From: Candidatus Berkelbacteria bacterium
GTDB taxonomy: Bacteria; Patescibacteriota; UBA1384; JACPKC01
Direction: 5' to 3'
Length of the DNA: 35,699 nucleotides
NCBI GenBank assembly: GCA_020429585.1
Contig: JAGQLE010000009.1
Location: 1-35,699 of the forward strand
The notes beneath the pieces are model-generated. The model made no database searches. It saw only the letters and a program-made list of their open reading frames with translations, and was not told where the DNA came from. Of this stretch, positions 1 through 35,699 are shown piece after piece (within the stretch, counting starts at the first letter, position 1; each line of letters begins with the position of its first letter). Both the position numbers and the translations under genes were made by a program.

Positions 1-1373
1 GTTTGCTCGCGCAAATTAGACAACTCTTGTTGAAGCTCTTTGAGCCGCTCTTTACTGGTTTCCGAATCGTCCTTTTTTAGGGCCTCTCGCTCAATCTCCA
101 GTTGAGTAATTTTTCGCTTGAGACTATCTAGTTCCTCCGGCATCGAATCAATTTGCATCCTAAGGGCTGAGGTTGCCTCATCAATTAGATCAACGGCTTT
201 ATCAGGGAGAAATCTATCCGAAATATAACGATCGGAAAAATTAGCTGCAGCAATCAGAGCGCTGTCAGTAATTTTGACTCCATGATGGACCTCATATTTT
301 TCTTTGACACCTCGCAAAATCGCGATTGTGTCCTCGACTGACGGTTCGGCAACCATTACAGGCTGAAAACGCCGCTCCAGAGCTGCATCCTTTTCAATAT
401 GTTGCTGATATTCTTTTAAGGTCGTAGCACCAATTGTCCGCAATCGTCCTCGAGCCAAAGGCGGTTTTAAGAGATTAGCTGCATCCATCGCTCCGTCAGT
501 AGCTCCGGCCCCGACAATCGTGTGAAGCTCATCAATAAATAAAATTATTTCGCCATCCGATTGATCGATTTCTTTAAGTAGGGCCTTGAGCCGATCTTCG
601 AATTCTCCCCTAAATTTAGTCCCTGCAATAATTGACCCCAGATCAAGGCTTAGAAGTTTTTTGTTAGCGATCGACTCTGGTACGTCGCCGGCTACAATTC
701 GCTGAGCTAACCCTTCCACAACGGCGGTTTTACCAACGCCTGGCTCTCCGATTAAGACCGGATTGTTTTTAGTTCGACGTGATAAAACTTGCATTACTCG
801 CCTAATTTCCTCATCTCGGCCAATAACTGGATCTAAATCACCCTTTTCGGCCTGCTTAGTTAAATCAATCGTAAATTTTTCGAGAATTTGATATTTACTC
901 TCCGGATTAGGGTCGGTAACTCGCTGACTTCCGCGGACTTCGCTAAGTGCCTTTAAGGTTTCTTCTCGATGGATACCAAGTGCATTCAAAACTTGTTTAA
1001 CGGGGGTATTAATTTCGAGAATTCCCAACAATAGGTGTTCAGTACTAATAAATTCGTCTCCAAGGCTCTTGGCTTCTTTCTCTGCCTGAACTAAGACCCT
1101 TCTTAAAGATTCTGCAATATAAACCTGCCCAAACTGACCGCTCGAAGAGCTGGTGCGCGGCATAAGTTCTAACAATTGGTTAATGCGTGATCTTAACAGT
1201 TGCTCACTTACCTTAAGTTTCTGCAGCAGCGGCTTGGCAATCCCGTCCGATTGATCGATCAATGCCAGCATAACGTGAGCTACATCAACTTGTTGCTGGG
1301 ATTTTTCTAAAGCAATATTCTGCGCCTGAAACAAGGCCTCTTGGGTTTTAACTGTAAATTTATTTAAATCCAT
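1..1373 (-). CDS. clpB: ClpB disaggregase, 5' part (cut by window edge)
   Basis: Hsp100 AAA+ unfoldase that with DnaK rescues aggregated proteins in the cytosol. The visible 457 codons begin at an ATG (1371-1373) after a strong GGAGGAG ribosome site. They cover the Clp N domain (about residues 1-145), then NBD1 with Walker A GEPGVGKT (209-216), Walker B ILFIDE (277-282) and the arginine-finger motif LERRFQPV, and the first part of the middle coiled coil, which is ClpB rather than ClpA/C in character. The rest, with NBD2, lies beyond base 1. A possible -10 (TATACT, 1390-1395, minus) sits just upstream, but no good -35 and no CIRCE operator is visible. It is divergent from rpmF. The identification is firm. 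Confidence 0.95.
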
Positions 1374-1516
1374 TAGCTCCTCCAGGACTAGTATATAGTA
1401 AATGGCATCAGCTATGTAGGTCTGTTTGCTAATCGTGCAAAGCCGCATCCTACCTAGAAAAATAATCCAGTATAGTGTAGAATGACTCTTGTATAGAAAT
1501 TACCTCTAGGAATAAC

Positions 1517-1681
1517 ATGGCAGAACCAAAGAAAAAACGTTCAAAAACCCGCTCAAGACGAGCACGTCATAACAAAAACACTAATCCGATTGGCCTGGTA
1601 AATTGTGAAAAGTGTGCAGCCCAGATTCTTCCTCACCAGGTATGTCCCCACTGTGGCAACTACAAAGGTAAGACACTTTAA
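1517..1681 (+). CDS. rpmF: 50S ribosomal protein L32 (zinc form)
   Basis: Large-subunit protein bL32, 54 residues. It opens with the typical MAEPKKKRSKTRSRRARH start and carries two cysteine pairs, CEKC and CPHC, which would bind one zinc ion. The ATG at 1517 follows AGGA at 1508-1511. It is the first gene of a plus-strand unit with nusB (38 bases downstream) and rnc, and is divergent from clpB. A TAGAAT at 1478-1483 could be its -10, but there is no convincing -35. Length and cysteine spacing match the family. Confidence 0.95.
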   Translation: MAEPKKKRSKTRSRRARHNKNTNPIGLVNCEKCAAQILPHQVCPHCGNYKGKTL

Positions 1682-1719
1682 GCCTTGGCGGCAAATCTAA
1701 TTGACGGTATTTTAAAGTT

Positions 1720-2199
1720 ATGGCAAATCGACATCTCTCGAGAACGATTGCGATCCAAGCTCTGTACGAGTGGGATTTTCGTGATCAAGATGACTTGGAT
1801 GAGATCGTACAGCGCGGCATCGACACCTTCGCCAATGAAGTTGATGTAGATTTTGTTAATCAAATTACATCAGGCGTAGCCGAAAAAAAAGCTGTACTGG
1901 ACCAACTAATAACGAAATATGCGCCAGAGTGGCCTCTCGAACAAATTGCCGTTATTGACAAGACCTTACTAAGAGCCGCAGTTTACGAACTCATGTTTAC
2001 TGATGACGCCCCGCCCAAAGTTATTATCAATGAAGCCGTCGAGTTAGCCAAAACTTTTGGCTCTGACAACTCAGCTAAATTTATTAATGGGGTTTTAGGC
2101 TCAGTATTTAGAGAAGAGCCTCAATTTGCAGACCTGCAAGACACTGAGGACGAATTGACAGAAATTACAGAAGACAAAGACGACGAACAAAAAAAATGA
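1720..2199 (+). CDS. nusB: Transcription antitermination factor NusB
   Basis: RNA-binding all-helical protein that with NusE (S10) binds boxA and supports rRNA antitermination. It is 159 residues long. The N-terminus with SRTIAIQALYEWDF, the central VDQ/IDKTLLRAAVYEL segment and the VINEAVELAKTFG segment are NusB hallmarks. After about residue 135 comes a strongly acidic tail ending in lysines that is not part of the usual fold. No clear ribosome site precedes the ATG, so it may be translated by coupling from rpmF. Its stop overlaps the rnc start by four bases (ATGA). Its partner S10 is encoded in this same window. Confidence 0.95.
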   Translation: MANRHLSRTIAIQALYEWDFRDQDDLDEIVQRGIDTFANEVDVDFVNQITSGVAEKKAVLDQLITKYAPEWPLEQIAVIDKTLLRAAVYELMFTDDAPPKVIINEAVELAKTFGSDNSAKFINGVLGSVFREEPQFADLQDTEDELTEITEDKDDEQKK

Positions 2200-2915
2200 T
2201 TGAATCGAAAAAATATTTAGAATTTAGCCAAAAACTAGGCCTTGGCAAGTTCAGTTCACCAGAACTTTTTGAGCAAGTTTTTATTCACCGCTCCTATCTA
2301 AATGAGCATCGAAGCCTTAAAACCGATCACAACGAAAGACTAGAGTTTCTTGGTGATGCTGTCCTAGAACTCGTCAGCACCGAATTTTTATATAAGAACT
2401 ACGATAATCCGGAGGGCGAACTAACCAACTGGCGAAGCGCATTAGTAAAAGGAGAAATGCTAGCCAAGGTAGCTAAAGACCTTGGTCTTGAGGCTTATCT
2501 ACTTCTAAGTAAGGGTGAACAAAAAGGCAAGGGCAAGGCCAGATCATTAATTCTGGCCAACACCTTCGAGGCTCTGGTTGGAGCAATTTATTTGGATCAA
2601 GGCTACGAAATGGCCACTAAATTTATCAGCGATCACATATTGATCCACTTAGAAGAAATTTTAGCCCATAATCTTCATATCGATTCTAAAAGCGATCTCC
2701 AGGAAAAGAGTCAGAGCGCTTTAAGCGTCACTCCTAGATACGAACTCACAAGCTCAACTGGACCAGATCACGATCGAGTTTTTACTGTCGAGGTATTCTT
2801 GGGCGAACAAGCCGTTGCCGAGGGCCAAGGAAAATCGAAACAAAAAGCCGAACAATCAGCAGCAGCCAATGCGCTTTCCGATTGGCCAAACATTCTTATT
2901 AAACTAAATAAGTAA
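2196..2915 (+). CDS. rnc: Ribonuclease III
   Basis: Double-strand-specific endoribonuclease that processes rRNA precursors and structured mRNAs. It is 239 residues, a normal length. The RNase III signature ERLEFLGDAVLEL lies at residues 48-60, with the catalytic acidic residues including the later EALVGAIYLDQG helix, and a double-stranded RNA binding domain follows from about residue 165 (YELTSSTGPDH, GKSKQKAEQSAA). It overlaps nusB by four bases, so the two are translationally coupled. It ends convergently with the PaaX-like gene, 14 bases apart. No clear terminator was seen between them. Confidence 0.97.
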   Translation: MIESKKYLEFSQKLGLGKFSSPELFEQVFIHRSYLNEHRSLKTDHNERLEFLGDAVLELVSTEFLYKNYDNPEGELTNWRSALVKGEMLAKVAKDLGLEAYLLLSKGEQKGKGKARSLILANTFEALVGAIYLDQGYEMATKFISDHILIHLEEILAHNLHIDSKSDLQEKSQSALSVTPRYELTSSTGPDHDRVFTVEVFLGEQAVAEGQGKSKQKAEQSAAANALSDWPNILIKLNK

Positions 2916-2929
2916 ATTCTTTCTAGGGC

Positions 2930-3658
2930 CTAATCTGAGTAGCAATAAGGCCTGACCTTTAAATACTGCTCGTGAGCCTTGGTTCTAGAGTAATTCTTGG
3001 GTTCAAATTCCGGATGAAACTTTGGATCCTGAGAAAGCAATTTTGCATATAAATATACTAAAGTTTTTGCTCCAAGCTCATCTTTTTCCTTACTAGCTAA
3101 AAACTTGCCAGCCAAATCCTGAAATGCCTGGTACTGCTCATCTAGCTTATCCCAACTCCACTCAAATGTATTAGCTAGTTCTTTAGATTCCTGAGCAGAT
3201 AATTTTGGATATAACACGGTCGTGCATTTTCCTATTTTTTCATTTTCGAGCAGGTCTTCAAACTCAAATCTAATATCACGGGCTGCAACCCAAACGGAGT
3301 TTTGAGCCCGTCCAAAACCAATCCCCATTAGGCGATTGCGTAATATATCTCGGTATTTGCGGCTCTTCTCTGGGATGTTAAACAAAACGAAAAGCCAGTG
3401 TCCATTCCAATCCTCCTCAACTAGACGCAAATGGCGCAAGGTATTAGTTACTCGCTCCTGCCCCTCTTCCGTAATAGAGTAAATATTGATTTTTCGTAGC
3501 CGATCTCGCTCCGTTTTTACCCAACCTTTAGCTGTCAGCCTACCTAAAGTTGAGGAAAGGGTTTGTTTGGTTCTTCCTGGAATGCTAAACGCGCACTCGT
3601 CTAGGGTGCGCGTTTTTTGATCGTCCAACAATACTAAAAGTTGATCTATGACAGTCAT
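2930..3658 (-). CDS. PaaX-like transcriptional regulator
   Basis: A 242-residue protein with an N-terminal winged helix-turn-helix (about 1-75, including TKQTLSSTLGRLTAKGWV), a middle part typical of the PaaX family (WNGHWLFVLFNIPE, RNRLMGIGFGRAQNSVWV), and a helical C-terminal third. In known PaaX proteins the middle domain has a Cas2-like ferredoxin fold, so database hits to Cas2 should not be read as CRISPR. The name paaX is not used because no phenylacetate genes are nearby. An extended -10 promoter sits only a few bases before the ATG, so the mRNA may be nearly leaderless, and self-repression is plausible but not shown. Targets are unknown. Confidence 0.75.
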   Translation of the reverse strand: MTVIDQLLVLLDDQKTRTLDECAFSIPGRTKQTLSSTLGRLTAKGWVKTERDRLRKINIYSITEEGQERVTNTLRHLRLVEEDWNGHWLFVLFNIPEKSRKYRDILRNRLMGIGFGRAQNSVWVAARDIRFEFEDLLENEKIGKCTTVLYPKLSAQESKELANTFEWSWDKLDEQYQAFQDLAGKFLASKEKDELGAKTLVYLYAKLLSQDPKFHPEFEPKNYSRTKAHEQYLKVRPYCYSD

Positions 3659-3669
3659 AACTTTAATTG

Positions 3670-3678
3670 ATTATATCA
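3670..3678 (-). promoter_or_regulatory. Extended -10 promoter for the PaaX-like gene
   Basis: Read on the minus strand, TGATATAAT is a perfect extended -10 (TGn plus TATAAT). There is no good -35 at 17 bases. A TTGACA is present, but 27 bases upstream. Expected initiation near 3663 leaves about five bases before the ATG at 3658. Confidence 0.5.
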
Positions 3679-3723
3679 CAACTTATCGCTACCTTACGAA
3701 CGTGTCAAACATGCCAACGCAAA

Positions 3724-4677
3724 TCACCATTTATAAGTTTCGAATCCCCAACTTAAGAGCTTGCGACTCTCCTTAGCGCTGGCCTCCACTGTGTTTTCGC
3801 TTGTATTAAGAACAACGCTAATTAGCTGATGATCGTCTCTAACTGCCGAAGAAACTAGACAATGACCAGCCTCGGGCGTATAACCGGTCTTTAAGCCAAA
3901 CGCCCCTTCTAAATATAGAGGGTTATCCTTACGAATAAGTCGGTTAGAATTCTTAAGTTCGTGAGAAATCTGACCATCAGTTGAAAAAACAGTCATCTCC
4001 TCAGTAGAAACAATGTCTTTGATCTTTGTATTCCTCAGAGCGTAGCTCGCCAAGATTGATAAATCTTTAGCAGTTGAATAACCCTCGTCATTCAGTCCCG
4101 CTGGATCCTGATAAGCGGTATTAACCATCCCTAGCTCAACCGCCTTACTATTCATAGCGCTAACAAAACGATCAAAGCCCATTTTCTCCGCCAAAGTAAC
4201 GGCAGCATCGTTTCCAGACTGAATCAAAAGTCCCTTAAGAAGAGAGTCAACAGTAATTACCTCATCAGCTCTCAGGTTAATCGAAGAGCCGATTGTACTG
4301 GTCGCGTCTGACGAGACAGTTATTTCATCTTCAACATTATAGTTTTCGAGCGCAATAACGGCCGTCATTATTTTAGTTGTTGAGGCAATAGGAACCTGCT
4401 CAAGCTCATTCTCTTGGTAAAGCGGATAAGCGGACTTGGCATCAACCAAAATAGCAGCCTTTACTGAAATCGGCGGCTCGTAATCATTAGTCTTGACAGG
4501 AGGACTTACCAAGTCTCCGAGACTAGGTAAGTTCATTTCCAGTTCACTTGCTTCGGATCGAGCGCCCAATACCTGACCGACTTGCTCTTCGCCTCGGTTA
4601 CCAGGCAACAATCCTAAGCTGACCACCATGATACCCAGGGCAATAATCGTAAGACTAAAAATTATTTTATTTCTCAC
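3724..4677 (-). CDS. dacA: D-alanyl-D-alanine carboxypeptidase (S11 family)
   Basis: Penicillin-binding serine peptidase that trims the terminal D-alanine of peptidoglycan stem peptides outside the membrane. The 317-residue product has an N-terminal membrane segment or signal (residues 5-24), a short linker, then the S11 catalytic domain with S99-T-T-K102, S154-G-N156 and KTG in GLKTGYT near residue 264. The usual C-terminal PBP5 beta domain and amphipathic anchor are absent, so the N-terminal segment probably anchors it. It starts 13 bases after aspS and is likely cotranscribed. Assignment to the family is firm; the exact dacA/dacF label is by convention. Confidence 0.9.
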   Translation of the reverse strand: MRNKIIFSLTIIALGIMVVSLGLLPGNRGEEQVGQVLGARSEASELEMNLPSLGDLVSPPVKTNDYEPPISVKAAILVDAKSAYPLYQENELEQVPIASTTKIMTAVIALENYNVEDEITVSSDATSTIGSSINLRADEVITVDSLLKGLLIQSGNDAAVTLAEKMGFDRFVSAMNSKAVELGMVNTAYQDPAGLNDEGYSTAKDLSILASYALRNTKIKDIVSTEEMTVFSTDGQISHELKNSNRLIRKDNPLYLEGAFGLKTGYTPEAGHCLVSSAVRDDHQLISVVLNTSENTVEASAKESRKLLSWGFETYKW

Positions 4678-4689
4678 CCCTCCACCCTC

Positions 4690-6078
4690 TTATTTACCTT
4701 TTTTATTAGTATTAATACCTAGCTCTTTAAGGAGCTTGGTAGAAAGTTCTCCTGGAGCGTCCATAATCGCTGTTCGGCCACTTGAAGTCATGGGGAAAGC
4801 CTGGACTTCACGCAAATACGACTCTCCTGTTAGGTTCATAACGTTTCGTTCAACTCCCAAGGCTATTCCGCCGTGAGGTGGCGCTCCATAAGAAAAAGCC
4901 TCGAGCATGTGGCCAACTGAATCTTCAATTTCCTGCTCATTGTATCCCATAACCTTGTAAGTGGACTTTAGCACTTCTGGATCATGTGCCCGAATGCTGC
5001 CACCGCCTGCTTCGTAGCCATTGCAAATAAGATCATACTGACTAGTAAGAATGTTTTCTACATTTCGGCCAGCCTTCAAATCATCAAGGAATGCCGGTAG
5101 AGGCTGAGAAAAAGGATTATGCGTAAAAGTCCACCCTCCATCGTCAGTTTTTTCGAAGAAAGGAAAATCAATTACCCAGGCATAAGCTAAAACGCCATTC
5201 TTTTTATCTTCTTCGCTTCTCAGATCAAATTTATCATCACCAAATTTTTCCATTGCTTGAGCATACGTAAATCTTGGAAATGGCTTTTCTTTAATGGTAT
5301 AGCCCATACTCTCAACTACAGAAATCATCATCGCTTCGATTAAAGCCAGAATATCCTCTTGCTTAACAAAGCTCATCTCGATATCGATTTGAGTATGTTC
5401 AAAACCCCGATCAGCTCTCAAGTCTTCATCTCGTACGGCTCGGGCAATCTGAAAATAACGATCTAACCCCGCCACCATTAAAAGCTGTTTATATTGCTGA
5501 GGACTTTGAGGTAGGGCATAGAACTTTCCAGGCTGAAGTCGAGAAGGAACAACGAAATCCCTGGACCCTTCTGCGGTAGATTTAGTCAATAAAGGAGTTT
5601 CAATCTCAGAAAAGTTACGCTCGAACAAAAACTGCCTAGCTTTTTGCACAAATTGACTCCGTAAAGTAATATTTCTAGTCAGTCGCTCAGATCGAAGGTC
5701 TAAGTATCGGTATTTAAGTCTGACTTCTTCTTCAACTCCGCTTGTGTCCTTATCGATTTCAAATGGCGGAGTCTTGGCTTCGTTTAAAACCTCAACTTCT
5801 ATTGCCTGCAACTCGACAGTTCCGCTCGGAATATTATGATTGATCAACTTTTCGGGACGAGCGACGATCTTGCCCTTAATTTTTACTACCCACTCCGGTC
5901 GCAAATCCTTTACTCGTCCTTGAGTATCATCGCTAGCAACAACCTGGAGCAATCCCCAACGATCGCGCAAATCAAAAAAAGTAATTTTGCCATGATCACG
6001 GCGGGTATGAATCCAGCCGTTGATTTCTATTTCCTGATCGACTAATTGGGCAACTTTATTGGTGGTAATTCTATTCAT
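4690..6078 (-). CDS. aspS: Aspartyl-tRNA synthetase without GAD domain
   Basis: Class IIb synthetase that charges tRNA-Asp (and possibly tRNA-Asn). The 462-residue product has an N-terminal anticodon-binding OB domain (GWIHTRRDHGKITFFDLRDR), motif 2 in ARAVRDEDLRADRGFEHTQ, and motif 3 in GGIALGVER. Bacterial-type AspRS is normally near 590 residues because a GAD domain is inserted between motifs 2 and 3. Here FGDDKFDLRS runs after a short linker straight into YAWVIDFPFFEK, so the insertion is missing. The His in RRDHG resembles non-discriminating bacterial enzymes, although the later RPEK has the Lys seen in discriminating ones, so specificity is open. It overlaps the pheT stop by one base (TAATG). 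Confidence 0.95.
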   Translation of the reverse strand: MNRITTNKVAQLVDQEIEINGWIHTRRDHGKITFFDLRDRWGLLQVVASDDTQGRVKDLRPEWVVKIKGKIVARPEKLINHNIPSGTVELQAIEVEVLNEAKTPPFEIDKDTSGVEEEVRLKYRYLDLRSERLTRNITLRSQFVQKARQFLFERNFSEIETPLLTKSTAEGSRDFVVPSRLQPGKFYALPQSPQQYKQLLMVAGLDRYFQIARAVRDEDLRADRGFEHTQIDIEMSFVKQEDILALIEAMMISVVESMGYTIKEKPFPRFTYAQAMEKFGDDKFDLRSEEDKKNGVLAYAWVIDFPFFEKTDDGGWTFTHNPFSQPLPAFLDDLKAGRNVENILTSQYDLICNGYEAGGGSIRAHDPEVLKSTYKVMGYNEQEIEDSVGHMLEAFSYGAPPHGGIALGVERNVMNLTGESYLREVQAFPMTSSGRTAIMDAPGELSTKLLKELGINTNKKGK

Positions 6079-8027
6079 TATCTTATCCTTGCATTAAAGC
6101 TTTTTTCTAATTCGTGGCCAATTTCGGCATGAATTGTATCAACCTCTTCGTCTATTAAAGTCTTATCAAGACTGGAATAGAGAATATGAAAAGCGAGACT
6201 CTTTTTATTTTCACCTAGGCTATCCGAAACATACTCATCAAACATCGAAACAAATTCAACCGCGTCATGAAATTCGGTAATTACGTCAATTACTTCGTTA
6301 GAGTTAACGCCGCGGTCAACTAAAATCGCAATATCGCGTGAAACAGGAGGATACTTGGATAAGGGTCGAAAAGGGATGGTTTGGCTCGGTATAAAATACT
6401 TTTTAGGTATGCGACGAGCACTCTTTAAAACCAACAGGGGAAACTCAATCATAAATACGTTTTTACGGCGGATCTTGTAAAACTGATGTTGAGGCTGGGT
6501 AAGTTGATGAGTCGTAATGTTTTTCTTAAAAACGGCCGAGTCGATTCCAAAGGCGTCGGCCAAGCGGGCTACCCAAGCGTCAAGCGAATCGGTTGCGCCG
6601 GCAAAGGCCAATGCTAACCGCGTTTCTTCCTTGTCCTTAAGAAAAACGTGACCGATTTCAAAAACGGTTACCGGATCAAAAAAGCTATTTTCCGCTACAA
6701 CCCGGGCTAATCCTGGCAATAACGACGGGCGCAAAAATGATCGGCTCGGATTAAGGGGATTAGCTAACTCGCCCTGTTTAGGAAGATTAAAAACTGCCAA
6801 GTCCTGCCCACCAATGAAGGAGTAAGTAAAAACTTCGGAAAGACCGAGTTCGATTAGCCGGTCCTTAATTCCTTCGGCCCATTCGTATTCTGACAATCCG
6901 GCTGAAGTCTCGGTTCTGGCTAGGCGTGTAGCAGGTAGTTGGTCATCTAATCCAATTAGCCGTTCAACTTCCTCGGCAAAATCCTGCCAAATATTTAAAT
7001 CGATGCGCCAAGTCGGTGGAGAGATTCTAAGTTTGTCATCTATCTGACAACCAAGCAACTCCCAAATTCTTACTGCTTGCTCTTCTTTAACTTTAAGCCC
7101 AAGTAATGAGTTGACCCGGCCCAAATCAACTTTAACCTTTAATTCCTGGACGTCTTGAGTTAGAGCTTCTACCCGACTAACGGCTTTTGCTTGCCCAAAG
7201 TCCTTCTTTTTTAGCAACTGCGCTGCCTGCTCTAAAACAGGCCAGCTTAGATCCGGACTTACCGCCCGCTCATAACGAGCAGATGCATCTGTTCGAACAC
7301 TTAAACCCTTACTAGCCTTATGGATTGCTTCCGAATCAAAGATTGCCGCCTGAAGCAAAACTCGTTTTGTCTTGGCATCAACGGCCGTATTGGCACCGCC
7401 CATAACACCAGCTAAATCAATTAAAGCTTCCTGGTCAGCAATTACTGGCTCGCCACCCTTTAATTTATAATCGACGCCATCGAGAGTAGTTACTGTTTCG
7501 TTTTTTTCCGCAGACCTAATCGTCATTTGGGCACCTAGGATAGAATCCAAATCAAAAGCGTGGAGAGGTTGGCCATACAGTTCCATTAAGTAGTTAGTTA
7601 AATCAACGATGTTGTTAATTGGCCGCAGACCTAATAATTTGATCTTATCCTGGAGCCAAGCTGGGCTTTCGCCAATAACGACGTCTTCGAGAATAATCCC
7701 GTGATACTGCAAGCAAACCTTATCTTTAAAGTTAATCTTAAGCTCCGAACTAACAGGGAGTTTATTAATCAGGTCAGTGGTCTTAAATTCTACTGCCTGA
7801 ACCCTCTTAAGATCTTTTTGGCGCCAAGCTTCTAGTTCCCGAGCAACACCTAAGGCACTCATAACATCGGGCCGATTAGGCGTTATAGATATATCAAGAA
7901 TCGGTTCCTTGCCAGCTAAAATTTCCGTTTCGAAACCAAGATTAAACAAAATATCGGCCAATTCCTGAGCCGTCAACTTAGCCAAAGGCGCACTAAACTC
8001 TTCTAGATCTTTGATTATTAACTTCAT
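6078..8027 (-). CDS. pheT: Phenylalanyl-tRNA synthetase beta, lacking the tRNA-binding OB domain
   Basis: Beta subunit of the class IIc PheRS heterotetramer. It is 649 residues against about 790 in typical bacteria. After about 40 residues the sequence jumps directly to LDISITPNRPDVMSALGVAR, so the EMAP/Trbp111-like OB domain usually inserted here is absent. Retained are the B3/B4 editing region (RPINNIVDLTNYLM, QPLHAFDLD, LAGVMGG), the B5 domain (from about residue 295), the catalytic-like core, and the C-terminal ferredoxin-fold anticodon-binding domain (from FRPLSKYPPVSRDIAI). It overlaps the pheS stop by four bases. Reading-frame integrity suggests a genuine shortened protein, not a frameshift. 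Confidence 0.96.
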   Translation of the reverse strand: MKLIIKDLEEFSAPLAKLTAQELADILFNLGFETEILAGKEPILDISITPNRPDVMSALGVARELEAWRQKDLKRVQAVEFKTTDLINKLPVSSELKINFKDKVCLQYHGIILEDVVIGESPAWLQDKIKLLGLRPINNIVDLTNYLMELYGQPLHAFDLDSILGAQMTIRSAEKNETVTTLDGVDYKLKGGEPVIADQEALIDLAGVMGGANTAVDAKTKRVLLQAAIFDSEAIHKASKGLSVRTDASARYERAVSPDLSWPVLEQAAQLLKKKDFGQAKAVSRVEALTQDVQELKVKVDLGRVNSLLGLKVKEEQAVRIWELLGCQIDDKLRISPPTWRIDLNIWQDFAEEVERLIGLDDQLPATRLARTETSAGLSEYEWAEGIKDRLIELGLSEVFTYSFIGGQDLAVFNLPKQGELANPLNPSRSFLRPSLLPGLARVVAENSFFDPVTVFEIGHVFLKDKEETRLALAFAGATDSLDAWVARLADAFGIDSAVFKKNITTHQLTQPQHQFYKIRRKNVFMIEFPLLVLKSARRIPKKYFIPSQTIPFRPLSKYPPVSRDIAILVDRGVNSNEVIDVITEFHDAVEFVSMFDEYVSDSLGENKKSLAFHILYSSLDKTLIDEEVDTIHAEIGHELEKSFNARIR

Positions 8028-8716
8028 TGGCCTGTTCCAAACTGGTAAAGGAATCTTAGGTTTCCTCGATAAAAACGACGAATATCATCTACTTCATGAG
8101 CCAGCATCACCAGGCGGTCGATCCCTAAGCCAAAAGCGTAGCCCTGATATTTTTTAGGATCAACCTTCATTTTTTCTAACACCTCTGGGTGAATCATTCC
8201 TGCACCAAGCATCTCTAACCAGCGGCCGTTAACCTTTACATGCATTTCCAGACCTGGCTCAACAAATGGAAAATAAGAGGGAACGAATTTAACTTCGGTA
8301 TCAGCTCCGTATAATTTAGTTGCGAAATTGGCCAAACTCCATTTTAACTGCGCCAGTGAAACCTGTTCATCGATGACAAAGCCTTCTAATTGATAAAACA
8401 AAGCCTCGTGAGTTGAATCGGTCGCTTCGTTACGAAAAACCCTACCAGGAATTAACAGCCTGACGGGAGGCTTGCGATCCTTCATGCTCGGTACTTGAAA
8501 AGCAGAGGTATGAGTTCGAGGCAAGCGGCCATCTTTAAGCCAAAAAGTATCTTGCATATCTCGAGCGGGGTGATTTGCTGGCATTCTGACATCATCAAAA
8601 TTGTGTTTTTCGGTTGTAATTTCTGGACTGTCAACCACTTCAAAACCAAGGTCTTTAAAAATCTGGATTGCTCGTCTTAAAAATTGGGATGTCGGATGAA
8701 GGCTGCCTTTTTTCAT
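8024..8716 (-). CDS. pheS: Phenylalanyl-tRNA synthetase alpha, lacking the N-terminal coiled coil
   Basis: Catalytic alpha subunit of PheRS. It is 230 residues against about 330-340 normally. The protein begins MKKGSLHPTSQFLR, which is where the catalytic domain begins in other PheS, so the about 100-residue N-terminal coiled coil that contacts tRNA is missing. The start is secure: AGGAGAA directly precedes the ATG, an in-frame TAG lies just upstream, and the previous gene ends 12 bases away. Motif 2 (GRVFRNEATDSTHEALFYQLEG) and motif 3 (GYAFGLGIDRLVML) are intact, as is HPARDMQDTFWL. It sits in one operon with pheT and aspS. Confidence 0.96.
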   Translation of the reverse strand: MKKGSLHPTSQFLRRAIQIFKDLGFEVVDSPEITTEKHNFDDVRMPANHPARDMQDTFWLKDGRLPRTHTSAFQVPSMKDRKPPVRLLIPGRVFRNEATDSTHEALFYQLEGFVIDEQVSLAQLKWSLANFATKLYGADTEVKFVPSYFPFVEPGLEMHVKVNGRWLEMLGAGMIHPEVLEKMKVDPKKYQGYAFGLGIDRLVMLAHEVDDIRRFYRGNLRFLYQFGTGQ

Positions 8717-8728
8717 TTTCTCCTAGAA

Positions 8729-9106
8729 TTAGTTTGAACGCTTAAACATTATTGCTAGCTCGGCAAATAACATTGCCAAAACTAAAAGAATCACTTCCCA
8801 CCAGCTTAAACCAGTCAAAAACCACAGGGAAGCAAGCACTACTAATAATACTGCTACCTCGAGACCTTGTCTAATTGCATTGGCGAGTTGATAAGAGGTT
8901 AAGTTGGCCCCTGTTATGGATTTACGAATAGCGAGGCCAAAAAAGCTCAACAGAGAAGCAGTCGCTAAAACGAAACCAGCGATCAATCCGATGTAAATAA
9001 GGTTATCTGCCTGAGCCTGAGGAGTTGAAGTGATAATGCCGATTAGTAAACTTGAGCCGATCAAAAAACCCGAGGCCAAACCAGTATAGACTGAGCCTAA
9101 TCTCAT
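8729..9106 (-). CDS. Small four-helix membrane protein, unknown
   Basis: Not recognised. The 125-residue product has about four hydrophobic segments (roughly residues 8-27, 36-60, 82-100 and 104-120) and short polar loops, with a basic C-terminus (FKRSN) that would be cytosolic. No catalytic motif is visible. Its start overlaps the rbfA stop by four bases (ATGA) and pheS follows 12 bases after its stop, so it is embedded in a translation operon and should be co-expressed with it. Coding is supported by this tight packing, the intact frame and the membrane-protein composition. Confidence 0.75.
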   Translation of the reverse strand: MRLGSVYTGLASGFLIGSSLLIGIITSTPQAQADNLIYIGLIAGFVLATASLLSFFGLAIRKSITGANLTSYQLANAIRQGLEVAVLLVVLASLWFLTGLSWWEVILLVLAMLFAELAIMFKRSN

Positions 9107-9423
9107 AGATTATCCAAGATTTCTTCCACTTTGGTAATTGTATCACCTTCACGATCAGCCCTAAACTCCAAATTAGGTATCGTTTTCCAAGGTAATGATT
9201 TTTTTATTTCGTCCTTAATTCGACGAGATTTGGAGTTTAAAGTATCTACGTAACGATCAATTCCATTCCTAGCGCCAAGAGTAATAATAGCCTGTCCCAA
9301 ATCCCTGGTGACACTTGCCGAGGTTACTGTTAATAAATCTTCGCTCTGAAAGTTACTTTGAAGCCATCGGCTGACAACGCGCTGGAGCTCTCTATTGACT
9401 TGCTCCATTCGATGACTGGACAT
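9103..9423 (-). CDS. rbfA: Ribosome-binding factor A
   Basis: KH-like assembly factor for the 30S subunit that acts on the 5' end of 16S rRNA. The 106-residue product starts SSHRMEQVNRELQRVVSRWL, typical of RbfA, and keeps the central TVTSASVTRDLGQAIITL strand-helix region and the C-terminal LPWKTIPNLEFRAD segment. Length is slightly below the usual 110-130. It lies 18 bases after rpsI and overlaps the membrane-protein gene by four bases. Confidence 0.93.
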   Translation of the reverse strand: MSSHRMEQVNRELQRVVSRWLQSNFQSEDLLTVTSASVTRDLGQAIITLGARNGIDRYVDTLNSKSRRIKDEIKKSLPWKTIPNLEFRADREGDTITKVEEILDNL

Positions 9424-9441
9424 AAGTAAATATTAAGAGAA

Positions 9442-9813
9442 CTAACGCTTTTGCCACTGAGGAGCGCGGCGAGCCTTCTTAAGACCAGGCTTCTTGCGCT
9501 CTTTTTCTCTGGCATCACGAGTTAATAGGCCGGCCTTTTTTAAAATCTTGCGGTTATCTGGATCACTTTCTACCAATGCTCTGGCAATGCCATGTCGAAT
9601 TGCTTCTTTTTGCCCAGTTAATCCACCACCTAAGACTTTAATACTAAAATTGAACTTATTCTGAGCGCCAGTCAAGACAAGGGGCTGATTAACTATAGGG
9701 TCAATATTCGCTAATTCTTCCTTATTGACGACAATCTTGCCTTTTCCAGGGGTCATTCTAACCCGGGCAATGGCTCGTTTGCGACGACCTACTGTAGCGA
9801 TTATGTCACTCAT
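9442..9813 (-). CDS. rpsI: 30S ribosomal protein S9
   Basis: Small-subunit protein uS9, whose C-terminal tail reaches the P-site tRNA. The 123-residue product shows [19 protein letters not shown] at the start, [17 protein letters not shown] in the middle, and the conserved [12 protein letters not shown] ending with the terminal KR. It overlaps the rplM stop by four bases, the usual L13-S9 pair. Confidence 0.97.
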
Positions 9814-10202
9814 TTGTCTTCCTTTACTACATCGCCAGGATAAACTGTTAGGCGTTTCATTAATTCTGAACGGAGTCGGTTACTTGGGAGCATGCCGTAA
9901 ACTGCTTTCTTAATTACCTCTGTCGAATCCTTTGCAAGTTGGTCTTTAAGTGAAATCTGCTTTAGGCCGCCAATGTATCCTGTGTGACGGTAATAGATTT
10001 TGTTATCAAGTTTGTTGCCAGTAACTCTAATATCGTCAGCGTTAGTAACAATAACCTTATCACCGACAATCTTATGAGGTGCAAATTCAGGCTTGTCTTT
10101 GCCACGTAAAATTACAGCTATCTTCGTTGCTAAACGTCCTAGGACTTGATTTTTAGCGTCGATGTTTTGAGTCTTACTCTCTTGAGGGAGATATGTCTTC
10201 AT
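9810..10202 (-). CDS. rplM: 50S ribosomal protein L13
   Basis: Large-subunit protein uL13, 130 residues (about 10 shorter than in E. coli). Recognised from the [18 protein letters not shown] segment, [15 protein letters not shown], and [20 protein letters not shown]. The N-terminus is abbreviated. It follows rplQ by five bases; truA, often found between rplQ and rplM, is absent. Confidence 0.97.
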
Positions 10203-10207
10203 ATTAC

Positions 10208-10606
10208 CTACTTAGCACCCTTCGATTTCGATTTAACTTTAACAGGGGCCTTGTCTACAATCGCTAAAACTACTACTGGTGACGCATCGCCAACGCGGCT
10301 ACCAACCTTTAAGAGTCGAGTATAACCACCCTCTCGACTTTTAGCTCTAATAGCCAGGTCATCGATCAATTTATCAACCAACTCCCGATCCTGAATAAAA
10401 CGATAGAGTCGTTTGCGATAAGCTAAAGAATCCTCAGCCAAATTAGCTTTCTTAGCAAGAGTAATCCAGCGCTCAACGACACGACGTGCCGCCCTAGCTC
10501 TGGGCAAGGTTGTCTTAACTTTCTCAGCCTTAATAACCGACTTAGCTAAGTTAGCTAGCATTAATTCGCGGTGGCTTTTTGTTCGACCAAGCTTAGGATT
10601 AATCAT
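10208..10606 (-). CDS. rplQ: 50S ribosomal protein L17
   Basis: Large-subunit protein bL17, 132 residues. The start LGRTKSHRELMLANLAKS and the GGYTRLLKVGSRVGD segment identify it. The C-terminus adds a short lysine/serine tail (KVKSKSKGAK). Its ATG overlaps the rpoA stop by one base (TAATG), which also shows that rpoA really ends there. Confidence 0.97.
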   Translation of the reverse strand: MINPKLGRTKSHRELMLANLAKSVIKAEKVKTTLPRARAARRVVERWITLAKKANLAEDSLAYRKRLYRFIQDRELVDKLIDDLAIRAKSREGGYTRLLKVGSRVGDASPVVVLAIVDKAPVKVKSKSKGAK

Positions 10607-11373
10607 TACTTACTCTTTTTGGCTGTAGATTTCTTTGTCTTTTTGGCCTTAGTTTCTTTGGGCGCAGCTTCACCAGCAGCTTTAGTTGCACCGTCCAAAA
10701 CAAATTGAAAATGTTCGACCAAGATCTGTGAGGCATATTTAACTGCTTCAGCTGGAGCTACAGTACCATCAGTTGTTAGTTCTAAGGTTAATTTGTCGAA
10801 GTCGGTCTGTCCGCCAACACGAGTATGTTCTACATCGTAATGAACTTTTTTGATCGGGGTAAAGATCGAATCAATTGCTAGGGTTCCGATTGGCAGCTTC
10901 TCATCGCTATTCTTACTAGCTACCGTAACGTAACCACGGCCCTTTTCAATTACAACTTCCATGTTCAACTTACCGTCTTTCTCAAGCGTAGCTAAGTGAT
11001 GATCAGGATCTGCAAATTCAATATCCGAATTAGGCTCAAAGTCCGATACCTTAACTTCGCCACCCTTTTTCTTAAGCTTAATAGTAACTGGCTCCGCTGA
11101 TTCTGAGCGAACGCGCATCGACTTAATATTAATAATCAACTCAACAACGTCCTCACGCATGCCTTTTAGGGTTGAAAACTCATGATCAACTCCTTCAATC
11201 TTAATATAAGAAGCAGCTGCACCCTCTAGAGAGGTTAAAAGAACCCGCCGCAAAGAATGACCCAAGGTCATGCCATAACCAGGCGACAAAGGCTCAATGA
11301 CGAATTTAGAAACTCGATCAGAGATCTTCTCCTCGGTAATGCTAAGATTCTCAGTAGTTGGTAGTGTAAACAT
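10606..11373 (-). CDS. rpoA: RNA polymerase alpha subunit without C-terminal domain
   Basis: Scaffold subunit whose dimer nucleates assembly of beta and beta'. The 255-residue product contains the complete N-terminal domain (FVIEPLSPGYGMTLGHSLRR, KGMREDVVELIINIK, HVEHTRVGGQTDFDKLTLEL-type region, AVKYASQILVEHFQ) up to about residue 230. The normal flexible linker and helix-hairpin-helix C-terminal domain (which makes a typical alpha about 310-330 residues) are replaced by some 25 residues rich in Lys, Ala and Thr. rplQ starts at the stop codon, so there is no hidden continuation. The expected consequence is no UP-element contact and no alpha-CTD-dependent activation. Confidence 0.97.
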   Translation of the reverse strand: MFTLPTTENLSITEEKISDRVSKFVIEPLSPGYGMTLGHSLRRVLLTSLEGAAASYIKIEGVDHEFSTLKGMREDVVELIINIKSMRVRSESAEPVTIKLKKKGGEVKVSDFEPNSDIEFADPDHHLATLEKDGKLNMEVVIEKGRGYVTVASKNSDEKLPIGTLAIDSIFTPIKKVHYDVEHTRVGGQTDFDKLTLELTTDGTVAPAEAVKYASQILVEHFQFVLDGATKAAGEAAPKETKAKKTKKSTAKKSK

Positions 11374-11385
11374 ATTTCTCCTAAG

Positions 11386-11988
11386 TTATCTTGAGTAGAA
11401 CTCAACGATTAACTGCTCTTCAATATCCAAAGCAATTTGGTCTCGCTCTGGCAGATCCAAAACTTCACCTTTTAGACCGGTTTTTGGACGCTTAAGCCAA
11501 ATTGGAACCTCATTCTGAGAGGGTTTGCGGTTGATTTTATGTAGTTCGATTTTTTGCTTAGGCTTGATGTTCATTGAAGGAATAGACTGTCGAATTCCAT
11601 CTACTAGAACATGACCATGCGTAACATACTGTCGAGCCTGGCGTCGTGTGTCGGCTAAACCAAGACGATAAACAATGTTGTCTAATCTTAATTCCAGGAG
11701 TTGAACAAGTTTTTCACCGGTATTGTCATCTGACAAAGAAGCCTTTTTATAGTAATTACGAAACTGACGCTCTAAGATGCCATAGATAGCCTTAGCATTC
11801 TGCTTTTCGCGGAGCTGCCGACCGTATTCAGAGATCTTATTAGGTCGACGATTTGGACCATGAACTCCAGGAGGATACGGACGTCGGGTTAAAGCATTTT
11901 TTGGCCCACTACTCCGTTCACCCTTCAAAAAAAGATTGACTCGGGCTCGACGACTAATTCGTTCGGTTGGACCAATATATCTTGCCAT
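11386..11988 (-). CDS. rpsD: 30S ribosomal protein S4
   Basis: Primary 16S rRNA binder uS4, 200 residues from the ATG at 11988 (MARYIGPTERISRRARVN). A longer reading from an ATG at 12033 would overlap rpsK by 44 bases and add 15 non-conserved residues, so the shorter start, one base after the rpsK stop with AAGGGTG before it, is preferred. The S4 RNA-binding domain is visible (RLDNIVYRLGLADTRRQARQ, HGHVLVDG). The N-terminus has no CXXC pair, so this is a zinc-free S4. Confidence 0.96.
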   Translation of the reverse strand: MARYIGPTERISRRARVNLFLKGERSSGPKNALTRRPYPPGVHGPNRRPNKISEYGRQLREKQNAKAIYGILERQFRNYYKKASLSDDNTGEKLVQLLELRLDNIVYRLGLADTRRQARQYVTHGHVLVDGIRQSIPSMNIKPKQKIELHKINRKPSQNEVPIWLKRPKTGLKGEVLDLPERDQIALDIEEQLIVEFYSR

Positions 11989-11989
11989 A

Positions 11990-12370
11990 TTACACCCTTC
12001 TCGGTTTCTTTTGTCGAACGCCGTTATGAGCAATCGGGGTAATGTCTTGAATTGAACTAACTTTTACACCCGATCCGCCAACTGAACGGACTGCCTGTTC
12101 GCGACCGCTACCTACACCACTTACAAAAATACTAACTTCCTTCAAGCCATATTCCTTGGCTTTGTCTAGAGCAGCTTTCATTGCAGTTTGGGCAGCATAA
12201 GGAGTGGCCTTACGAGCGCCCTTAAAGCCCTGGTTACCTGCACTCGACCAAGCAATAACATTACCAGTTGCGTCAGTAATTGTAATGATAGTGTTATTAA
12301 AAGTAGATTGAACATAAATACGTCCAACGGCTACATCTTTAATATTCTTTTTCTTTTTTGGAGCTGCCAT
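11990..12370 (-). CDS. rpsK: 30S ribosomal protein S11
   Basis: Small-subunit platform protein uS11, 126 residues. Typical are [48 protein letters not shown] and the C-terminal [17 protein letters not shown]. In most bacteria the last motif reads TPIPHNGCRPPK, so the Pro and Cys are replaced here. It lies 15 bases after rpsM and one base before rpsD. Confidence 0.97.
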
Positions 12371-12385
12371 ATCTTCCTCTAAAGT

Positions 12386-12772
12386 CTAAGTTTTACTTGC
12401 GGCTGGTTTGCGACCAGAACCGACGTTCATTCTTTTGCCACGTTTAGTACGGGCGTTGGTCTTGGTTCTTTGACCCCTAACAGGTAAACGGCGTGAGTGA
12501 CGGTCACCTCGGTATGTTCCAACTTCTTTAAGTCGTTTAATATTTTGGTTGACCTGCATTCTCAATTCACCCTCAACCGAATATTCCTTCTCAATCACAG
12601 CCCTAATCGACTCAACTTCTTGGTCACTGAGATCTGAGGTTCGTCGGCCTGGATCTATTCCGATCACGCTCAAAGATTTTTTAGCCCGAGTTGGACCGAT
12701 GCCATAAATAGCAGTAAGTGCAATGTAGATTGGTTTATGATTGGGTAGGTTTACGCCTGCAATACGAGCCAT
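12386..12772 (-). CDS. rpsM: 30S ribosomal protein S13
   Basis: Head protein uS13 that contacts P-site tRNA and bridges to the large subunit. The 128-residue product starts ARIAGVNLPNHKPIYIALTA, includes YGIGPTRAKK and the GTYRGDRHSRRLPVRGQRTK motif, and ends with a basic tail. It follows rpmJ by two bases. Confidence 0.97.
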   Translation of the reverse strand: MARIAGVNLPNHKPIYIALTAIYGIGPTRAKKSLSVIGIDPGRRTSDLSDQEVESIRAVIEKEYSVEGELRMQVNQNIKRLKEVGTYRGDRHSRRLPVRGQRTKTNARTKRGKRMNVGSGRKPAASKT

Positions 12773-12774
12773 AA

Positions 12775-12888
12775 TTATCCTTGGACCTGCTTATGATTAG
12801 GGTTCTCGCAAATAATCCGAACCTTACCTTTGCGTCGGATAATTTGACATTTATCACATCTTTTTTTGACTGAAGCAGATTTTTTCAT
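12775..12888 (-). CDS. rpmJ: 50S ribosomal protein L36 (zinc form)
   Basis: Small bL36, 37 residues, found by reading the gap between infA and rpsM. The sequence starts [20 protein letters not shown] and keeps the CXXC, a third Cys (in [10 protein letters not shown]) and the following His that together bind zinc. The stop is two bases from the rpsM start. The infA stop lies six bases upstream of its ATG. Confidence 0.95.
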
Positions 12889-12894
12889 ATTAAC

Positions 12895-13143
12895 TTAGTT
12901 ATTCTCATCCCTCGGGTCAGCGCTATAGCGATAGCGAATCCGACCCTTAGTTAAATCGTAAGGTGAAAGTTCTACCTTTACTCTATCTCCGGGTAAAATT
13001 TTAATCCGGTTCATTCTAATTTTTCCGGAGATGGTAGCTAGAACATCTAACTTAGCTTTGCCCGTATCGATTTCAACACGAAACATAGCATTCGGTAACG
13101 ACTCGGTTACCGAACCATCAAATTCAACTATATCTTTAGCCAT
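12895..13143 (-). CDS. infA: Translation initiation factor IF-1
   Basis: OB-fold factor that occupies the 30S A site during initiation. The 82-residue product shows the core [39 protein letters not shown] and [14 protein letters not shown], all typical, plus a short acidic tail. It is the first gene after an internal promoter, and the predicted transcript has only about 12 bases of leader, so the usual purine-rich ribosome site lies mostly upstream of the predicted start. Confidence 0.97.
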
Positions 13144-13161
13144 ATTTATAATTCTTTCCCA

Positions 13162-13190
13162 ATTTTACAGGTTGAAATACTTAATGTCAA
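13162..13190 (-). promoter_or_regulatory. Near-consensus sigma70-type promoter before infA
   Basis: On the minus strand TTGACA (13185-13190), a 17-base spacer, and TAAAAT (13162-13167). It lies right after the map stop codon and would give the infA-to-aspS genes their own transcript starting near 13155. No AT-rich UP element is seen upstream of the -35. Confidence 0.85.
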
Positions 13191-13195
13191 CAGAT

Positions 13196-13960
13196 TTAAC
13201 CCTCATGCTCTTGCCAGTTCGTCAAAATCTCTGCCCCCTGACTAGTCACAAGGAGAGTATGTTCGATATGAGCCGTTTGGGAGCCATCAGCACTGACAAT
13301 TGTCCAATCGTCAGCAGCTGTTTTAACCTTATCAGTTCCAGCCGTCAACATCGGCTCGAGGCAAATCGTCATACCGGCCTTAAGCTTAGGTCCCTGGTTA
13401 ATTTGACCAAAGTTAGGAATCGATGGATATTCGTGCAGCTGTTTGCCGATTCCATGGCCGGACAAAGAGCGTACTAAACCGTATCCACCATCATCTATAA
13501 CTTTTTGAATTGCTGCCTGAACTGTCCCTAAAGAAACCCCATCCTTAACCTGCGCAATCCCTGAAACTAATGCTTGGCGAGCTGCTTTGAGTAAATCGTG
13601 ATCGTCAACACTGATTTTTCCAATCGCTAAGGTGTTGGCGCTATCTACGTTCCACCCCTTAAAACGCACCCCGAGATCAATTCCAGCTAAATCACCCTCC
13701 TTTAGGGTTTGACCGACAGGTAAACCATGCACCAATCCGTCGTTAACAGACAGGCAAATCGTCGATGGATAACCCTGATAGCCTAAGAAAGCTGGCTCCG
13801 CACCATGGTCCCTGATAACCGATTCTGCGATCCGGTCAAGTTCATCACCCGTCACTCCAGGCTTAGCAATTAATGAGACCTGGTCCATTGCCTCGGCTAA
13901 TATTTTTCCAGCCTGACGCATCAGCTCGATTTGCTCAGTTGTCTTAATATAATCACTCAT
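13196..13960 (-). CDS. map: Methionine aminopeptidase, type I
   Basis: Di-metal enzyme that removes the initiator methionine from nascent proteins. The 254-residue product retains all five metal ligands: D95 and D106 (GIDLGVRFKGWNVDSANT), H169 (SGHGIGKQLHEYP), E202 (CLEPMLTAG) and E233 (HIEHTLLVT), with substrate-binding H78 and H176 also present. There is no N-terminal zinc-finger or SH3-binding extension. Its start overlaps the adk stop by eight bases and has no clear ribosome site, so coupling to adk is likely. A promoter for infA follows its stop. Confidence 0.97.
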   Translation of the reverse strand: MSDYIKTTEQIELMRQAGKILAEAMDQVSLIAKPGVTGDELDRIAESVIRDHGAEPAFLGYQGYPSTICLSVNDGLVHGLPVGQTLKEGDLAGIDLGVRFKGWNVDSANTLAIGKISVDDHDLLKAARQALVSGIAQVKDGVSLGTVQAAIQKVIDDGGYGLVRSLSGHGIGKQLHEYPSIPNFGQINQGPKLKAGMTICLEPMLTAGTDKVKTAADDWTIVSADGSQTAHIEHTLLVTSQGAEILTNWQEHEG

Positions 13961-14540
13961 CAGCTACTAAATCCAAATCCTTCAACTTCGAAATTATCTC
14001 AGCCTCAACGTCTTGAATAGGCTGATCGGCCTCGACATCAATAACCTGTCCCTTAGCTCGAAAATGCGTCAGAACCGGTTTAATCTCATTTTCGCTCCAG
14101 GCAAGACGGGCTTCGATTTGCTTAGGCGTATCATCGTGGCGACCTCGCCTAGAGAGCCTTTCGATTGAAATTTGCCGTGGTAAATTTAGGTTAATTACTA
14201 AAACTGGCGGCCATTCTTTTTGTACTTGGATTTTTTCAAACGCCTCAATCTGTTCCGCCGAACGTAAAACACCATCAAGAATAATGGAAGACTCTTTTAG
14301 ATCTCTTAATTTTCGTCCGACAACTTGTTCCCATAAATCAATTGTCATCAGATGACCATTACCCAAAATATCTCTTACTCTTTTTCCGACTTCGGAATTC
14401 TCTTTTTGAACCAATCGAAAGCAATCCCCGGCAACAAAGTGCGGTAAACCAAGACGGTCAGCTAGTAAAGCCGACTGAGTTCCCTTGCCGCTCCCCTGAG
14501 GACCGGCCATCAAAAACAAAATATTCTTCTTAAGCTTCAA
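13953..14540 (-). CDS. adk: Adenylate kinase, short form
   Basis: NMP kinase balancing ATP, ADP and AMP. The 195-residue product has a P-loop AGPQGSGKGTQ (12-22). The AMP-binding region is divergent: VAGDCFRL replaces the usual STGDMLR and LDGVLRS replaces LDGFPRT, though both arginines are kept. RHDDTPKQIEARL supplies the R.DD and Arg motifs after a very short lid, with no zinc-finger LID insertion. Position between secY and map is the standard adk location. Given the altered motifs, nucleotide preference could differ from classical Adk. It overlaps the preceding beta-propeller gene by four bases. Confidence 0.88.
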   Translation of the reverse strand: MKLKKNILFLMAGPQGSGKGTQSALLADRLGLPHFVAGDCFRLVQKENSEVGKRVRDILGNGHLMTIDLWEQVVGRKLRDLKESSIILDGVLRSAEQIEAFEKIQVQKEWPPVLVINLNLPRQISIERLSRRGRHDDTPKQIEARLAWSENEIKPVLTHFRAKGQVIDVEADQPIQDVEAEIISKLKDLDLVADE

Positions 14541-15508
14541 TTCCTTACTCCTATTAATATGCCTTCGCTAGACAATTCTTGTAGATGGCCGTCAACTACT
14601 TGGCTGATTTTACCGTCGCCCTCAATAAGTAGATCCTGACCAGCAACTACCTTATCGATTTCTGGTAGATTATCTGCAACTAGGCGGGCGTCGCTGTCAC
14701 TGAAATCAAAGGAATATAGCCGACCAACGTCTGCGTGGGTAGCATAAAAGATTTTTTCGCCATCCCAGGCCAATGCCGTAACTTGCTCACCCGAGGGAAC
14801 GACGGCAAAATCAATCGCCCCAAGACCAAAGGTCGCCAGCTTAATAATTTGTCCTTGCTCAGAGCTATTTACTACGTAAAATAATTCTTCGTCAGAACGC
14901 CAAACTGGCAACTTTAGCGAGGTGGGATTTTGATCAATGTCAGTTGCAACACCATTTATACCCAAACTATAAAGACGAAAACCGAAAGTTCTCTCCGCAT
15001 TGTCAAAGCTAATCAAGGCAATTTGATCGGCCGCTGAGTTGAGAGCGGGTCTGTCGGAGGAGGCTACGCCTTCAAATAACAGTTCGCTTGACCCGGATCC
15101 ATCCAGGCTAATCATCCTAATATCAAAAACATCACCCTCGATTTTCGAGGTCGTTTTAACAACAACACCATGTCCAGCAAGACCCACCTCTTCAATAATT
15201 TGCCAAGACTCATCTCCGTCACTAAAAACAACCTGACTGCCGACTAAAATCCGACTTGAGTCGTTACTTGTATCGAGTAGAACTAACTGACTTGATAACC
15301 CGGACTCCCCTTGATTAATCACTTCGTCAAGAGACTGGGGTTCATCAGTGACCGTAACTGACGATGATTCAATTGCCTCAACTGGCGTGTCAGAAAGAGC
15401 ACCTCCCTGATATTGAGGAGTGCCTGCCATATAAGCAAAAGCACCGAGAAGCAAGAAAAGCACGACTCCACCAAATAAACTTTTTGAATGCGCGTCTTTA
15501 GAACTCAT
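14537..15508 (-). CDS. Membrane-anchored beta-propeller-like protein, unknown
   Basis: Not recognised as a named gene. The 323-residue product has an N-terminal membrane segment (about residues 11-30), a low-complexity Ser/Thr/Glu linker to about 65, and then repeated beta-strand units resembling TolB/WD40-like propeller blades, for example DRPALNSAADQIALISF, LPVWRSDEELFYVV and VTALAWDGEKIFYATH. It should be anchored in the membrane with the propeller outside. Its ATG lies inside the end of secY (11-base overlap, no ribosome site) and its stop overlaps adk by four bases, so it is translationally tied to both. This gene is not part of the usual secY-adk order. Confidence 0.8.
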   Translation of the reverse strand: MSSKDAHSKSLFGGVVLFLLLGAFAYMAGTPQYQGGALSDTPVEAIESSSVTVTDEPQSLDEVINQGESGLSSQLVLLDTSNDSSRILVGSQVVFSDGDESWQIIEEVGLAGHGVVVKTTSKIEGDVFDIRMISLDGSGSSELLFEGVASSDRPALNSAADQIALISFDNAERTFGFRLYSLGINGVATDIDQNPTSLKLPVWRSDEELFYVVNSSEQGQIIKLATFGLGAIDFAVVPSGEQVTALAWDGEKIFYATHADVGRLYSFDFSDSDARLVADNLPEIDKVVAGQDLLIEGDGKISQVVDGHLQELSSEGILIGVRN

Positions 15509-16760
15509 AGCGCCGAGTGACCAGCTGAGCCTTAATCTGCCTCATTGTATCCAGGGTCACCGCCACCACAATCAGGATACCGGTTCCACCCAAAACCAAA
15601 GTTTGCACATTGGTTAAGCTTTGAACGACAAAAGGAATTACAGCCAGCGCTCCCAGGAAGAAGGCGCCAAAGAAAGTAATCCTGTTAAGCACTTTGGCAA
15701 GATACTCGGCTGTTTCACGACCTGGCCTTAACCCAGGTACGAAACCACCCTGCTTCTGGATATTTTCTGCGACCTGCTCGGGTTGAAAAACAACAAACGT
15801 ATAGAAGAAAGTAAAAATTACTACCAAAACAAAATAAGCGACCGCATAAAAAGTGTCGTTAGCAAATAGCTCAATTGTTTTTTCTGCTACCTGCTGGATG
15901 AAACTAGAATTAACCTGCTGTAGAAACCGGGCTGCTACCGGCGGAAAGATCATCATCGACAAGGCAAAGATAATTGGAATAACTCCAGCCATCGTCACTT
16001 TTAGGGGAAGATTGGTTGCAACGCCACCCTTAGATTCAATTCCCCTAACGCGCCGGGCATAAGTAATGGGAATTTGTCGCTCGGCTTCATTAACATAAAC
16101 TATGGCGATCGTAACGATGATTGCCAATACAGCAAAGATAACTAGGTTGATAATCCCCGTTTGATCAACTAGGGAAAAAGTCTGCGATAATTGAGACGGA
16201 ATGCCAGCTAAGATACTCAAGGTAATAATCAGAGACACTCCATTACCAATACCGTTTTCTGAAATAAGTTCGCCCAGCCACATCACAAAGACAGAGCCGG
16301 CAGTAATCGTAATAAGAACCGTAACTAATTGCAGAGGCTGAAAACTTGGTACAATTCCCTGGCTCTGAAGCAGGAAAAGCGTTCCGTAACCCTGCAAGAT
16401 TGCCAATGGAACTGCCAGCAATCTAGTGTACTGGTTGATTTTTTGACGACCTGCCTCGCCCTCTTTTTGGAGTTCTTCGAGGCGAGGAATAATCACAATT
16501 AATAATTGGAAAATAATCGAAGCCGTAATATAAGGACCAACACCCATTAGAACCAAAGAAAAGTTCTCTAGCGATCCGCCCGTAAAGAGGTTGAGTAAGC
16601 CGAATAGCTCGTTATTAGCAAAGAAAGCCCGCAATGCAGTCAAATCAACGCCAGGCATCGGAATATGGGCGAGGATCCTGTAGATAATAAGCAAACCAAG
16701 AGAATAGCCGATTCTTTTCCGCAACTCGGGACTATTCCAAATCGAGCGTAAAGTCGACAT
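15498..16760 (-). CDS. secY: Preprotein translocase subunit SecY
   Basis: Channel subunit of the SecYEG translocon, 420 residues with about ten membrane helices. The start (WNSPELRKRIGYSLGLLIIY-type segment), the plug-region FTGGSLENFSLVLMGVGPYI, the IPITYARRVRG loop and GGFVPGLRPGRETAEYL cytosolic loop are clear SecY features. The C-terminal tail is short (LVTRRYEF). It overlaps the rplO stop by one base (TAATG) and the downstream propeller gene by 11. Confidence 0.97.
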   Translation of the reverse strand: MSTLRSIWNSPELRKRIGYSLGLLIIYRILAHIPMPGVDLTALRAFFANNELFGLLNLFTGGSLENFSLVLMGVGPYITASIIFQLLIVIIPRLEELQKEGEAGRQKINQYTRLLAVPLAILQGYGTLFLLQSQGIVPSFQPLQLVTVLITITAGSVFVMWLGELISENGIGNGVSLIITLSILAGIPSQLSQTFSLVDQTGIINLVIFAVLAIIVTIAIVYVNEAERQIPITYARRVRGIESKGGVATNLPLKVTMAGVIPIIFALSMMIFPPVAARFLQQVNSSFIQQVAEKTIELFANDTFYAVAYFVLVVIFTFFYTFVVFQPEQVAENIQKQGGFVPGLRPGRETAEYLAKVLNRITFFGAFFLGALAVIPFVVQSLTNVQTLVLGGTGILIVVAVTLDTMRQIKAQLVTRRYEF

Positions 16761-17191
16761 TAATTTTCTTTCTTAGTTTTGTAAATTTGGTCGTGAACAA
16801 CCTTAGAAAAAGATACGCCGCTGAATTTAAGTTTTTTGGTTAATTCACCGCGGGCTACAATCTTAACCTTCTGAGTTGATCGGTCGATAAGCTTTTTAGA
16901 ACGGAGAGTTACTAGACTAACACGCTCACCAGCCTTAAAGTTTGTCTCCAACTGAGAGAGACTAATAGTCGCCGAGGACGATCTCTTAATGCGATTATTC
17001 AAGCCTCGTAACTTAGGTAAGCGCATATAAAGTTTAGTCTGGCCGCCTTCAAATCCCTTTGGGATATTGTGGCCAGTCCGTGATTTTTGTCCTTTGGTTC
17101 CGCGGCCAGCGGTCTTACCTTGACCAGCCGAAATACCACGGCCTACATGACGTCGCTTGGGTTGAGTTTTTTTGAGTTGATGAAGCTTCAT
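16760..17191 (-). CDS. rplO: 50S ribosomal protein L15
   Basis: Large-subunit protein uL15, 143 residues. The glycine/arginine-rich start ([20 protein letters not shown], then [15 protein letters not shown]) is diagnostic. Its start overlaps the rpsE stop by four bases, which leaves no space for rpmD in its standard position. Confidence 0.97.
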
Positions 17192-17742
17192 TTCTTAGCC
17201 TTTTCCCTGTCTTTCTTGTCATCCTTGACAGATTTTTCCGGAGTATCAGCTTTTTTGACTTTTGCTTTAGATTTAGCTTTGACAACACTCATTTCGTCCA
17301 AAGTCTTAATGGTTGCCCGAACATTATTAATTTTATTACTTGAGCCAATGATTTTAGAAAGAATATTTCTAATACCAGCTAGCTCAATAACGGCCCGCAC
17401 TGCTCCACCGGCAATAATCGAGGTACCAGCAGCTGCTGGCTTTAAGAATACCTGTGCTCCGCCGAATTTAACTGTAACTTCGTGAGGAATTGTGTCGTTA
17501 ACAATCGGTACTTCGATTAAATCTCGCTTAGCAACTTTAACTGCTTTTTTAACTGCCGACTGAACATCGCCAGCTTTACCTAGGCCCATACCGACTTTAC
17601 CTTTGCGGTTACCGATTACGACCAAGGCGCGAAATCTCATTCGCTTACCGCCCTTAACGGTTCGAGAAACTCGATCGATCTCAATCACTCGCTCTTCGAA
17701 TTCCTTTTTTTCCTTTTCTCGTGGTTGCGACTCTTTTGCCAT
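17188..17742 (-). CDS. rpsE: 30S ribosomal protein S5
   Basis: Small-subunit protein uS5 involved in decoding fidelity, 184 residues. Core motifs are [36 protein letters not shown] and the C-terminal [18 protein letters not shown]. Beyond about residue 155 it has a tail made mostly of Lys, Asp, Ala and Ser that the family does not usually have. It is followed directly by rplO. Confidence 0.97.
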
Positions 17743-17750
17743 AATTCTCC

Positions 17751-18074
17751 TTAGAAACTCAGACCGTTTTCTCGGGCTACAGCTGCCAACTCAGCAATTT
17801 GCCCGTGATACTTAAAACCTCGTCGATCAAAAACAACTGTCTTGACACCAAGCTTATCGGCAGCCTGAGCTAATTGCTTACCAAGCTCAGTAGCAATTTC
17901 TTTGCTCTTCAAAGTTTTACTTGTGGCTTGGGCCAGAGTTTTACCCGAAGAATCATCGATTAGTTGCCAGCCCAAATGGCGGTTGGATTTTTCGATACTT
18001 ACTCGGGGTCGCTCAGCAGTGCCTTTAACCAAAACCCTTCTAATTCGGTTTATTCTACTTTCTTGTCTATTCAT
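17751..18074 (-). CDS. rplR: 50S ribosomal protein L18
   Basis: 5S rRNA-binding protein uL18, 107 residues, slightly short. RIRRVLVKGTAERPRVSI, the LIDDSSGKTLAQATSK segment and the C-terminal VVFDRRGFKYHGQIAELAAV are typical. It starts nine bases after rplF and ends eight before rpsE. Confidence 0.97.
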   Translation of the reverse strand: MNRQESRINRIRRVLVKGTAERPRVSIEKSNRHLGWQLIDDSSGKTLAQATSKTLKSKEIATELGKQLAQAADKLGVKTVVFDRRGFKYHGQIAELAAVARENGLSF

Positions 18075-18083
18075 AATTCAACC

Positions 18084-18638
18084 TTATGCAGCCCCGCCCG
18101 CAGCCTTTGCTGCCTTACCAGCCTTACGGCGTACGTGTTCGCCAACATACCTAATTCCCTTGCCTTTATACGGCTCAGGTGGACGAACGGATCTGATATT
18201 AGCGGCAACTTGCCCCACTAATTGCTTGTCTAATCCAGCAACGGAAATAATATTTTTTTGAACCTTAAGTTCAATTCCTTCTGGAGCTTCAATCAAAACT
18301 GGATGGGAGTAGCCAACTACTAGTTCAAGGTCTTTGCCTTTATTACTAGCTCTATATCCAACACCTTGAATTTCTAGGTTTCTAGTAAATCCATCCTTAA
18401 CGCCCGTCATTAAGTTGGAAACAAGTCGAATAACCGTACCTCTGAGCGCGGAAGTTAGTTTGTTGTTGGTTGTAGCTTTAGCTACGCTGACCTGGCCGTC
18501 ATTAACCTCAACTTTAATCGCTGGATGAAGATCAAGACTCAACTCGCCCTTTGGTCCTTTAGCTTTAACAGTAGAATCAACAATAGTTAACTCCACTCCT
18601 TCTGGAATGCTAATTACTCTACTTCCGACTCGACTCAT
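18084..18638 (-). CDS. rplF: 50S ribosomal protein L6
   Basis: Large-subunit protein uL6 near the GTPase-associated centre, 184 residues, with its two related alpha/beta domains. SRVGSRVISIPEGVELTI opens it and VRPPEPYKGKGIRYVGEHVR closes the second domain. A short Ala/Gly-rich tail follows. Overlaps the rpsH stop by four bases. Confidence 0.97.
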   Translation of the reverse strand: MSRVGSRVISIPEGVELTIVDSTVKAKGPKGELSLDLHPAIKVEVNDGQVSVAKATTNNKLTSALRGTVIRLVSNLMTGVKDGFTRNLEIQGVGYRASNKGKDLELVVGYSHPVLIEAPEGIELKVQKNIISVAGLDKQLVGQVAANIRSVRPPEPYKGKGIRYVGEHVRRKAGKAAKAAGGAA

Positions 18639-19033
18639 GACAATACCTCACAGAGTACTTCCCCGCCGGTCTTTCGTCGTTTAGCATCCTGCCCGGTCAT
18701 AATTCCATGAGGCGTCGAAACAACGACGACTCCAAAACCACCCCTTGGCTTAGGAATATTATTAACGCGAACATAAACTCTGAAGCCAGGCTTAGAAACG
18801 CGTTTGATCGAAGAAATGGCTGGTTTGCCGTCAGAGTAATACTTGAGCTCGATCTTAATTTCTTTCTTTTGAGAATCTTCGTTTTCTACAATCGAAGTAC
18901 CCTCAACAAATTCCTTTTTAGCCAAGAGTTCAGCAATTTCAAGCTTGAGGCCAGAATAAGGAACAATAACCTCGGGCTTACCCAAGACTAAGGCGTTTCT
19001 AATTATCGTCAACATATCTGCAATTGGATCCAT
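18635..19033 (-). CDS. rpsH: 30S ribosomal protein S8
   Basis: Primary 16S rRNA binder uS8, 132 residues, and in many bacteria the translational repressor of the spc operon. DPIADMLTIIRNA at the start, SKPGFRVYV and the C-terminal VVSTPHGIMTGQDAKRRKTGGE-type region identify it. A GGAG ribosome site precedes the ATG. The 40-base gap to rpsN is the largest in this part of the cluster. Confidence 0.97.
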   Translation of the reverse strand: MDPIADMLTIIRNALVLGKPEVIVPYSGLKLEIAELLAKKEFVEGTSIVENEDSQKKEIKIELKYYSDGKPAISSIKRVSKPGFRVYVRVNNIPKPRGGFGVVVVSTPHGIMTGQDAKRRKTGGEVLCEVLS

Positions 19034-19073
19034 CAGAACTCCATTCCAAATTCGAATTGAGAAATTTTATTGT

Positions 19074-19259
19074 TTACCATGATGATTTTACTACCCCAGG
19101 GATTTCACCCTTACTTGCCCGTTCTCGAAAACAAATTCGACATAAACCAAACCGTCGCAAATAACCCCTATTTCGACCGCAAATACCGCATCTATTAACA
19201 GTCCGGGTCGAGAACTTTGGTTGACGCTTTGCTTTAGCAATAAGTGCTTTTCGGGCCAT
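19074..19259 (-). CDS. rpsN: 30S ribosomal protein S14, zinc type
   Basis: Short zinc-binding form of uS14 (often called rpsZ), 61 residues. Two CXXC pairs, [20 protein letters not shown], bind zinc, and the tail [11 protein letters not shown] is conserved. Its ATG sits directly at the rplE stop. Confidence 0.97.
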
Positions 19260-19816
19260 TATTCATCTCCTTGTGTTTCTCGCTTAACGAGCGGGAAGCC
19301 AAATGATCTTAAAAGTTGTTCGCCTTGGTCATCAGTTTGAGCCGAAGTAACAATCGTAATAGCAATTCCATACAATTCTCGGGCGTTTTCCTGATCTACT
19401 TCTGGAAAAACAGTATGTTCCTTGATGCCGAACGAATAGTTGCCCTTACCGTCAAAGCCGGCCAGTGGCAAACCACGAAAATCGCGAATTCGAGGCAAAG
19501 ATACCCTAACTAATCTCTCCAGAAAGTCATACATTCGTTGTCCGCGCAAAGTTACAGCTGAGCCAATTACCTCTCCCTGTCTTAATTTGAAGCCGGCAAT
19601 TGCTTTGCGGGCCTTACGCTCAGCTGACTTCTGGCCAGTGATAACGGCTAAATCCTGGTTAACGGTTTCAAGAATTTTATCGGTTTTTCGACGGGATCCA
19701 AGACCAACATTAACAACGATCTTTAAAACCTGAGGGGTTTGGTAAAGATTTTTTAAGCCAAGCTCTTCCTTAAGCTTAGGTCTAATATCCGCATTGTAAG
19801 TATTCTTATAGCTCAT
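19259..19816 (-). CDS. rplE: 50S ribosomal protein L5
   Basis: 5S rRNA-binding protein uL5, 185 residues. [19 protein letters not shown], the [20 protein letters not shown] segment, and [20 protein letters not shown] are typical. It overlaps the rplX stop by one base (TAATG). Confidence 0.97.
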
Positions 19817-20145
19817 TATTTAGCCTTCCTGCCGGCATCGATTCCTGCTTGGCATCGCCGGCAGACTCTAATCTTCGAACCATCTTCTAGAGATTTGTGT
19901 CCGATTCTGGTTGGCTTGCCACATGATGAGCAAATCACCATTGCGTTACTTGCAGTAATCGGACCCGGGAAATCTACAACGCCACCGTGAGGATGTTTAG
20001 GAGTTGGCTTGGCGTGTTTTTTGAGAATGTTGACGCCTTCTACTACTAATCTGTTATCACCGATTAGAACTTTAAGGACTTTCCCCTTTTTGCCTCGGTC
20101 CTTACCGTTGGTAATTAAAACTGTATCGCCAGTCTTGATCTTCAT
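19816..20145 (-). CDS. rplX: 50S ribosomal protein L24 with zinc-ribbon end
   Basis: Assembly-initiating protein uL24, 109 residues. The KOW motif is at the start (KTGDTVLITNGKDRGKKGKV), followed by NILKKHAKPTPKHPHGGVVD. The C-terminal part has two cysteine pairs, CSSC and CRRC, about 20 residues apart, forming a likely zinc ribbon that E. coli L24 lacks. It overlaps the rplN stop by one base. Confidence 0.96.
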   Translation of the reverse strand: MKIKTGDTVLITNGKDRGKKGKVLKVLIGDNRLVVEGVNILKKHAKPTPKHPHGGVVDFPGPITASNAMVICSSCGKPTRIGHKSLEDGSKIRVCRRCQAGIDAGRKAK

Positions 20146-20513
20146 TACAGCACCTCCGGGGCAAGTGAAATAATCTTTTGAAAACCACGAGCTCGAACTT
20201 CGCGGGCAATAGGACCAGAAACTCGAGTCCCTACGGGCTCACCGTTCTCACCAATGATTACAACTGCATTATCATCAAAGGCAATAGTACTTCCATCTTG
20301 ACGCTGATAAGGATTTCGCTGACGCACAATTACAGCTCGAACCACTTCCTTTTTCTTAACAGTTCCGCGAGGAACTGCATCCTTAACAGAGGCGACGATA
20401 GTATCACCTAATTGGGCAGCATCGCGTTTACGATTTCCTAAGACAGTAATACACATTACTTCTTTTGCTCCTGAGTTATCTGCTACCTTAAGCCAAGTCT
20501 GAGGCTGAATCAT
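20145..20513 (-). CDS. rplN: 50S ribosomal protein L14
   Basis: Large-subunit protein uL14, 122 residues, exactly the usual length. The start [20 protein letters not shown] and the end [20 protein letters not shown] are highly conserved. It overlaps the rpsQ stop by four bases. Confidence 0.97.
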
Positions 20514-20755
20514 TGGGACACCTCAACTACCTTTACAACTTTCCAGGATTTGCGCTTACTAATCGGTCGAGACTCTTTGATCTCTACTACATCTCCAACT
20601 TTAGCCTCTAGATCCGATTCAAGATGAGCCAACATTGACGTAGTGTCTCGGTAAGGCTTGCCATATAAGCGATGAGTTTTAGGCATATCAATAGCAACCC
20701 GCGCGGTTACGCCATGAATATGCTTGATTGTGCCAATTTTTGTCTTGATTGCCAT
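20510..20755 (-). CDS. rpsQ: 30S ribosomal protein S17
   Basis: Primary 16S rRNA binder uS17 with an OB fold, 81 residues. The ATG at 20755 is chosen because AGGA precedes it and [15 protein letters not shown] aligns with the family start. A longer in-frame reading from 20830 would overlap rpmC by 68 bases and adds non-conserved residues. [20 protein letters not shown] and [15 protein letters not shown] are typical. Confidence 0.95.
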
Positions 20756-20762
20756 AATATTC

Positions 20763-20978
20763 CTACTTTGTCTCAGCGAGAGACTTTTCCTTGAGAACAG
20801 TTTTGAGCTGAGCCAATTCACGGCGAGCAACTCTCAGGTCTTTAAGACTGCTAACAGTACCAAATCCGAGGTCAAATCTCAAGGTACGAATTGCTTCGTT
20901 ACGCTTGCCGATTTCCTCAGTAAGCTTTTTGGGATCGTACTTTCTAATACTAGTTAGAAATTTATTAGATTGGCTCAT
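20763..20978 (-). CDS. rpmC: 50S ribosomal protein L29
   Basis: Two-helix protein uL29 near the exit tunnel, 71 residues from the ATG at 20978. That start lies one base after the rplP stop and has GAAGG before it. A start at 20999 would add seven residues and overlap rplP. The LTEEIGKRNEAIRTLRFDLG and RVARRELAQLKTVL segments match the family. Confidence 0.92.
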   Translation of the reverse strand: MSQSNKFLTSIRKYDPKKLTEEIGKRNEAIRTLRFDLGFGTVSSLKDLRVARRELAQLKTVLKEKSLAETK

Positions 20979-20979
20979 C

Positions 20980-21390
20980 TTAACCTTCTCGCTTAACAAT
21001 CTTGGTCTTAACCGACAGCTTATGCATACCTAGACGCAAAGCCTCTCGTGCCACTTCCTCTGGTACGCCGTCGATCTCAAAAATAATTCGCCCCGGCTTA
21101 ATAACAGCTACAAAATGGTCCAGTGCGCCTTTACCGCTACCCATAGGTGATTCGGCGGCCGAAGCGGTTACAGGCTTGTCAGGAAAAATTCTAATCCAGA
21201 CCTGACCAGCTCTTTGCATATATCGAGTAATCGCACGACGAGCCGCTTCAATTTCTCTGGAGCTAAACCAGCCACTGCCAAGCGCCTTAAGACCGTAGCG
21301 GCCGAAGGCAATCTGACTACCCTTTAAAGCCTTACCGGCTCTCGAGCCACGATGTTGTTTTCGATGTTTTAGCTTTTTAGGAATTAACAT
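20980..21390 (-). CDS. rplP: 50S ribosomal protein L16
   Basis: Protein uL16 at the A-site/5S region, 136 residues. [40 protein letters not shown], the [20 protein letters not shown] segment and [20 protein letters not shown] are conserved. It lies five bases after rpsC. Confidence 0.97.
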
Positions 21391-21395
21391 ATTAC

Positions 21396-22127
21396 CTACT
21401 CAACTATCCTGCGACCCTGAGGCTTAAGCGCGTCGGCTAACTTATCGCCTCGGTAAATCCAAACTTTAATACCAATAACCCCATAGGTGGTATGAGCGTC
21501 GACATGAGCATAATCGATATCGTTACGAAGAGTGGAAAGCGGCACTGTTCCTTCGGAAAACTTCTCAGTTCGGGCAATATCAGCGCCGTTTAGACGACCA
21601 GAAATCGAGACTCGAATACCCTTAGCGTTCCGTTGGACTGTTCTCTCAATCGCTTGCTTAATTGCTCGTCGATAAGCAATGCGCCGTTCGATCTGATTGG
21701 CGATTGACTGAGCAACCAGGCTAGAATGAAGTTCAGGAGCCTTGATTTCAACGATTTCAATCTTAAGCTTCATTGACTCAATGGTCTTTTGGTCCGCCGC
21801 ACTCTTAACATAAAGAGGAAAATTACGGTAGCGGAATGATTGGAGCTTGCGTTCTAATTGGACCCTCAATTCTTTAATGCCCGCGCCACCACGGCCAATG
21901 ACAATTCCTGGCTTACTGGTATGGATCATAATCATCAGCTCTTGGGAGTTGCGCTGAATTTCAACTCGTTCCACACCGGCATTATTACCGAATCTCTTAC
22001 TAAGCAGATCGCGAACAGCAGCGTCCTCAAGAATGTAATAGGCGATTAAATTATCTGCATACCAACGAGAACGCCATTGCTTAGTAAGCGGTAAACGGTT
22101 CGAAATTGGATTAGTCTTATGAGACAT
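21396..22127 (-). CDS. rpsC: 30S ribosomal protein S3
   Basis: Head protein uS3 at the mRNA entry site, 243 residues. [20 protein letters not shown] starts it; a KH domain with [15 protein letters not shown] follows, then the C-terminal domain with [15 protein letters not shown]-type sequence and [14 protein letters not shown]. It begins at the base next to the rplV stop. Confidence 0.97.
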
Positions 22128-22574
22128 CTAGGCGTCCTTCTTTTTTACTGACTTGTCTTTACTGGCGGAAGTTGCCGTGGTTTTTGATTTAACCTTAGTC
22201 TCAACCGACTTCGCTTTCGGTCGGCTAGAAACATTGCCAGCAACTTCGACTTTTAACGTTAAATGAGAACCGCGCTTAGCGAACCGACTAGCTCGGCCTC
22301 GCCCCTTGATTCTGGTGCGATACATGCGAGCCGCTTCGTTACAGTAAATCTCTACCACTCTAACATCAGCCGGACGAGCCGATGGGCGACGATCTTTAGC
22401 AGCTGAAACTGAGGCCAAAAGTAATTTTTTAATTGGTTCACTGGTTGTATTAGGCAAGGCTTCGAGTTGCGCTACCGCAACAGGCACTGCCTGCCCTTTT
22501 TTGACATAGCCTAGTAAAGCTCGAAGTTTGCGAGGTGAGATTGGTAACTTATTGTAGTGAACAGTGATTTCCAT
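22128..22574 (-). CDS. rplV: 50S ribosomal protein L22
   Basis: Exit-tunnel protein uL22, 148 residues. The core (about 1-112) has the ISPRKLRALLGYVKKGQAV and the loop region RTRIKGRGRASRFAKRGSHL. A 35-residue tail of Lys, Ser, Thr and Ala follows and is outside the conserved fold. Located between rpsS and rpsC as usual. Confidence 0.96.
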   Translation of the reverse strand: MEITVHYNKLPISPRKLRALLGYVKKGQAVPVAVAQLEALPNTTSEPIKKLLLASVSAAKDRRPSARPADVRVVEIYCNEAARMYRTRIKGRGRASRFAKRGSHLTLKVEVAGNVSSRPKAKSVETKVKSKTTATSASKDKSVKKKDA

Positions 22575-22577
22575 TGT

Positions 22578-22856
22578 TTATCCCTGTGCTTCTTCGGATG
22601 CCATCTTACCGCCATGTCTTCTAAACTTGCGTGTTGGTGCAAACTCACCCAATTTGTGGCCAACCATATCTTCGACAACGGTCACGGTAATAAAATCTTT
22701 ACCATTGTGAACCTGAAAAATAAAACCAACCATTTCCGGCGAAATCGTACTGGATCGAGCCCAAGTCTTAATTGGGCTTCGTTTGCTATCGGCGCTCTGA
22801 ACTTTCTTTAATAATTTTGGATCAACATATGGACCCTTTTTTAGTGATCGACTCAT
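22578..22856 (-). CDS. rpsS: 30S ribosomal protein S19
   Basis: Head protein uS19, 92 residues. [39 protein letters not shown], and [18 protein letters not shown] are diagnostic. It is two bases from rplB and three from rplV. Confidence 0.97.
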
Positions 22857-22858
22857 CT

Positions 22859-23698
22859 CTATTTCCTCTTCTTGGCTCGACGTCGAACAATAAAGACATC
22901 GGTTCTCTTATTGCGTCGAGTTTTTTTGCCAAGTGCTGGCTTACCCCAAGGCGTCTTAGGATGCTTCATACCAATCGGTTGCGATCCTTCTCCACCACCA
23001 TGAGGGTGATCATTAGGGTTCATCGCTTTACCGCGAACTTGCGGTCGCTTACCCATATGGCGCTTACGACCAGCTTTACCAATCTTAACTGCTCCATGGT
23101 CAGGATTACTTACAGTTCCAATTGAAGCATAGCAAGAGGCTAAAACCCGGCGAATCTCGCCTGAAGGCAATTTGACTTGCACATAGCGGCCGTCATCCTC
23201 GACTGCCATAATAGTTGCCGAAGTACCGGCCGAGCGAACCATAACACCACTCTTATTGGGATCAATAGCAATCTCGTAAATTGGATAACCCCGAGGAATT
23301 TTAGCAATCGGCATTCGATTGCCGGATTCTATTTTAGCTTTTTCCCCGTGCATTAATTCCTGACCGGTTTTCATCTCATTCGCGGCCAAAATATAGGCTT
23401 TAACACCGTTTTCATATTCAATTAAGGCAATATTCGCGCTACGATTTGGATCATATTCAAGTGCAATAATCTTAGCTTTCGTTGACGGACCCTGCTCGAG
23501 AGTTGAGATGAGACGGTATTTTCGCTTGGCTCCGCCACCACGATGACGAATACTAATACGGCCAAAGCGGTCGCGACCGGCGTGTTTTTTAAGCTTGGTA
23601 GTTAAAGACTTTTCAGGAGCCTTCTTGGTTAGCTGCTGCTTATTAACAGTCATACCCCGTTGACCAGGGGTCATTGGTCGACGCTTAATAATTGCCAT
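22859..23698 (-). CDS. rplB: 50S ribosomal protein L2
   Basis: Protein uL2, needed for subunit joining and peptidyl-transferase structure, 279 residues. [20 protein letters not shown] near the start and [18 protein letters not shown] near the end, including the conserved histidine, identify it. Its ATG overlaps the rplW stop by one base. Confidence 0.97.
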
Positions 23699-24048
23699 TA
23701 CTTGTCCTTATCCTTCTTATCGGCTTTTTCGTCTTTGGCCTTATCTTCTTTTACGTCAGCATCTGGACTTGTTAGCTCAAAACCAGGGATTGACTGACCC
23801 TTCCTGAGCTTAACAACTGCCTTGACCTGAGTTTTGGTTTTACCGATTAATCGCCCTCGACGCTTAATCTTGCTTGGGCGCTTGGTAATATTTACATCTA
23901 AAACTTCAACCTTGTAAGCCTCAGCCACAGCTTTGGCAACACTAAGCTTATTTACCTGCTTAGGAATTTCGAAAGTATAAAAACCATTATGAGCTAAACT
24001 CATTGATTTTTCGGTAACAACTGGTTTTAAGCTAACTCGAATTGCCAT
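23698..24048 (-). CDS. rplW: 50S ribosomal protein L23
   Basis: Exit-port protein uL23, a docking site for trigger factor and SRP, 116 residues. The fold spans about residues 1-92 (VVTEKSMSLAHNGFYTFEIP, VLDVNITKRPSKIKRRGRLI). A tail made of Asp, Lys, Glu and Ala follows, which is unusual. It overlaps rplD by one base. Confidence 0.96.
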   Translation of the reverse strand: MAIRVSLKPVVTEKSMSLAHNGFYTFEIPKQVNKLSVAKAVAEAYKVEVLDVNITKRPSKIKRRGRLIGKTKTQVKAVVKLRKGQSIPGFELTSPDADVKEDKAKDEKADKKDKDK

Positions 24049-24695
24049 TACTTACCTTTCTTGGGTAAAGCTTTAGCCGTAAATTTACCCTCGGCTCGCT
24101 CAACCAAAATGTCGAGACTTGCTTTGTCAGCAACAATACCATCGGCAATCGCCACATCGGCAATTGAAACGTTAGCTGCAGTCCGAAGTTCTAAACCTGA
24201 CACATTGCGGACAGCCCGATTGAGTTGCTCATTTGATCGCTCAATTACAAGCAATAGTCGTTGTGGTAAATCATTACCCTTAAGAATTTCAATTAACTCT
24301 TTAGTTTTGCCGGTTTCTGGCCATTTATCAATTGAGTAGATTGCAGAATTATTTGCCTGCTCAGCTAAAGCAACAGCCAGGGCTTTGGTCTTGAATTTAC
24401 TAGAGAAACTAACTTTAAAGTTTCGCTCATTGGTTGGGCCAAAAGTGGTACCACCACCACGCCAAAGCGGAGAGCGGATTGAACCAGCCCTAGCCCGACC
24501 TGTTCCCTTTTGACGCCATGGTTTGCGGCCACCGCCCCTAATTAAGCCGCGAGTCTTAGAGTTAGCAACGGGAGCACGCCGATTGGCTTCGTATCCTCGA
24601 ATTGCTAAGGCAATGCTAATCTGATCTTCGGCAGTGAGATTCTTGGCCAAAGCTCTAACTACGCTATCTGTTTTACTCAGAACAGTGATCGCCAT
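24048..24695 (-). CDS. rplD: 50S ribosomal protein L4
   Basis: Protein uL4, with an extended loop lining the exit tunnel, 215 residues. The loop sequence RGGGRKPWRQKGTGRARAGS and SPLWRGGGTTFGP are highly conserved. In E. coli L4 represses the S10 operon; the leader upstream of rplC here has not been shown to carry such a site. It overlaps rplC by one base. Confidence 0.97.
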   Translation of the reverse strand: MAITVLSKTDSVVRALAKNLTAEDQISIALAIRGYEANRRAPVANSKTRGLIRGGGRKPWRQKGTGRARAGSIRSPLWRGGGTTFGPTNERNFKVSFSSKFKTKALAVALAEQANNSAIYSIDKWPETGKTKELIEILKGNDLPQRLLLVIERSNEQLNRAVRNVSGLELRTAANVSIADVAIADGIVADKASLDILVERAEGKFTAKALPKKGK

Positions 24696-25339
24696 TACTT
24701 ATCCTTCTTCTCTTCTTTAACTTGATGACGAGGCGAAGCTGAGATAACTACCTGAGCACCTTTAATACCAGGCAGAGAGCCTTTAACAACCAACAAATTC
24801 TCTTCGGGCAACACGTCTAATACTTCTAAATGCTTAACAGTAACTCTAGCAGCACCCATTTGACCGGCCATCTTCTTACCGGGAATAACCCGCTGTGGGT
24901 AAGTAGAACCGATCGAACCGGGACGGCGCTGATTCATGCCTCCATGTCCGCGTGGTCCGATTCTGAAGTTATGGCGCCTAACAGTTCCAGTAAAACCATG
25001 TCCTTTAGACTGAGAAGTAACATTTAAAATATCACCAGCTGTAAAATTCTTAACCGTTACTTCTTCGCCTAACTTCGGTGCAGCTTCTAGATCATCAACC
25101 CTAAACTCAATCAAATTACGTCCAACCTTTGCCTGTGAGGCTTTAAGGTGACCAAGTTGGGGTTTTTTAACGTTCTTAAGTTCACCGCAGCCAAGTTGAA
25201 CCGCAGAGTAGCCGTCTTTTTCTTGAGTTTTAACCTGAGTAACAACGCACGGCTCAGCCAATAAAACAGTTGCGCCAATCATCTTGCCGTTGTCGATTAC
25301 TCGAGTCATTCCAACTTTTTTAGCGATAATTGCTTTCAC
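24695..25339 (-). CDS. rplC: 50S ribosomal protein L3
   Basis: Protein uL3, one of two assembly initiators of the large subunit, 214 residues. The start codon is GTG (25337-25339) after GGAG. KVGMTRVIDNGKMIGATVLL, the GHGFTGTVRRHNFRIGPRGH region and RRPGSIGSTYPQRVIPGKKM are typical. It is the first gene of this transcript; rpsJ, its usual neighbour, lies 6.9 kb away. The predicted mRNA leader is about 110 bases. Confidence 0.97.
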   Translation of the reverse strand: MKAIIAKKVGMTRVIDNGKMIGATVLLAEPCVVTQVKTQEKDGYSAVQLGCGELKNVKKPQLGHLKASQAKVGRNLIEFRVDDLEAAPKLGEEVTVKNFTAGDILNVTSQSKGHGFTGTVRRHNFRIGPRGHGGMNQRRPGSIGSTYPQRVIPGKKMAGQMGAARVTVKHLEVLDVLPEENLLVVKGSLPGIKGAQVVISASPRHQVKEEKKDK

Positions 25340-25457
25340 GGTACTCCATTTTGACCTACAAATTTAACGTAAATAAATACGGCCGGAATCAGCATCCCTT
25401 CTTATGAGACCGATCTTCCGACAACTTTTTGATAATTTGTAAGGTCGTAACAGGGCT

Positions 25458-25486
25458 ATTTTAGGAGCTTTTCGAGCTCGTGTCAA
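25458..25486 (-). promoter_or_regulatory. Near-consensus sigma70-type promoter before rplC
   Basis: On the minus strand TTGACA (25481-25486), 17-base spacer, TAAAAT (25458-25463). Initiation is expected near 25451, giving a leader of about 110 bases to the GTG of rplC. It starts five bases past the T-run of the terminator of the preceding gene. Confidence 0.85.
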
Positions 25487-25490
25487 CAGT

Positions 25491-25521
25491 ATAAAAATGA
25501 CTTGGCCGAAGCCAAGTCATT
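25491..25521 (-). terminator. Intrinsic terminator with UUCG tetraloop
   Basis: Minus-strand RNA forms an 11-bp stem (arms 25511-25521 and 25496-25506) closed by a C(UUCG)G loop and followed by a short U-run (25493-25497). It overlaps the last stop codon of the deoxyribosyltransferase-like frame (25520-25522) and insulates it from the rplC promoter. Confidence 0.85.
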
Positions 25522-26158
25522 ACTCATTCTCAAAGTCCTTAATAAGAGCTGCAATCTGCTCTAAGCAGTCCTGCTCGGTTTGATATCGAACCTCGTTGGT
25601 AAAATGCATCGATCGAGCCAGTCGACTTGGTCTACGATCCCATCGAAAGATCTCTACCATCCGCCGACTCTCACCCTAGGCCGTCTCGATTCCAACTCCA
25701 TTAGAGGCGTAATCAAGAAAAACCAGCAGGCAACCGCATCGAGATACGACTCCCTCTTCGACTTTACGGATTTCGACCGGGGTAATATCAGGATTCTTAT
25801 CCGGGTCAAAATGCTCGAATGGTACGAAAATCGCATCTTCGTAGCCGCAAATATCACGTACTACTTGAGCAACCCTTGAGGCAAAATCGAAAATCTGACT
25901 TCTCTTAATTTTAAGATACTTCGCGAAAAGATTCTGGATTTCGTTCAATGAAGCAGTTGCCAAAAGGTCACGGTCCTGAGGATGCATTCCGCAAACATCT
26001 TCTGGCTCCAGTGGTATTGCTGTCATCGGCAACGATAAATAATATTTATACCGCCATTGCCTACTTAAATCCTCCCCAGCTTGTTCGTCGAACGTATTTG
26101 GAGTACTTCCCGCAGCAATGCTCGTTAGATCTCCTGGAAATTCCCTGTCAGCCCACAC
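25520..26158 (-). pseudogene. Nucleoside deoxyribosyltransferase-like gene interrupted by an in-frame amber codon
   Basis: A frame from a GTG at 26158 (GAGG seven bases upstream; an in-frame TAG just before it) gives 160 codons, then TAG at 25676-25678, then another 51 sense codons in the same frame to TAA at 25520-25522. YKYYLSLPMTA, ICGYEDAIFVPFEHFDPDKN, ITPVEIRKVEEGVV and CLLVFLDYASNGVGIETA resemble the nucleoside 2-deoxyribosyltransferase/TIR-like Rossmann group. The part after the amber (GESRRMVEIFRWDRRPSRLA and on) reads like the family's last helices, so the stop looks like a lesion. A restart at ATG 25660 is possible. The gene lies 54 bases after a nucleotidyltransferase and ends at a terminator. 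Confidence 0.6.
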
Positions 26159-26212
26159 AGCCTAACCTCATTCTCTTAAGATTCGGACCAAAGTCCTGCT
26201 CAAAGAAAAGAG

Positions 26213-26848
26213 TTATAATTCGCTTTTGTCAAGATAGGTCTCAAGAGACTCAATAATAAAATGAGCCGCTTTAATTTTTACTTCTGGCTCAGAAGCAGAA
26301 GCTAAAACCGAAATATACTTATAAAATGATGGGTCTTTTTCTTGGATTTCTTCTACTGCCAAGTAAACTGGCTTAGAGTAGTTATGCCTAAATAAATACC
26401 AGTAATCCAGACTCCGACTATAAAAAATTCCCAGATGACTCATAAAAACTTTGGGACGGTCAATGTTATCGACTAATCCGTCAACCCGACTTTTCATATA
26501 TAAGAGCGGACCTTGTGGCCAACCGACTGACCAACTAAAGCCCTTGGCTAATAGTTCTCTAGCTTTGGCCAGCAGGGCGACACCGGTTTCGCCGGTATCA
26601 AAAACCACTTTGGCAGATTGAAACTTTTCCAAGTTTCTTATCAGCTCTTTTTCGTCAAACTCCATCAAGCCCAAAACTTCAACATTCTGCTCAAAGACCA
26701 ATTCTCGGGCTGATATTCTTTCCACTCCCAGTAAAATAAAGTCCCAATCCGAATGTTTACGAGCAAATCCATTAGCACGTGAGCCATGAAGAATAATCGC
26801 TTTAGGATGATATTTTTCTTTTAGGTATTCAGTAAGTTTCTTAATCAT
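26213..26848 (-). CDS. Nucleotidyltransferase of the polymerase-beta superfamily
   Basis: A 211-residue protein with the minimal nucleotidyltransferase signature HGSRANG (21-27) and the metal-binding D34-W-D36 (HSDWDF). A helical C-terminal half follows, with MKSRVDGLVDNIDRPKVF and FYSRSLDYWYLFRHNYSKP, resembling the helical part of antibiotic-type nucleotidyltransferases. It should transfer a nucleotide to a small molecule or protein; the substrate cannot be read. It is not the small MntA antitoxin type in size, and no HEPN toxin is adjacent. The gene precedes the amber-interrupted gene on the same strand. Its own strong ribosome site is not seen. Confidence 0.75.
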   Translation of the reverse strand: MIKKLTEYLKEKYHPKAIILHGSRANGFARKHSDWDFILLGVERISARELVFEQNVEVLGLMEFDEKELIRNLEKFQSAKVVFDTGETGVALLAKARELLAKGFSWSVGWPQGPLLYMKSRVDGLVDNIDRPKVFMSHLGIFYSRSLDYWYLFRHNYSKPVYLAVEEIQEKDPSFYKYISVLASASEPEVKIKAAHFIIESLETYLDKSEL

Positions 26849-26872
26849 TTAATCGATAAATCCACTCCCTAG

Positions 26873-26902
26873 ATGATAGCGCTGGTTCAAACTTTCTCGC
26901 AA
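26873..26902 (-). promoter_or_regulatory. Possible promoter for the nucleotidyltransferase gene
   Basis: On the minus strand TTGCGA (26897-26902), 18-base spacer, TATCAT (26873-26878). Initiation would be near 26866, about 18 bases from the ATG. The match is moderate. Confidence 0.4.
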
Positions 26903-26960
26903 GATCGGCGCTCAACTGGTTAAATAAAATTAGTTCATTAACAGAAAGGTAAAAGCCATT

Positions 26961-27719
26961 ATGGAGACAATCCTGGCATCGGACGCGATACGGACAATAC
27001 TATTTATCATTCTTTTTACTACTCACTGGTGCCTTGCTGGCTTCAGTCAATCGTTTGTTTGGCATCGGCTTTCTACTCACGGAAACTATACGATGTCATC
27101 AGCCATGAAAAAGTTTTTTATTTTCTTTTCCTGGCTTTGTACTGGCTCTTCATTCACCCGTCCCTGGGAATACACGGTCCAACACCTAGAGCACCACAGT
27201 CACAGCGACAAACCAGGTGACCCTCACGACACTAGTAGCATATGGAGGCTTTTTATCTCGACGCAAAAATCGCTAAAAAAAATAAGGCGGGGTGAATTTA
27301 ATCGCAGCATGGCTAAAAAAGCTATCCGCTGGGACAATTTCGAAGTTATTGCGGCCTCTAAGCCGGTTAGGCTAGCCTGGGTGGTACTATACGTCTATAT
27401 ATATTGGCTACTGGCAGTTCCACAGCTCTGGATTCTACTGCCAGTTACAATTTGGATCTCGCTAATACAGGGTAGCCTGGTTAACAAATACGGACACAGC
27501 GGACATCGGGGACATCACGGGTGTAAAGCATCAAATATGACCTCATGGCTAGCCATCCTCTTCTTAGCTGGCGAAGCGATGCACGAAGACCACCACGACG
27601 ATCAAACTAAACCCTGGATCGGTGAAAACTGGCGAAAGGATTCGACTTTTGTGATCGCCCTCATCCTACACATTTTCAGGGTGATAAAAATAAACAGAAT
27701 TAACGAGCTCAAACTCTGA
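26961..27719 (+). CDS. Membrane fatty-acid desaturase, acyl-CoA delta-9 type
   Basis: Di-iron membrane enzyme that puts a double bond into an acyl chain using oxygen and reductant. All histidine boxes are present in 252 residues: H35-RLST-H40, H75-LE-H78-H79, and H208-ED-H211-H212, plus N175 and H179 in NKYGH, which matches the extra ligand site of stearoyl-CoA desaturases. Hydrophobic segments flank the boxes. It is shorter than the usual about 300 residues. AAAGG lies 11-12 bases before the ATG. It stands alone on the plus strand and ends with its own terminator. An electron donor is not encoded nearby, although an NADH dehydrogenase is in the same island. Confidence 0.88.
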   Translation: METILASDAIRTILFIILFTTHWCLAGFSQSFVWHRLSTHGNYTMSSAMKKFFIFFSWLCTGSSFTRPWEYTVQHLEHHSHSDKPGDPHDTSSIWRLFISTQKSLKKIRRGEFNRSMAKKAIRWDNFEVIAASKPVRLAWVVLYVYIYWLLAVPQLWILLPVTIWISLIQGSLVNKYGHSGHRGHHGCKASNMTSWLAILFLAGEAMHEDHHDDQTKPWIGENWRKDSTFVIALILHIFRVIKINRINELKL

Positions 27720-27726
27720 GTCACTT

Positions 27727-27752
27727 CCTCGCCTTCGGGCGAGGTTTTCTTT
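27727..27752 (+). terminator. Intrinsic terminator of the desaturase gene
   Basis: A 7-bp stem (27727-27733 with 27738-27744) closed by a UUCG loop (27734-27737), followed by TTTTCTTT. It starts eight bases after the stop codon. Confidence 0.9.
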
Positions 27753-27919
27753 AATTATAGTAGACAAGGACAAACTGCAAGTTTTGATTGGTGATTCCAA
27801 CCAGGAGCCTCATTACCAACTTCAACCCGCATCCATTGTAAAATTTACCGACTATATAATTGGTTAGTATGGCGTCAAAGTTATTAATTTCGAGGCGTGA
27901 AACAAACAAAGATTCTACT
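27753..27919 (+). other. Intergenic stretch, possible decayed coding fragment
   Basis: This AT-rich gap lies between two convergent genes. On the minus strand a short frame around 27770-27845 reads QWMRVEVGNEAPGWN, which recalls an SH3-like repeat, but it has no ribosome site and a stop soon before it. No RNA gene, repeat or clear terminator for the minus-strand gene was seen. The strand given is nominal. Confidence 0.2.
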
Positions 27920-28360
27920 TTAAGTGTCTATGCTACTTAAATCCTCACCCAGAATTATTGGTAAGCAACCCAAAATCTCTTCCTTATAATTAAGTCCATT
28001 ATCAATTTCTTTTAAGACGAGAATTCGTTTACCTAAAAATCGGGCCACCGCAATTTCCATCAAAGTATTTCCCCCGACATATCCGGCCATTTCGTTTTTG
28101 TCGTAGTTGGCGATTAAAACAGCATCGCACCACGCTATTTTTTTGAAATGATCATCAATGGCATTCGCCTTTAGTTGCCAGATTGGATCGTCTTTGTCTA
28201 ACTTAGCTATGCCACCCCTATTCTCCACCAACCTTCTAAAAGGCACTCCGCCTGAAATAACTTGCGGGGAAATAACTTCGTGACCGATTTTTTCCAGATC
28301 CGCTTTTAACAAATTCATTTGATCAACAAAAACCATACTGCCACAAATCGTTATCTTCAT
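27920..28360 (-). CDS. Nucleoside 2-deoxyribosyltransferase-like protein
   Basis: A 146-residue Rossmann-like protein. The first strand and loop, MKITICGSMVF, the CDAVLIANYDKNEMAGYVGG segment and NTLMEIAVARFLGKRI with a conserved Glu (E102) match the deoxyribosyltransferase-like superfamily, whose members act on nucleosides or nucleotides. The exact substrate is unknown. It overlaps the EVE-domain gene by four bases, so the two form an operon. No terminator is visible after it. Confidence 0.75.
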   Translation of the reverse strand: MKITICGSMVFVDQMNLLKADLEKIGHEVISPQVISGGVPFRRLVENRGGIAKLDKDDPIWQLKANAIDDHFKKIAWCDAVLIANYDKNEMAGYVGGNTLMEIAVARFLGKRILVLKEIDNGLNYKEEILGCLPIILGEDLSSIDT

Positions 28361-28809
28361 TCGTCTCCCATTCCCACAACAATATCGAACTCCAGTTTTG
28401 TAACCGGCTGCACTGACAAGCGGCCGACCTTAATTACCACCATCTCAGTCAATTCTGGTTTGTTTTTTAATTCTTCCAAGGTGACGTAATTTTTGAATTT
28501 TTTGACAAATTCGACCTCGACAGTACTCCAACGAGGTTTTTTAAGAGTGGACTTGGGATCATAATACGGACTGTCTTTTTTAAATTGGAACGGATCAGGA
28601 TAAGCCTCCTTGATAATTTTGGCGATTCCCGCGACTCCAGGTGGCTTTGTACTCGAATGATAGAAAAGAACCATATCCCCCTTCTTCATCGCTCTCATGT
28701 TATTTCGAGCCTGAAAATTACGCACACCCTCCCAGATCGAGGTCTTATTCTTTTTAAGATCGTCGATCGAATAGGTCTCTGGCTCAGTTTTCATTAGCCA
28801 ATAATTCAT
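28357..28809 (-). CDS. EVE-domain (PUA-like) protein
   Basis: A 150-residue single EVE domain: YWLMKTEPETYSIDDL at the start, IWEGVRNFQARNNMRAMKKG, LFYHSSTKPPGVAGIAKI, and PRWSTVEVEF. EVE domains are thought to bind modified bases in nucleic acids. The ATG at 28809 is preferred over a TTG two codons upstream because MNYWLMKTEP matches family starts. No ribosome site is seen, so translation may begin close to the transcript end. The 44-base gap to the divergent membrane-protein gene must hold both promoters. Confidence 0.92.
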   Translation of the reverse strand: MNYWLMKTEPETYSIDDLKKNKTSIWEGVRNFQARNNMRAMKKGDMVLFYHSSTKPPGVAGIAKIIKEAYPDPFQFKKDSPYYDPKSTLKKPRWSTVEVEFVKKFKNYVTLEELKNKPELTEMVVIKVGRLSVQPVTKLEFDIVVGMGDE

Positions 28810-28853
28810 AATCAAATGATAAGATAATAATATCTATATCTTATGGAGGGCGA

Positions 28854-29204
28854 ATGAAAAATACAATTATCGTCTTAATGATCACCCTGGCCGCAACTAT
28901 AGTCTTTGGATTAATCTTAAAAGGCAATCTGGCGAGTGATATCAGAAGCTATCATAAACTCATGGCCCTGCTAAGCGTCCTTTTAGGAGTCTTTGCAGCG
29001 GCAGCCTCATTCGTCACTCACACCAACAATAAAACCAAGGGGTTATTACTTTTGACTTTACTCCTAATCTTAAGCGCGGCAATGGGCGGCCGCAATGCCG
29101 CATCAGCAATTAATTACAATATCTCTTACTTACAAATGGTGGGCTCAACTGCAGTCGCCTTACTAAGTAGCTATTTTGCCCTAAAAGAAATTGAATCTAA
29201 TTAA
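28854..29204 (+). CDS. Small membrane protein with about four helices, unknown
   Basis: A 116-residue hydrophobic protein with segments at about residues 4-22, 36-56, 62-80 and 91-110. It is not recognised as a family. Two His residues (H34, H56) near helix ends are the only notable polar residues. A strong GGAGG lies just before the ATG. Its 3' end overlaps the end of the convergent tspO by eight bases. Coding is supported by the ribosome site and the membrane-protein pattern. Confidence 0.7.
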   Translation: MKNTIIVLMITLAATIVFGLILKGNLASDIRSYHKLMALLSVLLGVFAAAASFVTHTNNKTKGLLLLTLLLILSAAMGGRNAASAINYNISYLQMVGSTAVALLSSYFALKEIESN

Positions 29205-29649
29205 GCAGTAAGATATTTAAATTTAAAAAGGCAGCGAACAATACCCAGACAAAATACGGGACCAGTAACCAACCGGCTCGCTGGTCAATCCGCCAAAATA
29301 AAAAGAGATTAACTGCAATCAAAAATGCCAAGACGCCAATGGCAATTAATCCGCCCAGAATACTTTCGTAGCCAAAAAATACAAGTGACCAGCCGATATT
29401 CACTAATAGCTGTAAACCATAAATAATTAAGGCCCAGGTTCGCTGCAGATCTTTAGTCTTGTATACGATGGCCGCCGCCCAACCCATTAATAAATAAAGA
29501 GTCAGCCAAACTGGAGCAAATAGCCAGTTGGGCGGATTCCAGATTGGCTTGTCTAAGGCTTGATACCAGGTCGCGATTTGAGGCGCAGTAAACAAAGAAC
29601 CAATATAGCCAGATAGTTCGGCTAAAAGTATAGAAATTAAGTAGATCAA
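29197..29649 (-). CDS. tspO: TspO/MBR family membrane protein
   Basis: Five-helix membrane protein of the TspO family, which binds tetrapyrroles and sterol-like ligands. The 150-residue product has the family hallmark KPIWNPPNWLFAPVWLTLY and LLMGWAAAIVY, LQLLVNIGWSLVFFG, and the final helix with PYFVWVLFAAFLNLNILLLN. The apparent start is TTG (29647-29649), placed right after a run of eight G (minus strand) that would serve as the ribosome site. It is convergent with the small membrane-protein gene. No porphyrin genes are nearby. Confidence 0.92.
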   Translation of the reverse strand: MIYLISILLAELSGYIGSLFTAPQIATWYQALDKPIWNPPNWLFAPVWLTLYLLMGWAAAIVYKTKDLQRTWALIIYGLQLLVNIGWSLVFFGYESILGGLIAIGVLAFLIAVNLFLFWRIDQRAGWLLVPYFVWVLFAAFLNLNILLLN

Positions 29650-29652
29650 AAT

Positions 29653-29660
29653 CCCCCCCC
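29653..29660 (-). repeat. Homopolymer of eight G before tspO
   Basis: Eight C on the plus strand, thus eight G on the minus strand, three bases before the TTG start of tspO. It probably acts as the ribosome site, and slippage would alter spacing to the start. Confidence 0.6.
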
Positions 29661-29781
29661 TGTGATTTAACTCTTGGCTGGTGGTGAAATACTAACCTTT
29701 GCGCGAACCCATTTTGAACGAAACACCTGACGCGCCTCGGGCGCGCGGTTCATCTGCGCTTTCAGCGCGAGAAGTTTTGTT

Positions 29782-29857
29782 TGGTGGACCGTACTGGATT
29801 CGAACCAGCGACCTCTTCCATGCCATGGAAGCGCTCTACCAACTGAGCTAACGGCCC
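29782..29857 (-). tRNA. tRNA-Ala, anticodon GGC
   Basis: On the minus strand a complete 76-base cloverleaf including an encoded CCA end. The acceptor stem GGGCCGT pairs with ACGGTCC and contains the G3-U70 pair that marks tRNA-Ala. The D arm has AGCTCAGTTGGTAGAGC, the anticodon arm is CTTCC-ATGGCAT-GGAAG with GGC in the loop, and the T arm has GGTTCGAATCC. It would read GCC and GCU codons. It has its own promoter (29882-29910). Confidence 0.97.
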
Positions 29858-29881
29858 ACAAGTCAATAGTTAACAGGCCAT

Positions 29882-29910
29882 ATTCTACCTATTAACAGGG
29901 TTTGGCTCAA
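29882..29910 (-). promoter_or_regulatory. Promoter of tRNA-Ala
   Basis: On the minus strand TTGAGC (29905-29910), 17-base spacer, TAGAAT (29882-29887). Initiation is expected near 29875, about 18 bases before the mature tRNA. Confidence 0.7.
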
Positions 29911-29931
29911 GCTAATTGATAAACTAGATAT

Positions 29932-31128
29932 ATGGATAAAAATATTGTCATCATTGGCGGAGGATTTGCAGGAGTTAGAGTTGCTCTCGATTTAGCTAAA
30001 AAACACTCTCGACTCAAAGGTCATAGACTTATCCTAATTGATCGGAATACCTATCACCTCTTTACTCCCTGGCTATATGAACGTGCCACTACCGGAGCCA
30101 AGATGCAGGCGATTAAAATTCCTCATGCAAAGATTTTTAAAAATAAACCGATTGAGCTGGTTCGCGGAGAGGTTACTGATGTCAATAGAGCCAATCAGCA
30201 GCTTACTTTAGACAATGGACAGGTAGTTAACTTTGAATTCCTTGTTCTTGCCTGCGGCAGTATTCCCAATGATTTCCATGTCTCGGGAGTACAAAAATAC
30301 GGTCTCTATCTAAAAAACTACGAAGATGCCGAAAAAATCAGAAGAACGACCAAGATGAAATTTAGAGAATTCCTTAAAAACCATGAAGATGGCGACGTTT
30401 TTCAGGTTTTAATTGCCGGAGGCGGCTTTACTGGCGTCGAATTAGCAGCTGAGCTCCATGCCTACCTAAAGGAACTTGAACCAAAAAGGAAGCGCCGAGG
30501 ATTATTTGCGGTTAAGATTGTCGAAGCAGGCGACAAGCTCCTTGGCCCGATGCCAGAATGGTTTTCCCGACACGCCCAGGATCGACTTGGTCATTACCGA
30601 CGCATCGAGGTACTCCTACAAAATCAAATCAAGAAAATTACCAACGGTACTGCCTATGTAATGAACGGCGATAAGCTGGCCTTCGATCTCTTTGTTTGGA
30701 CGGGCGGCATCAAAGCTAATCCAGTGGGCGAAATGTGCGAAGTCGAAACCCACCAAGGCCATGTTCGAGCCACTTCCACTCTACAAAGTCGTACTGATAA
30801 ACGAATTTTTGCGGCCGGCGATTGTTCGTTTTGTATTGACCCGGTCAGTAGAAAAAGAGCAGTGCAAACAATCGAAAATGCCTACTCCCAAGCCCAAGTC
30901 GTTGCCGAAAACATTATTAAATCGATCAACAAAGAAAAGTTAGTTAGATTTAAACCTCATAGCAGCGGCCAAATCGTTCCGATTAGAGGAGATTGGGCAA
31001 TTTCAAATATCTTTTTTCCACTTAAAGGCTATTGGGCTTATGTTCTCCATCGTCTAATATTTTTGCGTTATTTTATGTGGATTCTACCTTGGTCCGAGGC
31101 CTGGCGCCGCTGGAACGATAAAAAATAG
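29932..31128 (+). CDS. ndh: Type II NADH dehydrogenase (NADH:quinone oxidoreductase)
   Basis: Single-subunit flavoprotein that passes electrons from NADH to quinone at the inner face of the membrane without pumping protons. The 398-residue product has the FAD site GGGFAGV (9-15), the NADH site GGGFTGVE (163-170), FVWTGGIKANP, and the second flavin motif AAGDC (294-298). The C-terminus (about 345-398) is hydrophobic and aromatic, fitting membrane attachment. No ribosome site is seen. TGATAAACT lies just before the ATG and could be an extended -10, which would make the message leaderless. It shares a terminator hairpin with the converging gene. Confidence 0.93.
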   Translation: MDKNIVIIGGGFAGVRVALDLAKKHSRLKGHRLILIDRNTYHLFTPWLYERATTGAKMQAIKIPHAKIFKNKPIELVRGEVTDVNRANQQLTLDNGQVVNFEFLVLACGSIPNDFHVSGVQKYGLYLKNYEDAEKIRRTTKMKFREFLKNHEDGDVFQVLIAGGGFTGVELAAELHAYLKELEPKRKRRGLFAVKIVEAGDKLLGPMPEWFSRHAQDRLGHYRRIEVLLQNQIKKITNGTAYVMNGDKLAFDLFVWTGGIKANPVGEMCEVETHQGHVRATSTLQSRTDKRIFAAGDCSFCIDPVSRKRAVQTIENAYSQAQVVAENIIKSINKEKLVRFKPHSSGQIVPIRGDWAISNIFFPLKGYWAYVLHRLIFLRYFMWILPWSEAWRRWNDKK

Positions 31129-31143
31129 ACCCCGAAGGGTCTA
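31118..31143 (-). terminator. Terminator shared by two converging genes
   Basis: A 7-bp stem (31126-31132 with 31137-31143), UUCG loop on the minus strand, followed on that strand by six T (31120-31125). It therefore works best for the minus-strand gene. The ndh stop TAG forms the outer part of one arm, and the stop TAG of the opposing gene forms the outer part of the other. Confidence 0.8.
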
Positions 31144-32100
31144 TGTGCGAATGAGAACTTGTGAATACTGAGCAAAGTCTTGCTCGGTTAGTTCTCTTAA
31201 TTTTTTGTTTACCTGCATCCTCCTTTTAACCAAACTCTGACCTGGTTGGATTCCCCATAAGCGCTGCCGCCTTTTGGAGGCAACCGGCAAGTAGGCTTTC
31301 TTAAACCAATTAAGCAAAGCTAATTGAGCTTTGCTTAAATCCTTAAAGTCAAAGGAATTCAGGTACAGATCTCCCTCGACGGAAAAGTAGGGGTCACAAC
31401 TTTCTGCCCAAACTAGCTCATCCCACTGATCAAACGGCTCAGTGTGGATTCGTCCCCGTGCCGCGTGAATCATAAACACATTATGTAGAGATTCATTCTC
31501 AGAAGGAATTTGGGGCAAAACCGTATGGCCGAGATCGTGAACTAGAGTTCGGGCCACCAGTTCAGTTGCCACGTCAGGCGACACCGCTAATAGTTGCGGA
31601 TAATCGGGCAAACGATAACCAATTACGCGACCTTTATTACGACAAATTTCCTTAAAAAAGCGTCCCCAGCCCGGAGCCGAAAAACTCATCAACGGTGAAA
31701 CTCGCCATTGACCACAACACCCTTCTAATCGATCCCAAAAGTTTGTCCTTAAGTAGTGGGCCTGCGCCGGCAACTCTTGCCATTGCCCATGTAGGAATTT
31801 GGATTTCCTCCTGCGCTCCAACTCCGTATCGTCTTCCCCTATAGGGCTCGATTGCAAGAAGAAAAGCGCCAGCTTGGACCAATCTAAGACCTTAGACTTT
31901 AAAGCCAACAAAGAAGCTTCGGCCTGGCAAATTCTAGTCCGTAACAGATCCACATTTAACCAGTCGCAGGCCAGTTTCTTTTTAATTAAAACTGCCTCTG
32001 CTTCTAGCAAGTCAGCTAGCGTAACAGTGCGCTCAGCATCAAGGCCGCGCAAAACATATCCATGTTCGCGATGTCGTGCAGACTGAATTTCTAATATCAT
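31141..32100 (-). CDS. Unrecognised 319-residue protein with HDLGH motif
   Basis: Not recognised. The ATG at 32100 is chosen because GGAGG lies just upstream; an in-frame TTG four codons earlier lacks this support. The N-terminal half is charged and helical. The second half has LVARTLVHDLGHTVLP (H188-D189-x-x-H192), then E201, E203, H206 and H212. This arrangement suggests a metal site, such as an HD-type hydrolase or a metallopeptidase-like fold, but neither can be assigned. The C-terminus is basic and Lys/Arg-rich. It has no signal peptide or membrane helix. It lies alone between rpsJ and ndh, with its own terminator. Confidence 0.7.
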   Translation of the reverse strand: MILEIQSARHREHGYVLRGLDAERTVTLADLLEAEAVLIKKKLACDWLNVDLLRTRICQAEASLLALKSKVLDWSKLALFFLQSSPIGEDDTELERRRKSKFLHGQWQELPAQAHYLRTNFWDRLEGCCGQWRVSPLMSFSAPGWGRFFKEICRNKGRVIGYRLPDYPQLLAVSPDVATELVARTLVHDLGHTVLPQIPSENESLHNVFMIHAARGRIHTEPFDQWDELVWAESCDPYFSVEGDLYLNSFDFKDLSKAQLALLNWFKKAYLPVASKRRQRLWGIQPGQSLVKRRMQVNKKLRELTEQDFAQYSQVLIRT

Positions 32101-32168
32101 CCCCGCCTCCAATTTTTAAAGTATTGTGCATCTTACCAGTTATTCATTAAAAATTGAACTATAAACAC

Positions 32169-32198
32169 AAAGAACCCCGGGTTAATCCGGGGTTCTTT
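32169..32198 (-). terminator. Terminator after rpsJ
   Basis: A 12-bp stem (32169-32180 with 32187-32198) with a six-base loop, 16 bases after the rpsJ stop. On the minus strand its far arm ends in TTCTTT and continues GTGTTT. The plus strand also shows a T-run, but no plus-strand gene reads into it. It ends the fusA-tuf-rpsJ transcripts and so separates rpsJ from the rest of the S10 genes. Confidence 0.85.
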
Positions 32199-32214
32199 TT
32201 TTCTAAGTTAAAAC

Positions 32215-32535
32215 TTAGGTTTTAATCTCGATATCCACGCCAGCGGGCAGGTCTAAACTCATCAAGGCGTCAATTGTTTTAGGCGTTGGCTCTAAAACAT
32301 CAATCAAGCGCTTGTGGATTCTGGTTTCAAACTGCTCGCGCGCATCTTTGTGCTTAAAGGTAGAACGCAAAACCGTTACCTTTTTTGTTTCGGTTGGTAG
32401 CGGAATCGGCCCATGAACACTGGCGCCGGAACGTTTGGTTGTCTCGAGAATTTTCTTGGCCGACTGATCAATCACCCGATAGTCGTAGGCCTTAAGGCGA
32501 ATTCTGATTTTTTGTTTGGGAGATTGAGTGGCCAT
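32215..32535 (-). CDS. rpsJ: 30S ribosomal protein S10 (NusE)
   Basis: Protein uS10, 106 residues, with a second role as NusE, the partner of NusB in antitermination. [20 protein letters not shown], the [17 protein letters not shown] segment and the C-terminal VDIEIKT are typical. It follows tuf by four bases and is the last gene of the transcript. It is not linked to rplC as it is in most bacteria. Confidence 0.97.
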
Positions 32536-32539
32536 TGTC

Positions 32540-33724
32540 TTACTTGGTGATTTCGGTTACAACACCGGCACCGACGGTCTTACCACCCTCACGGATAGCA
32601 AAGCGCATGCCTTTTTCCATCGCGACCGGAACAATCAACTTAACTTTAAAGGTGATAGTATCGCCAGGCATAACCATTTCAGTACCTTCTGGCAGTTCTA
32701 CCTCACCAGTAACGTCGGTGGTTCGGATATAAAACTGTGGCTTGTAGCCCTTGAAGAATGGAGTATGTCGGCCACCTTCGTCTTTATTAAGGATGTAAAC
32801 TTCAGCCGAAAATTCGGTATGAGGAGTAATTGAGCCTGGAGCAGCTAATACCTGGCCGCGCTCAATATCGTCTCGCTCAACACCGCGGAGCAAAGCACCG
32901 ATATTATCGCCAGCTTGACCTTGGTCGAGGAGCTTTCTAAACATCTCAACACCAGTTACAACAACTTTCTTAGTATCTTTGATACCGACGATTTCTACTT
33001 CATCGTTAACTTTAACGATACCGCGTTCAACACGACCAGTAGCAACAGTACCTCGGCCTTTAATTGAGAAAACATCTTCAACTGGCATTAGAAATGGCTT
33101 GTCGATGTCTCGTTTTGGCTCTGGAATCGCTTCGTCGAGAGCGTTGATAAGGTCCATGACGCGGTCTTGCATCTCTTTGTCGCCCTCAAGAGCCTTAAGA
33201 GCTGAACCACGGATGATCTTAGTGTTGTCGCCATCAAACTCGTACTTGGTTAGAAGTTCACGGATTTCCATCTCGACGAGGTCAAGCAGTTCTGGATCGT
33301 CGACTTGATCGATCTTGTTTAAGAAAACAACGATCTGAGGTACGCCAACCTGTCGAGCCAAAAGAATGTGCTCACGGGTTTGTGGCATCGGACCATCGGC
33401 AGCGTTTACAACCAAAATTGCACCGTCCATTTGAGCAGCACCAGTGATCATGTTCTTTACGTAGTCAGCGTGACCAGGACAGTCAACATGAGCATAGTGT
33501 CGCTTTTCTGACTCGTACTCAACGTGAGCAGTCGCAATAGTAATGCCTCGCTCTTTTTCTTCTGGCGCAGCATCGATTGCATCAACTGGCTTGTCGTCAG
33601 CAACCATACCTCGATCGCGCAAGGTTTTAAGGATTGCAGCGGTTAAGGTAGTTTTTCCATGGTCAACGTGACCAATTGTGCCCACATTAACGTGAGGCTT
33701 AGTTCTTTCAAATTTTTCTGCCAT
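32540..33724 (-). CDS. tuf: Elongation factor Tu
   Basis: GTPase that brings aminoacyl-tRNA to the ribosome, 394 residues, the usual length. The P-loop GHVDHGKT lies at 18-25, followed by [13 protein letters not shown] (switch I), [20 protein letters not shown] (switch II), NKID and the SALKALEG base-recognition loop, then domains 2 and 3 ([30 protein letters not shown], and so on). The ribosome site AAGGAG is optimal. It has a strong promoter of its own in the 131-base gap after fusA. Confidence 0.98.
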
Positions 33725-33764
33725 TTACAGCTCCTTATCTGTTCGCCCCTATATTTAGAGCGCA

Positions 33765-33793
33765 ATATTAACTAATTTTTTATTGATTGTCAA
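33765..33793 (-). promoter_or_regulatory. Near-consensus sigma70-type promoter before tuf
   Basis: On the minus strand TTGACA (33788-33793), 17-base spacer, TAATAT (33765-33770). Initiation near 33758 gives a leader of about 34 bases with AAGGAG before the ATG. No A/T-rich UP element precedes the -35. Confidence 0.9.
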
Positions 33794-33855
33794 ACCTGTT
33801 GTAAACCTGAACTTTTCTACGTCCGTTCAAGAAGAGATTTTATCAGATTAAAGTT

Positions 33856-35699
33856 TTAGCTTCCAGACTTACCGCTTTTAGATTTTACTTCTTCGGCAAC
33901 GTTATTTGGAACCTCTTCGTATTGAGAAAACTCCATTGAGTAAGCTGCTCGGCCCTGAGTCATACTGCGTAACTGAGTTGCGTAACCGAACATGTTTGCC
34001 AAAGGCACCTGAGCCTTAATAACTTTAGCGTTCCCTTGCTCAGTGGTTTCTTCGATCCGACCACGCTTACTATTTAGATCACCCATAACATCGCCCAAGA
34101 ATTCCTCAGGAGTAGTGACCTCAACAGACATCATCGGCTCAAGCAAGACCGGCTTTGCCTTCTTAGCTGCATCCTGGAGCGCCATCGATCCCGCAACCTG
34201 AAAAGCCATTTCTGAAGAGTCAACGTCGTGGAAAGAACCGTCGTATAGCTTAGCTTTAATGTTAATCAACGGATAACCAGCTACAACACCCTTGTTCATC
34301 GCTTCCTTGATACCTTTTTCGACTGGTGCAATAAACTCTTTTGGAATAATACCGCCAACAATCGCATTTTCGAACAAGAAAATTTCATCTGGATTTTCGG
34401 TTTTATCTTCGTCAGTCATTGGCGAAATATCGATAACAGCATGCCCATACTGACCACGACCACCGGTTTGGCGAATAAACTTACCTTCGCCCGTTGCTTC
34501 GGCGTTGATCGTCTCTCGATAAGCAACCTGAGGCTGGCCAACTTGAGCCTCAACCTTAAACTCTCTTTTCATACGATCAACCAAAACTTCTAAGTGAAGT
34601 TCGCCCATGCCAGAAATTATCGTTTGACCGGTTTCTTCGTCACCTTTAACTCTAAAGGTAGGATCTTCTTCGGATAAACGACTCAGAGCAATGCCCATTT
34701 TTTCTTGGTCAGCCTTGGTTTTTGGTTCGACTGCAACTGAAATAACTGGTTCTGGGAAAGTAATTGATTCCAGCTTAATTGGATGATCTGGGTCAGACAA
34801 GGTGTCGCCGGTAACACCCTCAACTCCAACGGCGGCGGCAATCTCACCAGCATAAATCTCTTTGACCTCTTCGCGCTGGTTTGCATGCATTCTTAATATT
34901 CGACCTAAACGAACTTTTTTACCAGTTGTCGTGTTGATTACATAAGAACCGGCCGAAATCTTACCTGAATAAACTCTAAAGAAAGTTAATTTGCCAACAA
35001 ATGGGTCGGCAGCGATTTTAAACAATAGAGCAGAGAAGGGTTGGTCATCGCCTGCGGATCGCTCCAAAACCTCTTCTTCATTTTTAGGATTAACACCCTT
35101 GATCGCTGGCACATCTAATGGACTAGGTAGGTAGTCTACTACCGCATCCAACATTAACTGAACACCCTTATTCTTAAGAGCAGTACCAGTTAAAACCGGA
35201 ATGATTTTATTATTTACCGTTCCTGTGCGAAGGGTAGCAATAAGCTCTTGCTCAGAAAGTTCGTCACCACTTAGATAGCGCTCTAGAAGAGTATCGTCCA
35301 GTTCGGCAATCTTCTCGATTAGCTTACTACGCCATTCTTCGGCGTCAGCCTTCATATCTTCTGGGATTTCTTCTTGTTTAATATCCGTACCCAGTTCATT
35401 GGTATAAATATATGCCTTTTGACGAATCAAATCGATCAAACCTTTAAAATCTGCTTCTTGACCAATTGGAAGTTGAACAGGAATAGCATTTGCTCCTAAT
35501 CGATCTAAAATAGAATTATAAGAACGGTAAAAATCTGCACCAGTCCGATCAAGTTTGTTAATAAAACAGATTCTTGGCACCTTGTATTTGTCGGCTTGTC
35601 GCCAAACAGTTTCTGATTGCGGTTCAACACCGGCAACACCGTCAAAGACAACTACTGCTCCGTCTAATACACGAAGCGACCGCTCAACCTCAACAGTAA
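33856..35699 (-). CDS. fusA: Elongation factor G, 5' end beyond the window
   Basis: Translocation GTPase. The visible 614 residues run from the G domain ([20 protein letters not shown], then [14 protein letters not shown]) through domains II-V (DEVF-type barrel, [46 protein letters not shown]) to a short Ser/Lys-rich end. The P-loop and switch I, some 85 residues, lie past base 35699. The NKLD (instead of NKMD) base-recognition motif is a mild variant. It precedes tuf as in the str operon. Confidence 0.97.

Follow-up and report, generated by a model that had tools for sequence, protein, structure and literature searches.

The C-terminal domain (CTD) of the RNA polymerase α subunit is essential for viability in Bacillus subtilis and is thought to be so in Escherichia coli (PMC4495994). 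α subunits without this domain have been described in ‘Candidatus Hodgkinia’ and ‘Candidatus Tremblaya’, as stated in PMC8321222, which also cites the CTD-less α of the Euglena chloroplast and holds a one-sentence statement on loss of the domain in Parcubacteria, members of the same phylum as the genome studied here. PMC4508563, cited as reference 68 beside the remark on Parcubacteria, has a main text that does not mention RNA polymerase, rpoA or the α subunit. Our literature search, which covered few subscription journals, found nothing on the α-CTD in Berkelbacteria, on the tail described below or on the ω subunit of Patescibacteria.

Here, we describe the rpoA locus in a window of 35,699 nucleotides, the whole stretch of DNA that was analysed, which comes from a genome of 790 kb (99.1% complete) belonging to the class of ‘Ca. 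Berkelbacteria’. The α subunit encoded there retains the N-terminal domain (NTD) and carries a short lysine-rich tail where the linker and the CTD would be expected.

An α subunit reduced to its N-terminal domain

The initial annotation delimited rpoA correctly and left its strand unstated; the gene is read on the minus strand, which encodes 255 residues without a stop, while the plus strand of the same interval is full of stop codons (Table 1). The NTD, which had been called complete, is indeed present with its α fold, PF01000 being matched over the full model (positions 1-119 of 119) and PF01193 also over its full length. The flexible linker and the α-CTD (PF03118) of canonical members are missing: PF03118 is unmatched in RpoA even at E ≤ 1, and the NCBIfam rpoA models, of 298-344 positions, align to the protein only up to about 230-255, in agreement with the claim that it ends at residue 255 without this domain. 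The last 17 residues are KETKAKKTKKSTAKKSK.

The AlphaFold2 model of RpoA, based on an alignment of 42 sequences, has a mean pLDDT of 91.9, with values mostly between 92 and 98 for residues 11-230, decreasing to 85 at residues 151-160, and a last helix that spans residues 207-235. The tail, for which a structure prediction had been recommended, is unstructured in this model, the last 20 residues having a pLDDT of about 57-60 and no secondary structure. The best Foldseek matches of the model are RNA polymerase α chains, with TM values of 0.80/0.90 against the α subunit of T. thermophilus. The assembly half of the protein is predicted to be intact, and the tail to be unfolded.

Table 1. Positions in the window of rpoA, its domains and the genes discussed in the text
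Feature	Positions	Strand	Basis
rpoA, RNA polymerase α without C-terminal domain, 255 aa	10606-11373	-	ORF, Pfam, NCBIfam, AlphaFold2, Foldseek
α-NTD dimerisation domain (PF01193), residues 27-222, interrupted by the insert domain	10708-11295	-	Pfam, AlphaFold2, Foldseek
α-NTD insert domain (PF01000), residues 57-172	10858-11205	-	Pfam
Lysine-rich unstructured tail, residues 236-255, instead of linker and CTD	10609-10668	-	AlphaFold2, K+R rank
TAATG, rpoA stop and rplQ start, one-base overlap	10604-10608	-	sequence
rplQ (L17), intact	10208-10606	-	Pfam, NCBIfam
rpsD (S4), neighbour upstream of rpoA; true start may be internal	11386-12033	-	Pfam
rbfA	9103-9423		
ORF of 125 aa between rbfA and pheS	8729-9106	-	no Pfam match
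pheS, 230 aa	8024-8716	-	
pheT, 649 aa	6078-8027	-	

The locus keeps the usual order of the α operon, rpsM-rpsK-rpsD-rpoA-rplQ. As the initial annotation had noted, rplQ starts at the stop codon of rpoA, with TAA at 10608-10606 and ATG at 10606-10604, and because of this overlap and of the intact L17 no frameshifted remnant of the CTD exists downstream, so that a frameshift or a downstream remnant is ruled out. A PF03118 search of the whole genome, which had also been proposed, was carried out in six frames at E ≤ 10 and detected no α-CTD; its single match, at 14.8 bits, falls in a protein of 689 residues that reads as an NAD-dependent DNA ligase, and nine bacterial controls, including E. coli and B. 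subtilis, exceed the cut-off in the same search. As the sole match is LigA-like, a CTD encoded elsewhere in the source genome is ruled out as well, and the gene is not one half of a split α with its CTD in trans, since a separate CTD gene is absent. RpoA is the only α subunit detected in this cell, and it is an NTD-only form.

Elsewhere in the window, the phenylalanyl-tRNA synthetase looks trimmed when its two subunits are aligned to their models: PheS aligns only to model positions 67-322, without the N-terminal arm, and PheT aligns from position 156 of 798.

Loss of the CTD in the class and across Patescibacteria

Both other genomes of the source family encode α subunits (67% and 62% identical) that likewise lack the CTD, which shows that the form is not an assembly error, and full-length rpoA in other families of the class dates the loss; the comparison with sister genomes suggested by the initial annotation therefore upholds its reading of the gene. 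Among 55 genomes of the class, the α subunit is without the CTD in 30 and with it in 22, and the PF01000 search found no rpoA in 3 of the 55. In a class tree built from the α-NTD, L17, S4, S11 and S13 with outgroups, 29 of the 30 CTD-less rows, representing 13 families, fall in a single clade (support 98/93), and the CTD label changes three times, as opposed to 19 times when shuffled. This single supported clade argues for one old loss of the domain. The thirtieth row (G008) stands apart from the clade and marks a second loss elsewhere in the class. The lineage of the source genome thus combines a retained NTD, a CTD absent from both rpoA and the genome, and a state that is fixed across its members. 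In one α subunit (L028, genome G014), a degenerate CTD matches PF03118 at 17.9 bits, below the cut-off, and is a possible intermediate of erosion.

An artefact of assembly, frameshift or annotation, or a CTD supplied in trans, is an extremely improbable explanation of this pattern. Standalone PF03118 proteins do occur in some relatives (G004, G009, G039, G122 and G213), as such an explanation would allow, but it conflicts with the intact rplQ that overlaps the rpoA stop codon, with the six-frame search of the genome, and with the presence of the same form in both family sisters and across 13 families; for the source genome it is refuted within the limits of a 99% completeness.

A fusion of a sigma-70 region 4-like HTH with an α-CTD is seen in two standalone proteins (L135:1130-2233 in G004 and L313:263-1663 in G091), the region 4 match being marginal in L135 and strong in L313, and in a third protein (L138:2732-3340) the CTD alone is recognised. 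These proteins are possible regulators that would bring a CTD in trans; the source genome has none of them. In family f75 (L328, L336 and L342; G122 and G213), the α subunit is almost tailless, and separate CTD-bearing proteins of 158-241 residues are found in two of the four genomes examined, making a replacement in trans conceivable there.

At the level of the phylum, a PF03118 match above the cut-off was found somewhere in 238 of the 287 sampled Patescibacteria, so that a recognisable CTD is missing in at least 49 (17%), and the α-NTD was found in 282. A phylum tree of 114 rows (64 without and 50 with the CTD) shows nine changes of CTD status, at least six of them forced by well-supported branches; since, outside the class, CTD-less rows were picked for lacking the domain, these counts are events in the chosen sample and not rates. 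The status of the domain has changed in the phylum at least six and probably nine times, and part of these changes could be regains via gene transfer. One old loss at the base of a clade that spans at least 13 families of the class is accompanied by similar losses elsewhere in Patescibacteria.

The lysine-rich tail and its possible role at promoters

The initial annotation treated the tail as a mere absence, a view that the comparison among relatives amends, as a lysine-rich tip is recurrently found in the place of the lost domain. RpoA ranks second among 712 ORFs of the source genome for the share of K+R in its last 17 residues. A K+R fraction of at least 0.35 in the last 20 residues is reached by 75% of 64 CTD-less α subunits versus 5.9% of 51 α subunits with the CTD, counts that are raised by kinship among the rows; in the ORF sets of four genomes, about 4.5-11% reach this value. 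Three neighbouring ribosomal proteins from the same loci, compared in the same way between CTD-less and CTD-bearing rows, are free of such an excess, with 28 versus 40% for rplQ, 0 versus 0 for rpsD and 8 versus 5% for rpsK.

In relatives that keep the CTD, the linker is acidic (net charge of -4.9, K+R of 12%), and the basic tip is therefore not a simple leftover of truncation; the reading of the whole tail as remaining acidic linker is disfavoured by this composition. CTD-less tails of at least 30 residues are acidic in their NTD-proximal part and basic at the tip (-0.08 versus +0.27 per residue; p=9e-7, with rows treated as independent though related). Moreover, an AT-hook-like motif, [KR]RGR[PKT], is present in 5 of the 64 CTD-less tails versus 2 of 1701 background ORFs (p=1e-6, also with related rows treated as independent). 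The five tails (L051, L108, L286, L287 and L294) all lie outside the class, and the AT-hook motif, with its R-G-R-P core in a basic context, is absent from the tail of the source RpoA. The tail is absent or non-basic in 11 of the 64 CTD-less α subunits, four of which come from one family, and so is not strictly required. On the phylum tree, almost every lineage that lost the CTD shows a basic tip, and the exchange of the CTD for a basic tail seems to have occurred several separate times across the phylum. Compositional evidence of this kind suggests that the lost CTD has usually been replaced by a basic tip and not merely removed, a pattern that is new here.

We favour, with confidence that is evenly balanced, a model in which an NTD-only α, the product of an old loss, bears a tail that serves as a functional DNA-holding replacement. 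The NTD would dimerise and nucleate α2-β-β′ assembly as usual, and σ70 would locate the -35/-10 core promoters, while the recognition of UP elements and the activators that contact the α-CTD would, from general knowledge, be gone. Acting from the tether point formerly used by the CTD, the tail would be a flexible arm whose lysine-rich tip contacts promoter-upstream DNA non-specifically and, in some relatives, in an AT-hook-like manner through the minor groove. A functional replacement, and not debris, would be the most likely nature of the tail. That the basic tip has taken over part of the tethered DNA-holding role of the CTD is a proposal we put just short of an even chance, and we regard as tentative the wider view that a folded, sequence-sensing α-CTD may have been replaced several times independently, throughout Patescibacteria, by a disordered basic tail gripping upstream DNA.

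As some ribosomal proteins have lysine-rich termini, contact with RNA or the ribosome is equally possible by composition. In a rival account, the basic tail binds these partners, in transcription-translation coupling or recruitment, instead of promoter DNA; its composition resembles that of ribosomal-protein extensions, and other C-termini among the most K/R-rich of the genome include ORFs of ribosomal-protein operons. This account is improbable, however, given that the AT-hook-like motifs of five relatives point to DNA and that the tail is tethered where the DNA-binding CTD used to be.

The initial annotation had also predicted a very simple transcription mode driven by core promoters, which is plausible. 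CTD-less genomes do retain -35/-10 promoter motifs of the TTGACA/TATAAT type, but an upstream A+T footprint of the UP-element type was absent, judged against shuffled controls, from two CTD-bearing genomes as well as from two CTD-less ones, so this part of the comparison does not set the CTD-less genomes apart. Strong TTGACA/TATAAT-like boxes precede 16S in many of 18 rRNA loci from both kinds of genomes, and inspection by eye of this small sample revealed no clear difference between them. The source genome encodes two sigma factors, RpoD of 375 residues and an ECF-sized protein of 183 residues, and counts of sigma-70 region 2 do not obviously separate genomes with and without the CTD.

The missing footprint, not found even in two genomes that keep the CTD, is in line with a serious though rather unlikely rival, a simple reductive loss in which activators and UP elements went, the CTD followed, and the tail was left idle with lysines that reflect the drift of a small genome. 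Endosymbionts with reduced genomes are known to have lost the CTD (PMC8321222), proteins of the CRP/FNR type are reported missing in CPR (PMC12531629), and some CTD-less α subunits are nearly tailless (L285, L288, L291 and L309). An idle tail is harder to reconcile with a composition far from the genome background and unlike the acidic linker of CTD-bearing relatives, or with the recurrence of the basic tip in nearly all lineages of loss.

The ω subunit was considered as a compensating subunit and set aside, being undetected in both CTD-bearing and CTD-less groups: a PF01192 search at E ≤ 0.01 found none, either in the class (55 genomes) or across the phylum (78 genomes), while 14 of 14 controls matched. 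Patescibacteria appear to be without ω, or to have one too diverged for this model. If a DNA-holding tail has indeed replaced the CTD, with ω also undetectable, few known multisubunit polymerases of cells would be as small or as little regulated as this enzyme.

Comparison with known α subunits

A CTD-less α is already known, and the recurrent substitution of a basic tail for the domain is a pattern that, as far as our search indicates, may be unreported; the remark on Parcubacteria in PMC8321222 gives no distribution, phylogeny or tail. An old, non-organellar clade that lives without the α-CTD offers a natural test of the purpose of the domain and of the ability of a simple charged tail to substitute for it. 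Because the losses are repeated and full-length relatives stand beside them, promoters, sigma factors and regulators can be compared before and after the change in several replicates.

Compared with the canonical α of E. coli and B. subtilis, the protein has the same NTD fold, operon position and partner genes, and differs in lacking the CTD that is present there. The α of the Euglena chloroplast is CTD-less as well, but it is organellar and belongs to another lineage. The closest parallel is found in Hodgkinia and Tremblaya, where, according to PMC8321222, the NTD is also kept and the CTD lost in a reduced genome; a recurrent lysine-rich tail such as the one described here is not mentioned in the consulted passages on them. 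Whereas these two are Proteobacteria that live as endosymbionts of insects and are extremely reduced, the form described here is an old, clade-wide state of Patescibacteria with genomes of about 0.5-1.3 Mb.
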